Below, one piece after another: positions 1 to 64,000 of a stretch of 64,000 nucleotides of DNA. The translations under genes were made by a program, and so were the position numbers. The DNA is taken from NCBI RefSeq assembly GCF_003024685.1, contig NZ_PYLQ01000003.1, positions 1 to 64,000 of the forward strand, read 5' to 3'. Numbering within the stretch: position 1 is the first letter of the stretch; every line of letters begins with the position of its first letter. This DNA comes from Faecalibacillus intestinalis. Its GTDB lineage: Bacteria; Bacillota_I; Bacilli_A; Erysipelotrichales; Coprobacillaceae. A model generated the notes under the pieces. It worked only from the letters and a program-made list of their open reading frames with translations. It was not told the origin of the DNA and searched no databases.

Positions 1-162
1 ATTGCCTTTACTAATGAAATGAGTGCTGCCACATGTAGGACATGAAAATCTAGATGGCTTGAATCTAATATCGATTTCATAATTAGATTCTTTATGATCT
101 ACAGTAAATGTTTCAACAACATCATCCTTGATATCAAATAGTTTTAATAATTCGTTGTTCAT
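1..162 (-). CDS. ISL3-family transposase, N-terminal part, runs off window
   Basis: The first 54 codons of a minus-strand gene whose ATG lies at 162-160; the rest lies outside the window. The translation begins MNNELLKLFDIKDDVVETF and has a CPTCG half-site at residues 41-45, followed by a conserved SxHxxSKG-like stretch. This matches the zinc-binding head of ISL3-type DDE transposases, which cut and paste the element. The second cysteine pair and the DDE core would be to the left. Whether the element is intact cannot be judged from here. Family assignment rests on the N-terminal pattern only. Confidence 0.7.
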   Translation of the reverse strand, partial: MNNELLKLFDIKDDVVETFTVDHKESNYEIDIRFKPSRFSCPTCGSTHFISKGN

Positions 163-373
163 AATAATAATTTAATCAGGACCAGACAGTAAAATTGTAT
201 CAAAAAAGGGGATGATTCACATCCCCGCGAGAATTTAGAGGGTACTCCGCCTAATAATTTAGAGTGAACCTCTAAGCACCGGATAATTTAATATACCCTT
301 TTTTCTAAAATGGAAAGAGACTTTTTTAATTGATTAAAAATGATACACTACCATTTGTAGTGGAGAAAGTCGT
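163..373. mobile_element. Terminal region of the ISL3-type element
   Basis: Non-coding stretch between the transposase start and the HAD remnant. It holds a perfect hairpin at 208-226 (GGGGATG, loop ATTCA, CATCCCC), a second hairpin at 259-275 (TTAGAG/CTCTAA), and AATTTAGAG twice (232-240, 256-264) with AATTTA again at 285-290. The outer edge is probably near TATACCC at about 291-297, but the other end of the element is not in the window, so inverted repeats cannot be confirmed. Confidence 0.4.
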
Positions 374-547
374 ATGGAATATAAACTAATAGCTTTTGAT
401 ATGGAAGGAACATTATTAAATTCTAATAAACAAATTTCAAAGAAAACTCAAGAAGCAATTGCTAGAGCGGTTGCGTATAATAAAATTGTGATTTTAAATA
501 CAGAAAGAAACTCTGCAGAGCTTGAAAAATATTTATTAAAAGAGTAA
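374..547 (+). pseudogene. Truncated Cof-type HAD phosphatase remnant
   Basis: A 57-codon frame resembling the first quarter of a Cof/HAD-IIB phosphatase (normally about 260-270 aa): MEYKLIAFDMEGTLLNSNKQ, then a cap-proximal helix, then LNTERN where ATGR is usual. The catalytic motif DxDGT reads DMEGT, so the second aspartate, the general acid/base, is glutamate, and the frame ends at a TAA just after motif II. Core motifs III and IV are missing. It lies beside an insertion-sequence end, which probably explains the loss. A translated small protein cannot be excluded, but no phosphatase activity is expected. Confidence 0.6.
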
Positions 548-564
548 CGGAAGTTACTTTTTTT
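543..564 (+). terminator. Short intrinsic terminator after HAD remnant
   Basis: AGTAAC, loop GGAA, GTTACT followed by a T run. The 5' arm overlaps the stop codon of the remnant. Confidence 0.55.
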
Positions 565-596
565 GTGCTAGGATAAAAACAAAGGAAGTGTTTAAG

Positions 597-1346
597 ATGT
601 TTAAAAAACAAAATAACATGACGGTCATGGATTTTACAGGAATTTATGAAAATGAAAAGTTTTATAAACATAAAAATATTAGATGGCTTGATTTACATGA
701 ATTACAAGGTGTTTATGGTTATTGTAGTCAAGAAGCAAGAAGAACAATAGAAGCTAAAATAAGTAATCTATCTCCTGAAGGCATACATTTTATAGATTCT
801 GGTAATTTTCATTATGTTAGTGAGTTTTGGATAGAAAAAATGAAACATGATTTTATTTTAGTTGTTTTTGATCATCATAGTGATATGATGCAACCGCTGT
901 TTGATGATATTTTAAGCTGTGGATCTTGGATTTTAAATAGTTTAGAAAATAATAAATATTTAAAAAAAGTGATTTTAATAGGTATTGATGAAAAACAGGT
1001 TTCATTGATTAAACGTCAAGATCAGGTTCTCTATTTAACAGATGATGATTTAGAAAATAGAGAAGTGTGGAAAAAAGTTGATGATTTATTACGTCAATAT
1101 CCTTTATATATTTCAATTGATAAAGATGTTTTGAGTCAAAATGTTATTCAAACAGATTGGGATCAAGGTTCTATGCAACTCATGGAATTTAAAATATTAC
1201 TCGCTTATTTATTTAAAAACAGTCAAACAATTGGAATTGATATTTGTGGAGAATGTGCTAATGAAGTAGGACAATTAAATGAAATTAAAGAAGATGATGC
1301 TTTTAATGAAAAAATACTTTCATTTTTAAAAAAAGAAGAGGATTAA
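597..1346 (+). CDS. Arginase/agmatinase-family (ureohydrolase) protein
   Basis: A 249-aa protein. ATG 597 is preferred over the in-frame GTG 588 because AGGAAG (584-588) lies 8-9 nt before it. Metal-site motifs of the arginase fold are visible: a GNFHY version of GGNHS near residue 70, FDHHSDM (D-x-H-x-D) near 92-97 and SIDKD near 173-177, so a two-manganese site looks intact. The family hydrolyses guanidino groups (arginine, agmatine, formiminoglutamate). The substrate cannot be told: the protein is shorter than typical arginases (about 300 aa) and the substrate loops are not recognisable. It stands alone, convergent with the RpiR regulator. Confidence 0.75.
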   Translation: MFKKQNNMTVMDFTGIYENEKFYKHKNIRWLDLHELQGVYGYCSQEARRTIEAKISNLSPEGIHFIDSGNFHYVSEFWIEKMKHDFILVVFDHHSDMMQPLFDDILSCGSWILNSLENNKYLKKVILIGIDEKQVSLIKRQDQVLYLTDDDLENREVWKKVDDLLRQYPLYISIDKDVLSQNVIQTDWDQGSMQLMEFKILLAYLFKNSQTIGIDICGECANEVGQLNEIKEDDAFNEKILSFLKKEED

Positions 1347-1371
1347 GTAAAAAAAATCTTAATCCTCTTTT
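1336..1371. terminator. Bidirectional terminator, arginase-like / RpiR
   Basis: AAGAGGATTAAG (1336-1347) pairs with CTTAATCCTCTT (1358-1369), with A and T runs on the flanks. It overlaps the 3' ends of both convergent genes. Confidence 0.85.
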
Positions 1372-2108
1372 AAAGTATTATGAAACATATTTAAAAGTAA
1401 TTCTACAAAGATTACAACAATCGATTGTAAATCAACAATTGATTGTTTAGATAAAGTATATCCTGGAAGAATAAGTGTATTTTCAATCAATAATTTAGGC
1501 TTTGGATTTAAAGTAATCATATACGTATTTTTAGAGGCGTTTGTAAGGTCAAAAAAACGAGAAACATTATTTTGATTGCCTTCAATAGAAAAATAAATCA
1601 AGAGATCATCTTCATGAATTGTATTATAAAGATGACTTGCTTGCATATAATCATAAGCAAAATAAGTATTAATACCTAAATCTTGTAATCCTAAAACTAA
1701 ATGTTTTGCTGGTAAAGATGAATAATGAACTCCAATGATATAGATGTTTTTGGTGTTTTTTATTTGTTTAATAAGTTGGTTGAGCTTATTTTGACCAATG
1801 TTATTGAATTGACGAATGACTGATAAATATTTAGATGTTAATTCATCAAATAGATTTTCAGGATTTACTTCAACATGTTCTTGATGTAAATAATGAAGCA
1901 TGTCAAAACGAAAATCTTTATAACCTTTATAACCTAAAACTTGACAAAATCTTAAAATTCCAGAAGTTGAAACCTGGCATAGTTCAGCAATTTTAGTAAT
2001 CGTCGCTGTTTCAATAGCTGTAGGGTTTTGAACAATATAATCGTAAACTTTATGTTCTGTTTTAGAAAAATCATTTTTATGTAAGTGGATGGTTTCCATT
2101 AAGTTCAT
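1359..2108 (-). CDS. RpiR/MurR-family regulator (HTH plus SIS)
   Basis: A 249-aa transcription factor. An N-terminal helix-turn-helix spans about residues 30-60 (TITKIAELCQVSTSGILRFC), and a C-terminal SIS sugar-phosphate isomerase-type domain spans about 115-235 (IYIIGVHYSSLPAKH). RpiR proteins usually sense a phosphorylated sugar through SIS. GAGGTG lies just before ATG 2108. It is divergently transcribed from the GH1 gene at 2251, which is the likely target. The 142-bp gap holds a TTGTCAA/TTGACAA inverted repeat overlapping the GH1 -35, consistent with repression. The effector, probably a phospho-beta-glucoside, is inferred. Confidence 0.88.
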   Translation of the reverse strand: MNLMETIHLHKNDFSKTEHKVYDYIVQNPTAIETATITKIAELCQVSTSGILRFCQVLGYKGYKDFRFDMLHYLHQEHVEVNPENLFDELTSKYLSVIRQFNNIGQNKLNQLIKQIKNTKNIYIIGVHYSSLPAKHLVLGLQDLGINTYFAYDYMQASHLYNTIHEDDLLIYFSIEGNQNNVSRFFDLTNASKNTYMITLNPKPKLLIENTLILPGYTLSKQSIVDLQSIVVIFVELLLNMFHNTLKED

Positions 2109-2147
2109 AGTCTCACCTCATGTTTATTTTATATAAAAATGATAAAA

Positions 2148-3746
<1,599 letters not shown>

Positions 3747-3800
3747 TATTGACACTTCTTTATAATTCCTATAATATTAGTAGGAAAAGAGAGGTACCTT

Positions 3801-4019
3801 ATGATTTATTTAGACTATGCAGCCAATACACCAATAGAAAAAGAAGTACTTGATACGTATTATCAAGCAACCATGAAATATTTTGCTAATCCTAATGCAA
3901 ATCATACACTAGGATCACAAGCAAAAGAAGTTATTGATCAAACAACAAAGCACATTGCTGAACAATTACATGTCTTACCTGAAGAAGTATTATTTCTTGG
4001 CGTAAACATAATGATTTGA
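3801..4019 (+). pseudogene. Cysteine desulfurase (NifS-like) N-terminal fragment
   Basis: The first about 65 residues match class V PLP aminotransferases of the NifS/IscS type: MIYLDYAANTPIEKEVLDTY, then NPNANHTLGSQAKEVI, then HVLPEEVLF. Where the family continues with TSGATEANN, this frame turns to GVNIMI and stops at 72 aa, against a usual length of about 380. The PLP lysine and catalytic cysteine regions are absent, so it is a dead 5' fragment. A good ribosome site (GAGAGG) precedes ATG 3801. The junction near 3994 passes straight into an unrelated frame, indicating a large internal deletion. Confidence 0.75.
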
Positions 4020-4243
4020 CTTTTATCAATTGTGCATGTCGTTTTACTGAAGGATGTTCTTTAATTAATGATGGAACAAGTAAAAGAAAAGAAGTCAAAG
4101 AACTCATTAAAACAATGAAACAAGTAAACCCAAATGTTGATCAAAATATTTTTAAAGCTTTAGATAATGTTAATTTAGATTGTATTTTAGGAACGAAAAA
4201 GGATAAAGCTTATCATAGCTTTTTAGAGAATTATGAAAAATAA
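4016..4243 (+). pseudogene. Unrecognised 3' gene fragment upstream of azlC
   Basis: An open frame of about 80 codons, from the deletion junction to TAA 4243; its only listed start is TTG 4016. The sequence is Cys-rich at first (FINCACRFTEGC), then a charged helix (KRKEVKELIKTMKQV). I do not recognise the family. No ribosome site fits the TTG. Its stop overlaps the azlC start (ATG 4233) by 11 nt, so it is probably the 3' end of the original upstream gene of the azl operon, fused by deletion to the cysteine desulfurase fragment. It is probably not translated by itself. Confidence 0.45.
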
Positions 4244-4911
4244 AGAAATTATAAAAAAAGCTTTTGAAAAATCGATACCTATTATGTGTAGTTATCTTTT
4301 TGTATCGATTGCTTATGGAGTGATGATGAACGAGGCGGGCTTTGCTTGGTATGTAGCAATACTTGTGAGTTTTTTGATTTATACGGGTGCTTTTCAATTT
4401 CTTTTGATTACTTTATTAATTGGGGGGGGGAACTTCTTTACTTACAATTGGTGTTACAGCTCTTTTAATGAATAGCCGACAACTTTTTTATAGTTTATCT
4501 TTTATAGATGTTTTTAATAAAATGAAGCAAAAATGGTATATGATTTTTACCATGACTGATGAAACTTATGCGGTTAATTGTAATCTAGAAGATCAAGATA
4601 AAGAACAAGTTATGTTTTATGTTGCGCTTTTTTCAAGATGTTATTGACTTATTGGAACTGTTTTAGGAGCGGTACTTGGTCATTTGATTCCGTTTGATTT
4701 AACAGGGATTGATTTTTGTATGACAGCCTTGTTTATTATTATTTTTATGGATCAATTAGAGAAAAATAAAGATCATTTTCCTGCTGTTGTAGGAATTGTT
4801 ATCGCTATTATTTGTTCGATTGTTTTTGGCAGTCAAAACTTTATGTTCCCTTCATTGATTATTTCTTCAATGATTTTACTTGTTAAACAAGGAGGAACAT
4901 CTTATGAATAG
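4233..4911 (+). pseudogene. azlC: azlC, branched-chain amino acid exporter subunit, broken twice
   Basis: Three consecutive pieces together give a full-length AzlC (about 225 aa): SIPIMCSYLFVSIAYGVMMN, then GGGTSLLTIGVTALLMNSRQ, then LIGTVLGAVLGHLIPFDLTG. Lesion one is a +1 slip in a run of nine G (4422-4430): eight G restores the frame. Lesion two is TGA at 4645-4647, where the family has Trp before LIGT. Downstream codons stay in that frame to TAG 4911. AzlC with AzlD exports branched-chain amino acids across the membrane. With both lesions no complete protein can be made. Confidence 0.85.
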
Positions 4912-5218
4912 TTATGTACTTTCAGCAATTATTCTTTCTGCTTTAATTACTTTTTTATTAAGAGCTTTTCCTTTTCTTTTATTTAAAGAAAAAGAACTTC
5001 CTAAATGGTTAGAAAAACTAGAAAAGCATTTACCAATGACTATTATGGCAGTTCTTATTGTTTATTGTCTAAAAGATTTAAAAACGCAATTAACAACACT
5101 TTTTATTCCTTATCTTTTAGCGTGTTTAACAGTTGTTTTTACTTATAAATGGAAGAAAAATACTTTTTTAAGTATTATTTTATCAACTCTTGTTTACATG
5201 ATTTTTATCCGTCTATAG
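4904..5218 (+). CDS. azlD: AzlD, branched-chain amino acid transport partner
   Basis: A 104-aa integral membrane protein with three to four hydrophobic segments (ILSALITFLLRAFPFLLF near residues 10-27, then TIMAVLIVYCL, IPYLLACLTVVF and FLSIILSTLVYMIFI). The RAFPF and LP motifs are typical of the AzlD family. ATG 4904 is chosen because AAGGAGG (4889-4895) lies 8 nt upstream; it overlaps the azlC stop, the usual coupled layout. It forms the exporter with AzlC. Because azlC is broken, this gene is intact but probably without its partner. Confidence 0.8.
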   Translation: MNSYVLSAIILSALITFLLRAFPFLLFKEKELPKWLEKLEKHLPMTIMAVLIVYCLKDLKTQLTTLFIPYLLACLTVVFTYKWKKNTFLSIILSTLVYMIFIRL

Positions 5219-5251
5219 TTTGTTAAAAATATCACAAGCTATAGATTTTTT
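5212..5251 (+). terminator. Terminator after azlD
   Basis: TCTATAG (5212-5218) pairs with CTATAGA (5239-5245), with TTGT/ACAA pairing inside and a T run after. The stem begins within the stop codon. Confidence 0.65.
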
Positions 5252-5311
5252 GCTTTGATAGTGCTATAATTATGTTAACGCTTAAAAATTGTATTTAAGG
5301 AGGAAATGTAA

Positions 5312-6112
5312 ATGGGATTTTTAACAGGTAAAACAGCAATTATTACAGGAGCAGGACGTGCTGTCTTAGAAGATGGAAGCTGCGGTTCTATTGGTTATGG
5401 AATTGCGACAGCTTATGCTAAAGAAGGAGCAGATCTTGTCATTACAGGACGTAATGTTAAAAAATTAGAAGCTGCTAAAGAAGAATTAGAAAGATTATAT
5501 GGTATCAAAGTTTTAACAGTTCAAGCAGATGTCAATGCTGGTGCTGATAATGAAGCCGTTGTCAACAATGTTGTTAAACAAGCAATGGATACTTATGGAA
5601 GAATCGATGTTTTGATCAATAATGCGCAAGCATCAGCATCAGGGGTAACATTAGCTAATCATACAACAGAACAATTTGATCTAGCAATGTATTCAGGACT
5701 CTATGCAGCCTTCTATTATATGAAAGCATGTTATCCATATTTAAAAGAAACAAAAGGATCAGTTGTCAACTTTGCTTCAGGAGCAGGATTATTTGGAAAC
5801 TATGGACAATGTTCATATGCTGCTGCCAAAGAAGGAATCCGTGGATTAACACGTGTAGCTGCTAATGAATGGGCAAAAGATGGAATCAATGTCAATGTGG
5901 TATGTCCTTTAGCTTGGACGGCACAATTAGAACAATTTGAAAAAGCATATCCAGAAGCCTTCAAAGCAAATGTTAAAACACCACCAATGGGACATTTTGG
6001 AAATAATGAATTAGAAATTGGACGTGTCTGTGTACAACTTGCTAATCCTGATTTTAAATATATGACAGGAGAAACACTTACATTAGAAGGTGGACTTGGT
6101 TTAAGACCTTAA
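5312..6112 (+). CDS. Short-chain dehydrogenase/reductase, insertion in glycine motif
   Basis: A 266-aa SDR. The Rossmann motif TGxxxGxG is split by about eight residues: ITGAGRAVLEDGSCGSIGYG. The NNAQ block lies near residue 98. Then come the catalytic Ser (NFASGAG) and YAAAK (Tyr/Lys), with a GETLTLEGGLG end. The enzyme uses NAD(P) for alcohol/ketone interconversion. I have a weak recollection of this extended motif in gut SDRs annotated as hydroxysteroid (12-alpha type) dehydrogenases, but cannot test it. It stands alone, with a TATAAT -10 at 5265-5270 and AAGGAGG before ATG 5312. Confidence 0.8.
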   Translation: MGFLTGKTAIITGAGRAVLEDGSCGSIGYGIATAYAKEGADLVITGRNVKKLEAAKEELERLYGIKVLTVQADVNAGADNEAVVNNVVKQAMDTYGRIDVLINNAQASASGVTLANHTTEQFDLAMYSGLYAAFYYMKACYPYLKETKGSVVNFASGAGLFGNYGQCSYAAAKEGIRGLTRVAANEWAKDGINVNVVCPLAWTAQLEQFEKAYPEAFKANVKTPPMGHFGNNELEIGRVCVQLANPDFKYMTGETLTLEGGLGLRP

Positions 6113-6117
6113 TAATT

Positions 6118-6143
6118 AATCACTCATAAGAGTGATTTTTTTT
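6118..6143 (+). terminator. Terminator after SDR gene
   Basis: AATCACTC, loop ATAA, GAGTGATT, then a run of T. Confidence 0.9.
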
Positions 6144-6186
6144 ATGTATTCTTTTATAATGAATATATAGGAAAGAGGGAATGGTT

Positions 6187-7467
6187 ATGAAGTATGCATT
6201 AATTAATGGAAAAATTTTAAATGGTCATCAGGATATGGAAGTAGAAACAGGGAAAGCAATTTTTATTGAAAATGAAAAAATTGTGGCTATTGAACCTTAT
6301 CGTAATTTAGATAAATCTTATCAAATTATTGATTTACAAGGAAAATATATTTTACCAGGACTCATCAACATGCATGTTCATCTTGCAGGAAATGGAAAAC
6401 CACAAAAGAAACAAAAAGATAATGAAAAGACAGTTAAAATGTTGATGTCTAATCCATTATCACGAAAAATTACGTATAAAGTGGTTTCTAATTTCGCTAA
6501 GATCGAATTAATGAGTGGGGTAACAACAATTCGTACAGTTGGAGGAATTGCTCATTATGATTCTAAATTAAGAGATGAAATTTTAAAAGGAAAAGTTATT
6601 GGTCCAAGAATTGTTGCCAGCAATGAGGGAATTTCTGTTCCTCATGGTCATATGGCAGGATCAGTCGCCATTGCTGCTCATAATAATGAAGAAGCTCTAG
6701 CTTTAGTGGATAAAGCAAAAAGTCAAAATGTTGATTTGATTAAACTTATGATTACTGGTGGGGTTTTAGATGCAAAAGAAAAAGGAGTGCCTGGCGAATT
6801 AAAAATGCCTTCTGAAATGGTAAAAGCTGTTTGTGATAGAGCACATCAACTTGGTTATAAAGTAGCTGCTCATGTTGAATCATCTGAAGGGGTACGAGTA
6901 GCTTTAGAAAATGGTGTTGATTCGATTGAACATGGAGCAAAATTAGATGATGAAATGATTGCTTTATTTAAAGAAAAGAAGGCTTTTTTATGTACGACGA
7001 TTTCACCAGCACTTCCGTTTGCATTGTTTGATCCAAGTATTTCCAATGTTTCAGAAATAGAAAAATACAATGGTGAACTCGTTTTCAATGGTATTATTGA
7101 TTGTGCAAAGCAAGCATTAGAAAATGATATACCTGTTGTTTTAGGGAATGATGTAGGATGTCCATGGGTGAGTCAATATGACTTCTGGCGAGAACTTTAT
7201 TATTTCCATAAATATATTGGTGTTTCTAACCGTTTTGCTTTATATACAGCAACATCACTTGCTTCTAAATACACTGGTCTTGAAAATATTACAGGAAGTA
7301 TTGATGTTGGTAAGGATGCAGATATGATTGTTGTAAGTGAAAATCCTTTAGATGATTTAAAAGCTTTAAGATATGTTGAAAAAGTATTTACACGTGGTAA
7401 ATTAATTGATCATCCAAAGGTAAAAATCAATAAAACAGTAGAAACAGAATTAGATAAGTATTTATAA
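6187..7467 (+). CDS. Metal-dependent amidohydrolase (imidazolonepropionase/prolidase-like)
   Basis: A 426-aa amidohydrolase-superfamily enzyme. ATG 6187 is chosen over 6181 because GAGGG (6175-6179) gives normal spacing. Visible metal-site elements are HVH in LPGLINMHVHLAG, the lysine in LIKLMITGG, His in AAHVESSEG, His in SIEHGAKLD, and the Asp of VVLGNDVG. The C-terminal DADMIVVSENPL segment is the small beta-sandwich part. This pattern fits the imidazolonepropionase-like/Xaa-Pro peptidase-like subgroup, so a cyclic amide or dipeptide is the expected substrate; the exact one is unknown. It forms an operon with the HAD gene 10 nt downstream. Confidence 0.8.
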   Translation: MKYALINGKILNGHQDMEVETGKAIFIENEKIVAIEPYRNLDKSYQIIDLQGKYILPGLINMHVHLAGNGKPQKKQKDNEKTVKMLMSNPLSRKITYKVVSNFAKIELMSGVTTIRTVGGIAHYDSKLRDEILKGKVIGPRIVASNEGISVPHGHMAGSVAIAAHNNEEALALVDKAKSQNVDLIKLMITGGVLDAKEKGVPGELKMPSEMVKAVCDRAHQLGYKVAAHVESSEGVRVALENGVDSIEHGAKLDDEMIALFKEKKAFLCTTISPALPFALFDPSISNVSEIEKYNGELVFNGIIDCAKQALENDIPVVLGNDVGCPWVSQYDFWRELYYFHKYIGVSNRFALYTATSLASKYTGLENITGSIDVGKDADMIVVSENPLDDLKALRYVEKVFTRGKLIDHPKVKINKTVETELDKYL

Positions 7468-7477
7468 GGAGTTAGTT

Positions 7478-8263
7478 ATGAACAAAAAATTTTTCTTTTT
7501 TGACATTGATGGAACACTGGCAGTAGGAACACCAGGAAGACAATACATCCCTGAATCCACAAAAAAAGCAATTCGCATGTTAAAAGAACAAGGACACTTT
7601 GTAGCTATTGCGACAGGAAGAAGTTATGCAATGGCAGTTGATCATATGAGAAGTCTAGGTTTTGAAAATATGGTGAGTGATGGTGGTAATGGAATTACCA
7701 TCAACAATGAACTTATTACAATTAAACCATTAGATTATCAAAAATGTATAGACTTAATAGATGAATGTAAAGAAAAAGGATTTATTTGGGCTATTTCACC
7801 AGATAATAAAACAAGAAGATTGGCACCGGATTCTCGCTTTTATGATTTTACACACGATGTTTATATGGATACTGAGGTTGTAGATGGATTAGATCCTAGA
7901 AATTATGATCAAATCTTTAAAGTTTATGTGGCATGTTTTGCTCCAGAGGAACAAAAATTAGAAACACTAAAAGAATTACCTTGGTGTCGTTTCCATAAAG
8001 AATATTTATTTGTAGAACCAGGTGATAAATCAGTTGGTATTAAAATGATGGTTGATCATTTTAAGGGTAATTATAAAGATGTTGTTGTCTTTGGTGATGA
8101 AAAAAATGATTTAAGTATGTTTAGAGACGAATGGACAAGTATTGCGATGGGAAATGCTATCGATGAATTAAAAGAAAAAGCAACTTATGTAACGACACCA
8201 TGTGATCAAGATGGTATTTATAATGCTTGTGTTCATTTTGACTGGATAAAAGAAAAAGATTAA
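7478..8263 (+). CDS. Cof-type HAD-IIB phosphatase
   Basis: A 261-aa phosphatase with all HAD motifs: DIDGTLA near residue 9 (nucleophile and acid/base aspartates), ATGRSYAMA near 46, a lysine in DKSVGIKMM, and VFGDEKNDLSMF near 209. A C2-type cap lies between motifs II and III. The family dephosphorylates sugar phosphates or flavin/PLP-type cofactors in the cytoplasm; the substrate is not predictable. It is co-transcribed with the amidohydrolase (10-nt gap, GGAG site). Compare the degenerate relative at 374-547. Confidence 0.88.
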   Translation: MNKKFFFFDIDGTLAVGTPGRQYIPESTKKAIRMLKEQGHFVAIATGRSYAMAVDHMRSLGFENMVSDGGNGITINNELITIKPLDYQKCIDLIDECKEKGFIWAISPDNKTRRLAPDSRFYDFTHDVYMDTEVVDGLDPRNYDQIFKVYVACFAPEEQKLETLKELPWCRFHKEYLFVEPGDKSVGIKMMVDHFKGNYKDVVVFGDEKNDLSMFRDEWTSIAMGNAIDELKEKATYVTTPCDQDGIYNACVHFDWIKEKD

Positions 8264-8276
8264 AAGTAATAAAATG

Positions 8277-8304
8277 ACGGAGTGAACACCACTCCGTATT
8301 TTTT
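8277..8304 (+). terminator. Terminator after HAD gene
   Basis: ACGGAGTG, loop AACAC, CACTCCGT, followed by a T-rich tract. Confidence 0.9.
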
Positions 8305-8320
8305 AATCATAGAAAAATTG

Positions 8321-8351
8321 TTGACTCTCCCCTTAGGGGACAATTCATAAT
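8321..8351 (+). promoter_or_regulatory. MerR-type promoter with 19-bp spacer
   Basis: TTGACT (8321-8326) and CATAAT (8346-8351) are separated by 19 bp, the overlong spacer typical of MerR-activated promoters. The spacer contains the dyad TCCCC-TTA-GGGGA. MerR proteins untwist such DNA to bring the elements into register, so autoregulation by the next gene is likely. Confidence 0.85.
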
Positions 8352-8377
8352 TTGAAAGAGGAAAGGAGAATCAAATC

Positions 8378-9169
8378 ATGTTAAAAATCGGAGAATTTTC
8401 AAAGTTGTCTCATTTAACAATCAAAGCACTTCGTTTTTATGAAAAAAGAGGTCTTTTGATTCCGCAAAAAGTAGATGAACAAACAGGGTATCGTTTTTAT
8501 GAAACGAGTCAACTAAAAGAGGCAGCACGAATTAAGTCGTATCGTCAATTAGGATTATCAATTGAAGAAATACAAGCAATTAATAAAGGTACTAATCTAA
8601 AGGAAGTGCTTATTTCTAAAGCAAAAGTATTAGAAAGTCAAAAAGAAGAAATTGAAAGCCGTCTTTTGATGATTCATCATCTTTTGGATGATAATGAAAT
8701 ACAATATCAAGTAATAGAAAAAATGATACCGAAAACAATTGTCTATTATAGTGAAGTAAAGGTAAAAAGTTATTCGGATATGATGAAAATTATTCCAAGC
8801 TTAAAAAAAGAATGCAAGGAATTGAATCCACATGTAAAATGTACAAAGCCACCATATGAATTTTGTGAATATTTGGATAATGAACATAAAGAAAGTGATA
8901 TTTGGATCCGACATAATGAAGCAGTGGAATGTATGGGCGAAGAAAGTACACGAATTATGTTTAAAAAGATACCAGAAACAAAGGTATTAAGTATCTTTTA
9001 TAAAGGAGCTTATGATGAAATTGGTGTGGCGTATAGTTTTCTTATGAAATATGTAGAGGATAATGGTTATCAAGTATCGGGACGATCAAGAGAATGTTAT
9101 ATTGATGGTATTTGGAATAAAGAATCAGTTGATGAGTGGCTTACAGAAATTCAAATACCTATTGTTTAG
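8378..9169 (+). CDS. MerR-family regulator with GyrI-like effector domain
   Basis: A 263-aa regulator. The N-terminal MerR winged helix (LKIGEFSKLSHLTIKALRFY, residues 2-21, then RFYETSQLKEAARI) is followed by a coiled coil at about 78-120 and a C-terminal GyrI/BmrR-type small-molecule-binding domain (about 120-263, ending EIQIPI). BmrR-type proteins bind hydrophobic cations or drugs and activate transcription. Its promoter has the diagnostic 19-bp spacer. The next gene, 12 nt away, encodes a free-standing GyrI-like protein, so the two probably form a ligand-responsive operon. The inducer is unknown. Confidence 0.88.
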   Translation: MLKIGEFSKLSHLTIKALRFYEKRGLLIPQKVDEQTGYRFYETSQLKEAARIKSYRQLGLSIEEIQAINKGTNLKEVLISKAKVLESQKEEIESRLLMIHHLLDDNEIQYQVIEKMIPKTIVYYSEVKVKSYSDMMKIIPSLKKECKELNPHVKCTKPPYEFCEYLDNEHKESDIWIRHNEAVECMGEESTRIMFKKIPETKVLSIFYKGAYDEIGVAYSFLMKYVEDNGYQVSGRSRECYIDGIWNKESVDEWLTEIQIPIV

Positions 9170-9181
9170 GAGAAAAGAAAG

Positions 9182-9814
9182 ATGATTTTTGATTTAAAAA
9201 AAGAATATAAAGAATATTATAGGCCTAAAAATAAACCGGAAATTATTAATATACCTTCATTCAATTATATCGCAGTAAGAGGAAAAGGCAATCCTAATGA
9301 AGAAGATGGAAGTTATCAACAAGCCATTCAGGTACTTTATGCAGTGGTGTATACTTTAAAAATGAGTTATAAAACAGATTATCAAATTAAAGGTTTTTAC
9401 CAATTTGTTGTACCGCCACTTGAAGGTTTTTGGTGGCAAGAAAATGTTGATTATTTACATAAAGAAAATTTTAACTGGATTTCAGTAATTAGACTTCCTG
9501 ACTTTATTACAAAAAAAGATTTTGATTGGGCAGTAAAAAGAGCCACTATTAAAAAGAAGATAGATTGCTCAAAAGCGGAATTTTTTACTTTTGAAGAAGG
9601 ATTATGTGTGCAAATGATGCATCAAGGATCTTTTGATGATGAAATAAATACAGTAGAAATAATGAATCAATTTCTTCAAGAAAAGGGTTACCGTAATGAT
9701 TTTAACAAATCAAGGCTACATCATGAAATTTATTTATCAGATGCAAGAAAAAATGCTCCGGAAAAATGGAAAACAGTGATTCGTCATCCAATATGTAAAA
9801 TCGACAAAAAATAA
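9182..9814 (+). CDS. Free-standing GyrI-like domain protein
   Basis: A 210-aa protein of the GyrI-like superfamily: FDLKKEYKEYYRPKNKPEII start, FNYIAVRGKGNPNEEDGSYQ near residues 30-49, and PPLEGFWWQE near 79-88. It ends with a KWKTVIRHPI segment. Known members bind small molecules, and some hydrolyse cyclopropane-containing toxins (GyrI-like hydrolases). The conserved Trp/Glu cluster is compatible with either role. Its position directly behind a MerR regulator with a fused GyrI domain suggests it sequesters or detoxifies the same ligand. AGAAAAGAAAG precedes the ATG. No terminator is seen before the rpsD promoter. Confidence 0.8.
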   Translation: MIFDLKKEYKEYYRPKNKPEIINIPSFNYIAVRGKGNPNEEDGSYQQAIQVLYAVVYTLKMSYKTDYQIKGFYQFVVPPLEGFWWQENVDYLHKENFNWISVIRLPDFITKKDFDWAVKRATIKKKIDCSKAEFFTFEEGLCVQMMHQGSFDDEINTVEIMNQFLQEKGYRNDFNKSRLHHEIYLSDARKNAPEKWKTVIRHPICKIDKK

Positions 9815-9838
9815 AGATTTTATGGATGAAAATAATGT

Positions 9839-9867
9839 TTGACATTGGTATAAATATATAGTATGAT
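9839..9867 (+). promoter_or_regulatory. rpsD promoter
   Basis: TTGACA (9839-9844), 17-bp spacer, TATGAT (9862-9867). A near-consensus promoter about 165 nt before the rpsD start, leaving a long leader. Confidence 0.85.
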
Positions 9868-9871
9868 GACA

Positions 9872-10030
9872 AGGCAGTAAATGAATAGCAGCACATAGAG
9901 GATTGAAAAAATGCGTTAATATCAAATGATTGCAAAGTACCTGGCTGCAATGGGAAATGCTTAATATTAACACTTATCGATTGATCTATGCAATGTTATT
10001 GCTTTATGCAAATAAAACAATACGGAGGAA
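9872..10030 (+). promoter_or_regulatory. Structured rpsD leader, candidate S4 autoregulatory element
   Basis: A non-coding leader of about 160 nt. An outer stem can form between GTTAATAT (about 9913) and ATATTAAC (about 9964), enclosing an inner ATTGCA/TGCAAT stem with loop AAGTACCTGGC. Further GCA/TGC pairing is possible close to the start codon. S4 binding to its own leader is known in Bacillus and other Firmicutes. Matching this sequence to that RNA family is inference. Confidence 0.6.
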
Positions 10031-10035
10031 AATTT

Positions 10036-10641
10036 ATGGCACGTTATACAGGACCACAATGGAAAATCTCTCGTCGTTTAGGATTCTCAATCTTAGAAAA
10101 CGGGAAAGAATTAAACAGAAGAGCTTATGCTCCAGGTCAACATGGACAAAAAAGAAAAAAACAAACTGAATATGGATTACAATTAGCAGAAAAACAAAAA
10201 GTAAGACATATGTATGGAGTTAATGAAAAACAATTCCACAACACATTTAATCAAGCAGGTAAAATGGAAGGTATCCATGGTTACAACTTCTTATGCTTAT
10301 TAGAAAGAAGATTAGACAATGTTGTTTATAGATTAGGTTTTGCTTCTACAAGAAGACAAGCTAGACAATTAGTAAACCATGGTCATTTCTTAGTAAATGG
10401 TGTTAAAACTGATATCCCATCATACAGAGTAAATATTGGAGATGTTATCGAAGTAAGAGAAAGATCATTTAATTTAGCAGTTATTAAAGAAGCTTTAGAA
10501 AACAAAGTTGCAACTCCAGCTTTCGTTGAAGTTGATACTAATAAATTAACTGGTAAATTAACTCGTTTACCTGAAAGATCTGAATTAAACTCAGAAATCA
10601 ATGAATCATTAATCGTTGAATACTACAACAGACTTGGTTAA
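10036..10641 (+). CDS. rpsD: 30S ribosomal protein S4
   Basis: A 201-aa S4. It starts [18 protein letters not shown] at ATG 10036, behind GGAGG; upstream in-frame starts lie in the leader and are rejected. The S4 RNA-binding domain is clear at about residues 91-155 ([20 protein letters not shown], then HGHFLVNG). There is no N-terminal CxxC zinc motif, so this is the zinc-independent form. It nucleates 30S assembly and binds 16S rRNA. As in Bacillus, the gene is monocistronic and lies outside the main ribosomal clusters. Confidence 0.98.
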
Positions 10642-10646
10642 TAAGA

Positions 10647-10672
10647 AAAACAGCTTTTATAGCTGTTTTTTT
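10647..10672 (+). terminator. rpsD terminator
   Basis: AAAACAGCT, loop TTTAT, AGCTGTTTT plus further T. Confidence 0.92.
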
Positions 10673-10690
10673 GTATATAAAGGAGAATTT

Positions 10691-11041
10691 ATGAACGCAA
10701 AGCTCATTATTTATCGTAAGGAAAAGATTCAAAATTATGAATCATTAAAACAATTATGTTTGTTGATGAACATTGAAATAATTTTATTGAATGAACAGAT
10801 GACACAAAATAAAGTTAAAGATATTTTAAATAAAAAGATTAAAAAAACAAAAAAGAATAATTTAGAACCAGCAGTTGTTGTTTTTTCAAACGTTGCATCT
10901 TTACAAATGGATCAAATATTATCAAAATTAAAAAATAATTCAACACTTTGTTTAAAAGCTGTTGTAACAGCAATAAATTATAATTGGACATTTGAAAAGT
11001 TAGTTTTACATTTACTAGAAGAATATCAAAAAAATAAATAA
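10691..11041 (+). CDS. DUF3783-type small protein
   Basis: A 116-aa soluble protein starting at ATG 10691, behind AAAGGAG. The second half (PAVVVFSNV near residue 60, then LKAVVTAINYNWTFEKLVLHL) matches what I know of the DUF3783 family, found across Firmicutes with no assigned function. The first half is basic (KKIKKTKKNN). It sits between the rpsD terminator and the pyrFE promoter, so it is probably transcribed by read-through or from a weak local promoter. No catalytic motif is visible. Confidence 0.6.
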   Translation: MNAKLIIYRKEKIQNYESLKQLCLLMNIEIILLNEQMTQNKVKDILNKKIKKTKKNNLEPAVVVFSNVASLQMDQILSKLKNNSTLCLKAVVTAINYNWTFEKLVLHLLEEYQKNK

Positions 11042-11102
11042 ATCGTGTAGAATAGAGGTAGTAATTTTGGTATAATAGTAAAAGAATAATAAGGAGGTTT
11101 TT

Positions 11103-11813
11103 ATGAACGAAAGTAGAATTTGTATTGCTCTTGATTTTAAGACAAAAAGTGATGTTGAAAACTTCTTAAAACAATTTGAGGGAGAAAGTCTTTATGTAAA
11201 AGTAGGGATGGAATTGTTTTATGGAGAAGGAATTGAAATCATTAAAATGATTAAAGAAATGGGACATAAAATCTTTTTAGATTTAAAATTACATGATATT
11301 CCAAATACTGTAAAAAGTGCCATGAGACAACTTGCTAAGTTAGATGTCGATATGGTCAATGTTCATGCTTCAGGTGGTATTGAAATGATGAAAGCTGCTA
11401 TTGAAGGATTAGAAGAAGGCAAAACAAGTGGTAAAAGACCATTATGTATTGCTGTAACATGCTTAACATCTTTAGATCAAGATGTTTTAGATAATCAGTT
11501 ACTTATTCATGAACCATTAGAAAATGTTGTATTAAAATGGGCTGAAAATGCAAAAGCTGCAGGATTAGATGGGGTTGTATGTTCACCATTAGAATCAAAA
11601 ATCATTCATGATCATTTAGGAAAAGAATTTTTGACAGTTACACCAGGAATCCGTCTTGCAAGTGATAATGTCAATGATCAAAAACGTGTAACAACACCAG
11701 CTATGGCAAAAGAACTTACTTCAAGCTATATTGTTGTTGGTAGAACAATTACAGGAAGTCAAGATCCTTTGGCGACATATAAAAAAGTTTATCAAGATTT
11801 TCAAGGAGAATAG
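11103..11813 (+). CDS. pyrF: Orotidine 5'-phosphate decarboxylase
   Basis: A 236-aa type I OMP decarboxylase that converts OMP to UMP, the last step of de novo pyrimidine synthesis. The catalytic signature [11 protein letters not shown] lies near residues 60-70 (Lys and Asp of the K-D-K-D array), substrate Lys is in YVKVGMELF, and the phosphate loop is TPGIR...[15 protein letters not shown] at 11071-11076, preceded by TGG, is an extended -10, and AAGGAGG precedes the ATG. It is coupled to pyrE with a 2-nt gap. Confidence 0.97.
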
Positions 11814-11815
11814 AA

Positions 11816-12448
11816 ATGAAAAAAATTATTGCTAAAGATTTATTAGATATTAAAGCTGTCTTTTTAAGACCAAATGAACCATTTACTTGGGCAAGTGGTA
11901 TTAAATCACCAATTTATTGTGATAATCGTTTAACTTTATCTTATCCAAAAGTAAGAAAAGATGTTGAACAAGGACTTGCTCAACTTGTAAAAGATAATTT
12001 CCCAGAAGCAGAATGTTTAATGGGAACAGCTACTGCTGGGATTGCACATGCTGCTTTAGCTGCTGATATTTTAGATTTACCAATGGGGTATGTTCGTGGA
12101 GGAGCTAAATCTCATGGACGTAATAACCGTATTGAAGGTGTTGTTAAAGAAGGAATGAAAGTTGTTGTTGTTGAAGATTTAATTTCAACTGGTGGTTCTT
12201 CTTTAGAATGTGTTGAAGCTTTAAGAGAGGCTGGATGTGAAGTTTTAGGATTAATTGCTATCTTTACTTATGGTTTAGATAAAGCAACAGTTAATTTTGA
12301 AAATGCACATTGTCCTTTTGTGACTTTATCAAATTATGATACTTTAATTGAAGTAGCAAAAGAACATGACTATATTAAACATGAAGATATGGAAAAATTA
12401 AAAGCTTGGAAAGTTGATCCAAGTGATGAATCATGGATGAATAAATAA
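11816..12448 (+). CDS. pyrE: Orotate phosphoribosyltransferase
   Basis: A 210-aa PRTase that joins orotate and PRPP to make OMP, the substrate of PyrF. The PRPP-binding motif [16 protein letters not shown] is at about residues 117-132, and the flexible loop [11 protein letters not shown] at about 95-105. AAGGAGAA at the end of pyrF provides its ribosome site. Only the last two pathway enzymes are here; the rest of the pyr genes are not in the window. Confidence 0.97.
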
Positions 12449-12457
12449 GTATTTTTA

Positions 12458-12496
12458 GGGAATGATGGTTATTTAAAGCCATTGTTCCTTTTTTTT
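12458..12496 (+). terminator. Terminator after pyrE
   Basis: GGGAATGATGG pairs with CCATTGTTCC (with G-T pairs) around an AT loop, followed by eight T. Confidence 0.85.
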
Positions 12497-12563
12497 GTTT
12501 TTATTTGCAAAAAATAGTGGTATGATGTAAAAGTAATAGTAGGTTTACTTTTTGGAGGTAAGT

Positions 12564-13382
12564 ATGTTTAAAAGTATTCGATATGTATTAAAAGAAAACT
12601 TTACAAATTTGTATCGTATATATTGTATTTCAAAATATGAATTGCTTTCTGATATGCGAGATTCAAGATTAGGTGTTTTTTGGAATTTTGCTAATCCAGC
12701 AATTCAAATTATGACGTATTATTTTGTGTTTGGTTTAATTATGAATAGAAAGGCTGTAGGAAAGATTCCTTTTATTCAATGGATGTTATGTGGGATGGTG
12801 GTATGGTTTTTTATTAGTCCATGTATTACTAATGGTGCCAATGCCATTTATGCTAAACGTAATGTCATTACAAAAATGAAATTTCCGGTATCCGTTTTAC
12901 CAGCTACAGTTGTTGGAAAAGAATTGTTTAATCATTTTTGTTTGATGGCTATCTTAGTTGCCTTTTTGCTTACACAAGGGATCATGCCTTCACTTTATTG
13001 GCTTGAACTTATTTATTATCTTTTTGCAGCAATTTGTTTAACAATTTCACTTGCGATGATTACATCTGTTTTAAATATGTTAGCTCGTGATACAAGAAAG
13101 CTTATTTTAGCGTGTATGCGTTTATTACTTTATTTAACACCAATTTTATGGCCAATTTCACGTTTACACAAATATGGGTGGCAAATGACAGTAAGATATA
13201 TTATGAAAGCTAATCCAATTTATTATGTTGTATGTGGTTATAGAGATTGTTTCTTATATCATCATGGAATCTTATTTTATTGGAAACAAATGCTTTTCTT
13301 TTGGGTGTTTGTCATTGTGATTTTTACAATTGGTAGTATGATGATGTATAAATTTAAACATAAATTTATTGATATGATTTAG
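12564..13382 (+). CDS. ABC-2 type wall-polymer exporter permease (TagG-like)
   Basis: A 272-aa membrane protein with six predicted helices (FANPAIQIMTYYFVFGLIMN, MLCGMVVWFFISPCIT, LMAILVAFLLTQGI and others). ATG 12564 follows GGAGGT; the earlier in-frame TTG overlaps that site. It resembles TagG/RfbA-type permeases that flip lipid-linked teichoic acid or polysaccharide through the membrane. The ATPase follows at once (TAG/GGTGG overlap). An extended -10 (TGGTATGAT) lies about 45 nt upstream. It heads the wall-polymer operon to 19194. Confidence 0.88.
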   Translation: MFKSIRYVLKENFTNLYRIYCISKYELLSDMRDSRLGVFWNFANPAIQIMTYYFVFGLIMNRKAVGKIPFIQWMLCGMVVWFFISPCITNGANAIYAKRNVITKMKFPVSVLPATVVGKELFNHFCLMAILVAFLLTQGIMPSLYWLELIYYLFAAICLTISLAMITSVLNMLARDTRKLILACMRLLLYLTPILWPISRLHKYGWQMTVRYIMKANPIYYVVCGYRDCFLYHHGILFYWKQMLFFWVFVIVIFTIGSMMMYKFKHKFIDMI

Positions 13383-13391
13383 GTGGTAATA

Positions 13392-14219
13392 ATGGAAGAT
13401 TATGCAATTAAATTTGAACATGTTTCAAAAATATATAAATTAAAAAAGAAAAATGATGGTAAATCAAAAAGCTCAGTTACACAAAGATTCTATGCTTTAA
13501 ATGATATTACTTTTACAATTCCTAAAGGAGAAGTTGTAGGAATTTTAGGAACAAATGGTTCGGGTAAATCAACATTATCATTGATTTTAGCAGGTATTTC
13601 ACAAATTGATGAGGGTACAATGGATATCAATGGAGAACAAGCTTTAATTGCAATCAATACAGGATTGGATATGCAACTTACAGGGCTTGAAAATATTAAT
13701 GTTAAAGGAGCATTGCTTGGACTTTCTAGAAAAAGAATTCAAGAAATTACGGAAGGTGTTATTGAATTTGCTGAAATTGGTGATTTCTTATATCAACCCG
13801 TTAAGAAATATTCAAGTGGGATGAAATCAAGATTAGGTTTTTCAATTTCACTTTATTTAAATCCTGATATCATCATTGTCGATGAAGCTTTATCGGTTGG
13901 GGATAAAGGATTTGCTCAAAAGTGCTTAGATAAAATGAATGAACTTAAAGATCAAGGAAAAACAATTGTCTTTATTTCTCACTCTTTGCCACAAGTAAGA
14001 GGATTCTGTCAAAAGGCTATGTGGATTGAAGGTGGACGTTTAAAAGAATATGGTGACGTTGAAGAAGTATGCGATGAGTATGCCGAATATGTTGATTTTT
14101 ATAATAGTTTAAAGAAAAAAGAAAAGAAAAAATTAAATGATGAAAAATTTGAAAGTCGAATTGTTCAAAATCCTAAAATTGGTTTTTGGGAAAAATTATT
14201 AGATAAAATGAAGAGATAG
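13392..14219 (+). CDS. ABC-type wall-polymer exporter ATPase (TagH-like)
   Basis: A 275-aa ATPase that powers the preceding permease. ATG 13392 is used because AGGTGG (13381-13386) precedes it. Motifs: Walker A GTNGSGKST near residue 53, signature YSSGMKSRLGFS near 137, Walker B IIIVDEALSVGD near 156, and switch His in FISHS. The atypical signature SSGM is common to TagH/RfbB polysaccharide exporters. A basic tail of about 40 residues after the nucleotide domain has no recognisable fold; in other TagH proteins this extension varies. Confidence 0.9.
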   Translation: MEDYAIKFEHVSKIYKLKKKNDGKSKSSVTQRFYALNDITFTIPKGEVVGILGTNGSGKSTLSLILAGISQIDEGTMDINGEQALIAINTGLDMQLTGLENINVKGALLGLSRKRIQEITEGVIEFAEIGDFLYQPVKKYSSGMKSRLGFSISLYLNPDIIIVDEALSVGDKGFAQKCLDKMNELKDQGKTIVFISHSLPQVRGFCQKAMWIEGGRLKEYGDVEEVCDEYAEYVDFYNSLKKKEKKKLNDEKFESRIVQNPKIGFWEKLLDKMKR

Positions 14220-14229
14220 GAGAAATAGG

Positions 14230-14622
14230 ATGAAGAAAGTTATCACATATGGAACTTTTGATTTGTTTCATGTTGGTCATTTAAATATTTTAAGACGTGC
14301 TAAAGAATTAGGAGATTATTTGATTGTAGCAGTCAGCAGTGATGCTTTTAATGCCCAAAAAGGTAAGAAAGCTTATCATAGTGATCAAGATCGTATGGCT
14401 ATTTTAAAAGCTATTAAATATGTAGATGAAGTTATTTTAGAAGAATCATGGGATCAAAAAATAAAAGATGTTCAAGAACATGATGTTGATGTTTTTGTTA
14501 TGGGTGATGATTGGAAAGGCCAATTTGATTTCTTAAAAGATTATTGTGAAGTAGTTTATTTACCTCGTACAGAAGGTATTTCTACAACTAAAATCAAAGA
14601 TGATTTAAAAGATAAATTATAA
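14230..14622 (+). CDS. tagD: Glycerol-3-phosphate cytidylyltransferase
   Basis: A 130-aa enzyme making CDP-glycerol from CTP and glycerol-3-phosphate. The nucleotidyltransferase HxGH motif is in YGTFDLFHVGHLNILRRA (residues 7-24), RTEGISTT is near 115, and the length equals Bacillus TagD (129 aa). Ten nt after tagH, it supplies the substrate used by the three glycerophosphotransferase-like proteins downstream. Its presence marks the polymer as a poly(glycerol phosphate)-containing type. Confidence 0.97.
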   Translation: MKKVITYGTFDLFHVGHLNILRRAKELGDYLIVAVSSDAFNAQKGKKAYHSDQDRMAILKAIKYVDEVILEESWDQKIKDVQEHDVDVFVMGDDWKGQFDFLKDYCEVVYLPRTEGISTTKIKDDLKDKL

Positions 14623-14636
14623 TAAAGGAGAGTTGT

Positions 14637-16868
14637 ATGAAAATTAGTGTGATTGTCCCTTATGAAGGATATTATCAATATTTAAAAGATTGTTTAGAAA
14701 GTTTAAGTGAACAAGAAAATGTTGAAATTGAAACATTATTAGTGGGAAGTCAAGATGACCAAAAATTTCAACAATTAGTAGATACATATAAAGATAAAAT
14801 ATCTTTGAATGTTATTCCTTGTTCAATAGAAGAAGGCGTTGCTAAAAAAAGAAATCTTGGTTTAGAAAATGCAACAGGAGATTATATTTATTTCATTGAT
14901 AGTGATGATTATATTATGCCTCAAACATTATCTTGTTTGCTTCAAGATGCTATGCAAAAAGATTTAGATTTAGTTGTTGGTAGAAGATGGATCACATGGT
15001 TTAAAAAACAAGTTTTTGAAACCATGGGTGATGAAAAAAATGAAGAATTAAATTTGAAGGATAAAGATGATGATCGTAATCATAAATTCTTAGAAAAAGA
15101 TTATTCTGACATAGATGATAGTGATGAACAAAGAAGAATTGATTTATTAATTAGAGCGAAAAAAGGGATTCGAAATATTTCAGTTTTAAATATTTTAATT
15201 AAACGTTCTTTAATTGAAGAAAATCATTTACGTTTTAATGAAGGTTTCATTTATTATAGTGATTTACCTTTTGTAGAAGGACTTGTTATGTATGGTCATA
15301 AGATAGATTTCAATGACAAAACACTCTATGCAAAAAGAAAACATAATGATCCAATCAATACACCTGCCTTGTCGCAAATTAAAGATGAAACTAAATTTGA
15401 TGAATTTATTAATGTCTATAAGTATGCTATTTCTTTAGTAGATAAAGAAAGTAGAATTCGTTATTATTTAGATTCTAAAATGATTAAATATTATAGTAAT
15501 TTCTTTGCTAAGAAAATTAGACGATCTAAAGATGATTTTTGGAGAGATGAAAGATTTGATCAAATGTCTATTTTAATGCAGGATGTAAGAGATGATTTAT
15601 TGAAAAATATGTCTCATTATCAAAGAAAAATGGTGAAACTTGCTAGAAATCATGATCTACAACAAACACAAAAAGTAATTGCTAAACATCTTGCTAAAAA
15701 TAAGATGAAAAAGATATTAAAAAATAAAAATGAAATTAATAAGTATTTATATCGTCATAAATATATCAATGAACCAATTGAAGAAAATTGGATCATGTTT
15801 GAAACTTTTATGGGTAAAAGTTATGCGGATTCACCAAAGTATATTTATGAATATTTAGCTAAAAATTATCCAGGAAAATATAAATTTATTTGGGTTTTAA
15901 ATGATTCTAAAGAAAAACTGCCTTATGAAGGAATCATTGTTAAAAGATTTACGAAGAAATATGCTTATTATTTAGCTAAATCTAAATATTTTGTTTTTAA
16001 TATCAGACAACCTTTATGGTTTAGAAAAAGAGAAGGTCAAATTTTCTTAGAAACATGGCATGGAACACCACTTAAACGTCTCGCTTTTGATCAAGAAGAG
16101 GTGACTGCAGCTTCTCCAACTTATAAATCTCAATTTTATCGTCAAAAACAAGAATGGGATTATTTAATTGCAGCAAATAAATTTTCAAGTGATATTTTTA
16201 AAAGTTGTTTTATGTATACCAATGGAACAATGCTAGAAATTGGATATCCTCGTAATGATTTATTGTATGCACCAAATAAAGATCAAATTGCATTAGATTT
16301 GAAAAAGAAGCTTCATATTCCATTAGATAAGAAAACAATTTTATATGCACCAACATGGAGAGATGATGAATACTATGGAAAAGGGCAATATAAATTTAAG
16401 TTAAAATTAGATTTAGAAATGATGAAAGAAGAGTTAGGAGATGAATATGTCATCCTACTTAGAACACATCATTATATTGCGGATGCGTTAGATGTTACAG
16501 GAGTTGAAGATTTTGCCTATAATCTATCTAAATATGATGATATTACTGAAATTTACTTAATTTCTGATATTTGTATTACAGATTATTCAAGTGTTTTCTT
16601 TGATTATGCTAATTTAAAAAGACCAATGTTATTCTATACTTATGATATAGATAAATATCGTGATGTTTTAAGAGGTTTTTATATTGATATGGAAAAAGAA
16701 CTTCCTGGTCCACTAGTTTATTCGACTAAAGAAGTGATTGATCAAATTAAACATCTTGATGAAATGAATCAAAAATATGCTCAACGTTATGAAGTATTCT
16801 ATGATAAATTCTGTTCTATTGATGATGGAAATGCCTCACAAAGAGCAGTTGAAGCAGTTTTTAAATAA
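14637..16868 (+). CDS. GT2 glycosyltransferase fused to TagF-type glycerophosphotransferase
   Basis: A 743-aa two-domain enzyme. Residues 1 to about 330 are a GT-A family 2 glycosyltransferase (KISVIVPYEGYYQYLKDCLE, then FIDSDDY with the metal-binding DSD at 88-90). Residues about 370-743 are a CDP-glycerol glycerophosphotransferase: LETWHGTPLKRLAFD, YPRNDLL, LYAPTWRDDEYY, CITDYSSVFFDYANLKRP. The family polymerises glycerol phosphate on the cytoplasmic side. Fusion suggests one protein both adds a sugar and extends or primes the polyol-phosphate chain. Which step it performs is not determinable. Confidence 0.92.
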   Translation: MKISVIVPYEGYYQYLKDCLESLSEQENVEIETLLVGSQDDQKFQQLVDTYKDKISLNVIPCSIEEGVAKKRNLGLENATGDYIYFIDSDDYIMPQTLSCLLQDAMQKDLDLVVGRRWITWFKKQVFETMGDEKNEELNLKDKDDDRNHKFLEKDYSDIDDSDEQRRIDLLIRAKKGIRNISVLNILIKRSLIEENHLRFNEGFIYYSDLPFVEGLVMYGHKIDFNDKTLYAKRKHNDPINTPALSQIKDETKFDEFINVYKYAISLVDKESRIRYYLDSKMIKYYSNFFAKKIRRSKDDFWRDERFDQMSILMQDVRDDLLKNMSHYQRKMVKLARNHDLQQTQKVIAKHLAKNKMKKILKNKNEINKYLYRHKYINEPIEENWIMFETFMGKSYADSPKYIYEYLAKNYPGKYKFIWVLNDSKEKLPYEGIIVKRFTKKYAYYLAKSKYFVFNIRQPLWFRKREGQIFLETWHGTPLKRLAFDQEEVTAASPTYKSQFYRQKQEWDYLIAANKFSSDIFKSCFMYTNGTMLEIGYPRNDLLYAPNKDQIALDLKKKLHIPLDKKTILYAPTWRDDEYYGKGQYKFKLKLDLEMMKEELGDEYVILLRTHHYIADALDVTGVEDFAYNLSKYDDITEIYLISDICITDYSSVFFDYANLKRPMLFYTYDIDKYRDVLRGFYIDMEKELPGPLVYSTKEVIDQIKHLDEMNQKYAQRYEVFYDKFCSIDDGNASQRAVEAVFK

Positions 16869-16891
16869 GGGGGGGGTTACCCCTTATTTTT
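16863..16891 (+). terminator. Intra-operon hairpin with G8 run
   Basis: AATAAGGGG pairs with CCCCTTATT, followed by T residues, immediately before the AAGGAGG of the next gene. It can act as a partial terminator inside the operon. The 5' arm includes the stop codon and eight consecutive G. Confidence 0.65.
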
Positions 16892-16906
16892 ATAAGGAGG
16901 TTTAAA

Positions 16907-18085
16907 ATGCTTAGATTAATAAAAAATATCTTAGGTAAAACAATTAAGTTTATCTATCGAATGACTTATAAGTTAATACCAACTCATAAAAAAACAGTCT
17001 TGTTTATTGCCTTCCATGGTAGGGGGTATAGCGATAATCCTAGAGCTATTTATGAGTATATGAGACAACAAGATCAATTTAAAGATTATCGTTTTATATG
17101 GGCTATTAAGCATCATAAAAAGAAAAATATTACTATTGAAAATGCTAAAGTGATTGAATATTTTTCAATTCCTTATTTCTTTTATCTTGCAAGAAGTCAA
17201 TATTGGATTGCAAATTGTAAATTACCAATGTATGTTTTAAAAAAGAAAAATCAAATATATTTACAAACATGGCATGGGACACCGCTTAAAAAATTGGCTT
17301 TCGATATAGAAGTTCCTGAAGGAACTACTTTTTATCGAAGTGGCATGAATGAAGAAATGATGCATGAAACATACGCACAAGATGTTAAAAAGTATAACTA
17401 TATGATTTCTCCAAGTGCTTTTACAACTGAGGTTTTCCAAAGTGCTTTTAGAATTAATAGAGAAAGATTGATTGAAACTGGCTATCCGCGAAATGATTTT
17501 TTAACAAATTATACAGAAGAAGATGTTTTAAATATTAAGAAAAAATTAGGAATTCCTCTTGATAAAAAGGTACTTCTTTATGCACCAACGTGGAGAGATA
17601 ATTCTTATATAACCAAAGGGTATACTTTTAAATTAGAAGTTCACTTTGATAAATGGCAAAAAATATTAGGGGATGAATATGTTATTGTATTTAAACCTCA
17701 TTATTTAATTGTTAATGATTTTGATATTGATCAATATCAAGGATTTGTTTATTTTGTAGAAGCTAATGAAGATATTTCTAATTTATATATTATTGCAGAT
17801 GCTTTAGTTACTGATTATTCAAGTGTTTTCTTTGATTATGCTATTTTAAAAAGACCTATTTATTTTTATATGTATGATTTGATTCATTATCGAGATGAAT
17901 TAAGAGGTTTTTATTTAGATATTTATCATGATTTACCTGGAGATATTATTGAAGATGAAAATCAACTATTAGAAGAAATTAAAAAAGGTTACGATTATCA
18001 ACGTTTAGATAAGTTTAATCAACGTTTTAATAATCATGAAGATGGTAAAGCTTCTAAACGAGTAGTTGATATTGTTTTTAAGTAG
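16907..18085 (+). CDS. CDP-glycerol glycerophosphotransferase, TagB/TagF type
   Basis: A 392-aa peripheral membrane enzyme with a basic, hydrophobic N-terminus (LRLIKNILGKTIKFIYRMTY). The conserved core is complete: LQTWHGTPLKKLAFDIE, ETGYPRNDFL, LLYAPTWRDNSY, VTDYSSVFFDYAILKRP, DELRGFYLD. The HGTP histidine and the C-terminal YSS segment form the active site in this family. Closely similar to the C-terminal half of the preceding protein, so a duplication is likely. It transfers glycerol phosphate from CDP-glycerol to a lipid-linked acceptor. Confidence 0.92.
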   Translation: MLRLIKNILGKTIKFIYRMTYKLIPTHKKTVLFIAFHGRGYSDNPRAIYEYMRQQDQFKDYRFIWAIKHHKKKNITIENAKVIEYFSIPYFFYLARSQYWIANCKLPMYVLKKKNQIYLQTWHGTPLKKLAFDIEVPEGTTFYRSGMNEEMMHETYAQDVKKYNYMISPSAFTTEVFQSAFRINRERLIETGYPRNDFLTNYTEEDVLNIKKKLGIPLDKKVLLYAPTWRDNSYITKGYTFKLEVHFDKWQKILGDEYVIVFKPHYLIVNDFDIDQYQGFVYFVEANEDISNLYIIADALVTDYSSVFFDYAILKRPIYFYMYDLIHYRDELRGFYLDIYHDLPGDIIEDENQLLEEIKKGYDYQRLDKFNQRFNNHEDGKASKRVVDIVFK

Positions 18086-18093
18086 GTGCTAAG

Positions 18094-19194
18094 ATGGGAT
18101 TACAAAAATTAATATTAAATATTATTTTGGGATTTTTAAATATTTTTGTTAAGAGATTTAAAATAAAAGAAAATCAAGTTGCCTTTGTTTCTTTGGAATC
18201 TAAATATTTAGATTCTGATATGAAATTGATTTATGATGTTTTAAAACAAGATAAACAATTAAATCTCAAAAAAGTTGTTATTGAGTATGATCAACAAGGA
18301 ATAAAACAAAACTTTTTATATATGCTTAATTGTATTCAACAGCTTTTTATAATTAATACATCAAAAGTGGTTATTATAAGAGATAATAATTATGTTGTTT
18401 CTACGTTTAAAAGAGAAGGAGTCAATGTGATACAAGTATGGCATGCTTGTGGTGCGATAAAAAAATTTGGGAATGCACTTGCTAGAAAATATCCAATTAA
18501 AAATTATGATTATGTGATAGCAAATAGCTCTTATTGGAAAAAACCGTATAGTGAAGCTTTTTCTGTTAAAGAAGAAAATGTGGTTGTTACTGGTATGCCA
18601 AGGGTAGATTGTTTATTTGATGATAATTATTTAAAAGTATCTAAAAATAAATTGTTAGCTAAGTATCCAATGCTGAAGGATAAAAAAATTATTTTATATG
18701 CTCCTACTTTTAGGGGAAATATTTACCAAGGTTTTTCAATGCTTCCATTTGATGGTGAAAAGTTAATAAATTCTTTTGATGAAAATACGTATCTCATTTA
18801 TAAATTACATCCATTGTTAAAAAATGTTTGTCTTCCGCAACACCCTCGTATTATTGATATGTTTAATGAAGATACACATGAATTGTTTGCTTTAAGTGAT
18901 CTCTTGATTTCAGATTTTTCATCGATTGTTTTTGATTATTCTATTTTAAATAAAACAATGTATTTTTATGTTCCAGATTTAAATGATTATTTAAAAGATG
19001 TTGGATGTTATGTAAATACAGATTTATTTCCAGGAAAGATTTGTAAAAATATTGATGAGTTGATTCAAGGAATACAAAAGAATGAAGTGGGAAATTTAGA
19101 AGCTTTTAAAAATGTATTTTTTGAATATCAAGATGGTAAAAATACAAAACGTGTTGTTGAATTGATTTATGATATATTAAAAAAGTCTCTTTAA
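18094..19194 (+). CDS. Divergent glycerophosphotransferase-like protein
   Basis: A 366-aa third member of the family, more diverged: HGTP is replaced by WHACGAIKKFG, PRND by MPRVDCLF, and APTWR by LYAPTFRGNIY; ISDFSSIVFDYSILNK is kept. The catalytic histidine is preserved in WHA. This variant is seen in priming-type (TagB/Tar-like) or ribitol/other polyol-phosphate transferases, so a distinct acceptor or donor is plausible. It starts 8 nt after the previous stop, and the last gene of the operon ends in a bidirectional terminator. Confidence 0.85.
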   Translation: MGLQKLILNIILGFLNIFVKRFKIKENQVAFVSLESKYLDSDMKLIYDVLKQDKQLNLKKVVIEYDQQGIKQNFLYMLNCIQQLFIINTSKVVIIRDNNYVVSTFKREGVNVIQVWHACGAIKKFGNALARKYPIKNYDYVIANSSYWKKPYSEAFSVKEENVVVTGMPRVDCLFDDNYLKVSKNKLLAKYPMLKDKKIILYAPTFRGNIYQGFSMLPFDGEKLINSFDENTYLIYKLHPLLKNVCLPQHPRIIDMFNEDTHELFALSDLLISDFSSIVFDYSILNKTMYFYVPDLNDYLKDVGCYVNTDLFPGKICKNIDELIQGIQKNEVGNLEAFKNVFFEYQDGKNTKRVVELIYDILKKSL

Positions 19195-19207
19195 TTAGAG
19201 ACTTTTT
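19180..19207. terminator. Bidirectional terminator
   Basis: AAAAAGTCTCT, loop TTAATT, AGAGACTTTTT. It contains the stop codons of both convergent genes. Confidence 0.92.
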
Positions 19208-19845
19208 AAATACGCTGTAACTTCAGTTAAATCTTTTAAAATTTTAAATGTTTTTTCTTCATATTGTTTTTCTGGATATTTCATATCAGGAATGCAAATT
19301 ACTTTGATGTTTGCATCATAGCTTGCTTGAATTCCTGCTTCACTATCTTCTAAAACAATAGCTTCATCAACATTAACGCCAAGTTTTTGACAAGATTTTA
19401 AGAAAACTTCAGGATTTGGTTTTCCTTTAGTAACTTCGTCACCACAAATAGAATCATCGAAGAATTCTGTAATTTTAGCTTGTGCTAAAATTTTATCTAC
19501 ACGATCACGATTACTTGAAGTAGCAACAATTGTTTTATAATTATTATCTTTTAAATAATGTAATAATTTAACAAGTCCTTTTTTTACAGGAACTCCTTCT
19601 GTTTCAAAACGTTCAGCCATTAATTGATGTACATCTTGAATCACGTTTTCAATAGGAAAATCATTTCCATAAACATCATAAAATCTTTGATAGATTCCTT
19701 TAATAGGTTTCCCTAATAATGTTTTATAAAATTCTTCATCCATTGTTAAATTCATATCTTTTAATCTTTCTTGATAACATTCAAAAGTAACACGTTCGCT
19801 ATCAATCATTAAACCATCCATATCAAATATTATTGCTTTAATCAT
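19195..19845 (-). CDS. HAD-IA phosphatase, beta-phosphoglucomutase-like
   Basis: A 216-aa enzyme with a C1 cap. Motif I FDMDGLMIDSE (residues 7-17) has both aspartates. Ser/Thr motif ATSSNRDRV lies near 108, GKPNPEVFLKS (Lys) near 142, and VLEDSEAGIQA near 162. DMDGL(M/L)xDSE is characteristic of the phosphoglucomutase/phosphatase group acting on sugar phosphates. There is no partner gene. It is convergent with the wall-polymer operon and divergent from mazF. Confidence 0.88.
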   Translation of the reverse strand: MIKAIIFDMDGLMIDSERVTFECYQERLKDMNLTMDEEFYKTLLGKPIKGIYQRFYDVYGNDFPIENVIQDVHQLMAERFETEGVPVKKGLVKLLHYLKDNNYKTIVATSSNRDRVDKILAQAKITEFFDDSICGDEVTKGKPNPEVFLKSCQKLGVNVDEAIVLEDSEAGIQASYDANIKVICIPDMKYPEKQYEEKTFKILKDLTEVTAYLKSL

Positions 19846-19960
19846 TTTAGTATCTCCTCTTTTTATTATTCGTGATATATCATAGCATAAATCAAGGTGT
19901 TAAAGAAGCGATTATCATAATTTGAAAAACGACTCATAAAATTCAATAGGAGGTTATTTT

Positions 19961-20296
19961 ATGATTAGTAGGGGAGATATTTATTATGCTGATCTTTCAC
20001 CGGTTATAGGAAGTGAACAGGGTGGAATAAGACCTGTTTTAGTATTACAAAATAATAAAGGAAATAAATTTTCAACAACTGTTATTGTTGCTCCGATTTC
20101 GTCAAAACTCACCAAAAATCCTATTCCCACGCATGTCATTATTCGTTGTGATTCTTTAGAAAAGAAATCTGTTATTTTACTTGAACAAATAAGGACGATT
20201 GACAAAGTTCGATTTCAAGAAAAATTAGGTACTTTAGATGATTATTTTATGAAGAAAGTCAATGAGGCTATTAAAACAAGTTTGGATTTAAAATAG
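19961..20296 (+). CDS. mazF: MazF/PemK-family endoribonuclease, solitary
   Basis: A 111-aa protein of the EndoA/MazF type: [21 protein letters not shown] (residues 2-22) with the conserved RPVLVLQNN, the substrate Thr/Ser strand [11 protein letters not shown], and the [10 protein letters not shown] core. It cleaves single-stranded mRNA at short motifs. The usual MazE-type antitoxin gene is missing: only 115 bp separate it from the divergent HAD gene and no small frame with a ribosome site precedes it. The antitoxin may be elsewhere. AGGAGG precedes ATG 19961. Confidence 0.9.
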
Positions 20297-20348
20297 TTTT
20301 CATCAAATATAATATTTGTTATAATGCCTTTATAGGATGGTGAAAGAA

Positions 20349-21224
20349 ATGAATATATATGATATCAAAAATAAAGCAAATGAAGTATTAAGACAACCTA
20401 ATCAGTTATTTAAGGTTATTTTATATGTTGGTATTATTCAAGCTTTGTTTTCGGCTTTATCAGGATTATTTGATGGCATTTTAGGAAGTATTATAAGTTT
20501 AATTTTAAGTATTTTAACAGTTACTTTGGGACATGGAATTATTGTAGCGTCTTTAAAGGTTGTTAATAATAATGGAAATTTAGTTGATGAAAAAGAAGAT
20601 TCACTTGTAGGAATTAAACGATTTGGTCAACTTTTTCCAACATATTTTTTGTATAGAGTTGTTGTTGCCTTAGCGGGTATTGTTGTAGGGGTTATTGGAA
20701 TGCTTTTGATGTATACAATGATTACAGATGCACAATTTTCAAATTTATCTCAACTTGTTTTAATGTATGTTAATAAATCAACGATTTCTCAAGATGAAAT
20801 TGTTAATATTGTTGCTTCATTATCAAATGTGTTTTCATTTGTTTTTATACTCGTAATTATTATTTCGATTTTATCTGTTTATTTATCATTAAAATTTGGA
20901 TTATTTAACTACATTTTACAAAAATATAATTATACTGGATTAACAGCCTTAAAAGAATCCAGTCGCTTAATGAAAGGAAATAAATGGACTTTGTTTAAAT
21001 TAGAATTTTCTTTCTTTGGATGGATGATTTTAGCTGGTTTGGTTTCAGGTGTTGTGGTAATGTTTGTAGAAACGATTATGCCTATTCCTTTTTTAGCAAC
21101 ATTTATAACAGTGGTTGTTTCTACTTTCTTTAGTGCTTATTTTTATGATGTAAAGCGTAATACATGTTTGGCTGTTTTCTATGAAGAATTAGATTATGCT
21201 GATAAAAATAGTGTTGAGCTATAG
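20349..21224 (+). CDS. DUF975-type polytopic membrane protein
   Basis: A 291-aa membrane protein with about five to six hydrophobic segments (VILYVGIIQALFSALSG, IISLILSILTVTLGHGIIVA, VVVALAGIVVGVIGMLL, FVFILVIIISILSVYLSL, GWMILAGLVSGVVVMF). The SSRLMKGNKWTLFKLEFSFFGW segment is a DUF975 hallmark. Function unknown. ATG 20349 follows GGTGAAAG; ATG 20337 has no room for a ribosome site. TATAAT lies about 20 nt upstream of the shorter leader. It probably forms an operon with the CPBP protease 14 nt downstream. Confidence 0.75.
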   Translation: MNIYDIKNKANEVLRQPNQLFKVILYVGIIQALFSALSGLFDGILGSIISLILSILTVTLGHGIIVASLKVVNNNGNLVDEKEDSLVGIKRFGQLFPTYFLYRVVVALAGIVVGVIGMLLMYTMITDAQFSNLSQLVLMYVNKSTISQDEIVNIVASLSNVFSFVFILVIIISILSVYLSLKFGLFNYILQKYNYTGLTALKESSRLMKGNKWTLFKLEFSFFGWMILAGLVSGVVVMFVETIMPIPFLATFITVVVSTFFSAYFYDVKRNTCLAVFYEELDYADKNSVEL

Positions 21225-21238
21225 TTGAAGGGATGTTT

Positions 21239-21973
21239 ATGATGACTGAAAGCTTTGCAGGAAAGATTAATGGAAAACAAAAAGCAATTGGATTTATTCT
21301 TTTATTTCCGTTATATTTATATGTTATACCAAGGTTTGCTAATTTTGGTATTTATCTTTTATTAAAGTATACAAATATTACAAGAGATACGACAGTTTTA
21401 GGAATCTACTTAAATTTGATTTGTTCATTATTGAGTTTTGTTTTGGTTGTATGGCTTTTAAGAGATTTTTTGATAGATAATATAAAAAGATTTAAAGAAC
21501 ATTTTACAGATAATTTTGTTTATTCTATTACAATTGGTATTGTAATGATTTATGGAATTTCAATTGTTGCTAATATGATTATTAATTTTGTATTGGGTGG
21601 AGGGTCAAATGATTCTGCCAATCAATTATTATTTGAAGATTATCTAAATAACGGTGCCTTATTGATGGCTTTTCAATCGGTTATTTTAGCACCTATATTA
21701 GAAGAACTTTTATTTAGAGGACTTGTTTTTAGAAGTCTTAGAGATAAAAGTAAATGGTTAGCTATTTTTGCAAGTTCATTCTTATTTGGCTTTTTACACA
21801 TTTATTCTGCTTTATTTGCTGGTGATCTATCGCAACTAATTTATTTGTTTTCCTATGGTGGAATGGGGTTTGCTTTTTCCTATGCTTATGAAAAAAGAAA
21901 AACAATTTGTGTACCTATTTTAATGCATATGATCAATAATTTGGTTGCTATTATATTATTAGTTTTTATGTAA
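21239..21973 (+). CDS. CPBP-family intramembrane metalloprotease
   Basis: A 244-aa membrane protein with about six to eight helices. The CAAX protease/bacteriocin-processing motifs are present: EELLFRG (glutamate pair, near residue 155), FLFGFLHIY (His) and MHMINN near the end. ATG 21239 is chosen for spacing behind GAAGGG. The family includes Rce1-like and bacteriocin self-immunity proteins. No bacteriocin gene is visible nearby, so the substrate is unknown. Confidence 0.85.
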   Translation: MMTESFAGKINGKQKAIGFILLFPLYLYVIPRFANFGIYLLLKYTNITRDTTVLGIYLNLICSLLSFVLVVWLLRDFLIDNIKRFKEHFTDNFVYSITIGIVMIYGISIVANMIINFVLGGGSNDSANQLLFEDYLNNGALLMAFQSVILAPILEELLFRGLVFRSLRDKSKWLAIFASSFLFGFLHIYSALFAGDLSQLIYLFSYGGMGFAFSYAYEKRKTICVPILMHMINNLVAIILLVFM

Positions 21974-21995
21974 AACTCCTTATAGGAGTTTTTTT
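21972..21995. terminator. Terminator between CPBP and amidase genes
   Basis: AAAACTCC, loop TTAT, AGGAGTTTT with more T. It can serve both convergent genes. Confidence 0.88.
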
Positions 21996-22710
21996 ATACT
22001 TTTATACCTTTTATTAGATAAGACCATGTTTTTTTACCAACGATGCCATCTACTTTTAAATTTCTATTATTTTGAAATTTCTTAACAGCTTTTTCGGTAT
22101 TGATACCAAAGATACCATCAATTTTTAAGTTGAATCCTACAAAGTTAAGGCGTTCTTGAATGAGTCTTGTAATTTTTCCTTGGGCATCTCTTTTAACAGT
22201 AGGATACGTGCGAAAACCTTGTTTTTTAATTTCTTGATTTAAACGTTGCAACCAAGTATCTTCTAAAACAATATGATTTGAAGAAATAATTGTAGAAAAT
22301 GGAAAATGGGTTCCTGGACAATCTGTAGAAGCAACATCTTTATGTCTTTTAATGCTAGAAAGGTGATATTTATTTTTTATATAAGAAACTAAATCAATTA
22401 AGGCATTGAGTTGTAAAGGATTCATTTCTTCTTTCATGAAATCTCCTTCAGCACAAATACCGATTGAATCATGATTTGCACCTTTAGCATGCGCCCCGAT
22501 TGTATCTTCAGGTCTACCTTGATAAATCGTACCATCTTTTCTTACTAAGAAATGATATCCAATTCCACTCCAACCTTTTTTTAAATGCCACTGATGGATA
22601 TCTTCTACACTACATGTTTTTGCTTGTGCATGATGCAAAATAATTCTATTTGTTTTATTTCTTTTGAACAATGGAGAAGCCCAGTTGTATTTTTTACGAA
22701 TGATTTGCAT
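21994..22710 (-). CDS. N-acetylmuramoyl-L-alanine amidase with PG-binding domain
   Basis: A 238-aa protein. An Amidase_2/PGRP domain at about residues 20-150 has zinc ligands in IILHHAQ and HKDVASTDCPG, and a general acid region IGYHFLVRKDGTIYQG. A C-terminal peptidoglycan-binding domain (about 165-235) has LNFVGFNLKIDGIFGINTE and FQNNRNLKVDGIVGKKTW. It cleaves the MurNAc-L-Ala bond. There is no signal peptide, as in phage endolysins, but no holin or phage gene is near. It may be a domesticated lysin or act on imported muropeptides. Confidence 0.9.
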   Translation of the reverse strand: MQIIRKKYNWASPLFKRNKTNRIILHHAQAKTCSVEDIHQWHLKKGWSGIGYHFLVRKDGTIYQGRPEDTIGAHAKGANHDSIGICAEGDFMKEEMNPLQLNALIDLVSYIKNKYHLSSIKRHKDVASTDCPGTHFPFSTIISSNHIVLEDTWLQRLNQEIKKQGFRTYPTVKRDAQGKITRLIQERLNFVGFNLKIDGIFGINTEKAVKKFQNNRNLKVDGIVGKKTWSYLIKGIKV

Positions 22711-22785
22711 AGTTCACCTCCCTATAGTACTTATATGCTTAAGATATAAGATGATATAGGTAAAATAAAAAATAGTTTATTAAAA

Positions 22786-22983
22786 CTATTTTTGTACAAA
22801 GGTAATTACATCATTAGGTTGACAATCAAGAATCAAACATAATTTCTCAAGAGTGAGAGCTGTAATATTACTATTCTTTTTTAATCTGTCTAAAGTTTTA
22901 TGATCAATACCACTTTTTAGAAGAACATATTGAGAAATCTGCTTTTCTTCCATTGTATGCCATAACGGTGAATAATCAATCAT
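22786..22983 (-). CDS. Small XRE-type (HTH_26) regulator
   Basis: A 65-aa protein that is essentially one Cro/CI-type helix-turn-helix: YSPLWHTMEEKQISQYVLLK, GIDHKTLDRLKKN, and LTLEKLCLILDCQPNDVI, the usual ending of this subfamily. It is divergent from an 85-aa gene of unknown function. The intergenic region holds an inverted repeat over the -35 of that gene, so it is probably the regulator of both. AAGGAGGA precedes its ATG. Confidence 0.85.
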   Translation of the reverse strand: MIDYSPLWHTMEEKQISQYVLLKSGIDHKTLDRLKKNSNITALTLEKLCLILDCQPNDVITFVQK

Positions 22984-23033
22984 TGTTATGTCCTCCTTAT
23001 ATGTATAATTATATAGAATTATTCTTGCAAAAA

Positions 23034-23064
23034 TATTGTGAATATATACACAATAACGTATAAT
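23034..23064 (+). promoter_or_regulatory. Promoter with operator-like inverted repeat
   Basis: TATTGTG (23034-23040), 8 bp, CACAATA (23049-23055) is a perfect inverted repeat. It overlaps the -35 TTGTGA (23036-23041), which is 17 bp from TATAAT (23059-23064). A likely binding site for the adjacent XRE protein. Confidence 0.65.
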
Positions 23065-23083
23065 ATGATTTAGGTGATCAAAA

Positions 23084-23341
23084 ATGGCAATGTATACTTT
23101 AAAAGGGATTGGTGAAATATCAACAGATGCTTTTGATGAAAAAATTACTTTAAGAAATTTATTACAACATTTTAGTTTTTATGATTTTATTATTGTAGAT
23201 ACAAAACAAAATATTCTTTTTCAATATAATTCAAATGATGATTGGTTTCATAATCTAATTAGTTTAAAGAAGTTTTATAATCAAGAAGTTATTACAGTAT
23301 ATAAAAAAGAAAATCATTTTTATATTTCAATAGATTTTTAA
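23084..23341 (+). CDS. Unrecognised 85-aa protein paired with XRE regulator
   Basis: An 85-aa soluble protein with no family I recognise. It starts MAMYTLKGIGEISTDAFDEK behind AGGTGA. Alternating hydrophobic/charged strands (YDFIIVDTKQNILFQYN, EVITVYKKENHFYISIDF) suggest a small mixed or all-beta fold. There is no signal peptide, helix-turn-helix or catalytic motif. Its strong promoter carries an inverted repeat, and it faces a small XRE regulator, an arrangement seen in small regulated or toxin-like modules. That reading is speculative. Confidence 0.6.
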   Translation: MAMYTLKGIGEISTDAFDEKITLRNLLQHFSFYDFIIVDTKQNILFQYNSNDDWFHNLISLKKFYNQEVITVYKKENHFYISIDF

Positions 23342-23399
23342 GAAATTTAATGATTTTCCTTGATTTTAAAAATAGATTGTATTAGAATATCATTGTTAT

Positions 23400-23475
23400 C
23401 TCTCCGTAGCTCAGTTGGTAGAGCATCTGACTCTTAATCAGAGGGTCCACGGTTCGAGACCGTGCGGGGAGACCA
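23400..23475 (+). tRNA. tRNA-Lys (CTT)
   Basis: Full cloverleaf. Acceptor CTCTCCG pairs with CGGGGAG, discriminator A, encoded CCA. Anticodon stem TCTGA/TCAGA with loop CTCTTAA gives anticodon CTT. T arm CACGG TTCGAGA CCGTG. Confidence 0.97.
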
Positions 23476-23487
23476 ATTGATAAAATG

Positions 23488-23527
23488 GCTTAAACACTAG
23501 GTTTTACTAGAGGTTTGAGCTTTTTTT
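23488..23527 (+). terminator. Terminator after tRNA-Lys
   Basis: GCTTAAAC pairs with GTTTGAGC, with CTAG/CTAG inside, followed by seven T. Confidence 0.88.
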
Positions 23528-23630
23528 ATATCTTGTTTTAGATACTTTGCTTGGTTAAACTAGGGCATATTAGGTTGAACTAAAAGTGTGCAAAAAAATG
23601 AAATATAATCTTATAACAAAATATTTAATG

Positions 23631-23668
23631 AAAAAATGTAATTCTAAGTGAAAGTTCTACATTTTTTT
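23631..23668. terminator. Hairpin in intergenic AT-rich stretch
   Basis: AAAAAATGTA (23631-23640) pairs with TACATTTTTT (23658-23667) around a 17-nt loop. It lies between tRNA-Lys and the pseudo-HAD gene with no gene to serve directly. The rest of 23528-23720 shows an imperfect 20-nt direct repeat (GGTTAAACTA, GGTTGAACTA at about 23554 and 23574) and a TATAAT (about 23694) for the next gene. Confidence 0.45.
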
Positions 23669-23720
23669 ATCATATATTTAATAAAATGTATGCTATAATT
23701 ACAAAAGGGAGGGTGATTTT

Positions 23721-25202
23721 ATGTTTTATAGTCAAACATGTGAAAATATAAAATTGATTATTTTTACGTTAGATGGTGGCTTATTAGATCTCAATAGACT
23801 AAGATATAATTATTATCGAAGTACATGTGAAACCTATCATAAAGTTGCTACTCGTGAAGATTTTTCTAAAATGCTTGGAAATATGAATACGATGTATGAT
23901 CATTCTTTACTGTCTGATTATATTTCTGCTAAAGATTTTAATAGAATGGTTGAAAAGGATTTATTTGAATATATTAAATTAAAACCTAATATTAAAAGAG
24001 AAGGTGTTGATGAGTTGATTCAATATTGTAAACAAAAAGATATCAAGATTGCAGTATATACGACTCATAAAACAAAAAGAGCTATTCAATATTTACAACT
24101 TGCAAAGATCTATGAAAAAATTGATTTTTTAATTGGTGGAGATTCACGACTTAAACCTTTACCTGAAGTGGATATTTTAGAGGTGACGTGTCAACGAATG
24201 AACATTGATCCTTCTCATACAATGGTGGTTGCTAATTTTGAATCAATGGTTGAAGCGGCTAATCAATTACTTGCAAATGTTATTTACATGCCAGATTTAG
24301 TGCCAGCCAGTGATAAGATAAAGGCCAGTGTTTATAAAATAACTAAAAATCATTTAGAAATTATGAATATGTTTTTATTTTCTAAGTATGATTCTGTGGA
24401 ATTGTTTTCACCGCTTCTTGGAATGAATGCACAAATGGATTTGGAAACTTTGACACATACTCGAGATCAATTATTGGATAAATATAAAGATGACGAGCAA
24501 TTAATTGCATTGGTTAATAGAACATATGATTATTTCAATGAAATCTTATCAAAACAATTTTTAATTAATGAGTTAGAAAAACAAGAAACAAAGAGATTTT
24601 CATTTGATGATGAACAAAATGATAACGTTCAAGAGGTTCATGATAAATTTAATGATGTTGTTTTAGAACAAGAGCAAGAAGATGAAATTTTACCTGATGA
24701 ACAGGATGATACGTTTCTATTTTCTAAGGCATCTTCTTTGGATCCCCAAAGAATGAGTGAATTAATGGATATTATAAATGGAGATGCCGTAGATGAAAAA
24801 AGTCATGAGGAGAATAAAACAAATGAAGAAAATAAAAATAATACGTTAGAACAAGAACATTGGTTAAATAAAGTAATTGATGTTGTTTATAATTTATTGA
24901 TTTCGGTTATTATTGTATTTTTTGCTTTAATTGTACAAATTTTATTTCAAGGAGATTCTTCTAAACTTGCACAAATTATCAATATGATAATCGATGGTTA
25001 TGTAGGAATTATAAATTTTATTTTTGGTGTGTTGTTTGATATTTTACATAGTTTTATAAGTGTAATACCATCATATAAAATGTTTGTTTATCATAATTCA
25101 TCGCTATCATCAATGGCGGTAATTGCGCTATTGACTATTATTTCAAATTTTATTTTAATAACTTTAATTAAGAAAATTGTTCAAATGTTGAAAAAAGACT
25201 AA
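23721..25202 (+). CDS. Membrane protein with degenerate HAD-like domain
   Basis: A 493-aa protein in three parts. Residues 1 to about 215 have a HAD-IA layout, but the nucleophile is lost: IIFTLDGGLLD (Thr16 for Asp). Motif III is kept loosely (RLKPLPEVD), and motif IV is VVANFESMVEAA instead of VVGDSxxG. Residues about 290-385 form an acidic, low-complexity linker rich in Glu/Asp/Asn. The C-terminus has about three helices (VYNLLISVIIVFFALIVQIL, YVGIINFIFGVLFDIL, VIALLTIISNFILITLI). Phosphatase activity is unlikely; a binding or scaffold role is inferred. Confidence 0.7.
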   Translation: MFYSQTCENIKLIIFTLDGGLLDLNRLRYNYYRSTCETYHKVATREDFSKMLGNMNTMYDHSLLSDYISAKDFNRMVEKDLFEYIKLKPNIKREGVDELIQYCKQKDIKIAVYTTHKTKRAIQYLQLAKIYEKIDFLIGGDSRLKPLPEVDILEVTCQRMNIDPSHTMVVANFESMVEAANQLLANVIYMPDLVPASDKIKASVYKITKNHLEIMNMFLFSKYDSVELFSPLLGMNAQMDLETLTHTRDQLLDKYKDDEQLIALVNRTYDYFNEILSKQFLINELEKQETKRFSFDDEQNDNVQEVHDKFNDVVLEQEQEDEILPDEQDDTFLFSKASSLDPQRMSELMDIINGDAVDEKSHEENKTNEENKNNTLEQEHWLNKVIDVVYNLLISVIIVFFALIVQILFQGDSSKLAQIINMIIDGYVGIINFIFGVLFDILHSFISVIPSYKMFVYHNSSLSSMAVIALLTIISNFILITLIKKIVQMLKKD

Positions 25203-25219
25203 AAAATAGTCTTTTTTTT
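25192..25219 (+). terminator. Terminator after pseudo-HAD gene
   Basis: AAAAAGACT, loop AAAAAAT, AGTCTTTTT. It spans the stop codon. Confidence 0.88.
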
Positions 25220-25276
25220 AAAAAACTATTTACAAATGTAAAATTAGATGATATTATAAATGGGCACTGATGCGAT

Positions 25277-25367
25277 GGAGACATACTCAAGAGGCTGAAG
25301 AGGCGCCCCTGCTAAGGGTGTAGGTCGGGAAACTGGCGCGAGGGTTCAAATCCCTCTGTCTCCGCCA
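25277..25367 (+). tRNA. tRNA-Ser (GCT)
   Basis: A class II tRNA of 91 nt. Acceptor GGAGACA pairs with TGTCTCC, discriminator G and encoded CCA. Anticodon GCT is within CTGCTAA. It has a long variable arm (GTCGGGAAACTGGC region) and T arm GAGGG TTCAAAT CCCTC. Confidence 0.97.
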
Positions 25368-25374
25368 TTTTTTT

Positions 25375-25451
25375 GGTCTGGTAGTTCAGTTGGTTAGAAT
25401 GCCGCCCTGTCACGGCGGAGGTCGCGGGTTCGAGTCCCGTCCAGACCGCCA
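25375..25451 (+). tRNA. tRNA-Asp (GTC)
   Basis: A 77-nt tRNA, 7 nt after tRNA-Ser. Acceptor GGTCTGG pairs with CCAGACC, G discriminator, encoded CCA. Anticodon stem CCGCC/GGCGG with loop CTGTCAC gives anticodon GTC. Confidence 0.97.
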
Positions 25452-25461
25452 AATAAAAAAT

Positions 25462-25486
25462 AAACTGCTTATACAGCAGTTTTTAT
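25462..25486. terminator. Terminator after tRNA-Ser/Asp pair
   Basis: AAACTGCT, loop TATAC, AGCAGTTT plus T. It overlaps the 3' end of the convergent NUDIX gene. Confidence 0.85.
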
Positions 25487-26016
25487 TTTATATATTTATC
25501 ATTGTATGCTTTCATAACAGCGATGATCGTTTTAGAATCATGGATTTCATTATTCATGATTTTTTTATAGGCTTCATCTATTGGCATAGAGATAACGTCT
25601 ATAAATTCATCTTCATCTCCTTCAAGGGGATTTTCAACTTTAAATAGACCTTTTGCTTCATATAAATGAATAACTTCATCACAATATCCTGTTGTTGGAT
25701 ATATTTCATTAATAAGTTCCATGGATTTACAACTATAACCAGTTTCTTCTTCCAATTCTCTTTTACCGGCAGGTCCAGCTTCTTCCCCTAATTCTAATTT
25801 ACCAGCAGGAATTTCTAAAGTATCTTTATTGTAGGCATATCTAAATTGTTTGACGAGCAAGATACAATCATCGACGACTGCTAAAATACCTACACCGCCA
25901 TGATGTCTTACGATTTCTCTTGTTGCGAGCCTTTTGTTAGGACATTCTACCTGATCTTTATAGACTTTGATGATTTTTCCATCGTAGATCATTTCACTTT
26001 TAACTTTTTTTTCCAT
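25483..26016 (-). CDS. NUDIX hydrolase, ADP-ribose pyrophosphatase type
   Basis: A 177-aa enzyme with a complete Nudix box, GKLELGEEAGPAGKRELEEE at about residues 92-111 followed by TGY (REL-x-EE-x-TG). The N-terminal strand EIVRHHGGVGILAV and substrate region VKQFRYAYNKDTLEIPAG are those of ADP-ribose pyrophosphatases (Bacillus NudF-like). It hydrolyses ADP-ribose to AMP and ribose-5-phosphate. GAGGT lies before the ATG, with TATAAT on the minus strand about 35 nt upstream. Monocistronic. Confidence 0.92.
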   Translation of the reverse strand: MEKKVKSEMIYDGKIIKVYKDQVECPNKRLATREIVRHHGGVGILAVVDDCILLVKQFRYAYNKDTLEIPAGKLELGEEAGPAGKRELEEETGYSCKSMELINEIYPTTGYCDEVIHLYEAKGLFKVENPLEGDEDEFIDVISMPIDEAYKKIMNNEIHDSKTIIAVMKAYNDKYIK

Positions 26017-26076
26017 CTTTTTTACCTCGTTTATATTTTATAATTCTATTATACGGTATTTTGAAATGAATAAAAT

Positions 26077-26171
26077 AAAAAAAGTATGCGGGGGTGCATA
26101 CTTTTTTTCGTCTATTATTTACGTAAGGATGATAATAGGGGGTATGTTAGAGTGAATGCATTTCACTTAAC
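26077..26171 (-). ncRNA. Candidate small RNA with promoter, two hairpins and terminator
   Basis: A free-standing minus-strand unit of about 95 nt with no credible reading frame. From 5' to 3': hairpin AGTGAA/TTCACT (26151-26167), hairpin CTATTAT/ATAATAG (26112-26138), then a terminator hairpin with arms AAGTATGC and GCATACTT (26082-26103) followed by a run of seven T (26077-26083 complement). The promoter at 26178-26205 directs it. It is not similar to any RNA family I know. The terminator could also work on the plus strand. Confidence 0.5.
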
Positions 26172-26177
26172 AAGTAT

Positions 26178-26205
26178 ATTATAACATGCTTATTTTAAAT
26201 GTAAA
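26178..26205 (-). promoter_or_regulatory. Promoter for the candidate small RNA
   Basis: On the minus strand: TTTACA, 16-bp spacer, TATAAT. The predicted start is near 26171. It is too far from, and terminated before, the NUDIX gene to serve it. Confidence 0.6.
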
Positions 26206-26269
26206 GGGTTTCATAAAAATAAAAGCTAACTTTAGCTTAGTCTATGTTATAATGACGTTGGTGATAGAA

Positions 26270-27250
26270 ATGAAAAAAATAGTAATTAAAGAAAATGATA
26301 CAAATCAAAGAATCGATAAATATTTAAAAAAATTATTATGTAATGCACCTAGTAATTTTATATATAAGATGTTTAGAAAAAAAGATATTAAAATTAATGG
26401 TAAAAAAGTAAATGAAAAATATATTCTACAAAAAGATGATATTTTAGAAATGTTCCTTTATGATGATAAATTTAATGAATTTACAAAAGAAAAAGATATT
26501 TATGATTTAAAAAGAGAATTTAAAGTATTATATGAAGATCAAAATATTTTAATTGTTGATAAACCAGTAGGTTTATTAGTTCATGGGGATGCTAAAGAAA
26601 ATGTAAATACGCTTTCTCATCAAGTTTTAAGTTATTTAAAAGAAAAAGGTGAATTGGATGTAGGCAGAGAGAGTACGTTTACTCCAGGACCAGTCCATCG
26701 TTTAGATCGTAATACAAGTGGGATCGTTATTTTTGGAAAGACTTTAGCTGCTTTACAGGATTTAAATGAAATGATGAAAAAACGACATCATATTGAAAAA
26801 TCATATATGACGATTTGTAAAGGAAAGCTTACTAAACAACAAGAACTCGTAGGATATGTTAAAAAGATAGATAATGAAGATCGTGTACGTTTTGTTAAAA
26901 AAGATGATAAAGATGCTCTAATGATGAAAACAATTGTAAAGCCAATAAGAACTACAAATGATTTTTCTTTAGTTGAAGTTAAAATTATTACAGGAAGAAT
27001 GCATCAAATAAGGATACATTTATCAAGTATTGATCATCCGGTTATAGGTGATCGTAAATATGGTGATTTTGCTTTAAATAAACAAATGAAACAACAATTT
27101 GGATTAAATAATCAACTTTTACATGCCTATAAAATTAATTTTGTTGATCCGTTTGGTTCACTTAGTTATCTAAAAGGAAAAATAATTATTTGTTCTAAGC
27201 CAACACAATTTAAAAAAATCGAAAAAAGTTTATTTGAAAGCGTTCTCTAA
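26270..27250 (+). CDS. RluA-family rRNA/tRNA pseudouridine synthase
   Basis: A 326-aa enzyme. ATG 26270 follows GGTGATAG, and TATAAT lies about 25 nt upstream; an earlier in-frame ATG falls in the promoter. An N-terminal S4-like RNA-binding domain (residues about 12-75, NFIYKMFRKKDIKINGKKVN) is followed by the synthase core with the catalytic Asp in HRLDRNTSGIVIFGKT, then the GRMHQIRIHLSSIDHPVIGD motif. This is the RluC/RluD-type architecture. The target uridines are not predictable. The last codons overlap a cre site belonging to the next gene. Confidence 0.92.
   Translation: MKKIVIKENDTNQRIDKYLKKLLCNAPSNFIYKMFRKKDIKINGKKVNEKYILQKDDILEMFLYDDKFNEFTKEKDIYDLKREFKVLYEDQNILIVDKPVGLLVHGDAKENVNTLSHQVLSYLKEKGELDVGRESTFTPGPVHRLDRNTSGIVIFGKTLAALQDLNEMMKKRHHIEKSYMTICKGKLTKQQELVGYVKKIDNEDRVRFVKKDDKDALMMKTIVKPIRTTNDFSLVEVKIITGRMHQIRIHLSSIDHPVIGDRKYGDFALNKQMKQQFGLNNQLLHAYKINFVDPFGSLSYLKGKIIICSKPTQFKKIEKSLFESVL
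27234..27248 (+). promoter_or_regulatory. Catabolite-responsive element (cre) at ROK kinase promoter
   Basis: TTGAAAGCGTTCTCT matches the CcpA consensus WTGNAANCGNWNNCW at every fixed position. It overlaps the predicted -35 region of a promoter whose -10 is TATAAT (27266-27271), a position expected to repress. It also overlaps the end of the upstream gene. Confidence 0.6.
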
Positions 27251-27298
27251 ATACATATTTTATTGTATAATTTATTTATAGTTTTAGGAGGAAATAGA

Positions 27299-28216
27299 AT
27301 GAAATATTATATCGGTATCGATTTAGGTGGAACAAATGTAAGAACACTATTAGTAGATGAAAATGGTGAATCTTATAGTGAAGTTAAAGGACCTACTGAA
27401 TGTGGAAATGGTCCGGATTATGTATGTGATAAGATAATAAAACAAATCGAATCATTAGATACATCTGTATGTGGTGGTTTGCAAGGTGTTGAAGGTATTG
27501 GAATTGGTGCTCCAGGGCCAGTAGATACAGAACTTGGTATCATGATTATGGCAAGTAACTTACCAGGATTTGAAAACTATCCAATTTGTCATAAATTAAA
27601 AGAAAAATTTGGATTACCAACTTTTATTGATAATGATGCCAATGTTGCAGGTTTAGCGGAAGCTGTATTAGGTGCAGGAAAAGATTATAAAACAAATTAT
27701 TTTATTACTTGTTCAACTGGTGTTGGTGGAGCATTTGTTGTTGATAAAAAATTAGTATCCGGTGGTAGAGGTCACGCTGGTGAAATTGGAAACATGATTC
27801 TTGTACCAGGTGGTTATAAACAAGGTGCTTTAAATCCAGGAGCTGTTGAAGGAGAAATTTCTGGTACTGCTCTTACAAGAAAAGGTAAAGAAGCTAAAGG
27901 CGATTTAGTAAAACATGCAGGTGATGTTTTCAAATTAGCCGCTGAAGGAGATGAAGCTTGTCAAAAAATTGCTGAAGAATTTATTGATGGTTTCTCTACA
28001 TTACTTGCTAATGTTGCTCATACTGTAGATCCACATTGTTTTGTATTAGGTGGAGGAGTTTTCAAATCTAAAGCTTATTTCTGGGATGAACTTGAAAAAA
28101 GATTTAATAGTAAAATTCATGTAGGTATGAGAAATCATATTCCTCTATTATTTAAAGAAATTGATGATTGTGGTGCAATCGGTGCTGCCATGTTACCAAT
28201 GTCTCAATTAGATTAA
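27299..28216 (+). CDS. ROK-family sugar kinase, probable glucokinase, no zinc motif
   Basis: A 305-aa kinase. ATG 27299 follows AGGAGG; a longer in-frame start lies in the promoter. Motifs: phosphate loop GIDLGGTNVRTLLVD (residues 6-20), GIGAPGPVD near 79, DNDANVAGLAEA near 109 with the catalytic Asp, and GGGVFKS near 265. ROK proteins usually have a zinc-binding CxCGxxGCxE after GHAGEIGN; here this reads MILVPGGYKQGALNPGAVEG with no cysteines. It probably phosphorylates glucose or a related hexose; the missing zinc site makes the substrate less certain. Confidence 0.85.
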   Translation: MKYYIGIDLGGTNVRTLLVDENGESYSEVKGPTECGNGPDYVCDKIIKQIESLDTSVCGGLQGVEGIGIGAPGPVDTELGIMIMASNLPGFENYPICHKLKEKFGLPTFIDNDANVAGLAEAVLGAGKDYKTNYFITCSTGVGGAFVVDKKLVSGGRGHAGEIGNMILVPGGYKQGALNPGAVEGEISGTALTRKGKEAKGDLVKHAGDVFKLAAEGDEACQKIAEEFIDGFSTLLANVAHTVDPHCFVLGGGVFKSKAYFWDELEKRFNSKIHVGMRNHIPLLFKEIDDCGAIGAAMLPMSQLD

Positions 28217-28221
28217 TAAAA

Positions 28222-28248
28222 AATAGCCCCTTTAAGGGGCTATTATTG
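28222..28248 (+). terminator. Terminator after ROK kinase
   Basis: AATAGCCCC, loop TTTAA, GGGGCTATT. A strong stem, but the following T tract is interrupted. Confidence 0.7.
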
Positions 28249-28307
28249 TGTCTTATTGTTTTACTTTAATTTTGTTTTTGATATAATACACGAGAAGGAG
28301 GACGATT

Positions 28308-29441
28308 ATGAAAAAAAGAGTCGTTTTAGGATTAAGTGGAGGTGTTGACTCTGCTGTAGCAGCTTATTTACTTAAACAACAAGGATATGAAGTTATTGGC
28401 GTATTTATGCGAAACTGGGATAGCCAATTAAATAATGATATTTTAGGTAATCCCACAAATGATAACGATATTTGTCCTCAAGAACAAGATTATAATGATG
28501 CTAAAGCAGTAGCTAAACATCTTGGAATAGAAATTAGAAGAGTCGATTTTATTAAAGAATATTGGGATAAAGTTTTTACGTATTTTATTGATGAATATGC
28601 TAAAGGAAGAACACCAAATCCTGATATTTTATGTAACAAACATATTAAATTCAAAGCGTTTTTAGAATACGCTGAAGAACTTAATGCAGATTTTATCGCA
28701 ACAGGACATTATGCGCGTGTTGAACATCATGAAGGTAAAGATTCAGTGATGTTAAAAGGAATTGATCAAAATAAAGATCAAACATACTTTTTATGTCAAC
28801 TTAATCAAAAACAATTACAAGCTTCTTTATTTCCTTTAGGAAATATTACAAAACAAGAAGTTAGAAAAATTGCTGAAGAATTAGATTTACCGGTAGCTCA
28901 TAAAAAAGATAGTACAGGAATTTGTTTTATTGGAGAAAGAGACTTTAAACAATTCTTACAAAATTATATTCCAGCAAAACCTGGAAAGATGGTTGATATT
29001 CAAACTGGTAAAGTGATTGGTGATCATATTGGAATTATGTACTATACGATTGGTCAAAGAAAAGGTTTAGGTATTGGTGGTTCAGGTGATGCTTGGTTTG
29101 TTGTTGGGAAAAACTATGATCAAAATATTTTATATATTTGTCAAGGTGACCAAAATGATTGGTTAATGTCTACAGGTGCTTTAATTACAGATGTTAACTG
29201 GATACCAAGTATTAAACCTCAAGAAGCTATTAAATGTAATACAAAGTTTAGATATCGTCAAAAAGATAATCCGGTAACTCTTACTTTTATTGATGAAAAT
29301 ACTGTAAAATTAGAATTTAATCAACCTGTTAAATCTGTAACTCCAGGACAAGCAGCTGTTTTCTATGATGGAGATGTTTGTTTAGGTGGAGGAACGATTG
29401 AAAAAGTCTATAAAGACGGAAAAGAGATTGAATATCTATAA
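28308..29441 (+). CDS. mnmA: tRNA 2-thiouridylase
   Basis: A 377-aa enzyme that thiolates U34 of Lys, Glu and Gln tRNAs. The ATP loop SGGVDSAVAAYLL is at residues 10-22. The two catalytic cysteines are in NPDILCNKH and DSTGICFIGE; the IGQRKGLGIGG loop is conserved. Sulfur normally comes from a cysteine desulfurase. The only desulfurase sequence in the window (3801) is a dead fragment, so another must exist. TATAAT and AGAAGGAGG precede ATG 28308. The stop overlaps the recD2 start (TAATG). Confidence 0.97.
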   Translation: MKKRVVLGLSGGVDSAVAAYLLKQQGYEVIGVFMRNWDSQLNNDILGNPTNDNDICPQEQDYNDAKAVAKHLGIEIRRVDFIKEYWDKVFTYFIDEYAKGRTPNPDILCNKHIKFKAFLEYAEELNADFIATGHYARVEHHEGKDSVMLKGIDQNKDQTYFLCQLNQKQLQASLFPLGNITKQEVRKIAEELDLPVAHKKDSTGICFIGERDFKQFLQNYIPAKPGKMVDIQTGKVIGDHIGIMYYTIGQRKGLGIGGSGDAWFVVGKNYDQNILYICQGDQNDWLMSTGALITDVNWIPSIKPQEAIKCNTKFRYRQKDNPVTLTFIDENTVKLEFNQPVKSVTPGQAAVFYDGDVCLGGGTIEKVYKDGKEIEYL

Positions 29442-31690
29442 TGTTAAAATATACAGGATATATTAGAAAGATTCGCTATTATAGCGAATCTTCTCATTAT
29501 ATAGTTGCATTATTAGAAGTAGAGGAAGATCAGGAACTTTTGACAATGAATGGTTATATGTCAAATTTTAATGATTATGATAAATATGCTTTTTATGGTG
29601 ATTTTGAAATTCATCCTAAATATGGTCAACAATTTAAGTTGGATCATTATGAAATAGTTTTAAGTACAGATGAAGAAGAAATTATTAAATATTTATCAAG
29701 TCCCTTATTTAAGGGAATTGGTCCTACACAAGCAAAATACATTGTTGATGCATTAGGAGAAAATGCACTTTCTTTAATCAAAGAAGATAAACATCATTTA
29801 GATTTAGTTAAAGGAATGACAGTGGCTAAAAGAGAACTTATTTATGAAGTATTGACTTCTAATGATTATGATCAAGAAGTCACACAATTCTTTATGGGAC
29901 ATGGTATTTCTTTAAGGCATATTGGTATTATTCAAGAAACTTATAAAGAAAAAACATTAGAAATCTTACAAAATCATCCATATCAATTAGTAGAAGACAT
30001 TGATGGTATTGGTTTTAAAACAGCAGATGAACTTGCTTTAAAAACAGGAGGAACTTTAAATAATCCGGATCGTTTAAAAGCAGGAGTTATTTATAGTATT
30101 AAACAAAGTTGTTTTTCATCAGGAAGTACATATGTACTTTATGATGAAATAAAAAAAGCTTTTCATAAAATTATTTATCATATTGATGATGAGGTTTTTG
30201 ATGAATATCTCAATACTTTAGTAGAAGAAGGAAGAGTCATCAAAGAAGGAGAATATTATTATGATGAAGAGCTTTATGAAAGTGAAGAAATCATTGCAAA
30301 TTTTTTACACAAAATAAATGATTATCCAGAAGAATTTTATGATGAAAATGAATTAGAAAGACTGCTTGATAACTATCAGGATAAATTTGGTATTGTCTAT
30401 TCAACAAAACAAAAAGAAGCAATCGAATACTTTTTAAAATATCCAATGATGATTTTAACCGGAGGACCAGGAACGGGGAAAACAACGGTTGTTAAAGCAC
30501 TGATTCAAATCTATCGAACACTTTATCCAGAAGATGTAATTTCTCTGGTAGCACCTACAGGAAGAGCAGCGAAAAGATTAAGTGAATTAACAGGTTTGGA
30601 TGCTTGTACGATTCATCGAGAACTTAAATGGGATTTACATAAAAATTCATTTGCGATGAATCGAAATAATCCTTTAAGTAGTCAAGTTTTAATTATTGAT
30701 GAGTTTTCGATGGTTGATAGCTTACTTTTATCTAAATTGTTTGATGCAAGCAGACGTGTTCATAAAGTGTTGTTTATTGGTGATTATCATCAACTTCCTT
30801 CAGTAGCACCAGGAAATGTTTTAAAAGATTTTATTGAAAGTCAATTAAAAGTTATTGAATTGGATGAGATTTATCGTCAATCAAAAGATTCAGGAATTGT
30901 GCAATTGGCACATCAATTAATTCATCAAGAAGTGAATGATTTATCGTTGTTTGAACAATATAAAGATATTCATTTTTATAATAGTACCAATTTTGAAATT
31001 ATTAAAAATGTGACAACAATTGTAAAAAAAGCAATAAAAAATGGCTATGATCAAAATGATATACAAGTTTTAGCACCAATTTATCAAGGCGTTGCAGGAA
31101 TCAATGCTTTAAATTTGGCTTTACAGGAAATTTTTAATCCTAAGAATCATCAAGAAGAATATCGTATTGGACAGAAAGTTTATCGAGAAGGAGATAAAAT
31201 CTTACAATTAAAAAATAGACCAGATGATGATATTTATAATGGAGATATTGGTGTTTTAGTTGAAATTAATCGTAAAGATGGTTTTGAATATTTAGAAGAT
31301 ACGCTTATTGTTGATTATGATGGTAATTTAGTCGAATATACATCAAAAGATTTTATGACTTTTACATTGGCTTATTGTATGTCAATTCATAAAGCTCAAG
31401 GAAATGAGTTTAAAATTGTTATTATGCCTGTTTTAAATGATTATTATATTATGCTTAAAAGAAATTTGATTTATACAGGTCTAACAAGAGCTAAACAAGC
31501 TTTATTTATTTTAGGTAATCCACAAGCTTTTCTTTATGGTATAAAAAATATTTCTGATAGTAAAAGAAAAACAACATTAGTAAATAAAATCAATCAAAAT
31601 AAAAATGTTGAAACATATGAAGAATCTTCATATAATCAAGAACTTAAACAAAATATTACAGATTTTTTAAATGATGATGAAACTGTATAA
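29441..31690 (+). CDS. recD2: RecD2-type DNA helicase
   Basis: A 749-aa SF1B helicase of the RecBC-independent type. N-terminal OB/helix-hairpin region (about 1-330) includes DIDGIGFKTADELA. Walker A is GGPGTGKTTVVKALIQ near residue 345, then VAPTGRAAKRLSELTG, Walker B IIDEFSMVD, GDYHQLPSVAPGNVL, and C-terminal SIHKAQGNEF and TGLTRAKQ. It takes part in recombination and replication-fork repair with 5'-3' polarity. Translation is coupled to mnmA by TAATG. mnmA/recD2/alaS order matches Bacillus. Confidence 0.95.
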   Translation: MLKYTGYIRKIRYYSESSHYIVALLEVEEDQELLTMNGYMSNFNDYDKYAFYGDFEIHPKYGQQFKLDHYEIVLSTDEEEIIKYLSSPLFKGIGPTQAKYIVDALGENALSLIKEDKHHLDLVKGMTVAKRELIYEVLTSNDYDQEVTQFFMGHGISLRHIGIIQETYKEKTLEILQNHPYQLVEDIDGIGFKTADELALKTGGTLNNPDRLKAGVIYSIKQSCFSSGSTYVLYDEIKKAFHKIIYHIDDEVFDEYLNTLVEEGRVIKEGEYYYDEELYESEEIIANFLHKINDYPEEFYDENELERLLDNYQDKFGIVYSTKQKEAIEYFLKYPMMILTGGPGTGKTTVVKALIQIYRTLYPEDVISLVAPTGRAAKRLSELTGLDACTIHRELKWDLHKNSFAMNRNNPLSSQVLIIDEFSMVDSLLLSKLFDASRRVHKVLFIGDYHQLPSVAPGNVLKDFIESQLKVIELDEIYRQSKDSGIVQLAHQLIHQEVNDLSLFEQYKDIHFYNSTNFEIIKNVTTIVKKAIKNGYDQNDIQVLAPIYQGVAGINALNLALQEIFNPKNHQEEYRIGQKVYREGDKILQLKNRPDDDIYNGDIGVLVEINRKDGFEYLEDTLIVDYDGNLVEYTSKDFMTFTLAYCMSIHKAQGNEFKIVIMPVLNDYYIMLKRNLIYTGLTRAKQALFILGNPQAFLYGIKNISDSKRKTTLVNKINQNKNVETYEESSYNQELKQNITDFLNDDETV

Positions 31691-31729
31691 TTTTGTAAAA
31701 TAAAGACATACTCAAATAGAGGTGATAAA

Positions 31730-31840
31730 ATGAAACGCAATAATATTATTATGGCATTAACTCTTACATCATTAGCACTTCTATTTAGTGAAACTGAATG
31801 TGGTTGCCATGTTATGGAAACAATTAAAGAAAAAATGTAA
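31730..31840 (+). CDS. 36-aa peptide with hydrophobic N-half and Cys-Gly-Cys
   Basis: A small frame behind a good ribosome site (GAGGTGATAAA, then ATG 31730). The sequence begins MKRNNIIMALTLTSLALLFS, like a signal or membrane segment, and continues with ETECGCHVMETIKEKM; Cys24 and Cys26 form CGC. It lies between recD2 and the alaS T-box promoter and ends at TAA 31840. I know no family. It could be a membrane or secreted small protein, or a metal- or redox-active peptide. The ribosome site and signal-like bias support translation. Confidence 0.5.
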   Translation: MKRNNIIMALTLTSLALLFSETECGCHVMETIKEKM

Positions 31841-31844
31841 GATA

Positions 31845-31873
31845 TTGAAATACTTTTGTATTTCGTGTATAAT
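31845..31873 (+). promoter_or_regulatory. alaS leader promoter
   Basis: TTGAAA (31845-31850), 17-bp spacer, TATAAT (31868-31873). The spacer and -35 also form the hairpin GAAATAC-TTTT-GTATTTC (31847-31864). Confidence 0.85.
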
Positions 31874-31879
31874 GCAAAT

Positions 31880-32090
31880 AAATCGTTGAAAAAGATCAGT
31901 ACTATATAGAATATTTTAGAGAGAACATGGTGGGTGAAAATGTTTATAGGATATATAGGAAAGCTACTTTGGAGAGTAATTAATGATTACCGTAGAACTG
32001 CGTTAAAGTTTAATTAAGGGCATGTATTTTTACATGAACTAGGATGGTACCGCGATAAAGTCGTTCCTAGATAAGGACGACTTTTTATAT
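31880..32090 (+). promoter_or_regulatory. T-box riboswitch (Ala) upstream of alaS
   Basis: The T-box core GGATGGTACCGCG (32042-32054) is followed by the terminator AAGTCGTTCCT/AGGACGACTTTTT (about 32058-32086). Stem I region has a GGTGGGTGAAAATG loop (about 31931) and a likely specifier GCT (Ala) in GGAAAGCTAC at about 31968-31977, followed by A as is usual. Uncharged tRNA-Ala pairs through the specifier and the antiterminator bulge to permit alaS expression. Confidence 0.93.
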
Positions 32091-32111
32091 TGTCAAAAAA
32101 GGAGAAAAGAA

Positions 32112-34718
32112 ATGAAACAATTAACCGGAAATCAAGTTAGACAAATGTTCTTGGATTATTTCAAATCTAAAGGACATATGATCGAACCAGGTGCATCACT
32201 TATTCCTCATAACGATCCAACTTTATTATGGATCAATGCAGGGGTTGCTGCACTAAAAAAATATTTTGATGGTAGTGAAAAACCAGCATGTAATCGTATT
32301 GCAAATGCACAAAAATCAATTCGTACAAACGATATTGAAAATGTTGGTAAAACAGCAAGACATCATACTTTCTTTGAAATGTTAGGAAACTTCTCAATTG
32401 GAGATTATTTCAAAGAAGAAGCAATTCCATTTGCTTGGGAATTTTTAACAAGTCCAGAATGGATTGGTTTTGATAAAGAAAAATTATATGTTACTGTTTA
32501 CACAGATGATGAAGATGCTTATCGTATTTGGACAGAAGTATGTCATGTAGATCCAAGTCATATTTTAAAAACATATGAAAACTTCTGGGAAATTGGAGAA
32601 GGTCCAGGTGGTCCTGACTCAGAAATTTTCTATGACCGTGGAGAAAAATATGATCCTGAAGGTTTAGGAGAAAAATTATTCTTCGAAGAAATGGAAAATG
32701 ATCGTTATATTGAAGTATGGAACGTTGTTTTCTCTCAATATGATTGTAATCCAGCGATTGATCGTAAAGAATATAAAGAACTTCCACAAAAAAATATTGA
32801 TACTGGTATGGGACTTGAAAGATTAGTAAGTATTATTCAAGGTGGAGAAACAAACTTTGATACTGATTTATTCTTACCAATCATTCATGCTACTGAAAAA
32901 TTAGCCAATGTTTCTTATGAAGAAAATAAAATGGCTTATCGTGTTATTGCTGACCATATTCGTACTGTAACTTTTGCTTTAGCTGATGGAGCAATGTTTG
33001 ACAATGCTGGTAGAGGGTATGTTTTAAGACGTATTTTAAGACGTGCTGTTCGTTATGGTAAACAAATTGGTATTGAAAAAGCATTTATGTATGATTTAGT
33101 ACCATTAGTTTGTGATATGATGAAAGAGTTCTATGATTATTTACCAGAAAAACAAGATTTTATTTCAACAATGGTTAAAAAAGAAGAAGAAGCTTTTCAT
33201 AAAACATTATTAAATGGTGAAAAATTATTAAAATCATTAATTGATAAAAATGAAAATGGAGAAATCAGTGGAAAAGATGCTTTCAAACTTTATGATACAT
33301 ATGGTTTCCCATTTGAATTAACATTAGAAATTGCTGAAGAATCAAATTTAACAGTTAATGAAGAAGATTTTAAAGAAGAATTAAAAATTCAACAAGAAAG
33401 ATCTCGTGCATCACGTGATAACAATGAATCAATGGCAAGTCAAAAACCTGATTTAATGGCTTTTGTTGAACCTTCTACATTTGTTTATGATCCTACACCA
33501 ATCCAAGGAAAAGTTATTGGATTATTCAAAGATGGTGTTAAAACAGATGAAATCACTGATAAAGGAGAAGTTATCTTTGATACAACTCCATTCTACGGTG
33601 AAATGGGTGGACAATGTGGTGATACTGGATCATTAGATAATGAGACAACACATGCAAATGTTGTTAATACTTTAAATGCACCAAATAAACAACATATGCA
33701 TTTTGTTGAAGTAAAAGAAGGAGCTATTCATTTAGGTGATACTTTTACATTATCAATTGATCAACAAAAACGTCGTCAAATTACAGCAAACCATAGTGCA
33801 ACACATATTTTACAAAAAGCTTTACAAGAAACTTTAGGTGATCATATCAGCCAAGCAGGTTCTTATGTTGATGATAAAGTTTTAAGATTTGACTTTACTC
33901 ATTTTGAAAAAATTTCTGCTGAATTATTAAAAGAAATTGAAGAAAAAGTTAATCAAATTGTTTTTGAAGGACGTCCTGTTGTTATTAAAAATATGACAAA
34001 AGAAGAAGCTTTAGCATCAGGGGCAATGGCTTTATTTGATGAAAAATACGGAGATGTTGTTCGTGTTGTCAACATTGGAGATTACTCTATTGAATTATGT
34101 GGTGGTTGCCATGTTTCAAACAGTTCTGAAATTGGTTTATTTAAAATCGTGAGTGAAGAATCTGTAGGTAGTGGAATTAGACGTATTGTGGCACAAAGCG
34201 GTTTAGCTGCTTATAATGCAATGGTTCATGAAAAAGAAACAGTAGATACAATTGCTTCAACATTAAATCTTAAAAATAGAAAAGATGTTGTAAACAAAGT
34301 AGAAGCATTAAAAGAAGACTTAAAAGAAGCAAAAGCAGAAATTGAACAATTATCAGCTAAATTAAATGCAATTCAAGCTGCATCAAAAGCAAATGATATT
34401 GAAGAGATCAATGGAGTTAAAGTTCTTTATGTTGAAGAACAATTAGAAAATTCCAAAGCAAAACAATTAACATTTGATTTTAGAGATCAATTAGAAAGTG
34501 GAATCGTTGTTTTAGTTTCAAAATATGAAGAAAAATGTTCATACTTTGTTTCTGTGTCAAAAGATTTAGTTGGTCAATATAAAGCAGGAAATATCATTAA
34601 AGCAATCAATGAAGTTGTTGACGGTCGTGGTGGTGGAAAACCTGACTTTGCTCAAGGTGGATGTGCTATCAATGATAATATTTCTAAAATCAAAGGTGCT
34701 TTAAAAAATATTTTGTAA
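32112..34718 (+). CDS. alaS: Alanyl-tRNA synthetase
   Basis: An 868-aa class II synthetase of normal length. The aminoacylation core has motif 1-like HTFFEMLGNFSIGDY and motif 2/3 regions up to GRGYVLRRILRRAVRYG. The editing domain has HSATHILQKAL and CGGCHV (zinc ligands His and Cys). The C-terminal C-Ala domain ends GRGGGKPDFAQGG. It charges tRNA-Ala and clears Ser/Gly mischarging. A T-box leader controls it, and the ireB promoter overlaps its stop codon. Confidence 0.98.
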   Translation: MKQLTGNQVRQMFLDYFKSKGHMIEPGASLIPHNDPTLLWINAGVAALKKYFDGSEKPACNRIANAQKSIRTNDIENVGKTARHHTFFEMLGNFSIGDYFKEEAIPFAWEFLTSPEWIGFDKEKLYVTVYTDDEDAYRIWTEVCHVDPSHILKTYENFWEIGEGPGGPDSEIFYDRGEKYDPEGLGEKLFFEEMENDRYIEVWNVVFSQYDCNPAIDRKEYKELPQKNIDTGMGLERLVSIIQGGETNFDTDLFLPIIHATEKLANVSYEENKMAYRVIADHIRTVTFALADGAMFDNAGRGYVLRRILRRAVRYGKQIGIEKAFMYDLVPLVCDMMKEFYDYLPEKQDFISTMVKKEEEAFHKTLLNGEKLLKSLIDKNENGEISGKDAFKLYDTYGFPFELTLEIAEESNLTVNEEDFKEELKIQQERSRASRDNNESMASQKPDLMAFVEPSTFVYDPTPIQGKVIGLFKDGVKTDEITDKGEVIFDTTPFYGEMGGQCGDTGSLDNETTHANVVNTLNAPNKQHMHFVEVKEGAIHLGDTFTLSIDQQKRRQITANHSATHILQKALQETLGDHISQAGSYVDDKVLRFDFTHFEKISAELLKEIEEKVNQIVFEGRPVVIKNMTKEEALASGAMALFDEKYGDVVRVVNIGDYSIELCGGCHVSNSSEIGLFKIVSEESVGSGIRRIVAQSGLAAYNAMVHEKETVDTIASTLNLKNRKDVVNKVEALKEDLKEAKAEIEQLSAKLNAIQAASKANDIEEINGVKVLYVEEQLENSKAKQLTFDFRDQLESGIVVLVSKYEEKCSYFVSVSKDLVGQYKAGNIIKAINEVVDGRGGGKPDFAQGGCAINDNISKIKGALKNIL

Positions 34719-34741
34719 TTTAATACAGTATAAGGTATAAT
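34713..34741 (+). promoter_or_regulatory. ireB operon promoter
   Basis: TTGTAA (34713-34718, overlapping the alaS stop), 17-bp spacer, TATAAT (34736-34741). Confidence 0.7.
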
Positions 34742-34769
34742 ATATATTATAGAAAAGAGGGTGAGTTAG

Positions 34770-35024
34770 ATGGAAGATTTAACAAAAACAAGAGTATTTA
34801 GTTCAGAAGATATGCGTAGAGAAATGATACGCAGTAATCTTAAAACAGTTATCAATGCTTTAAATGAAAGAGGATACAATGCTGTACATCAAATCGCGGG
34901 TTATCTCATATCTAATGATCCTGCATACATCTCTTCTCATAAAAATGCAAGAAATATTATTCAACAAGTTGAAAGAGATGAAATTATTGAAGAATTAGTA
35001 AAATCTTATTTGGAGAAAGAATAA
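34770..35024 (+). CDS. ireB: IreB-family regulatory phosphoprotein
   Basis: An 84-aa UPF0297/DUF965 protein. TKTRVFSSEDM holds the N-terminal Thr residues that are phosphorylated in Enterococcus IreB, followed by LNERGYNAVHQIAGYLISND and PAYISSHKNARNII. In Enterococcus it is a substrate of the PASTA kinase IreK. The alaS-ireB-ruvX order is conserved in Firmicutes. The only kinase in this window (54226) lacks PASTA repeats, so whether it acts here is unknown. It overlaps ruvX by TAATG. Confidence 0.93.
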   Translation: MEDLTKTRVFSSEDMRREMIRSNLKTVINALNERGYNAVHQIAGYLISNDPAYISSHKNARNIIQQVERDEIIEELVKSYLEKE

Positions 35025-35443
35025 TGAAAAAAGTATTAGGTCTTGATTTAGGGTCTAGAACTTGTGGTATTGCCATGTCAGACATTCTAGGAATGATTGC
35101 TCATGGTGTTGAAACGTTTCGTTTTAAACCTGATGATTATTTAACATGTGCAAAACATGTTAAAGAAATTGTTGAAGAAAATGAGATTGAAACGATTGTT
35201 TTAGGTTTACCAAAACATATGAATGGTGATATTGGTGAAAGAGGACAAATTTCAATTGAATTTAAAAAACAATTAGAAGAAATGATTGAAGGAATCAATG
35301 TGATCTTAGTTGACGAGAGATTAACAACGGTAGTTGCTGAAAATCAACTTCTTTTTGCGGATGTATCAAGAAAGAAAAGAAAACAGGTAATTGATAAAAT
35401 GGCGGCAGTTGCTATTTTACAAGGTTACTTAGATAGAGGATAA
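35024..35443 (+). CDS. ruvX: YqgF/RuvX Holliday junction resolvase-like nuclease
   Basis: A 139-aa RNase H-fold protein. LGLDLGSRTCGIAMSD (residues 4-19) has the first acidic residue, VLGLPKHMNGDIGER is at about 65-79, VDERLTTV near 96, and DKMAAVAILQGYL near the end contains the last aspartate. All expected acidic residues are present. The family processes rRNA precursors or Holliday junctions. Translationally coupled to ireB and followed 3 nt later by the DUF1292 gene. Confidence 0.93.
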   Translation: MKKVLGLDLGSRTCGIAMSDILGMIAHGVETFRFKPDDYLTCAKHVKEIVEENEIETIVLGLPKHMNGDIGERGQISIEFKKQLEEMIEGINVILVDERLTTVVAENQLLFADVSRKKRKQVIDKMAAVAILQGYLDRG

Positions 35444-35446
35444 GTT

Positions 35447-35740
35447 ATGGATGAAAATACAATTGTTGTAACTGATGAATTAGGAAACGAAGTAGAGTAT
35501 GAAATTTTATTTACATTTGAAAATGAAGAAAATGGACATCAATATGTTGTTTACTTCGATCCAGAAAAAGATGAACCAGAAGCACAAGCAGCAATCTTTG
35601 ATGATGAAGGTGGACTATTTCCAATTGAAACTCCTGAAGAATGGGAATTAGTTGAAGAAGTTTTCCAATCATTTGTTTCAGAAGAAGATGAAGATGAAAC
35701 TGAATATTGTGAAGGAGAAGATGAAGATTGTAATTCATAA
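35447..35740 (+). CDS. DUF1292 (YrzB-like) acidic protein
   Basis: A 97-aa strongly acidic protein (IVVTDELGNEVEYEILFTFE, then HQYVVYFDPEKDEPEAQAAI, with a Glu/Asp-rich tail FVSEEDEDETEYCEGEDED). This matches DUF1292, which lies downstream of ruvX in Bacillus (yrzB). Its function is not established. Start ATG 35447 sits close to the ruvX stop. It is the last gene of the ireB-ruvX unit, followed by a terminator. Confidence 0.9.
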   Translation: MDENTIVVTDELGNEVEYEILFTFENEENGHQYVVYFDPEKDEPEAQAAIFDDEGGLFPIETPEEWELVEEVFQSFVSEEDEDETEYCEGEDEDCNS

Positions 35741-35763
35741 AAGCTAATGAAAATTAGCTTTTT
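35739..35763 (+). terminator. Terminator after DUF1292 gene
   Basis: AAAAGCTAAT, loop GAAA, ATTAGCTTTTT. Confidence 0.92.
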
Positions 35764-35823
35764 CCTTTTTTAGACATGAACAGTTCATGGAAGGAAATTA
35801 GAATAATCAATGAGGTGAAAGAA

Positions 35824-36927
35824 ATGGCATTTAATTTATTTGGAGGAAAAAGAAGAATTACGAAAGGTTTTTTTGCTAATTCTTTAGGAAATAAACAAAC
35901 AAGAGGAATCTATACATTTCAAATCGATGTGGAAAATGGAGAGTTGATATTTAAAAAATATTTTGTAACACCAACGGATCCAGTTTATGCATTCAATTAT
36001 GGACGTTTTTCATGTATTACTTATAGAAATAGAACGGGTTCTGTAGATGATGGAGGAATTTGTTCTTATGCAGCAACTGCTGAAACATTAGCACTTGCTT
36101 CACGTGTGACAGATAAAGGAAAGACATATGTGCATGCTTGTGCAAATGGTGATGTAGAAACTGCTGATAAAGTATTCTGTGTCGATTATTTTAATAGTGA
36201 AATTTCGGTAATTTCTGTTATTAAGAAAAAACTTGTAAAATGTATTTCTCATTTTAAGTTGAATGGAAGTGGAAAAGATCCTGTTAAACAAGCACAACCA
36301 TATCCTACATATGTGGGCTTTTTACCAGATGAAGATAAACTTTATGTTGTTTGTTTAGGATTAGATCAAGTATGTTTCTTTGATGTTGGTGAAGATGGAA
36401 CATTAACATTAGATAATGTACATACATTACAATTAGAACCAGGTTGTGGTCCTAAAAAAATGATTTTTAATCAAAAAGGTGATCGTGCTTATGTAATGAA
36501 TGAATTAAACAGCACAATTTGTATTTATAAATATGATCATTTAAACTTTGAATTAATTCAAACAATCGATAGTTATCCAAAAGATGATGATCCTGAACTT
36601 GTAAGTTCTTTAAGTGATATTAAGTTTAATAGTGATGATAGTCATTTATATGCAATTAATAAAGGACATGATTCTCTTGTGTTGTTCGAAGTCAATGAAG
36701 ATGGAACTCTTACATATATTGACTTTGAAGATACTTCTTATGATCCAGTAGATATGCTTGTTTATAATGAGGAAGGAAATGAATGGATCGTTGTGGCTTG
36801 TCAAAAAGGTGGAATTGTTGAATCTTATCGTTTTGGTAAGGAAAAAGGCGGACAAGTTTATGAAACTGAATATAGCTGTATGGTAAATGAGCCTGTTTGC
36901 TTAACACCATTTATTAATAATTTCTAA
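35824..36927 (+). CDS. Lactonase-family beta-propeller (6-phosphogluconolactonase type)
   Basis: A 367-aa protein of the YkgB/PGL2 type with seven-bladed repeats, for example GIYTFQIDVENGELIFKKYF, VCFFDVGEDGTLTLDNVHTL and SLVLFEVNEDGTLTYIDFED. Blade ends with ENGEL/EDGTL turns are typical. ATG 35824 is preferred: GAGGTG lies 6 nt before it. An in-frame ATG at 35776 has no ribosome site. It opens sugar lactones such as 6-phosphogluconolactone. It sits between yrzB and mltG, positions that are adjacent in Bacillus, so it is an insertion in the conserved block. Confidence 0.82.
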   Translation: MAFNLFGGKRRITKGFFANSLGNKQTRGIYTFQIDVENGELIFKKYFVTPTDPVYAFNYGRFSCITYRNRTGSVDDGGICSYAATAETLALASRVTDKGKTYVHACANGDVETADKVFCVDYFNSEISVISVIKKKLVKCISHFKLNGSGKDPVKQAQPYPTYVGFLPDEDKLYVVCLGLDQVCFFDVGEDGTLTLDNVHTLQLEPGCGPKKMIFNQKGDRAYVMNELNSTICIYKYDHLNFELIQTIDSYPKDDDPELVSSLSDIKFNSDDSHLYAINKGHDSLVLFEVNEDGTLTYIDFEDTSYDPVDMLVYNEEGNEWIVVACQKGGIVESYRFGKEKGGQVYETEYSCMVNEPVCLTPFINNF

Positions 36928-36949
36928 GGCAATTTATTTGCCTTTTTTC
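36926..36949 (+). terminator. Terminator after lactonase gene
   Basis: AAGGCAA, loop TTTATT region, TTGCCTT and T run. It overlaps the stop codon. Confidence 0.85.
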
Positions 36950-37004
36950 TTTGGTTGAATATCGACAAAAAATAACATATAATGATACAAGGTGAGGACT
37001 CAAC

Positions 37005-38075
37005 ATGGAAAAAAAGAAATTGAATATTAAAGTTAAAATAGCAGTAGGCATTATTATTTTTATTGTTGCTTTGTTTATTGGAAGTTTTGTATATTATAAG
37101 CAAGGAATCAAGGCTACATCTTCTAAAAATAAGGAAGTGATCGTCACTATTCCTAAAGGTAGTAGTGGAAATGATATTATTAAGATATTAGATAAAAATA
37201 AACTTATAAAAAGTTCTACATGTGCCAAAATATATTTAAAAATGAATCAACATGATTTTAAAAGTAATGTTTATATTTTAAATAAAAAAATGGATTTAAA
37301 AACAATTTTTAAAGCAATTGAAGGAAAAGAAAAAAAATATATTTCTAATACTAAAATAACAGTTTTAGATGGACAAACAATTCCTGAATATGCTTCTATT
37401 ATTTCTAAACAAACAGGAATAGATTATAATGAGATCATTCAAAAATGGACAGATCAAACATATCTTCAAAAGTTAATTAAAAAATATTGGTTTTTAACAG
37501 ATGATATTTTAAGTGATGGTATTTATTATCCGTTGGAAGGATATTTAGCACCAGAAACTTATTTTCTAACACAAGAAGATACGATTGAAAGTATTACAAA
37601 AATGATGTTAGATCAAACACAAAAACATCTAGAAAAATATAAAACACAAATATTAGATTTTAAAGTGAACTCACAACCATTAACAGTTCACCAATTTATG
37701 ACATTATCATCTATTGTTCAAAGAGAATCACCAGTCAATGACGAAGATAGGCAACTTGTTTGTGGTGTTTTAATTAATCGTTTAAATAAACAAATGCCAT
37801 TACAATGTGATGTCACTGTTAATTATGGAAATCAAGAAGTTAAAATTGATGTTAAACATACTGATTTAAATAAAGATACAAAATATAATACATATAAATA
37901 TAATGGTTTACCTGTTGGCCCTATTAGTTCTATTTCAACAGGAATTATAAAAAATGTTTTAAATTATAAGGAAAGTGAGTATTATTATTTCTTTGCGACA
38001 CAAGATGGAAAAGTTTTATATGCGAAAACATATCAAGAACATCAAGCAAATGTAAATAGTAATAAGTGGTATTAA
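37005..38075 (+). CDS. mltG: Endolytic murein transglycosylase
   Basis: A 356-aa single-pass membrane protein. The transmembrane segment is at about residues 11-31 (VAGIIIFIVALFIGSF-like), followed by a LysM-like region, then the YceG catalytic core: EGYLAPETYFL (catalytic Glu) and LSSIVQRESP. Near the C-terminus lies YNTYKYNGLPVGPISSIS. It cleaves nascent glycan strands outside the membrane and sets chain length. First of a run with trmR, the U32 pair and udk, as in Bacillus yrrL-yrrM-yrrN-yrrO-udk. Confidence 0.93.
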   Translation: MEKKKLNIKVKIAVGIIIFIVALFIGSFVYYKQGIKATSSKNKEVIVTIPKGSSGNDIIKILDKNKLIKSSTCAKIYLKMNQHDFKSNVYILNKKMDLKTIFKAIEGKEKKYISNTKITVLDGQTIPEYASIISKQTGIDYNEIIQKWTDQTYLQKLIKKYWFLTDDILSDGIYYPLEGYLAPETYFLTQEDTIESITKMMLDQTQKHLEKYKTQILDFKVNSQPLTVHQFMTLSSIVQRESPVNDEDRQLVCGVLINRLNKQMPLQCDVTVNYGNQEVKIDVKHTDLNKDTKYNTYKYNGLPVGPISSISTGIIKNVLNYKESEYYYFFATQDGKVLYAKTYQEHQANVNSNKWY

Positions 38076-38076
38076 A

Positions 38077-38667
38077 ATGAAGTATTTTGATGAAATAGAA
38101 AAAAGTGCAAGAGAAAGACATATTCCAGTCATGGAAAAAGAGGGCTTGGAATTTTTAATACAAACATTCAATGAACATCAATGTCATCGCTGTCTTGAAA
38201 TTGGCAGTGCCATTGGTTATTCAGCAATGATGATGGTTTCAAATATAGATGATTTTGTGGTTGAAACAATTGAGTTAGATGATGCACGTTATCTTGAAGC
38301 TATTCAAAACATTAAAGAACAACAATTAGAAGATCAAATAGAAATCCACCATGATGATGCATTAACATTTGATATCAATGATTTAAAATACCAAGAATTT
38401 GATTGTTTATTTATTGATGCAGCGAAAGCGCAATATCAAAAATTCTTTGAAAAATACATGCCTTTAGTTCAAAAAAATGGAATTTGCATTGTTGATAATC
38501 TAGATTTTCATGGGATGATTTTTGATATTGACCATATTAAAAATAGAAATACAAAACAACTTGTTAAAAAAATTAAAAGATTTAAAGATTGGATTTTCAA
38601 TCATGAAGAATATCAAGTCACTTATTATGGCATAGGTGATGGAATTTGTGTAATAAAAAGGAAGTGA
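38077..38667 (+). CDS. trmR: tRNA 5-hydroxyuridine methyltransferase (TrmR-like)
   Basis: A 196-aa SAM-dependent O-methyltransferase of the YrrM type. The SAM motif LEIGSAIGYSAMMM is at about residues 41-54, ETIELDDARY (acidic residue for ribose) at about 66, and FIDAAKAQYQKFFE at about 111. In Bacillus it methylates ho5U34 to mo5U34 in tRNAs, after hydroxylation by the two U32 proteins encoded next. One nt separates it from mltG. It ends with TGA, one of only three such intact genes here. Confidence 0.88.
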   Translation: MKYFDEIEKSARERHIPVMEKEGLEFLIQTFNEHQCHRCLEIGSAIGYSAMMMVSNIDDFVVETIELDDARYLEAIQNIKEQQLEDQIEIHHDDALTFDINDLKYQEFDCLFIDAAKAQYQKFFEKYMPLVQKNGICIVDNLDFHGMIFDIDHIKNRNTKQLVKKIKRFKDWIFNHEEYQVTYYGIGDGICVIKRK

Positions 38668-38672
38668 AATAA

Positions 38673-39605
38673 GTGTCATTAATAATTAATATAAATAGTT
38701 TATCATATCTTTATGATTATTTGGATTTAGGTGTCCATGATTTTATTGTAGGAACAAATCAATTTTCATGTCGACAAGCTTTAACAGTTGATTATATAGA
38801 ATTAAAAGAAATAAAGGAAAAATATCCAATGATTCGTTTATTTGTTTTAGTTAATGCGTTAGTTGAACAAAAATATTTAGATGATTTAAAGAATCATTTA
38901 GATAAATTAAATGAATGTCAAATAGATGGGATTATTTTTCAAGATTTTGGAGTTTTACAAATTTGTAATGAAAAAGGATATTCATTTGAAAAAATCTATG
39001 ATCCAGAAACATTAAATACAAATCATCTCACATTATCTGTTTTAAAAGAACAAGGAATAGATGGCGCTTTTCTAGCAAGAGAAATCCCGCTAAAAGAAAA
39101 ACAAATGATTGGACAAAATTGTAAATTAAAAACAATGGTTCAAGTACATGGGGTTGAATATATGGCTTATTCAAAAAGAAAGTTATTGTCTAATTATAAA
39201 GAGTATACACATCTTGATTTTAATGTAGATAAAGAGGCACAAATTGAAATCAAAGCCAATGGTGTAGAGGACCATTGTCATATTTATGAAGATCAATATG
39301 GAACCCACATTACTTCAACTAATCAAATGTGTGCACTAGATGTTCTTAATCAATTCAATGATTTTGATTATTTATATATTGATGGTCAATATATAAATGA
39401 AACAGATTTATTAGAAATTACACATCTTTATATACAAGCTATAGAAGCAATTAAAAATCAAACATACAATAAAGAATCAATAGAGTTGATGCAATTACTT
39501 TATCGTTTAACACCAAATGTTCATTATTATCATAGTTTTTTATTTGATTCAACTGTTTATAAAATTTCTGATGTAAGAAAGAGAGAAGAAAATGAGAGAA
39601 GTTAG
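38673..39605 (+). CDS. U32-family protein, tRNA hydroxylation (TrhP1/YrrN-like)
   Basis: A 310-aa U32-family protein, shorter member of a two-gene pair. It starts with GTG 38673, supported by GGAAGTGA 6 nt upstream. Sequence: HDFIVGTNQFSCRQALTVDY, FVLVNALVEQKYLDDL, and YIDGQYINETDLLEIT near the end. In Bacillus the equivalent (YrrN) works with YrrO to place the oxygen of ho5U34 in tRNA. It has few cysteines, unlike its partner, so the cluster ligands lie in the next protein. Overlaps that gene by 14 nt. Confidence 0.82.
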   Translation: MSLIININSLSYLYDYLDLGVHDFIVGTNQFSCRQALTVDYIELKEIKEKYPMIRLFVLVNALVEQKYLDDLKNHLDKLNECQIDGIIFQDFGVLQICNEKGYSFEKIYDPETLNTNHLTLSVLKEQGIDGAFLAREIPLKEKQMIGQNCKLKTMVQVHGVEYMAYSKRKLLSNYKEYTHLDFNVDKEAQIEIKANGVEDHCHIYEDQYGTHITSTNQMCALDVLNQFNDFDYLYIDGQYINETDLLEITHLYIQAIEAIKNQTYNKESIELMQLLYRLTPNVHYYHSFLFDSTVYKISDVRKREENERS

Positions 39606-40845
39606 TCAAGTTATTAATGGAAAAAGAGTCATTGTTAAAAAGCCTGAATTATTAGCGCCAGCAGGAAACTTAGAAAAACTAAAAGTGGCTATCCTCTATG
39701 GTGCAGATGCAGTGTTTATTGGGGGTAAAGAGTTTTCTTTGCGTTCAAGTGCTTCTAATTTTTCTTTAGATGATATTAAAGAAGCTGTTGAATTTGCGCA
39801 TGCACATCGTGCGGCAATTCATGTAACATGTAATATTATTTTACATGAAGATAATTTAGAAGGGTTAGAAGATTATCTTTTAAAGCTAGATGAAATTGGG
39901 GTTGATGCCATTATTGTAGCGGATCCTTATATCATGTCACTGGCTAAAAAATTAAACTTAAAATTAGAAGTTCATGTTTCTACACAACTTTCAACCATGA
40001 ATACCAGTGCGATTCGTTTCTATGAAAATTTAGGAGTTGATCGTGTTGTTTTTGCTAGAGAAGTGGATTATCAAGATTTAAAAGAAGTTAGGGAAAAAGT
40101 GGATATTGATTTAGAATATTTTATTCATGGAGCTATGTGTATCCATTATTCAGGAAGATGTATGTTATCTAATTATTTTTCAAGAAGAGATGCCAATCGT
40201 GGAGGATGTTCGCAATCATGCCGTTGGTATTATGATATTTTTGAAAAGGATCAACAATTGAATCATGATGAAATTGTACCGTTTAGTATGTCAAGTAAAG
40301 ATATGTCACTCGTTGATGAATTGCCTAAGCTTATTGAATTAGGAGTTGATTCTTTTAAAATCGAAGGAAGAATGAAATCTCTTCATTATATTGCTACTGT
40401 TGTTTCAACTTACCGTAAATTGATTGATACTTATTGTGCTGATCCAGATCACTTTAATAAAGAAGGTTATCGTAGGGAAATTGAAAAAGCAGCGAATCGT
40501 GCTTTATGTACAGGATTCTTTAAAGATTTTCCAGACAGCCAATATCAACTTTATAATCAAAGAGATGAACATCCAACACAAGATTTCTGTGCGCGCGTTC
40601 TTCATTATGATGCTTCAAAACAAGAAGCGATGATTGAACAAAGAAACTATTTTAAAGTGGGAGACACAATTGAATTTTTCTCACCACATCATGAAAATAT
40701 TTTAATTCAAGTAAAAGAAATATATAATGAAGATAGAGAAGCAGTAGAAGTAGCAAATCATCCAATGGAAATTCTTTATTTAAAATGTGATCAACCATTG
40801 TTTGAGTTCGATATGGGAAGGAAGGTTATTTTAGATGAAAAATAG
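39592..40845 (+). CDS. U32-family protein with Fe-S cysteines (TrhP2/YrrO-like)
   Basis: A 417-aa U32 peptidase-family protein. [20 protein letters not shown] near residues 19-38 and the signature region [18 protein letters not shown], then GGCSQSCRW (about 180-213), provides four cysteines expected to bind an iron-sulfur cluster. [11 protein letters not shown] follows. It is the catalytic partner of TrhP1 in tRNA U34 hydroxylation. Protease activity is not expected. The stop overlaps the udk start by 11 nt. Confidence 0.88.
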
Positions 40846-41464
40846 TATTATTATTGGAATCGCTGGAGGAAGTGCTTCGGGAAAGACATCTATTTCTAGA
40901 CAAGTGTATGAATTTTTTAAAGGAAGTCATACAACATGTATCATTAAACAAGATGATTATTATAAAGATCAAAGTCATCTTTCTTTTGAAGAAAGAGTGA
41001 AAACAAACTATGATCATCCTTTTGCTTTTGATAATGATTTACTTGTAGAACAATTAAAACAATTAAAAGAAGGAAAATCAATTTCTAAACCTACATATGA
41101 TTATACTCAACATACAAGAAGTGATGTTGTTGAAACAATTACACCAAGAGATGTTTATATTTTAGAAGGATTATTTGTTCTCTATGATGAAAAAATTAGA
41201 GATTTATGCGACATTCTTGTCTTTGTAGATACAGATGCTGATATACGTTTTATCCGTCGTTTAAAACGTGATATTGAAGAAAGAGGACGTTCTATTGATT
41301 CAGTATGTAATCAATATTTAGAAACAGTAAGACCAATGCATGAACAATTCGTTGAACCTTCAAAAAAATATGCACATATCATTATCCCTGAAGGGGGAAA
41401 TAATACAGTAGCTATCGATCTTTTAATTACTAAGATTTCAAGTGTTATTGATGCTAAGGAGTAA
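40835..41464 (+). CDS. udk: Uridine kinase
   Basis: A 209-aa kinase phosphorylating uridine and cytidine. P-loop [15 protein letters not shown] is at residues 8-22, and [10 protein letters not shown] (base/ribose contact Asp) is near 38. [10 protein letters not shown] near 88, [10 protein letters not shown] near 108 and [16 protein letters not shown] near 146 match the family. Its ATG lies within the end of the U32 gene. It is the salvage counterpart to pyrFE. A zinc-ribbon membrane gene follows after 3 nt. Confidence 0.95.
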
Positions 41465-41467
41465 AAG

Positions 41468-41929
41468 ATGTATTGTACAAATTGTGGTCGAAAAATTAAA
41501 GATGGAGAACGTTATTGCCCTTATTGTGGAACGAAAACATTTAATGAATATGAATTTAATCAACAAAGAGTAGATTATGCAATTTCTAGACGTAGTATTC
41601 CAATGTGTATTATTTTATCAATTGTTACGTTTGGAATTTATGGACTTTATTGGCTTTATTGTCTTGCTAGTGATGTCAATACACTTACTGGAGAAGAAGA
41701 TTCTTCAGGTTTTAAAGTCTTGATTTTAAGTATTATTACTTTAGGTTTATATGAACTTTATTGGTTGTATAAAGTTGGAGAGAGATTAAGTGATTTTCAA
41801 ACTTATCAAGGAGAAATGGTAGATAGTTATCGTGCTCTTGTTTATTTGATTTTAGGAATATTTGGATTAAATATTGTAGCAAGAGCACTTATTCAAAATG
41901 AATTGAATAAATATGCTTATGATTCATAA
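41468..41929 (+). CDS. Zinc-ribbon plus DUF4234-like membrane protein
   Basis: A 153-aa protein. The N-terminal zinc ribbon is MYCTNCGRKIKDGERYCPYC (two CxxC pairs), with a linker to residue 45, then about three hydrophobic segments with the repeated pattern TFGIYGLYWLY and TLGLYELYWLY, characteristic of DUF4234. Such proteins are of unknown function, possibly membrane-organising. It lies between udk and greA, which are adjacent in the Bacillus block, so it appears inserted. GGAG precedes the start. Confidence 0.8.
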   Translation: MYCTNCGRKIKDGERYCPYCGTKTFNEYEFNQQRVDYAISRRSIPMCIILSIVTFGIYGLYWLYCLASDVNTLTGEEDSSGFKVLILSIITLGLYELYWLYKVGERLSDFQTYQGEMVDSYRALVYLILGIFGLNIVARALIQNELNKYAYDS

Positions 41930-41988
41930 AAATAGACTAGATATTTAGATATAAATATGCTATATTATTGATTACGAGGTGACTTAAA

Positions 41989-42474
41989 ATGGATAAAGAT
42001 AAAGTATTACTTACGAAATCTGGTGTAGAAAAACTTGAAGAAGAAAGAGATAATTTAATTAATGTTGAAAGACCTAGAGTCATTGAAGAATTACAATTAG
42101 CTCGTTCTCAAGGTGACTTATCAGAAAACGCTGATTATGATGCAGCTAGAGATAAACAAGCTCAAATCGAACAAAGAATTAAAGAAATTGAATATATGCT
42201 TCAAAATGCAGAAATCATTTCTGAAGAACAAATGGATTTAAATGTTGTTAAACCTGGGACAACAGTTACAATTTTAGATTTATCTTTAGATGATCCTGAA
42301 GAAGAAAAATATACAATTGTAGGTTCTTTCGAAACTGATCCTGTTAATGGTAAGATTTCAAATGAATCACCACTTGCTAAAGCACTTATTGGTCATGGAG
42401 TTAATGAAATCGTGACTGTTGGGGTTGCTGAAGCATATGATGTAAAAATTGTAGATATTGAATTTACTGCATAA
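41989..42474 (+). CDS. greA: Transcript cleavage factor GreA
   Basis: A 161-aa protein. The N-terminal coiled coil (GVEKLEEERDNLINVERPRV, residues 12-31) has the tip acidic signature LSENADYDAARDKQAQIEQR near 44-63. The C-terminal FKBP-like domain ends SPLAKALIGHGVNEIVTV. It enters the RNA polymerase secondary channel and stimulates cleavage of backtracked RNA. It has its own AT-rich promoter region (41935-41975), with a GAGGTG ribosome site. Confidence 0.97.
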   Translation: MDKDKVLLTKSGVEKLEEERDNLINVERPRVIEELQLARSQGDLSENADYDAARDKQAQIEQRIKEIEYMLQNAEIISEEQMDLNVVKPGTTVTILDLSLDDPEEEKYTIVGSFETDPVNGKISNESPLAKALIGHGVNEIVTVGVAEAYDVKIVDIEFTA

Positions 42475-42498
42475 AACAACAAGTTATTGTTGTTTTTT
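42473..42498. terminator. Terminator after greA
   Basis: AAAACAACAA, loop GTTA, TTGTTGTTTT. It overlaps the 3' end of the minus-strand gene. Confidence 0.9.
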
Positions 42499-42834
42499 CT
42501 TTATATAATAAAGTAAATAATAAATAATAAAAACAAATAAAGGTTTTATTAAAATTTGAATATTTATATCTTTTAAATGAAATATAAATTGAATAATTAA
42601 ATAAGTCATTGAAAGGGTCATTCCGTGGATCAATGGCTTTTCTTTTACCATTTTATAAAAAATAAAAGTGAAAACAACTAAGATAAGATAACTAAAAAAA
42701 GTAATCAGTAATTGATAAATAAAAGATGAAACATGCATAAAAGAAAAAAGAATAGCCATAATAAAACTAATGATTAAATAACTTACAAATAAAAATGCAT
42801 AAGATAATAAATAAGGCATTAACTTTCTTTTCAT
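42484..42834 (-). CDS. Small four-helix membrane protein, possibly TIGR04086-like
   Basis: A 116-aa protein, nearly all hydrophobic: YLLSYAFLFVSYLIISFIMA, FIYQLLITFFSYLILVVFTF, GMTLSMTYLIIQFIF and LIKPLFVFIIYYLLYYI, ending KKKQQ. Four helices of this length resemble the TIGR04086/DUF3792 family of Firmicutes, but no specific motif secures it. AGGAGG precedes the ATG at 42834. It is convergent with greA and divergent from the DUF421 gene. No function is claimed. Confidence 0.55.
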   Translation of the reverse strand: MKRKLMPYLLSYAFLFVSYLIISFIMAILFSFMHVSSFIYQLLITFFSYLILVVFTFIFYKMVKEKPLIHGMTLSMTYLIIQFIFHLKDINIQILIKPLFVFIIYYLLYYIKKKQQ

Positions 42835-42888
42835 AGAAACCTCCTAATAGAGAATATGAAAAAAAAGAGTAAGTAGAACGGAGAACAT

Positions 42889-43515
42889 ATGTTTAAAATA
42901 TTTATCATTAGTATTTTTATGTATATCTATCTAACAGTTTTACTTAGGCTTTTTGGAAAAAAAGAATTTAGTCAACTCAATGTTTTTGATTTTGTTGTTT
43001 TTTTAGTGATTTCTGAAATCACGACAATGTCTTTAGAAACACAAGATTTGTCTGTTTTAGATAGTGTGATAGCCACACTGACACTCATTATTTTAGATAG
43101 AATAGAATCTTTTATTACGATGCGTTCAAAAAAATTGAGAGATTTTTTTGAAGGAAGACCGTGTTATATCATTTATAGAGGAAAAATACAATATCAAAAT
43201 ATGAAAAAATTACGCTATAGTATAGATGATTTATGTCATCATTTAAGAGTAAGTGATATCGATAGTGTTTCTAAAGTGGATTTTGCTATTCTAGAAACAA
43301 ATGGTTCTTTATCGGTTATTCCAAAACAAGAAAGTCAAACACTTTTACCTGATGCATTGATCAGTGATGGCTGTATTAATCAAGAAGCACTTCAAATTTT
43401 AAATAAAGATGAAGCGTGGTTGAAAAATGAATTAAAGAAAAAACACATTTCTCATATAGAAGATGTGCTTTATTGTGTTTTAGAAAAAAAGGGTCTTTAT
43501 GTGATAAAAAAATAA
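42889..43515 (+). CDS. DUF421 (YetF-like) membrane protein
   Basis: A 208-aa protein with two to three N-terminal helices (FIISIFMYIYLTVLLRLFG, FDFVVFLVISEITTMSL, SVIATLTLIILDRIESF) and a cytoplasmic domain with RPCYIIYRGKIQYQNMKKLR and FAILETNGSLSVIPK. GKKEFSQLNVFDFVV is the DUF421 hallmark. YetF-like proteins have been linked to spore envelope and stress tolerance, but the reaction is unknown. It ends directly against the convergent ZIP gene with no recognisable terminator. Confidence 0.88.
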   Translation: MFKIFIISIFMYIYLTVLLRLFGKKEFSQLNVFDFVVFLVISEITTMSLETQDLSVLDSVIATLTLIILDRIESFITMRSKKLRDFFEGRPCYIIYRGKIQYQNMKKLRYSIDDLCHHLRVSDIDSVSKVDFAILETNGSLSVIPKQESQTLLPDALISDGCINQEALQILNKDEAWLKNELKKKHISHIEDVLYCVLEKKGLYVIKK

Positions 43516-44295
43516 CTATCCAAACATAACATCCAACATCATCATAATCATAAAACCTACCATAAAACTCATTGTACCGACATCTACTTCTTTTAAGGCA
43601 TTTGCTTCAGGAATCAGTTCTTCGATACAAACAAACATCATCGCTCCTGCTGCAAAACTTAAAGCAAAAGGGAGAATGCTACTAAAAAGTTGAGCAAATA
43701 AAAACCCTAAAAGTGCACTTGGAATTTCTACAAGGGCAGAATATTGACCATACATCATTGCTTTAAAACGTGAGATACCACTTTCATGTAAAGGCAAAGA
43801 AATGGCTGTACCTTCAGGAAAGTTTTGGATACCAATACCAATAGATAAAATAAGGGCAGGAACAAGATTAGTTTTAACGCTTGCAATAGCAATTCCAACC
43901 GCTAAACCTTCGGGAATATTGTGTAAGGTCATTGCTAGTAATAAAAGTTTATTTTTAGAAAGAGTATTTGTAGGACCTTCTTTTTGATGAGAAATAATAT
44001 GTTCATGGGGAAGAAATTTATCACATAGTCTTAAAAATAAGCCACCGCTAAAAAAGACAAGTGGAATCAAAAAAAGTAAAAGTAGATGATCTTCAACTTG
44101 TTGGATTGCTGGAAGAAGCAAAGAAAAGAAAGTGGCAGCAATCATAATACCAGCAGCTAAACCTAAAGCAATACTGACAAGTTTTTGACTTTTACTTTTA
44201 ACAAAATAAACAAGACTTGACCCTAAAAAAGTCATGAGCCAGTTAAAAATAGAAAGTACTAAAGCAAGTAAAAAAAGTTGTAAATTTGATAACAT
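43516..44295 (-). CDS. ZIP-family divalent metal transporter
   Basis: A 259-aa membrane protein with eight helices. Helix 4 carries LAMTLHNIPEGLAVGIAIAS (residues about 117-136: His, Asn, Glu metal site) and helix 5 GIGIQNFPEGTAISLPL. A His-containing loop (FLPHEHIISHQKE) follows helix 3. This is the GufA/ZupT subgroup, importing zinc or other divalent cations. The Shine-Dalgarno GGAGG lies inside the 3' arm of a hairpin (44298-44327), so translation may be controlled by that structure. Confidence 0.92.
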   Translation of the reverse strand: MLSNLQLFLLALVLSIFNWLMTFLGSSLVYFVKSKSQKLVSIALGLAAGIMIAATFFSLLLPAIQQVEDHLLLLFLIPLVFFSGGLFLRLCDKFLPHEHIISHQKEGPTNTLSKNKLLLLAMTLHNIPEGLAVGIAIASVKTNLVPALILSIGIGIQNFPEGTAISLPLHESGISRFKAMMYGQYSALVEIPSALLGFLFAQLFSSILPFALSFAAGAMMFVCIEELIPEANALKEVDVGTMSFMVGFMIMMMLDVMFG

Positions 44296-44297
44296 AA

Positions 44298-44327
44298 AAG
44301 ACCTCCATAGTATCCTATGAAGGTCTT
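44298..44327 (-). promoter_or_regulatory. Hairpin that includes the ZIP ribosome site
   Basis: On the minus strand AAGACCT and CATAG pair with CTATG and AGGTCTT; the 3' arm includes GGAGGT, the Shine-Dalgarno for ATG 44295, and is followed by TTTT. It may also terminate transcripts from the upstream TPR gene. Confidence 0.6.
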
Positions 44328-44343
44328 ATCATTTTATCTAGGC

Positions 44344-45597
44344 TTATCTATTAATAAAGTCATAGTCACTATCATCAATAGTTACTAAAATTGCTTTTTC
44401 AGTTAATCTTTGTTTTTTACTATCATAAGTAGGTAAAACAGTATAATTAACACGAATATTTCTTTCTACTTCTTCATCGTAAGCAAAATCTGCTTGTCTA
44501 AAGAAGATAGGATCATGATCATAAACAGAAATATTACCAAATTGATTTTGTTCATTGTAATAAACAACTTTACCTGATTTACGAGTAACTAAACTATCAA
44601 GATGTGACATGATCAAATCATACATTTCATCATAAAGAGTGCTTGAATCTTTATCTTGATATTTTTCATCAATGACAAAATCACAATCTTTTTGATTTTC
44701 ATTACATAATGCTTTAATAAATGAATGAACAACTTTGATCAATAATTCATTACCACTATTTTCAACAGCTTCATTTAATCTTTGATATAAAGGAAGTTGT
44801 TCAAGGGCATAACCATTTTCAAAGAATTCATAAAGTAAATAAGCATTTGCTTCTTTTACTTTACCAACAGTAGCATTTGTTTTATATAAAACTTCGTAGA
44901 AGTTAACTCCTTTAATACGATTATGTAAAGAAATAAATTCTCTATTAGCTTCATCATATTCTTTTAATTCTAATAAAGCACATCCTCTATAATATTTGAT
45001 CCATTGTAAAGCGTTATAATGCCATTTAAGTGGTGTAGCTAATGCTTGATTTGCACATTCTACACATGCTTTATATTGTTTTGTTTCAAATAAAGCACGT
45101 ACTTTTAATCTAAAGTATCTTTCTTTGAAAGATTCAAATTCTCTACCTTCGTTATTAATAAAAGGTTTATCAGATAATAATTTAACATCTAATTTGTTAA
45201 GCATTTTAATCATTAAATCATAATTGATTGGAGTTTGATTTAATGCATATTTAATTGCTCTATTAATTGCTGGTTCAACAGGAGAATATTTTTCTTGTTT
45301 ACAAATACCTAAAATATCTTCAAGGATATCAAAGAATAAACTTTCTTTTTCTTTGATTTTTTCATCATCAATATTAATAAACTTATTATATAAAGCATAC
45401 CCATATTGATTAATATATCCTTTTAAAGAAGGAGCCATTTGTAAAAATGTATTTCCTACTTCAATTGCATCATCATTTCTACCATTGTTTTTTAATAATT
45501 TAATAAAATCATTCGCTTCAAATTCATTGAAAGAAGCAGCATCTTCATTGAATTTATTGAAATATCTTTCAATACTTTTTAATTCGTTTTCGTTCAT
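44344..45597 (-). CDS. TPR-like protein with C-terminal cold-shock-like domain
   Basis: A 417-aa cytoplasmic protein. ATG 45597 follows GAGGTG; the upstream ATG 45615 has none. The middle (about residues 15-320) is helical with TPR-like units (ALFETKQYKACVECANQALA, GCALLELKEYDEANREFISL). The last about 70 residues, SGKVVYYNEQNQFGNISVYD and following, resemble a cold-shock/S1-type OB fold (KGxVKFFNxxxGFGFI pattern). The fusion is unusual and suggests RNA binding. It is divergent from pnp, sharing the 111-bp intergenic region. No family name is known to me. Confidence 0.65.
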   Translation of the reverse strand: MNENELKSIERYFNKFNEDAASFNEFEANDFIKLLKNNGRNDDAIEVGNTFLQMAPSLKGYINQYGYALYNKFINIDDEKIKEKESLFFDILEDILGICKQEKYSPVEPAINRAIKYALNQTPINYDLMIKMLNKLDVKLLSDKPFINNEGREFESFKERYFRLKVRALFETKQYKACVECANQALATPLKWHYNALQWIKYYRGCALLELKEYDEANREFISLHNRIKGVNFYEVLYKTNATVGKVKEANAYLLYEFFENGYALEQLPLYQRLNEAVENSGNELLIKVVHSFIKALCNENQKDCDFVIDEKYQDKDSSTLYDEMYDLIMSHLDSLVTRKSGKVVYYNEQNQFGNISVYDHDPIFFRQADFAYDEEVERNIRVNYTVLPTYDSKKQRLTEKAILVTIDDSDYDFINR

Positions 45598-45646
45598 AAA
45601 ATTCACCTCATGCATTATTATATCATTTATTTATCATGAATAACAT

Positions 45647-45668
45647 AAAATGTTTTTAAAAACATTTT
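45647..45668. promoter_or_regulatory. 22-bp perfect palindrome before pnp
   Basis: AAAATGTTTTT is followed directly by its complement AAAAACATTTT. It lies between the divergent TPR and pnp genes, close to the pnp -10 (GCTATAAT, about 45674-45681). It could be an operator, or on RNA level a weak T-ended hairpin. Confidence 0.5.
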
Positions 45669-45708
45669 TTATATGCTATAATAATGCAGAAAATTAAGAG
45701 GTGAAAAA

Positions 45709-47850
45709 ATGAGTAAACAAGTGTTTAGTACAGATTTTTACGGGAAAAATCTGACAGTAGAAGTAGGAGAGTTAGCAAAACAAGCTAATGGTAGTGTTTT
45801 AGTAAGATATGATGATACAGTCATCTTATCAACAGCTGTTGCAGGAAAAGAACCAAAAAGTGTAGATTTCTTTCCACTAACAGTTACATATGAAGAAAAA
45901 TTATATTCTGTAGGTAAAATTCCTGGAGGATTTCTAAAAAGAGAAGGACGTCCAAGTGAACATGGAACTTTAACTGCAAGAATGATTGATAGACCAATTC
46001 GTCCATTATTTGCAGACGGATTTAGAAATGAAGTACAAGTTGTTAATACTGTTTTATCAGTAGATCAACAAGCTTCTCCAGAAATGGCAGCAATGTTAGG
46101 GGCTTCTCTTGCATTATGTGTTTCTGATATTCCTTTCAATGGACCAATTGCTGGTGTTAATGTTGGTTTAATTGATGGTGAATTTACCATCAATGCTGGT
46201 CCTGAAGAAATGGAAAGAAGTTTAATTAACTTAGAAGTAGCAGGAACAAAAGATGCTATCAACATGGTTGAAGCAGATGCTAAAGAAGTTGATGAAGATA
46301 CAATGCTAAATGCTTTAATGTTTGGACATGAAGCTATTAAAGAATTAATTGCTTTTGAAGAAAAAGTTGTTGAAGCATGTGGTAAAGAAAAAATTGAAAT
46401 TCCATTATTTGAATTAGATGAAGCTTTAGTTCAAGAAATTACAGATTTATGTAATGATGAAATGGTTGCTGCTGTATCTATTCCAGGAAAACTTGAAAGA
46501 TATGCAGCCATTGATGAAATCATGGATCGTGTAACTGCACAATATGATGAAAAAGAATATGCAGATGAAGAAACAAAAGAATCTGTGATGAAACAAGTTG
46601 GAATTATCTTACATGATTTAGAAAAAAATGAAGTAAGACGTTTAATTACGGAAGAAAAAATTAGACCAGATGGTCGTAAAATTGATGAAGTGCGTCCATT
46701 AAATGCACAAGTTGATTTATTACCAAGAGTTCATGGTTCTGCTTTATTTACAAGAGGTGAAACACAAGTTTTATCTGTATGTACATTAGGAGCTATGGGA
46801 GAAGTTCAAAAAATCGATGGTTTAGGATTAGAAGATCAAAAACGTTTCATGCATCATTATAACTTCCCACCATATTCAGTTGGTGAAACAGGAAGAATGG
46901 GTGCTCCTGGACGTCGTGAAATTGGACATGGTGCTTTAGGAGAAAGAGCTTTAGCACAAGTTATTCCAAGTGAAAAAGACTTCCCATATACAATCCGTGT
47001 TGTTTCTGAAGTCTTAGAATCAAATGGTTCAAGTTCACAAGCTTCAATCTGTGCATCATCAATGGCATTAATGGCTGCTGGTGTACCAATTTCAAATCCA
47101 GTTTCTGGGGTTGCGATGGGACTTGTTAAAAAAGGTGACGATTATACAATCTTAACAGATATCCAAGGTATGGAAGATCACTTAGGAGATATGGATTTCA
47201 AAGTAGCTGGTACTAAAAATGGTATTTGTGCTTTACAAATGGATATCAAAATTGATGGTATTACAAAAGAAATCTTACAAGAAGCTTTAGCACAAGCAAA
47301 AGTAGGACGTGCTCAAATCATGGATTGTATGTTAGGAGCTATTCCTGCACCACGTGATCATTTATCTAAATACGCACCAAAAATGCATGTTATGCATATT
47401 GATCCAGAACAAATTAGAGATGTTATTGGACGTGGTGGAGAAACAATTAATGAAATCATTGAAAAATCAAATGATGTTAAAATTGATATCGATCAAGACG
47501 GTACAGTGGTTATCTACCATAGTGATCAAGAAGCAATCGACACAGCTGTTTCTTTAATTGAAAGAATTGTTAAAAAAGCTGAAGTTGGTGAAATCTATGA
47601 TGGAACAATTGCACGTGTAAATGATAATTATGCATTCGTTACTTTATTTGAAGGAACTGATGGATTCTTACATATTTCTGATTGGTCTTATGAAAGAACA
47701 AGCAAAATGCAAGATGTATGTAAGGTAGGAGATGTCATCAAAGTTAAGGTAACTAAAGTTGATGATAAAGGTAAAGTAAATGTTTCTAGAAAAGCTTTAC
47801 TTCCAAAACCAGTTAAAAAAGAAGAAAAAACTGAAAAAAATGAAAAATAA
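45709..47850 (+). CDS. pnp: Polynucleotide phosphorylase
   Basis: A 713-aa 3'-5' phosphorolytic exoribonuclease. Two RNase PH-like cores: the first has [16 protein letters not shown]; the second [15 protein letters not shown] and the catalytic region [35 protein letters not shown] domain [20 protein letters not shown] is near residue 566, followed by S1 ([20 protein letters not shown]). It turns over mRNA and small RNAs. It ends with a Lys/Glu tail. The usual upstream rpsO is absent. The stop overlaps maf by 11 nt. Confidence 0.98.
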
Positions 47851-48394
47851 AATCATACTTGCAAGTAGTTCTCCAAGAAGAAAAGAACTTTTCGATAAAT
47901 ATGGAATAGACTACACAGTAGATTTTGTAGAAACAGAAGAAGTGTTAGACGAAAGTTTAACACTTTTTAAAAGACTAGAAAACATTGCTTTACAAAAAGC
48001 CAAACCACTTCAAATAAAATATCCAAACAATATCATTGTCTCAGCAGATACCATGGTAACCTTCCAAGATGAAATGTTAGGAAAACCAAAAGATCGAGAA
48101 GACGCTAAAAGAATGCTTAATATGTTATCAAATAATAAACAAGTTGTTATTACAGCAGTATGTATCATTAAAGATCAACAAAGCACAACATTTACAGATG
48201 CAACAACTGTTACATTTAAAGAATTATCTAATCAAGAAATTGAAGATTATCTTGATACAAATGAATGGCAAGGCAAGGCGGGTGCTTATGCAATCCAAGG
48301 GGTTGCTTCAAAGTTTGTAGAAAAGATTGATGGAGATTTAGAAAATGTCATTGGGATGCCAATGTATAAAGTCATTAAATATTTAGAAGCTTAA
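47840..48394 (+). CDS. maf: Maf-type nucleoside triphosphate pyrophosphatase
   Basis: A 184-aa Maf protein starting [18 protein letters not shown] at ATG 47840, which overlaps the pnp end. Family features: SSSPRRKEL (residues 8-16), SADTMV near 72, [13 protein letters not shown] near 83 and [20 protein letters not shown] near 153. It hydrolyses non-canonical or canonical dTTP/UTP-type nucleotides and influences septation in Bacillus. The pnp-maf overlap suggests coupled translation. Confidence 0.95.
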
Positions 48395-48426
48395 CAATAT
48401 AACACGTATATATCTTTATAAGATTA

Positions 48427-48476
48427 AAAGAGGCATAGAAATCTAATAATTTACGATAGATTTTATGCCTCTTTTT
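48427..48476 (+). terminator. Terminator after maf
   Basis: AAAGAGGCATA and AAATCTA pair with TAGATTT and ATGCCTCTTT, followed by T. A long, strong stem. It may also stop transcripts of the convergent permease. Confidence 0.88.
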
Positions 48477-48496
48477 ATTAAATAAATTTAAATTGT

Positions 48497-50989
48497 TTAT
48501 TTATTTTTTTTTGTTTTTGTATAATATATTCTTGGTGTAATTAAACAAATTATAAATAGTATGAAATTAATTAAAAAATATAAAAGAAATGAAAAATGAT
48601 ATTTAAAATAATAAAGCGTATTTTGAAATAAAGAAACAATCATCTTCGATAACGGAATTCCTATAATTGTCAGTAGTACTAGAGATATTACAAAATAAAT
48701 AATACCTTCTAAAGAAAGCAACTTATACAGTTGTTTTTTTGTCATTCCAATTGCTTCTAATGTAGCCAATTCTTTTTTTCTTGAATTGATATTCATGATA
48801 ATAATATTAATAAAATTGAAGATTCCTAACATAAGTAAAATACATGCAAAAAGAATACCTACAAACATAAAGCAATTTATAATTGGTTGTAATTGCTTGA
48901 TGGTGTTGATTTGACTTTTAAAAGCGATAGTACAGTTTTTAAAAATACTTAAAAGTTTTTCTTGAAGTTTTTCATTATTGACATTTTTAGTATTGATTTT
49001 TAATTCTTCATAAATTGGATCTATTTGTAATTTTTCAAGACCTTTTTCGCTCATATAAATGCAGATATGATCACTATCAGAAATCAAATAATTTTGGGCA
49101 TCTTGTAGAAAATTAGAATCTTCTTTAAATAAATTTTCAATTTTATAATCGATAAGTTCACCGTTATTATTTTGTATTGAAAGGGAATCCTTTATATACT
49201 TACGTGATACAGATGTATCTAAAAGATAGATGCTATCACCATTTAAAAATGATATGTTATCTGTTTTATTTGTTTTAGAAAAATGAGAAAGATCATCTTC
49301 ATTTAAAAGAATGATAGTTGCTTTAAAATGATTGCTTTCTTTAGCAAAACTATTCTTCTTACCTAATTCTTTTTGCAAAAATTTAGATGAACCTGTAACT
49401 GTTGAATAAGCAGTTTTAACGATTTTTAATTCAGTTATTTCTTTTAAAGATTGTACTTTTGAGATTTCTTTATTGGTTATATCACTTTGCTTTCCTTCGT
49501 TATTTGGATTATTTGCCTCGATATTAAAAGAATAAGGCTGTTGTCTAGCAAAAAGAATATTATAATCTGGCTTTGAAATGGCAGAATAAATTGTTAAACA
49601 AGAAAATAATCCAATAAATAGTGAAAGTATAACAGAAATATTTCTTTTACCGTTTCCTAAAATATTTTTAATAGCGAGAGACAGTATGCGATTTTTTTTG
49701 AAAATAGAAAATGATCTATTTATATATGATGTATTACCTAGACCGTTATATCTAATTGCCTCAATAGGTGATATTTTGCTAGCAATCTTTGCTGGTTTTT
49801 TACTGCTTACCCAAATAGTAAGCAAGACATAAATAATAACAATTAAAAACAAGAAAGGGCTAAATGAAACATTGCATGGAAAGATGTTTTCAATAGCTGA
49901 TCCCGATATTAATCGCCGAAGTGTATAAGGTACTAAAAAATATGAAAATAGTGATGCAAACACTAATCCCATAGGAATTGCTAATAAAGCATAAAATAGT
50001 GTTTCTTTTTTTACAATCGATTTTATTTGTTTTGGGGTCGTTCCTATTGTTTTAAGTTGTCCATAAAAATAAATATCATTATTGATAGACAATTGCATAA
50101 TATTATTGATAATAAAATATCCGCTTAACACAATTAGAATTGCTAGAAATGCACATGCTACAATAGACAACAAACCGTCTGTTTTATTTGCTAAAAGACC
50201 GAAACTATAGAGTTTTTGATTTTTTGCTAAGTTTAAGTCTTTATTTAATTGGGACATAATCTTATCAGCATCTTGGTGTTTATCTTTAAGAGAGACCATT
50301 GTGACTTGATAAAGAGACGAATGTGATTTAGCGTACATATTCGAAATAATAATATTTCCTATTTGATTAATTTCTTGATGATGATCTTTGAAATAAAAAG
50401 TTGCTGCAGCAACATTAGCACTTTTGGTTTTTTGATCTCGACCAATTAAATAATCAGTAAAAATAGCACTAATATTAAATCTTTGTTTTTGATGATTTAT
50501 ATTTAAAGTAATATAATCACCAATTTTTTTGTTTTTATAACCTAATTTATTTAATGTCCATCTTGACAAAGCAATTTCATTTTTCTTTGTAGGATAATTT
50601 CCTTCAAATGAAGCAATTGTAGGCAAGATGTCTTCTTTCCATTCAATATCATCATAATTAGAAAGAACGATTTGACTATCTGAATAGGAATTTTCAAAAT
50701 TAATACGACCATAATAGTGTTGATTACCAATATTTTTAATATAATCTAAATCATTTAATTTGTTTTTTTGTTTTTTAGTAAGATTCGTCATCATGATTTG
50801 ACTTGTTGTCCCTGCACTTCGTAGATTATAGGTTTGATAATTGTCATAGTAACTGAATCCAATTGAAAAAATACTATAAATCATAAAAGTAACAAGAATG
50901 ATAGAGACAAACATAAAAAGTGTTTTTGTTTTATTTTTTAATGTTGATAATGTGAGTTTATTGATTGCTTTTTTATTATTATTCATCAT
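48497..50989 (-). CDS. FtsX-like ABC transporter permease
   Basis: An 830-aa membrane protein. ATG 50989 is preferred to the upstream TTG 51016; it overlaps the ATPase gene by 11 nt. Helix order is TM1 (FMFVSIILVTFMIYSIF), an extracellular domain of about 230 residues, three helices (LSIVACAFLAILIVLSGYF and on), a central helix, a second large extracellular domain, then three FtsX helices near the end (CFMFVGILFACILLMLG, LEGIIYFVISLVLLTII). ATG-ATG start and two ECDs fit antimicrobial-peptide or lipoprotein-handling FtsX/MacB-type exporters rather than a standard Bce permease. Confidence 0.88.
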   Translation of the reverse strand: MMNNNKKAINKLTLSTLKNKTKTLFMFVSIILVTFMIYSIFSIGFSYYDNYQTYNLRSAGTTSQIMMTNLTKKQKNKLNDLDYIKNIGNQHYYGRINFENSYSDSQIVLSNYDDIEWKEDILPTIASFEGNYPTKKNEIALSRWTLNKLGYKNKKIGDYITLNINHQKQRFNISAIFTDYLIGRDQKTKSANVAAATFYFKDHHQEINQIGNIIISNMYAKSHSSLYQVTMVSLKDKHQDADKIMSQLNKDLNLAKNQKLYSFGLLANKTDGLLSIVACAFLAILIVLSGYFIINNIMQLSINNDIYFYGQLKTIGTTPKQIKSIVKKETLFYALLAIPMGLVFASLFSYFLVPYTLRRLISGSAIENIFPCNVSFSPFLFLIVIIYVLLTIWVSSKKPAKIASKISPIEAIRYNGLGNTSYINRSFSIFKKNRILSLAIKNILGNGKRNISVILSLFIGLFSCLTIYSAISKPDYNILFARQQPYSFNIEANNPNNEGKQSDITNKEISKVQSLKEITELKIVKTAYSTVTGSSKFLQKELGKKNSFAKESNHFKATIILLNEDDLSHFSKTNKTDNISFLNGDSIYLLDTSVSRKYIKDSLSIQNNNGELIDYKIENLFKEDSNFLQDAQNYLISDSDHICIYMSEKGLEKLQIDPIYEELKINTKNVNNEKLQEKLLSIFKNCTIAFKSQINTIKQLQPIINCFMFVGILFACILLMLGIFNFINIIIMNINSRKKELATLEAIGMTKKQLYKLLSLEGIIYFVISLVLLTIIGIPLSKMIVSLFQNTLYYFKYHFSFLLYFLINFILFIICLITPRIYYTKTKKNK

Positions 50990-51656
50990 TGTTTTCACGC
51001 AACTTTCCGTCTTCAATTTTTATAATACGATCAGCTAATTGAGCAATATCCTCATTATGAGTAATCATGACGATTGTTTGTTTAAATAAATGACTTGTTC
51101 TTTTAATTAATCCTATAACTTCCTGAGTAGTTTTTGAGTCAAGATTTCCAGTGGGCTCGTCTGCAAGAATAATAGATGGTCTTGTTGCCAGCGCTCTAGC
51201 GATAGCAACACGTTGCTGTTGACCACCTGATAGTTTATTGGGATATATATTTTTTTTATCTTCTAGTTTTAAAACATGAAGTATTTCGTTTATAAAATCA
51301 TATGGAATCTCATTACCATCAAGTTCAATAGGTAAAGTGATATTTTCTAAAACAGTGAGATTACCAATAAGATTATAATTTTGAAAAATGAAACCAATGT
51401 TTCTTCTTCTAAAAATAGCCAGTTCATCTTCATCCATTGATGTAATATCAATATTATTAATAAATACTTTTCCACTGGTAGGTTTATCTAATCCACCAAG
51501 TAAATTTAAAAGAGTAGATTTTCCACTACCAGAACTTCCAACAATTGCAATAAATTCATGATTGTTAATATTCAAGTTAATGTTATCCACAGCTTTTACA
51601 GTATAGTTATCCATTTTATAATATTTTTTTAAGTTTATTGTTTTTACGATTTCCAT
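50979..51656 (-). CDS. ABC transporter ATPase (MacB/LolD/BceA type)
   Basis: A 225-aa ATPase. ATG 51656 follows AAGGAGAG. Walker A GSSGSGKSTLLNLLGG near residue 40, RRRNIGFIFQNYNLIGNLTV, signature LSGGQQQRVAIARALATRPS near 143, Walker B IILADEPTGNLDS near 163, and ITHNED. It is the ATPase of the FtsX permease next to it. It has its own promoter: TTGTGA, 16-bp spacer, TATAGA on the minus strand, next to an ACAA-AC-TTGT palindrome at about 51700. This is likely the two-component target. Confidence 0.95.
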   Translation of the reverse strand: MEIVKTINLKKYYKMDNYTVKAVDNINLNINNHEFIAIVGSSGSGKSTLLNLLGGLDKPTSGKVFINNIDITSMDEDELAIFRRRNIGFIFQNYNLIGNLTVLENITLPIELDGNEIPYDFINEILHVLKLEDKKNIYPNKLSGGQQQRVAIARALATRPSIILADEPTGNLDSKTTQEVIGLIKRTSHLFKQTIVMITHNEDIAQLADRIIKIEDGKLRENNDE

Positions 51657-51712
51657 AAGCACTCTCCTTAGATTATCTATATTCTACAAAATAAATATCA
51701 CAAACTTGTTAC

Positions 51713-51750
51713 AAAAAAGATAATGAATTAAAAAAATCCATTATCTTTTT
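51713..51750 (-). terminator. Terminator after histidine kinase gene
   Basis: AAAAAAGATAATG pairs with CATTATCTTTTT. It separates the two-component operon from the ABC operon. Confidence 0.85.
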
Positions 51751-52727
51751 AAATAGATTGTAAAAGTCGAACCTTTTCCATATTCGGATTGAACAGTGAT
51801 ATAGCCTTCTTCTCTAGATAAGATTTCTCTTGTCAAATAGAGTCCAATCCCAATACCATCTTCATCTTGCACTTCTTGTGCTCTATAAAATCTTTGGAAA
51901 ATATTATTATAGTTTTCTTTTTTTATACCAATTCCTTGATCAGTAATTGTAATTTTAGAAAAGAAAGTATTTTTTGATATTTGAATTGTTATGGTTGTAT
52001 TTTTATTTGAATATTTTATGCAATTTTCTAAAACATTAAAAATAGCTTCTTGAGTCCACTTTTCATCATATAGGGCAGAGATATGTGTATTTTTGGATAG
52101 TTCGATATTAATATGTTTTTTTTCAGCAAGTAAGAAAACATGATTAATTACTTCAATTAGAGTAGAATAAAGATCATTTTTTTCAATATTTAATTGAATG
52201 ATATCTGTTTCTAATCGAGACATTTTAATAAGAGATTCCATTAGGAAATCAAGTTTATTAATTTGTTGATTAAGCATTATATGAAAGTCAATAGCTTCTT
52301 CTTTAGATAAGTCATTACGTGCTAACAAATCGTTGTATATTTTAATGTTAGCTAAAGGTGTTTTTACTTGATGAGAAATATGAGTGACTAATGACTGAAT
52401 TTCTTGTTTAGAATGGATTGTTTCTTCTTTTTCGATATCCAATTCTTGTTTATATTTATTAATTTGATGTAATAATTTTGAGTCAATCGTTTCTTCATAT
52501 TCTTTATTGCTTTGAGTTGCTGTTTTATCAAAAGTATTAAAAATATAATGTGTCAAATGATTTATTCTTGATTTGAAAGAAAAGATGTTTAGACAGTACA
52601 TAAGAATACTTACTAATGAATTTAAGATGATTAAGCATTTTATTAAGATAGAATTTGTTGAAATAAAAATGATTATTGAAATAGAAAATAAAAATAAAAC
52701 ATAAAGAGTTGCAATGATTTTATTCAT
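51741..52727 (-). CDS. Sensor histidine kinase with short extracytoplasmic part
   Basis: A 328-aa kinase. Two adjacent N-terminal helices (IIATLYVLFLFSISIIIFIS, CLIILNSLVSILMYCLNIF) with hardly any loop between them, as in intramembrane-sensing (BceS-type) kinases. HisKA: LVTHISHQVKTPLANIKIYN (phospho-His in SHQVKTP). HATPase: AIFNVLENCIKYS, ITDQGIGI, GIGIGLYLTREIL. ATG 52727 (or 52730) overlaps the regulator gene by about 8-11 nt. It probably detects stress through the neighbouring FtsX permease. Confidence 0.93.
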   Translation of the reverse strand: MNKIIATLYVLFLFSISIIIFISTNSILIKCLIILNSLVSILMYCLNIFSFKSRINHLTHYIFNTFDKTATQSNKEYEETIDSKLLHQINKYKQELDIEKEETIHSKQEIQSLVTHISHQVKTPLANIKIYNDLLARNDLSKEEAIDFHIMLNQQINKLDFLMESLIKMSRLETDIIQLNIEKNDLYSTLIEVINHVFLLAEKKHINIELSKNTHISALYDEKWTQEAIFNVLENCIKYSNKNTTITIQISKNTFFSKITITDQGIGIKKENYNNIFQRFYRAQEVQDEDGIGIGLYLTREILSREEGYITVQSEYGKGSTFTIYLKR

Positions 52728-53391
52728 CATGACACCACCTGTAACCTAGGCCATAAACAGTTTTAATATAATGGTGTTTATCATCTTCTATCTTATTTCT
52801 TAATCGAGATATATTAACAAGCAATGTATGCTCATCAACATAATTTTCATTTGAATCCCATATTTTTTCAATGATTGTTTCTTTTAAAATTATTTGATTT
52901 TGATTTTCTAAAAATAAAGATAATAATTTGAATTCTAGAGGTGTTAATTTGATTTCTTTATTATCGATTACTAATTTAGATGTATTCTTATCAAAAAATA
53001 GATGGTCATCTTTGTAGAAAGTGTTTTTTGTATTTCTTTTTAAAATAACATTTATTTTCTTGTGAAGAATTTCAATATTAAATGGTTTTGTTACATAATC
53101 TTCTGCACCTAAATTAAAACCATGTAAAATAGCTGAATCCAAATCACAGGCAGATAAAATAAGAATAGGAATATTTGAATTAATAATTTTTATTTGTTCA
53201 ATAAGATCAAAACCAGATAAATCAGGGAGATTGATATCTAAAATAATAAGATCAAGATTATTTTGAAAGAGTATGTCAAGTGCTTCTTGACCGCTAAAAG
53301 AAGATAATACATAAAATTTTTCTTTTTTAAAATAAACAGAGATTGCTTTATTTAAAGGTCTATCATCTTCAATTAATAAAATATTATACAT
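52720..53391 (-). CDS. OmpR-family response regulator
   Basis: A 223-aa regulator. Receiver: LLIEDDRPLNKAISVYF, phospho-acceptor Asp52 in IILDINLPDLSG, Lys in DYVTKPFN. DNA-binding winged helix: LTPLEFKLLSLFLENQNQII and LVNISRLRNKIEDD...YGLGYRW. It pairs with the kinase and probably controls the ABC operon. Its promoter (-35 TTGACA, minus strand) overlaps a TGACA-TGAT-TGTCA inverted repeat, suggesting autoregulation. Confidence 0.95.
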   Translation of the reverse strand: MYNILLIEDDRPLNKAISVYFKKEKFYVLSSFSGQEALDILFQNNLDLIILDINLPDLSGFDLIEQIKIINSNIPILILSACDLDSAILHGFNLGAEDYVTKPFNIEILHKKINVILKRNTKNTFYKDDHLFFDKNTSKLVIDNKEIKLTPLEFKLLSLFLENQNQIILKETIIEKIWDSNENYVDEHTLLVNISRLRNKIEDDKHHYIKTVYGLGYRWCHDE

Positions 53392-53411
53392 TTTTCATCA
53401 CCTGTTAATTA

Positions 53412-53439
53412 ATTATCTATGTTATGACATGATTGTCAA
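53412..53439 (-). promoter_or_regulatory. Promoter of the two-component operon with inverted repeat
   Basis: Minus strand: TTGACA, 16-bp spacer, GATAAT. A perfect inverted repeat TGACA-N4-TGTCA (53425-53438) overlaps the -35. Confidence 0.65.
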
Positions 53440-53520
53440 CTTATTAAATAGTAAAAAATGAAAAGCTTATTAATGTGGTTTTATCTTTTAAATTGAAAAT
53501 AATTTAAAGGAGAAAGTTCT

Positions 53521-53741
53521 ATGCATGATATTTACTATTTTAATGGGCAAGATATTACGATGAATATATGTATTCAAATTCATAGAGTTATTAATCTTAT
53601 TCAGGAACAAGAAAAAATTGATTTTGAAGAAGCAGTAGGAAATTTTATCGTTTTCAAACGTATAAAACACTTACTCAAGTTGAAAATGGCTTATGGGCAG
53701 AAAATGCTGAATATATTTTAGATCGTTATAATGAAGACTAA
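53521..53741 (+). pseudogene. Frameshifted small protein, DUF3791-like
   Basis: Reading starts well (AAAGGAGAAAG site; MHDIYYFNGQDITMNICIQIH) but after residue 45 switches to FKRIKHLLKLK and stops at 53721. Adding one A to the AAA run at 53656-53658 restores FKTYKTLTQVENGLWAENAE and YILDRYNED with TAA at 53739-53741, giving a 73-74-aa protein. The KTY...GLWAE...YI pattern recalls small DUF3791-type proteins of gut Firmicutes. Either a mutation or a sequencing slip. No function is known. Confidence 0.6.
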
Positions 53742-53771
53742 TAGGACTTCCTTAGAAGTCCTATTAGTCTT
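53738..53771. terminator. Strong bidirectional terminator
   Basis: ACTAATAGGACTTC, loop CTTA, GAAGTCCTATTAGT, then CTTTT. A 14-bp perfect stem between convergent genes. Confidence 0.93.
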
Positions 53772-54177
53772 TTAGAGGCTCTAAATCATGATTATAAAGT
53801 TCAATGTTGACTTCTTCTACGGTTTGTTTTTTTAACAAGCCATTTAATAAAATAAGATCTCTGGCATTATGAGGATATAAGTCACCTGCATTATTTAAAG
53901 ATAATAAATGATTTGTCTCTTTTTGGGTTAAATTCATAGCAAGAGCTAAGCGATAGATTTTATCCTTTGCATTTTTTCCTTTTTCGCCACGGATAATTTT
54001 ATAAGCATAAGTTCTTTCTAATCCTGATTTTCGTATAATATCTGCTTCTTTTAAACGATACTTTTTAAACAAATGATGGATATATTCAGAAAAATCCATA
54101 TCATGAATTTGTTTTAAAAGATCATCAATATCTGCTTCGTTTTTTAAAGAGTTTTCTATTTCTTCTGTTAAAATCAT
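53764..54177 (-). CDS. XRE-like regulator divergent from the kinase
   Basis: A 137-aa protein. A central helix-turn-helix spans about residues 40-95: YRLKEADIIRKSGLERTYAY, KIIRGEKGKNAKDKIYRLAL, AMNLTQKETNHLLSL. The rest is acidic (N-terminus) and a short C-terminal helix. It resembles small HTH proteins that accompany Ser/Thr kinases in gut Firmicutes. It has a divergent promoter region of 48 bp with the kinase, containing an AAAATAT-N8-ATATTTT repeat. A role controlling the kinase operon is inferred. Confidence 0.8.
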   Translation of the reverse strand: MILTEEIENSLKNEADIDDLLKQIHDMDFSEYIHHLFKKYRLKEADIIRKSGLERTYAYKIIRGEKGKNAKDKIYRLALAMNLTQKETNHLLSLNNAGDLYPHNARDLILLNGLLKKQTVEEVNIELYNHDLEPLKD

Positions 54178-54188
54178 ATCATCACCTA

Positions 54189-54210
54189 AAAATATGATAT
54201 ACTATATTTT
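54189..54210. promoter_or_regulatory. Inverted repeat between XRE and kinase genes
   Basis: AAAATAT (54189-54195), 8 bp, ATATTTT (54204-54210), lying across the short divergent region where the -10 elements must be. Probable XRE operator. Confidence 0.5.
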
Positions 54211-54225
54211 ACGGAGAGACAAGAT

Positions 54226-55275
54226 ATGATAGTTTTAGAATTAGAAGTTATTAAAGAAACACCCCAAAAAAGAATTACATTAGTAAGAGAATTAGATAAA
54301 AGAAATATTTATATAAAAAAAGAATTGAAAACATATAATAAAACAATTTGGGAAAAGTTAAAACAATTAGATATAGAAGGAATACCACATATTTATTCAA
54401 TAGAAGAAAATGAAGACGGTTTAGAAATCATCGAAGAATATTTAGCTTGTCAAACATTATCTGATATTTTAGATGAACATACTTTTTCAAATTTAGAAGC
54501 TTATCAAATTATAAGACAATTATGTATTATTTTAGATGTATTGCATCAACAAGATCCACAAATTATTCATCGTGATATTAAACCCGAAAATATCTTTTAT
54601 GATGGAAAACAAGTCTATCTTTTTGATTTTGATATAGCTAGAAATTATAGTGAAAATCAAAAAAGAGATACTACGGTGTTAGGAAGTCAAGGTTATGCAG
54701 CTCCTGAACAATTTGGTTTTTATCAAACAGACATAAGAAGTGATATTTATTCTTTGGGAGTTTTATATCATGTTTTACTTACTAATAAGTTGCCTAGAGA
54801 TTATGACTTACAAGGAATAGAAAAGAGAATAATTGATAAGATGATTGCTATTGATCCTCAAGGCAGATATCAAGATGTAAAAGAAATTATTAAAGATTTA
54901 GATCAATTATTTCATATTGAAAAAAAGAAAAAAAAGAAAATCAAACATCCTAAAGCTTTACCGGGATTTAGAAGTGGTAAGCTTTGGAAGATGATTGTAG
55001 CGATTATGGGTTATCTTTTATTTATATGGATTTTAATAAGTTTTAAGATTGAAAATCAACCAATAAGTCAGTATCAGTATTTTGTTTATCGCTTGATTTT
55101 AATTTCTTGGTTTATTATAACACTTTTATTTTCTACAAACTATTTATCTGTTAGGGACTATTTACCTTATTATAAAAATCATGGGATTGCTGTAAAAGTT
55201 TTAACAACGATTATTTCTTGGCTTATTTTATTATTTATTTCTCTTATTATTGGAACTCTTTTAATGTATCTTTGA
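54226..55275 (+). CDS. Hanks-type Ser/Thr protein kinase, DFD variant, membrane-anchored
   Basis: A 349-aa kinase. The catalytic loop HRDIKPEN is at residues 115-122, the metal motif is DFD (134-136) where DFG is usual, and GYAAPEQ (APE) is at 156-162, DIYSLGV near 173. The N-lobe has no glycine-rich GxGxxG; a candidate lysine is K31/K32 in YIKKELK. After a Lys-rich stretch (233-242), three helices (about 256-273, 287-303, 325-345) anchor it, with no PASTA repeats. It lies divergent from the XRE gene. Ends with TGA. Target and signal are unknown. Confidence 0.85.
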   Translation: MIVLELEVIKETPQKRITLVRELDKRNIYIKKELKTYNKTIWEKLKQLDIEGIPHIYSIEENEDGLEIIEEYLACQTLSDILDEHTFSNLEAYQIIRQLCIILDVLHQQDPQIIHRDIKPENIFYDGKQVYLFDFDIARNYSENQKRDTTVLGSQGYAAPEQFGFYQTDIRSDIYSLGVLYHVLLTNKLPRDYDLQGIEKRIIDKMIAIDPQGRYQDVKEIIKDLDQLFHIEKKKKKKIKHPKALPGFRSGKLWKMIVAIMGYLLFIWILISFKIENQPISQYQYFVYRLILISWFIITLLFSTNYLSVRDYLPYYKNHGIAVKVLTTIISWLILLFISLIIGTLLMYL

Positions 55276-55277
55276 TT

Positions 55278-55304
55278 GTGCCCCGAGGGGGCACCTTTTT
55301 TTTT
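55278..55304 (+). terminator. Terminator after kinase gene
   Basis: GTGCCCC, loop GAG, GGGGCAC, then T run. Confidence 0.92.
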
Positions 55305-55358
55305 GTCTTATAAGATACATTATAGATGTAGTCTATTTCTAAGATAAGGAGGTTATGT

Positions 55359-55568
55359 ATGGATATAGAAGAATACCAAAGTAAAGATATAGCTGGGAAG
55401 ATTCTTTATTTAGCATCATTGTTTAAGGGGATAAAAGATCATTTGGATGTATTAAATGAAAGAGAAGAGTTTAATCAAGTTGAATCACAAATATTTACGA
55501 TTTTAAATGATTTAGAATTAGGTATTCATGAATTATATATTTTATATGAGGTATTAGAAAAGGAATAG
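55359..55568 (+). CDS. Small acidic helical protein, unrecognised
   Basis: A 69-aa protein behind AAGGAGG: MDIEEYQSKDIAGKILYLAS, LFKGIKDHLDVLNEREEF and NDLELGIHELYILYEVLEKE. It looks wholly alpha-helical, probably two or three amphipathic helices. No signal peptide, membrane segment or known motif. It starts a short run with the next two envelope genes (24-nt gap), after the kinase terminator. Function unknown. Confidence 0.6.
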   Translation: MDIEEYQSKDIAGKILYLASLFKGIKDHLDVLNEREEFNQVESQIFTILNDLELGIHELYILYEVLEKE

Positions 55569-55592
55569 ACAAAAAAGAAAGGAAGGGGAAAT

Positions 55593-55955
55593 ATGAAAAT
55601 TTGGAAATTAGTAGCAGGAATTTTATCAATTATTTTTAGTGTGATTGTCTTTTTTCAATCTGTATTAGTAGGGACTGCTAATACAATGTCAGCTAATGGA
55701 GAAGTAGGAGGAAGTGCTGGTGTTTTTGTCTCTATTTTTATGTTAGCAGGAGGAATTGTTTCAATTGCTGTAAGAAATAGTCAAAAAAATGGAGGAAATA
55801 TTGCAGTTGTTATTTTATTTTTACTAGCAAGTTTTTTAGGTATAGGACTTGCTGGAAGTTTTAGTGATTTAAATGTTTGGGCAGGATGGTGTTTAATAAA
55901 TGCTGTTCTAGCAATTATTTCAATTTTTAAACAAAATAAAGGAGTACAACAATGA
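55593..55955 (+). CDS. Four-helix membrane protein
   Basis: A 120-aa protein: MKIWKLVAGILSIIFSVIVF (TM1), SAGVFVSIFMLAGGIVSIAV (TM2), NIAVVILFLLASFLGIGLAG (TM3), WAGWCLINAVLAIISIFK (TM4). Small Gly-rich helices resemble DUF308/DUF4064-like proteins, but I cannot assign one. GGAAGGGG precedes ATG 55593. It overlaps the lipoprotein gene (ATGA), and the two are probably translated together at the membrane. Confidence 0.65.
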   Translation: MKIWKLVAGILSIIFSVIVFFQSVLVGTANTMSANGEVGGSAGVFVSIFMLAGGIVSIAVRNSQKNGGNIAVVILFLLASFLGIGLAGSFSDLNVWAGWCLINAVLAIISIFKQNKGVQQ

Positions 55956-56467
55956 AGAAAATAATCAAGATAGTTTTAGTTTTGTTTGTAACACTTACAT
56001 TAGGAGCATGTGGAAGTAGTGAAGAAAAAGATACAAATAAACCTACAAAAACAGAAGAAAAGAAAGAAGAAAAAATATATACGATAGGTGAAACTGTAAC
56101 ATATACTAAAAATAGTAAAGATTTGATTCATTTTACAGTTGATTCAGTAAGAAATACAGATGATCGTAATGAATTTGCAGATAGTCAACCAGAACAAGTC
56201 ATTATCATACATTATTCTTATGAAAATATAGCAAATGAAGATGATATTTATTTTTCAAGTATTAACTTTAAAGTGATTGATGAAGGTGGAAATGTTTGTG
56301 AAACTTATCCAGCTTCTATAAATACTTATCCCCAAACAGCACCTATAGGGACAAAAAGTGAAGGGGAAGAGGCTTATGGTTTAAAGCAACAAAGTTCTAA
56401 GATTAAGTTGATTGTAGAATTGGATTATTCAGGAACAAAAGCTACTTATGAATTACCTATTCAATAA
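55952..56467 (+). CDS. Lipoprotein with DUF4352/DUF5067-like domain
   Basis: A 171-aa exported lipoprotein. The signal peptide MKKIIKIVLVLFVTLTLGAC has a lipobox LGAC (Cys20). A Lys/Glu linker (about 23-45) is followed by a beta-rich domain with YTIGETVTYTKNSKDLIHFT and VIIIHYSYENIANED, the layout of DUF4352/telokin-like immunoglobulin-fold proteins. It is exposed on the outer face of the membrane. It overlaps the upstream membrane-protein gene by four nt. Confidence 0.82.
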   Translation: MKKIIKIVLVLFVTLTLGACGSSEEKDTNKPTKTEEKKEEKIYTIGETVTYTKNSKDLIHFTVDSVRNTDDRNEFADSQPEQVIIIHYSYENIANEDDIYFSSINFKVIDEGGNVCETYPASINTYPQTAPIGTKSEGEEAYGLKQQSSKIKLIVELDYSGTKATYELPIQ

Positions 56468-56473
56468 GAAAGA

Positions 56474-56508
56474 AATCCATATATGTAATTGTATATGGAT
56501 TATCCTTT
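56474..56508. terminator. Hairpin after lipoprotein gene
   Basis: AATCCATATA pairs with TATATGGATT, followed by ATCCTTTTT. Shared with the convergent TetR gene. Confidence 0.75.
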
Positions 56509-57042
56509 TTGATTATATACAAATTTTATTTTTTCGAATTCTTTAATCATTTTAAAGAGTGTATCTGAAGATTCTTGCTTACCACTTGCAATCCAATAGG
56601 TACAAATATTGAACAATGAACCATGATAATAACTTATAAAATAAAAAGCATGTTCACGTATGAATTTATTTTTATAGTGTTGAGTATAACTAAGCACGAT
56701 TTCGGTATTATATTTTGCAATAAATTCTATAAGATTCCATTTTATAAGAACAAGGAGTAATTTACTGTTTTTATCAAAAAAGTGAATCATATCTTTAATA
56801 TGTTCATCACTATAGACATAACTAAGATGAGAATATTTGTCTTTGAAGACTTGTTTATGAGCGTTTTGGTAAATATATTTAAGAACATCCTCTAATGTAT
56901 GAAAGTTGTTATAAAAAGCTGTTCGACTCACATTTGCTTTTTCTGTAAGTTCTTTTATTGTAATTAAATCAAGCGGTTTATAATTTAATAGTTTAATAAG
57001 TGTTTTTGATACTTGTTTTTTTGTCTTAATTGATTTATTCAT
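56500..57042 (-). CDS. TetR/AcrR-family regulator
   Basis: A 180-aa regulator. N-terminal helix-turn-helix: SIKTKKQVSKTLIKLLNYKP, then LITIKELTEKANVSRTAFYN, NFHTLEDVLKYIY. The C-terminal ligand domain is variable (about 60-180). It is divergently transcribed from the SDR at 57155, and the gap holds two adjoining perfect palindromes, so it is the likely repressor of that gene and of itself. The ligand is perhaps a substrate of the SDR. Confidence 0.9.
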   Translation of the reverse strand: MNKSIKTKKQVSKTLIKLLNYKPLDLITIKELTEKANVSRTAFYNNFHTLEDVLKYIYQNAHKQVFKDKYSHLSYVYSDEHIKDMIHFFDKNSKLLLVLIKWNLIEFIAKYNTEIVLSYTQHYKNKFIREHAFYFISYYHGSLFNICTYWIASGKQESSDTLFKMIKEFEKIKFVYNQKG

Positions 57043-57085
57043 GATATCACCTATCTTTTTTATAACATAATCCTTACATAATGTC

Positions 57086-57132
57086 TAAATATGTTCATAT
57101 TTATTTGTAGAAAATCTACAAAAAAATATAAT
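57086..57132. promoter_or_regulatory. Two adjoining palindromes and SDR promoter
   Basis: TAAATATGTTCATATTTA (57086-57103) is a perfect palindrome. Directly beside it, TTTGTAGA-AAA-TCTACAAA (57104-57122) is another, covering the -35 TTTGTA (57104-57109). The -10 TATAAT is at 57127-57132, 17 bp on. Probable TetR operators for both directions. Confidence 0.7.
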
Positions 57133-57154
57133 GAAGTTAAGGAGGAATGATTAA

Positions 57155-58030
57155 ATGAAAGATTATTTTGGTTATCAAAACAAAAATGTTGTTGTAACAG
57201 GAGCAAGTTCAGGAATGGGAAAGGCAACAGCAGAAATGTTAGTAGATTTAGGTGCGAAAGTATATGCACTTGATTGGAATGAATGTGATGTAAAAGGAAT
57301 AAAACAATATGTACATGTAGATTTATCAAAGAAAGAATCTATCGATCAAGCGATGAAAGAGTTGCCTAGCCATATAGATTCATATTTTGGAATTGCAGGA
57401 GTATCAGGTATGAAAAATGATTTTATGACAACGGTCAGTATAGATTTTATTGCTAATAAATATATTTGTGAAGAATATCTTATTCATAGTATGAGTGAAA
57501 ATGGTACAATTGCATTTATGACTTCAACTGGTGGAAATGGTTGGGAAAAGGAAGAAAATAAAAAATATTATATAGATGCTATTTTAGCATCAGGTTGGAA
57601 TGCAACAGTAGAGGCGATTATGAAAACCGGATTCCAATATTTACCAGGTACGTTAGGCTATCCTTATTCTAAATTAGCAATGAACTATTATACAGCATAT
57701 TTACAAAAATCTTTTGCTAGTAAGAAAATCAGAGTGAATGCTGTATTACCTGGATCGACAGATACAGGTATGAAAAGTGAATTTACAGAAATGGCGCATG
57801 GTGAAGAAGGACTATTATCACATTGTGGATATGCTAATCGTTTAGCATATTCAAAAGAAATGGCTGGTCCTATAGTGTTTTTGAATAGTGAAATGGCAAC
57901 TTATGCTTCAGGTGTTTTGATGGAAGTTGATTATGGAAATACAGTAGAAGAAAGAGCAAATATTAAACCTGTTCAACAAGTTATTTCTTTAGAAGGTATC
58001 TACCAAATGATGCAAAAACAAAGCAAATAA
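57155..58030 (+). CDS. Short-chain dehydrogenase/reductase next to TetR
   Basis: A 291-aa SDR. The nucleotide motif VVVTGASSGMGKATAEML is at residues 11-28 (TGxxxGMG). FGIAGVSG stands for the NAG motif, Ser in FMTSTGGNG, and catalytic Tyr/Lys in GYPYSKLAMNYY. The C-terminus FLNSEMATYASGVLMEVDYG is typical. A long segment between the strands (about 115-165) is wider than in classical SDRs, similar to 3-alpha-hydroxysteroid dehydrogenase/carbonyl reductase-type enzymes; that assignment is a guess. AAGGAGG precedes the ATG. Confidence 0.82.
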   Translation: MKDYFGYQNKNVVVTGASSGMGKATAEMLVDLGAKVYALDWNECDVKGIKQYVHVDLSKKESIDQAMKELPSHIDSYFGIAGVSGMKNDFMTTVSIDFIANKYICEEYLIHSMSENGTIAFMTSTGGNGWEKEENKKYYIDAILASGWNATVEAIMKTGFQYLPGTLGYPYSKLAMNYYTAYLQKSFASKKIRVNAVLPGSTDTGMKSEFTEMAHGEEGLLSHCGYANRLAYSKEMAGPIVFLNSEMATYASGVLMEVDYGNTVEERANIKPVQQVISLEGIYQMMQKQSK

Positions 58031-58039
58031 TAAAATAAC

Positions 58040-58053
58040 TGTAAACGCTTACA
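58040..58053 (+). promoter_or_regulatory. cre site upstream of pfkA promoter
   Basis: TGTAAACGCTTACA matches the CcpA consensus TGNAANCGNNNNCN fully and is near-palindromic. It ends 8 bp before the -35 of the pfkA promoter, a position expected to favour activation. Confidence 0.75.
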
Positions 58054-58061
58054 AAAAAGTA

Positions 58062-58090
58062 TTGTTTTTTCCTCTAGGTGAATTTATAAT
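58062..58090 (+). promoter_or_regulatory. pfkA promoter
   Basis: TTGTTT (58062-58067), 17-bp spacer, TATAAT (58085-58090). Confidence 0.75.
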
Positions 58091-58114
58091 TATATAGTAT
58101 GGAGGAAGAAAATT

Positions 58115-59233
58115 ATGGGAAGTACTGTCAAAAAAATTGCATTATTATCTGGTGGAGGTGATTGTCCAGGGTTAAACGCTGTTATTCGTACAATTACTAA
58201 AACTGCAATCTCTAAATATGGTTATGAAGTGATTGGATTTGTTTATGGTTATAGAGGTTTATACCATAATAATTATGTAGAACTTACTGAAGAATCGGTA
58301 GAAGATATTTATAAAGAAGGAGGAACTATTTTATATAGTTCTAATAAAGATAATTTATTTGATTATTTAGTAGATGATGGTCATGGTGGAAAAGTAAAGA
58401 AAGATGTTTCTGATGTGGCTGTTGAAAATTTGAAAAAAGATGGTGTTGATGTTTTAGTTATTTTAGGTGGAGATGGAACGCTTACAAGTGCACGTGATTT
58501 TTCAAGAAAAGGTGTCAATGTTATTGGTGTACCTAAAACAATGGATAATGATTTAGCAAGTACAGATGTTACATATGGCTTTATATCAGCCATGTCAGTA
58601 GGTACAGAATTTATTGATCGTTTACAAACAACAGCAAAATCACATCATCGTGTTATTTGTTGTGAGTTAATGGGTAGAGATGCTGGATGGATTACATTAT
58701 ATGCAGGTCTTGCAGGAAATGCTGGTGTATGTTTGATTCCTGAAATTCCATTTACAATTGAAAATGTTGCTAAAGCAATTAAAAAACGTGATGAAATGGG
58801 ATTACCTTATACTGTTGTTGCTGTTGCTGAAGGAGCTAAATATGCAGACGGAACAAAAGTCATTGGTAAAATCGTAGAAGATAGTCCAGATCCAGTACGA
58901 TATTCAGGACTTGCTGCTAAAGTAGCTGATGATCTTGAAAAAGTAATTCCAAATCATGAAGTACGTTCAGTTAATCCAGGACATATTATTCGTGGTGGAG
59001 ATATTACAGCATATGATCGTATTTTATCTATTCGTTATGGCGTGGCTGCAGTTGAACTTATTAATGAAGGTAAGTTTGGTAATGTTGTTACAATTAATGG
59101 TGATAAGATGGGATATACTTCATTAGAAGAAGTAATTGGTGCTGCGAAGATTGGTCAACAAAAACATGTTGATCCAAATGGTGAACTTGTTAAAGCAGCT
59201 AAAGCAATTGGTATTTCATTTGGTGATGAATAA
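58115..59233 (+). CDS. pfkA: 6-phosphofructokinase, GGDGT with PKTMDND signature
   Basis: A 372-aa kinase, longer than the usual 320-aa PfkA. Motifs: LLSGGGDCPGLNAVIRTI near residue 10, LGGDGTLTSA at 117-126, GVPKTMDNDL at 138-147 and MGRDAGWITLYAGL. GGDG (rather than GGDD) indicates ATP as donor, while Lys in PKTMDND is the residue found in PPi enzymes and in long group III ATP-PFKs. So ATP is likely, PPi use less so. A cre site precedes the promoter. GGAGG precedes ATG 58115. Confidence 0.93.
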   Translation: MGSTVKKIALLSGGGDCPGLNAVIRTITKTAISKYGYEVIGFVYGYRGLYHNNYVELTEESVEDIYKEGGTILYSSNKDNLFDYLVDDGHGGKVKKDVSDVAVENLKKDGVDVLVILGGDGTLTSARDFSRKGVNVIGVPKTMDNDLASTDVTYGFISAMSVGTEFIDRLQTTAKSHHRVICCELMGRDAGWITLYAGLAGNAGVCLIPEIPFTIENVAKAIKKRDEMGLPYTVVAVAEGAKYADGTKVIGKIVEDSPDPVRYSGLAAKVADDLEKVIPNHEVRSVNPGHIIRGGDITAYDRILSIRYGVAAVELINEGKFGNVVTINGDKMGYTSLEEVIGAAKIGQQKHVDPNGELVKAAKAIGISFGDE

Positions 59234-59240
59234 TAATAGT

Positions 59241-59273
59241 AAAAAGAAGTTTCTTGATGAGACTTCTTTTTTA
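59241..59273 (+). terminator. Terminator after pfkA
   Basis: AAAAGAAGT pairs with ACTTCTTTT around an 11-nt loop; T tract follows. Confidence 0.85.
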
Positions 59274-59346
59274 TTGGACAAATAATCCAATATAAATCAG
59301 GGTTTATATCATATATAATATGTAAATAAAGAAATGAGTTGATTAT

Positions 59347-59838
59347 ATGAAGCTAATACCTACAGGAATAGAAAACTTTAAAGAAATGATTGATAAAAAT
59401 GCATATTATGTAGATAAAACAAATCTAATTATAGATGTATTAAATGAACAAGTTGTCTTTTGTACAAGACCGCGAAGATTTAGTAAGACACTTAATATGT
59501 CGATGCTGTATTATTTCTTTTCTATTAAAGAAAAAGAAAATGCTTATTTATTTGATTATTTAAATATTTCAAAAAATAAAAATGCTTTAAAAGATCAAAA
59601 TAAGTATCCAACAATATTTATTTCTTTGAAAGATATGACAAAAAGTTCTTATGAAAAACAAATGAACCGCTTTAAAGAAGTTATTTGTTTATGTGCTAAA
59701 AATTTTCTTGAATTACTTAACAGTGACATTTTATTGGATTCTGAAAAGAAACTTTTTCAAAAGTATGTCGATAATGAAATACAAGATAATGAACTAGAAA
59801 GTGCATTATTTAATATTTCATATTTTCTTTATAAATAG
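59347..59838 (+). pseudogene. AAA-ATPase-like/PD-(D/E)XK family protein, 5' fragment
   Basis: The first about 160 codons of a protein that normally has about 500-550 aa. It starts KLIPTGIENFKEMIDKNAYY, followed by YVDKTNLI and the degenerate P-loop FCTRPRRFSKTLNM, hallmarks of the AAA-ATPase-like domain found in large gut-bacterial families with a C-terminal nuclease-like domain. Reading runs into IS91-type sequence and ends at TAG 59838. The rest of the gene is not present, so a transposon insertion followed by deletion is likely. Confidence 0.75.
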
Positions 59839-60215
59839 TGTTTTGGGATAGTAAAGACGATATGACGATGCCTGGCATCAAGAGCGATAGAGGAAATATG
59901 AACAGCACGTAATTTAGCCTCTTTGGTACCACAAGAAGTACAGAGCTTGGAGTGACATTTGTGAGGGACGATAGATTCGTTACCGCAATGAGGGCAGACA
60001 AAAAGATCATAGCCAAGATAGATGAAACCACAAAGAATAGTTTTCTGGATGGTATCATAGGTAACGTTTCTGATCTTACCTCTATTATAAAGAGAGCGGA
60101 TATAGTTGATATTGTCATTAAAGATATAGGAAAAAGATTCCTTGCCTTTGATCTTATCGACATGATCAAAATTGTATAAAGCAAGGCAGTCAGCATAGTT
60201 AGTATCATCAATCAT
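59829..60215 (-). pseudogene. IS91-type transposase, zinc-binding N-terminal fragment
   Basis: A 128-codon fragment starting at ATG 60215 behind GGTGA. DDTNYADCLALYNFDHVDKI, then FVCPHCGNESIVPHKCHSKL and CTSCGTKEAKLRAVHIS form the zinc-binding N-terminus of IS91-family (Y1/Y2 rolling-circle) transposases. The conserved RHRHIVFTIP block follows, but after it the frame passes into the neighbouring ATPase gene and stops. The catalytic tyrosine domain is absent, so it is non-functional. Confidence 0.8.
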
Positions 60216-60245
60216 AAAATCACCAACTAACATTTTAAGGAAAAA

Positions 60246-60295
60246 GGTAATAATCTTCAAAGATTATTACCATGTGGACAAAATTTATTTTGTCC
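60246..60295. mobile_element. Hairpin pair at the end of the IS91-type remnant
   Basis: GGTAATAATCTT (60246-60257) pairs perfectly with AAGATTATTACC (60260-60271). GGACAAAA, loop TTTA, TTTTGTCC is at 60276-60295. Such hairpins at an end are characteristic of rolling-circle elements; here probably the terIS-side end. The second also serves as a T-rich terminator-like stem on the plus strand. Confidence 0.5.
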
Positions 60296-60300
60296 CTTTT

Positions 60301-61185
60301 TTATTCTATGATATCATTAACAGGGCTATGTAAAGGATGACGAACGTCATTTTCTTTATCATAGCTTATTTTATTTTGGATGTTTTTTTGATAATTCTTT
60401 TTGAATAAACAAGAAAAGATCACATTTAAAATATATTCAATCGATGTTTGTGAAGCAAAAGGGGCTATCTTGGTAAAAATCTTTTCCCGTGATCCAATAT
60501 TTAAAATATAGCTTGCATAATGGGAAAGTCGATTATCACCAATTGAAGTTAAAACAATGATAGGTGTTTTCTTTTCTTTTAATATTTTTGCTATTTTAAT
60601 AAGTTCATTGGTTTCCCCTGAATAAGAAATAATCATTGCTATTTTGTTTTCATTGGAATTATAAGACATAAAGACTTGTTCTCCAGCGAGCATTTTGAGA
60701 TTAACGTTTCTTTGTATTCGCATCATTTTATGTTGGAAAGACATAGCTGCAAGTAATGAATTTCCTGTTCCATAGATATCGATATCTTTGTTTTGATCAA
60801 GTAGTTCAACTATTTGATGAAGTTGTTCAAAATCAATCAATTGGATGGTTTCCGCGATGACTTCTTGATTTAAACTAGCTAGTTTATAAGCAACCATGGA
60901 ATCATTATCTTCTTCATTAAAGGGAAAATTAACATCTATACGATCTGTATGAGCTAAATCAAATTGTAATTCAGCAGAATATTTGATTTTAAAATCACCA
61001 TAACCTTCCAAACCTAATTTATGACAAAGTCTTACGATAGTAGCTGGAGAAGTATATGTTTTTTTAGCGAGTTCTTTGATAGAAAGATTTAAAACTTTTT
61101 CTCCCTCGTTTAATATATAATGGGCGATTTCTTTTTCTGAATGAGAGAAATCTAACTCAAATTCTAATTGTGTCATTATACTCAT
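60301..61185 (-). CDS. RpiR/MurR-family regulator paired with second GH1
   Basis: A 294-aa regulator. HTH: SEKEIAHYILNEGEKVLNLS, IKELAKKTYTSPATIVRLCH, GYGDFKIKYSAEL (residues about 16-70). SIS domain about 125-265: IYGTGNSLLAAMSF, IAMIISYSGETNELIKIAKI, PIIVLTSIGDNRLSHYA. It senses a sugar phosphate and is divergent from the GH1 gene at 61344. The gap contains an ATGGAAC-AAA-GTTTCAT inverted repeat and another ATGAAAC copy. Gene ends next to the IS91 remnant. Compare the shorter RpiR at 1359. Confidence 0.92.
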   Translation of the reverse strand: MSIMTQLEFELDFSHSEKEIAHYILNEGEKVLNLSIKELAKKTYTSPATIVRLCHKLGLEGYGDFKIKYSAELQFDLAHTDRIDVNFPFNEEDNDSMVAYKLASLNQEVIAETIQLIDFEQLHQIVELLDQNKDIDIYGTGNSLLAAMSFQHKMMRIQRNVNLKMLAGEQVFMSYNSNENKIAMIISYSGETNELIKIAKILKEKKTPIIVLTSIGDNRLSHYASYILNIGSREKIFTKIAPFASQTSIEYILNVIFSCLFKKNYQKNIQNKISYDKENDVRHPLHSPVNDIIE

Positions 61186-61210
61186 TTTATATCACCATTT
61201 ATAGTATAAC

Positions 61211-61227
61211 ATGGAACAAAGTTTCAT
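61211..61227. promoter_or_regulatory. Candidate RpiR operator
   Basis: ATGGAAC, AAA, GTTTCAT forms an inverted repeat with one mismatch; ATGAAAC recurs at 61253-61259 before the GH1 -10 region (TATAAA, about 61263). Confidence 0.5.
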
Positions 61228-61343
61228 GAAATGGGTTTTATTTTAATTAAATATGAAACATTATAAAAAGGAATATCGAAGATATTTACTTTCAAGATGA
61301 GATGATTAAAATGTTAGGTGGATATAAAAAAGGAGAACATTTT

Positions 61344-62756
61344 ATGGAAAGAAAATTACCAAAAGATTTTTATTGGGGTGGATCAGTTTCATCATTCCAA
61401 ACAGAAGGACATAGAAATGAAGGAGGAAAAGGTTTATGTGTTTATGATGTAAGACCTATGAATCCTGAATTTTCTGATTGGAACGATGCTATTGATGAAT
61501 ATACTCGTTATGATGAAGATATTGCATTAATGAAAGGAATGGGATTCAACTTTTATCGTTTCTCTATTTGTTGGTCTCGTATTATTCCTAATGGAACATT
61601 AGATGAACCAGTAAATGAAGAAGGAGTTAAATTTTATAGTGATTTAATTGATAAATTATTAGCTGCTGGTATTGAACCAATGATTACATTAGTTCATTTT
61701 GATATGCCTTATCATTTAGTAAAAGAATATAATGGATTTGCATCTCGTTATGTTGTAGATTGTTTTGAAAGATATGCTAAAGTTTGTATTGAAAGATTTG
61801 GAGATCGTGTTAAACATTGGATGTCATTCAATGAACAAAACTTACACAGTATGATGTTACGTGTTTCTAATGCTGAAGTTATTCCTGAAGGAGTTAGCTA
61901 TCCAAAACACTTATATCAAGTAAACCACAATGTTATGATGGCTCACTGTAAAGCAGTACGTGCTTTAAGACAAATGCAACCAGATGCTAAATTCTGTGGT
62001 ATGGGTGCTATTACTAATATTTATGCTTATGAAAATAGTCCAGAAAATAATTTCTTTGCTACTAAAGGATATAATTTATTAAATGGTTTCTTAGTTGATA
62101 CATTTGCTCAAGGTAAATATCCTGATTATTGGAATGCTTATCTTGAAAACAGAGGATGGATGCCTACTTTTGAAGAAGGTGACGAAGAATTATTAAAATA
62201 CACTGTTGATTATATTGCTTTCTCTTATTATCGTTCAAACACTGTTAAAACAGGTGAATTTGATTATGAAAGACCAGCTCATGAATGTGTAAATGAAAAA
62301 CAAATTAAAAATCCTCATTGTGAAGCAAATGAATGGGATTGGGAAATCGATCCAGTTGGATTTAGATGGACATTAAATGATTTACATCATAGAACAGGTC
62401 TTCCAGTATTCGTTCTTGAAAATGGTATTGGTTGGCGTGAAGATATGAGTCAAGAAGAAGTAGATCAAATGTTAGCTGAAGGTCGTACAATTGAAGATGA
62501 TTATCGTATTAATTATCATAGAGATCATATCAAAGAAATGGAAAATGCAATCTTTGAAGATGGTGTTGATTGTTTAGGATATATTACTTGGGGACCAATT
62601 GATATTCTAGCAAGTATGTGTAATATGGATAAACGTTATGGATTTGTTTATGTAAATAGAACAAATAAAGATTTAAGAGATATGAAACGTATTCCTAAAA
62701 AATCATATCAATGGATCAAAAAAGCATTCGAATCAAACGGTGCTGATTTAGATTAA
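61344..62756 (+). CDS. GH1 6-phospho-beta-glucosidase-type enzyme (second)
   Basis: A 470-aa GH1 enzyme. ATG 61344 follows AAAGGAG; the earlier in-frame ATG lacks one. Motifs: FYWGGSVSSFQTEGHRNEGG, WMSFNEQN with acid/base Glu164, VLENGIGWRE with nucleophile Glu359, and MCNMDKRYGFVYVN, which resembles the phosphate-binding loop of phospho-glycosidases. It is more diverged than the copy at 2251 (different substrate loops). Controlled, by inference, by the divergent RpiR. No PTS gene lies beside it. Confidence 0.88.
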   Translation: MERKLPKDFYWGGSVSSFQTEGHRNEGGKGLCVYDVRPMNPEFSDWNDAIDEYTRYDEDIALMKGMGFNFYRFSICWSRIIPNGTLDEPVNEEGVKFYSDLIDKLLAAGIEPMITLVHFDMPYHLVKEYNGFASRYVVDCFERYAKVCIERFGDRVKHWMSFNEQNLHSMMLRVSNAEVIPEGVSYPKHLYQVNHNVMMAHCKAVRALRQMQPDAKFCGMGAITNIYAYENSPENNFFATKGYNLLNGFLVDTFAQGKYPDYWNAYLENRGWMPTFEEGDEELLKYTVDYIAFSYYRSNTVKTGEFDYERPAHECVNEKQIKNPHCEANEWDWEIDPVGFRWTLNDLHHRTGLPVFVLENGIGWREDMSQEEVDQMLAEGRTIEDDYRINYHRDHIKEMENAIFEDGVDCLGYITWGPIDILASMCNMDKRYGFVYVNRTNKDLRDMKRIPKKSYQWIKKAFESNGADLD

Positions 62757-62768
62757 TAATATGTATTT

Positions 62769-62804
62769 AGCCTGTTGACAAAATAATTTGTTGACAGGCT
62801 TTTA
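62769..62804 (+). terminator. Terminator after second GH1 gene
   Basis: AGCCTGT pairs with ACAGGCT, with internal ACAAA/TTTGT pairing, followed by TTTT. Confidence 0.85.
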
Positions 62805-62903
62805 TTATATAAGAAACAATTATTCATTGGACTATCCGTCCATTGAAAGAAGGAAAAAGGAAAGATAAAATAATAAAAAAAGAAATATTTGTGAATTAAA
62901 TTT

Positions 62904-62958
62904 GAGACAAAACTGAGACAAATACGAAACAAATTCGAGACGAAATAGAGAAGGACAT
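62904..62958. repeat. Five 11-bp tandem repeats upstream of Rpn gene
   Basis: Units start at 62904, 62915, 62926, 62937 and 62948: GAGACAAAACT, GAGACAAATAC, GAAACAAATTC, GAGACGAAATA, GAGAAGGACAT. The period is close to one helical turn. The unit degrades toward the gene. The rest of 62805-63027 has a TGGAC/GTCCA hairpin (about 62830-62844) and a GATACAAT -10-like element (about 62961). Confidence 0.75.
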
Positions 62959-63027
62959 ATGATACAATTTATTTGTAACCAATCTAGATAAGTTACCTCA
63001 AATAAAAAAGAAAGTAGGTAATAATAA

Positions 63028-63944
63028 TTGATCCTAACAAATAACTTAACACCCGATAGTGCCTGTCGTTCCTTCTTCAGTAATGATACCTATTTTACTT
63101 CTTTTTCTAATGCCATCTTGTTTGATGGCAAACAGGTCATTCATCCTGAAAGACTTGTTCGTTATGAAAATAATATGTCACTTATTATCGATGATACAAA
63201 GAGTGCAGAAGATAAAAAAAGAAGAAGGGACATTGTCGTAAAAACAGATGTTGATGGTGTCTGTTGTCTCTTCAGTATTGAACATCAAAGTACGATCGAT
63301 AAGAATATGGTGATACGATGTGGCAACTATGAAATGTTGGAGTATTTAAAACAGTTAAAAAACAAAAAGCTTAAAAGATTAGTTCCTCAAGTTATGATTG
63401 TTTTTATACAGGAGATAAAAAATAGAATACCCCTTTAGAATTAAATGATTACTTTGATATACCAGAAGAATTAAAAGAATATGTTAATGATTGGAAAATC
63501 AAAGTTGTCGATGTCAAAGAAATAGATGCCAGTAAGATCAAAGATGAACAAACAAGATATTTTATAGAAGCTATCCAAGAAATGTATAAAGGAAACTATG
63601 AAGGATTACATCGAAGAATAAAGATGAATAGAGATAACTTTATTTATGCAGCCATCATTACAGGAAGTTTAGATTTAATTAGAGACTTACCAGAAGGAGA
63701 TGAAATCGATATGTGTGAAGGAATGGAAAGAATGGCAGAAGAATTTAGAAATGAAGGTAGAAGTGAAGGAAAACTTGAAGAAAAGAGAAGTACACTAAAA
63801 GAACAATTAGAAATCAAACTAGGAACTATTTCAAATAATCTAGAATTACAACTAACCAATGCAACATTAGAAAAACTAAATATATTAACACGTAATATAT
63901 TTAATATTACAAATGAAGAAGATGTTTTAAAAATCATTAATTAA
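63028..63944 (+). pseudogene. Rpn-family recombination-promoting nuclease/transposase, broken
   Basis: Two frames of one gene. The first (TTG 63028 to TAG 63438) has LTPDSACRSFFSNDTYFTSF, then RRRDIVVKTDVDGVCCLFSI with EHQS, the PD-(D/E)XK core of Rpn proteins. Near 63401 one T is missing (GTTTTTATACAGG should read TYTGDKK), and in the restored frame a TAG at 63423-63425 replaces Trp. The frame then continues (PLELNDYFDIPEELKEYV) to a helical tail GMERMAEEFRNEGRSEGKLE, ending TAA 63944. Inactive unless the changes are sequencing errors. Confidence 0.72.
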
Positions 63945-63965
63945 TAAGTTAATATATAAGTAAAA

Positions 63966-63992
63966 AAGCAAATCAAATAAAATGATTTGTTT
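63966..63992 (+). terminator. Hairpin after Rpn pseudogene
   Basis: AAGCAAATCA pairs with TGATTTGTTT. The T tract is short, so function is uncertain. Confidence 0.4.
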
Positions 63993-64000
63993 AGACTGTT

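Follow-up and report, generated by a model that had tools for sequence, protein, structure and literature searches.

Fungal Tim50, the membrane presequence receptor of the TIM23 complex, possesses an imperfect HAD motif and is described, in the part of the source cited here, as having no phosphatase activity (PMC8346121). Among J-like proteins, CJD1 carries a J-like domain that is devoid of the HPD triplet and is followed by three predicted membrane segments; the cited part of its description reports that CJD1 did not complement DnaJ and bound another J-like protein in the yeast two-hybrid system, and that its mutation alters fatty-acid composition (PMC3196505). The HAD_2 / beta-phosphoglucomutase-like phosphatases, such as the MtlD domain, pseudouridine-5'-phosphatase, and CbbY, and the PAP2 undecaprenyl-diphosphatases are the other described systems that bear on the present locus. 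Neither family-wide bacterial HAD pseudophosphatases nor a bacterial HAD/J-like membrane protein was found in the literature searched, which covered titles and the beginnings of abstracts.

In the window analyzed here, a stretch of 64,000 nucleotides of Faecalibacillus intestinalis (NZ_PYLQ01000003.1, positions 1 to 64,000), the gene at 23721..25202 on the + strand encodes, from an ATG start, a membrane-anchored pseudo-HAD / J-like protein of 493 aa. A sequence-only reading of this DNA had described a pseudo-HAD domain, an acidic linker, and a membrane region at this place, and this observation was confirmed for a real gene. With the HAD_2 phosphatases, the protein shares its fold and cap, the second Asp of motif I, and Ser/Thr in motif II; unlike them, it lacks the nucleophile, the metal-site acids, and, in most orthologues, the Lys, and a J-like domain, a linker, and an anchor have been added. 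It resembles Tim50 in that both are membrane-anchored HAD-fold proteins, which is a likeness in the way of working and not homology beyond the HAD fold, and it differs in that Tim50 belongs to the CTD-phosphatase branch of HAD, bears its anchor at the opposite end, and faces the intermembrane space. The likeness to Tim16/Pam16 would lie in the J-like fold, Tim16 being the top structural row for the J-like model, and not in a demonstrated tie at the sequence level. That to CJD1 lies in the combination of an HPD-less J-like domain with membrane segments, again, as far as the cited account of CJD1 goes, in the way of working and not in membership. The PAP2 undecaprenyl-diphosphatases provide the nearest named models of a candidate operon partner, yet with scores far below the cut-offs. 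To our knowledge, neither Tim16 nor CJD1 and CPP1 of plants and cyanobacteria possess a HAD domain.

The pseudo-HAD domain and its catalytic motifs

Residues 1-205 (23721..24335, + strand) form a capped domain of the HAD_2 / beta-phosphoglucomutase-like fold. Pfam HAD_2 matched residues 13-182 of the protein (E 2.2e-14) with 54.4 bits, above the cut-off of 23.8, and in an AlphaFold model of the whole chain, built from a 23-row alignment (mean pLDDT 76.7, pTM 0.48), the HAD Rossmann-like core and the C1 cap are both present. Past this domain, the model contains helices at residues 211-220, 225-233, 241-254, and 259-292 and long C-terminal helices. The HAD part aligns to solved sugar-phosphate phosphatases, most closely to 7ocs_A, the phosphatase domain of MtlD (Z 25.9, rmsd 2.4, 217 residues); the absence of a family from the structural match lists does not exclude it.

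The four HAD motifs are named here in the customary way, by their usual residues, and were compared over a set of 37 orthologues that includes the window's copy. In the motif I remnant TLDGG (residues 16-20; 23766..23780, + strand), Thr16 stands in place of the nucleophile Asp and Asp18 is kept. The claim of the sequence-only reading, a HAD fold with Thr for the nucleophile, is thus borne out by the profile match, the modelled fold, and Thr16, and its notion of homologues with the same Thr stands for the window's genus (4/37) plus one distant copy, the others having mostly Ser, Pro, or Glu. Over the whole set, the nucleophile position is occupied by Thr in five, Ser in 10, Pro in 15, Glu in six, and Asp in one, and the second Asp of motif I is present in all 37. 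The motif II loop TTHK (residues 114-117; 24060..24071, + strand) is likewise conserved, with Ser/Thr in 37/37 and T115 and H116 nearly invariant. The motif III Lys145 (24153..24155, + strand), unmentioned in the earlier reading, is retained in the window's copy, although Lys occurs in only 3/37 orthologues and is gone from the other 34. Motif IV is reduced to Ala-Asn (AN, residues 171-172; 24231..24236, + strand); the metal-binding acids are lost, and an acid at either position was found in 0/37 orthologues, in agreement with the degenerate motif IV described before. Of the residues of a HAD enzyme, the second Asp and the motif II Ser/Thr are therefore kept; over the family, the motif I nucleophile Asp (1/37) and the motif III Lys (3/37) are largely lost and the motif IV acids entirely.

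The kept residues, the Thr or Ser at the nucleophile position of 15 orthologues, the single Asp, and the Lys of the window's copy could be taken to indicate that the protein is still a working phosphatase or phosphotransferase, with Thr/Ser serving for Asp or with activity regained in another way. Because Pro or Glu occupies the position in 21/37 orthologues and a motif IV acid occurs nowhere, such an enzyme is very unlikely. The widespread loss of the Lys also speaks against it, and the residue at the nucleophile position tracks the clades of the tree, as expected for a free position. Close homologues with a restored Asp, named in the earlier reading as the sign of local decay, amount to one in 37 (L051, Eggerthia). 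This copy is not an active relative, since its motif III Lys and motif IV acids are missing and it nests in an otherwise Glu-bearing clade. Judged by the motif losses over the 37 orthologues, the earlier proposal, that a HAD phosphatase gave rise to a protein without enzymatic function, is supported. By profile, genes of this type come out as HAD hydrolases and would be mistaken for enzymes. About 3.9 kb upstream, at 19195-19845 (- strand), the window also contains an active-type HAD with a DMDG motif, which groups with the active HADs in the tree.

Distribution, descent, and selection

The distribution was followed by a protein search of 98 genomes, an order-wide profile search of 294, and a phylum-wide profile search of 392. 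Full-length orthologues were found in 37 of the 43 genomes of the window's bacterial family (Coprobacillaceae-type), and no full-length match was found outside it among the 294 genomes of the order or the 392 of the phylum; elsewhere, only the HAD part was matched, between profile positions 5 and 218 of 519. The open reading frame measures 472-669 aa in 36/37 orthologues. A scan of named genomes yielded 23 loci. Those with a named organism belong to Thomasclavelia, [Clostridium] spiroforme, Erysipelatoclostridium, Stoquefichus, Massilimicrobiota, Eggerthia, Sharpea, and Kandleria, several of which are assigned to Coprobacillaceae by NCBI; the others come from uncultured or unassigned isolates. 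The gene was missing from six family genomes (G001, G003, G006, G021, G028, and G035). Three of these assemblies are only 69-82% complete (G001, G006, and G028), a contig end lies close to the syntenic place in G006, G028, and G035, and G003 is also without the flanking NUDIX gene, so that the locus is outside its assembly or was lost whole; only G021 has no such excuse.

In a tree with 19 active-type HADs, all 37 orthologues lie on one side of a single branch with a support of 100/100, and this split recurs in every one of the 200 bootstrap trees; the tree carries a warning of long branches, L068, L062, and L067 being some of these. The alignments comprised 33/37 orthologues (A1, without L044, L056, L067, and L068), the window's copy with 22/23 named-genome copies (A2, without L077, the frame of which is broken), and the latter additionally without L083, which has a gap in helix II (A3). 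Values of dN/dS lie at 0.05-0.15 for the HAD part (9/9 pairs) and are lower for the J part than for the linker in 8/9 pairs, namely those with a defined J-part dS; non-catalytic residues are conserved clade-wide. Because the orthologues form one clade under strong purifying selection, the protein is, on these sequence comparisons, an inherited pseudoenzyme and not a case of local decay.

Decay of a HAD phosphatase into a pseudogene would explain the lost catalytic residues, and one genome, G042 (L044 and L077), does have a frame that is broken before the membrane part, with the remainder in another frame and the PAP2 gene intact. Presence across the family with reading frames of preserved length, the motif pattern, the low dN/dS together with the conserved non-catalytic residues, and the tree rule out local decay as a general account, and its probability is close to nil. 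An IMG/VR contig of 24,381 bases (L069) ends in a 98% identical copy of the pseudo-HAD gene; for this reason, it probably holds the host flank of an integrated element near the tRNA genes. The window's gene and this copy differ at seven synonymous and eight non-synonymous codons, a pair too close to be informative, which taken alone gives no sign of strong constraint.

J-like domain, linker, and membrane region

Between the HAD domain and the linker lies a module that had been overlooked in the first reading, a J-like domain at approximately residues 224-275 (24390..24545, + strand), recognized by profile comparisons. In canonical J domains, the helix after HPD contains A-Y. In the present family, an LG turn (35/37) and a helix ending in a KYxDD-like sequence are followed by a helix with T-Y (33/37). 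When the region was aligned by hhalign with the J domains of DnaJ from related genomes (located in 29/30 loci), the score was 32.5 with a probability of 85. None of 159 decoy windows, cut from further conserved proteins encoded at these loci (families of at most 22 members each, rows less than 40% filled being dropped), scored above 19.9, and windows of the pseudo-HAD protein outside 181-306 reached at most 18.3. A profile of residues 206-291 (24336-24593, + strand) searched against PDB sequences at E <= 10 returned 22 matches, of which 17 were J domains, none below 1e-3; the top match was the staphylococcal uracil-DNA glycosylase inhibitor SeUGI (9iro_B, E 0.0095), which is not a J domain and probably matched by chance. 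Pfam DnaJ matched 2/22 J-like regions (0.026 at best), as did Pfam CPP1-like (0.031 at best); in the window's protein, the latter covers the J-like part only (profile positions 8-41 of 196, E 0.67) and not the full length of that family. Modelled alone, the domain reached a mean pLDDT of 79.3. Foldseek placed a J domain in 19 of the first 20 rows, with E values above 1, and the top row of VIA-align was Tim16 (2guz_B; Z 6.9, rmsd 1.9, 57 residues), tied with xRbj (6.5), at a Z below the level that the structure-alignment tool calls safe for helical folds.

The position of the HPD triplet is occupied in the window's protein by Lys-Asp-Asp (residues 256-258; 24486..24494, + strand), and HPD between helices II and III was found in 0/37 orthologues, its third Asp being present in 36/37. 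Helix II, which is basic in DnaJ (KR 5.72, DE 2.00; n=29), is on average acidic here (KR 2.51, DE 3.51; n=37). The region therefore has the profile and register of a J domain without HPD, and the missing triplet and the acidic helix II make it most likely, as judged by sequence, that this J-like domain does not work with DnaK. The profile match and the third Asp would also fit a co-chaperone at the membrane that, like membrane J proteins, recruits DnaK through its J-like domain. This function is highly improbable because the HPD is missing; helix II is not basic, and in the cited part of PMC3196505, HPD-less J-like domains are classed apart and that of CJD1 does not complement DnaJ. The window's genome encodes a second J protein of 207 aa (L161:232-855, - strand), in which an HPD-bearing J domain and a middle region precede a hydrophobic C-terminus very rich in cysteine.

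The linker (residues 291-377; 24591..24851, + strand) was delimited by its composition, with an acidic fraction of 0.29 and a basic fraction of 0.09, and by pLDDT, which falls below 50 at residues 291-341 and 353-377; the earlier claim of an acidic linker is thereby upheld, and the segment is disordered in the model. Over the orthologues, its length varies from 81 to 277 residues, mostly acidic, and it is not conserved as a whole. Two short motifs are embedded in it. The first, FSFDDE (residues 293-298; 24597..24614, + strand), recurs as an FxFDDE-like pattern in 23/37 orthologues, the matches of L037 and L044 lying approximately 30 residues further on, and SLFEDE-type variants occupy its place in several others. 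The second, around LDPQRMSELMDIING (residues 341-355; 24741..24785, + strand), was recognized in the alignment and corresponds to a helix modelled with low confidence at residues 342-352; the pattern DPxRxNELMDIING / LxxEExELxxLLxQIN is seen in most alignment rows.

Three hydrophobic segments follow. The first membrane segment (residues 392-410; 24894..24950, + strand) has a mean hydropathy of 2.77 and lies in a model helix at 373-409, the middle segment (residues 428-446; 25002..25058, + strand; 1.99, helix 415-445) would either span the membrane or lie in its surface, and the last membrane segment (residues 465-483; 25113..25169, + strand; 2.58, helix 464-492) completes the series. Two strongly hydrophobic C-terminal segments are present in 36/37 orthologues. 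At the hydropathy threshold used, at least three segments were counted in 18/37 and two in 18/37, with none in L044 (broken frame), and because the further segment passes in only about half, two or three membrane helices are possible. The three helices of the sequence-only reading thus apply to the window's protein, whereas 18 orthologues show two; likewise, what is conserved of linker and helices is the pair of short motifs and the hydrophobic C-terminus, not the linker as a whole. The charges of the C-terminal tail (KR 3.03, DE 3.48 over 33/37 orthologues) point to neither side of the membrane. No extracellular domain was found in the protein, in which the HAD and J-like domains both precede the membrane region, and the term "receptor-like" is accordingly not supported; of the earlier interpretation, the non-enzymatic HAD derivative is upheld.

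A J-like domain, a membrane region, and conserved linker peptides could also constitute a membrane tether for a cell-division protein, comparable to the J-like chloroplast division protein ARC6 as described in the cited part of PMC3196505. Such a role is quite unlikely: the usual FtsZ tethers SepF (31/31 genomes) and EzrA (30/31) are present and FtsA scored above the cut-off in 19/19 family members searched, leaving no tether gap to fill, and the pseudo-HAD locus showed no linked division genes.

The PAP2 neighbor and a possible adaptor role

Across the family, synteny at this locus is largely preserved. A tRNA-Lys(CTT) gene adjoins the pseudo-HAD gene in most loci scanned, and tRNA-Ser, tRNA-Asp, NUDIX, RluD-type, ROK, MnmA, and RecD2 genes are the other members, in few arrangements. 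In the window, an endolysin-like N-acetylmuramoyl-L-alanine amidase (Amidase_2 and PG_binding_1) at 21997-22710 (- strand), near the tRNA-Lys gene, is perhaps a prophage remnant, and between the amidase region and the tRNA-Lys gene, an 85-aa open reading frame at 23084-23341 (+ strand) has no family match at E 0.001.

In 19/37 loci, the next gene on the same strand encodes a small PAP2 phosphatase (PF01569, E 2.5e-21). Taken from the start of its longest open reading frame, it shares 11-77 nt with the 3' end of the pseudo-HAD gene in 18 of the 19 loci, the nineteenth being that of G042 with the broken frame. Orthologues of this PAP2 with 45-100% identity to the L036 copy occur in exactly 19/43 genomes, each directly after the pseudo-HAD gene; the next-best PAP2 matches in other genomes have at most 38% identity. 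The nearest NCBIfam models are SepP (5.3e-20 and 8.1e-19) and undecaprenyl-diphosphate phosphatase, with even the best score, 72.1 of 250 bits, falling far short of the curated cut-offs. No PAP2 gene lies beside the pseudo-HAD gene in the other 18/37 orthologue-bearing loci, the window's included, and PAP2 is therefore neither the sole partner nor the whole function. The constraint on the membrane region, compared over 33/37 orthologues, gave a mean ratio of 1.88 in eight disjoint pairs with PAP2 versus 2.53 in six without, with overlapping ranges. A promoter scan gave 16 sites against a shuffle mean of 14.0, which is no excess, and its sole terminator-like site lies inside the pseudo-HAD gene.

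With a HAD domain lacking its catalytic residues and a J domain lacking its key motif, a scaffold or adaptor, not an enzyme, is most likely, and the degenerate J-like domain and the two conserved linker motifs add weight to a scaffold. We consider that the protein is probably a non-catalytic adaptor at the membrane, specific to this family. Its HAD and J-like domains would face the cytosol. The HAD fold may serve as a binding platform, as its phosphate-side loops, the second Asp, STHK, and PLP are still conserved after the loss of catalysis. Without stimulating DnaK, the J-like domain could bind a partner, possibly a client or another J domain, and the linker motifs may capture further partners. 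The hydrophobic end could anchor the assembly in the membrane, with the flexible acidic linker acting as a tether. Where the PAP2 gene follows (19/43 genomes), the assembly would probably position or regulate that lipid-phosphate phosphatase; as a whole, the PAP2 partnership in the species that bear the gene is put forward tentatively, as a possibility that falls short of being probable. Still more doubtful is a fuller reading in which two dead folds on one chain, of the kinds that mitochondria employ at their inner membrane in Tim50 and Tim16, would form an adaptor that escorts or regulates the co-translated PAP2 in about half of the species. If it holds, lipid-carrier recycling through a PAP2 lipid-pyrophosphate phosphatase would be controlled by a pseudo-phosphatase.

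Pseudoenzyme scaffolds are already known; more telling here is that a second retired fold accompanies the first. By joining an HPD-less J-like domain to the pseudo-HAD, the protein offers a well-defined bacterial setting for studying both retired folds at once, and the PAP2 neighbor is a concrete, assayable candidate partner in the cell-envelope lipid recycling of gut bacteria.

Follow-up and report, generated by a model that had tools for sequence, protein, structure and literature searches.

UCCC motifs have been called characteristic of the small RNAs (sRNAs) that block Shine-Dalgarno sequences (SDs) in low-GC bacteria, and for LhrC three C-rich motifs (in a loop, the linker and the terminator loop) have been shown to be redundant in SD blocking (PMC4132741). 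RsaE/RoxS (RF01820), known from Staphylococcus and Bacillus, blocks SDs with two UCCCC motifs and has metabolic and amino-acid targets (PMC9217828, PMC9266662). RsaI of Staphylococcus aureus pairs with SDs and represses translation, its own transcription being repressed by CcpA (PMC9266662), and its G-rich regions act as a sponge for RsaE (PMC9217828). GcvB of the enteric bacteria is a conserved sRNA that controls a group of genes for the uptake and metabolism of amino acids, close to their ribosome-binding sites (PMC3879156). For the Erysipelotrichia, which are common gut bacteria, our literature search revealed no sRNA that acts by base pairing and has known targets.

Here we describe a predicted sRNA of Faecalibacillus, a genus which we take to be placed in Coprobacillaceae. 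The unit lies in the window (the whole stretch of 64,000 nucleotides that was analysed, from a genome of 2.79 Mb) and has the following features and neighbours.

26213-26077, minus strand: sRNA unit from promoter through terminator (Faecalibacillus, family Coprobacillaceae)
26200..26213, minus strand: conserved TGAAACCCTTTACA element, which overlaps the -35 box, resembles a cre site (CcpA/LacI-type) and has CC in place of the central CG
26178..26205, minus strand: sigma-70-type promoter TTTACA-16-(TG)nTATAAT, conserved across the family
26077..26171, minus strand: predicted small RNA of about 95 nt, based on fold z-score, covariance-model matches in 33 family genomes and covariation
26145..26172, minus strand: hairpin 1 (GUUAAGUGAA...UUCACU(C)UAAC), based on fold and covariation
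26138..26143, minus strand: linker C run ACCCCC, proposed seed 1, continuing as ACCCCCUAUUAU; near-invariant in 30 homologs
26112..26138, minus strand: hairpin 2 (CUAUUAU/AUAAUAG), based on fold, with nearly invariant sequence; its loop is CAUCCUUACGUAA in the window and CACCCUUACGUG in most relatives
26077..26108, minus strand: Rho-independent terminator with a 13-bp stem and a T7 tail, based on fold and two-sided changes
26090..26095, minus strand: terminator loop ACCCCC, proposed seed 2, kept across homologs
25483..26016, minus strand: NUDIX gene, downstream, a separate transcription unit with its own TATAAT at 26053-26048
26270..27250, plus strand: rluA-type pseudouridine synthase gene, divergent, with its own extended -10 at 26248-26253

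A preliminary description had reported a minus-strand promoter, two internal hairpins and a terminator within about 95 nt that hold no reading frame, and all of these elements were recovered. The -35 box TTTACA (26205-26200) is separated by a 16-nt spacer from TATAAT (26183-26178), which carries the TG of an extended -10, and with 11/12 matches this promoter ranks first among the 17 promoter-like sites of the region. The 96-nt strand folds at -24.3 kcal/mol, where dinucleotide shuffles reach -6.3 +/- 2.3 (z = -7.9; 0/200 shuffles fold as well), and inside the sRNA segment no minus-strand open reading frame of at least 40 amino acids was found. The two C runs, at 26143-26138 (in the linker that joins hairpin 1 to hairpin 2) and at 26095-26090 (in the terminator loop), are almost wholly unpaired; they had been overlooked in the preliminary description, as had TGAAACCC just 5' of the -35 box, and no function had been proposed there. 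The nearest named relative of the NUDIX protein in our collection is that of Faecalibacillus faecis (85% identity), followed by Massilimicrobiota timonensis. Two further elements were observed in the window: a bidirectional terminator-like hairpin (25462-25482) between a tRNA (25375-25448) and the NUDIX 3' end, and an ordinary T-box leader (31877-32071, plus strand, 130.7 bits) directly 5' of the alanyl-tRNA synthetase gene (32112-34718).

The preliminary description had proposed a covariance-model search in related genomes, and held that the unit would be refuted if relatives did not conserve the promoter and the stems. We built a first model from 5 homologs and a second (R2) from 30, and scanned 315 genomes of the order (43 Coprobacillaceae and 272 others). 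Strong copies, one per genome, were found in 33 Coprobacillaceae genomes at E<=1e-3, and both promoter and stems are conserved, so that the comparison of genomes supports the claim of an undescribed small RNA unit that has a promoter and a terminator of its own. Synteny adds diverged copies at the same locus in four more genomes of the family (G018, G019, G026 and G030), which brings the total to at least 37 of the 43. Two copies are incomplete: the one in G002 is interrupted by a contig end, and the one in G042 (L078) is degenerate, with promoter and linker kept and with other sequence in place of hairpin 2 and the terminator, apparently following a rearrangement. Three genomes (G015, G024 and G029) have rluA and NUDIX intact and adjacent with no RNA between them; in G003, which is 72% complete, neither the RNA nor rluA was found. 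A candidate relocated homolog away from rluA-NUDIX was seen in G029 (L075, contig C3, reverse strand near 17922-17839), with a hairpin, a single-stranded C-rich stretch and a CUCCCCCG terminator loop, and without the TGWAANCC promoter element. Outside the family, in the remaining 272 genomes, the covariance models found no homolog at E<=1e-3, and a promoter-plus-C5-loop pattern run over all 315 genomes gave the same one-family border as R2. Neither an exact-pattern scan of viral contigs (with a 19-mer form of the linker motif) nor a search of plasmid records by the locus DNA returned a match. As judged from these searches, the gene is conserved across Coprobacillaceae and restricted to that one family.

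Covariation was analyzed on the 30-sequence alignment, which was fitted to the model and thereby favours it: 93% of the cells pair, and 14 pairs show two-sided changes against a shuffle mean of 5.1 (0/500 shuffles as high; slid controls at most 5). Most of these lie in the terminator stem, where 10/13 pairs carry two-sided compensatory changes. For hairpin 1 (88% of cells paired, 3/10 pairs with two-sided changes) the support by covariation is moderate, and for the helix of hairpin 2 covariation says little because the sequence is nearly invariant. The CCCCC of the terminator loop is found in 28/30 aligned homologs; at two loci (L065 and L067) the terminator stem sequence is wholly different with the loop C run unchanged, and the loop is also kept in the diverged syntenic homologs L099, L101 and L105. 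What the diverged copies retain is mainly the promoter element and the CCCCCGC loop. On this evidence the sRNA is almost certainly a real gene, and its expression is predicted.

Five genomes from four genera were screened for candidate targets, taken as genes with AGGGGGU 5' of ATG, and the gene names come from reading of the sequences. Recurring orthologs were a LysN-like aminotransferase, ilvC, glgD and relA, next to single amino-acid genes; many other genes carry the motif in single genomes. When the ribosome-binding regions of four genes were fetched across the family, GGGGG was present in the SDs of 31/33 ilvC and 21/24 ilvE orthologs, as well as in 14/24 regions of the aminotransferase and 9/28 of relA (against 2/197 background genes). 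An operon survey covered 20 ilvC loci from 19 genomes (leuA-ilvN-ilvC-leuC-leuD-leuB-ilvD-ilvB) and showed GGGGG at ilvC in 19/20, leuC in 12/19, ilvD in 4/19, ilvB in 4/18 and leuB in 1/19 cases, at leuA, ilvN and leuD of the same operon in 0/55 cases together, and at other genes around the ilvC loci in 7/174. Fisher p values are about 1e-33 (ilvC), 4e-24 (ilvE) and 5e-10 (leuC), which overstate the case as orthologs are not independent. The genes ilvC, ilvE and relA were among those that suggested the test, most of the scored genomes lay outside that selection, and leuC was not preselected.

The linker C run is complementary to AAUAGGGGGU of ilvC SD regions, and in several genera the complementarity between linker CCCCCUAUU and ilvC AAUAGGGGG runs uninterrupted over 8-10 nt. 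The genome of the window holds ilvC twice, with AAGGGGGA at either copy, and its relA has AGGGGGU; the SD regions of the two copies (L321 on contig C9 and L322 on contig C6) are nearly identical (AAGGGGGATATTAAAAATG). The best SD for the ribosome is GGAGG; the middle G therefore costs ribosome pairing and completes the pairing with CCCCC. Measures of overall complementarity were less informative. In the genome of the window, ilvC and relA rank no higher than in the top 3-10 of 113 sites by duplex energy, and this energy alone does not set the targets apart; a search of that genome with the complement of the whole linker, ATAATAGGGGGTAT, gave hits at chance level (25 against 23 for the reversed control); and the longest-complement count has a median of 6 for leuC, the aminotransferase and relA, the same as for other genes. 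This count does not discriminate for these three, and the target argument rests on the conservation of GGGGG. The comparative evidence for the predicted targets is unusually strong, and the branched-chain amino-acid genes are probably the main conserved ones.

We infer the following course of events, which as a whole we consider likely. Transcription of the RNA of about 95 nt would start at a sigma-70 promoter of its own and stop at its own terminator; the two CCCCC runs of the RNA would base-pair in trans with the unusual GGGGG SDs of ilvC, ilvE and leuC (and in some genera with further sites on ilvB, ilvD, leuB, the LysN-like aminotransferase and relA); this pairing would block 30S binding and thereby lower branched-chain amino-acid synthesis. 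A CcpA/LacI-type operator overlapping the -35 box may repress the sRNA, which would tie the regulon to carbon supply.

The co-occurrence of RNA and motif was also inspected in single genomes. G024, a genome that lacks the RNA, shows ordinary SDs at each of the eight ilv-leu operon genes and no GGGGG at ilvE or relA. G014 has the RNA and is missing GGGGG at ilvC and ilvE. G015 (L370 / L360), without the RNA between rluA and NUDIX, keeps GGGGG at ilvC, ilvB, ilvE and relA, and therefore either holds an undetected RNA (perhaps a relocated or different C-rich one) or points to another cause of the motif. It might thus be argued that the sRNA is a real C-rich regulator whose main targets are other mRNAs or another RNA (for instance as a sponge), with the GGGGG of ilvC and ilvE reflecting translation tuning or a different C-rich sRNA; the many further genes with AGGGGGU in single genomes fit this idea, as does the fact that C-rich sRNAs often have multiple targets. 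Nonetheless, the motif is specific to ilvC, leuC and ilvE, as the leuA, ilvN and leuD counts show, it recurs over about 15 genera, and it is the exact complement of both conserved C runs, which makes this alternative unlikely.

No Rfam family matched the sRNA at its gathering score and none was credible down to E = 10, in agreement with the preliminary description, where no RNA family had been recognised; membership of a known Rfam family was rejected on this basis. The best reading is a new family of a known functional kind, namely the C-rich, SD-blocking, trans-acting sRNAs of low-GC Gram-positives, with repression as the predicted outcome. The features of that class are found here: an independent gene with its own promoter and terminator, conserved unpaired C-rich motifs (ACCCCC in the linker and the terminator loop), and conserved complementarity to the SDs of trans-encoded mRNAs (ilvC, ilvE and leuC, relative to background genes). 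By analogy, the sRNA is predicted to work like LhrC, RsaE or RsaI, outside their families. LhrC of Listeria (PMC4132741) has five copies, the motif CUCCC and a proven target in an adhesin mRNA, whereas here there are a single copy, ACCCCC and predicted branched-chain targets; its model was absent among the Rfam matches up to E = 10. With RsaE/RoxS the sRNA shares C-rich motifs aimed at SDs and amino-acid targets (predicted here), but structure, promoter control and context are all unlike, and the RF01820 score of 13.7 bits stays below the gathering score of 79. The likeness to RsaI lies in the pairing with SDs, predicted here, and in repression by CcpA, proposed here from the cre-like element; RsaI has other targets, its G-rich sponge regions are absent here (the RNA has no G run), and it gave no Rfam match for the sRNA. 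GcvB is a larger, Hfq-dependent RNA of a distant phylum and pairs through a G/U-rich region, not through C runs. Its sequence is unrelated to that of the sRNA, which resembles it as a conserved sRNA predicted to act on an amino-acid gene set in the ribosome-binding-site region.

The linker and hairpin 2 are conserved extremely well, beyond the needs of a short seed, which could indicate a protein-binding or decoy RNA, or C runs that titrate something else, with no base-pairing action. This we regard as very improbable given the reciprocal G5 motifs in a coherent pathway and an architecture that matches proven SD-blocking sRNAs (PMC4132741). The sRNA is predicted, with high confidence, to be a base-pairing C-rich regulator.

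Upstream of this predicted regulator, TGWAANCC abuts TTTACA in 30/30 of the closest homologous loci, and in this comparison its conservation is far in excess of promoter needs. The cre consensus of CcpA is TGWAANCGNTNWCA; TGWAANCCTTTACA departs from it at one position, the central G, and does so in every homolog. The genome of the window encodes, at 143941-144927 of contig C24, a ccpA ortholog, a LacI-type protein in the order murC-ytxG-ytxH-ccpA-tyrS. In the same genome, cre-like sites with the normal CG were observed 5' of a phosphoglucomutase-like and an rnfC-like gene (L082 and L084; names from reading of the sequences), and these canonical sites suggest a CcpA regulon in Coprobacillaceae. 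The CC variant TGWAANCCTTTACA is not enriched elsewhere in the genomes: most of its 58 sites are the sRNA gene itself and the rest are close to the control count. Control of the sRNA by a CcpA-type regulator is a tentative proposal, held with slightly less confidence than its converse.

Also the relation to the neighbouring genes was considered. The divergent rluA order is the same in nearly all homologous loci, and in most of them TGNTATAAT or TATAAT is found directly 3' of the sRNA terminator and 5' of NUDIX, which gives NUDIX its own transcription start. In most genomes NUDIX follows the RNA immediately and is read in the same direction, which would suit a cis-acting (riboswitch-like) leader or attenuator of NUDIX, with a terminator read through under some condition. 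This explanation is the least probable one and was rejected on synteny and promoters: NUDIX has its own -10, the rluA-NUDIX pair persists intact where the RNA is cleanly absent (G015, G024, G029), the RNA persists at L067 and L069, where the following ~1.3 kb hold no NUDIX, no antiterminator was recognised as an alternative pairing, and conservation is highest in the unpaired C runs. The sRNA is thus best taken as a gene of its own, and a role as a leader is unlikely.

The gene is exactly located, a covariance model exists for the whole family and the conserved predicted targets are few, so that the RNA is directly testable. The broader idea, to which we give an even chance, is an address code: across the family, one sRNA would hold selected branched-chain SDs at GGGGG instead of GGAGG, so that they can be switched off by a C5-loop RNA, linking carbon status to the synthesis of leucine, valine and isoleucine. 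If true, this would be a clear case of the ribosome-binding sites of a pathway being co-adapted to one sRNA, and the production of branched-chain amino acids by gut commensals would have a control point at the post-transcriptional level.
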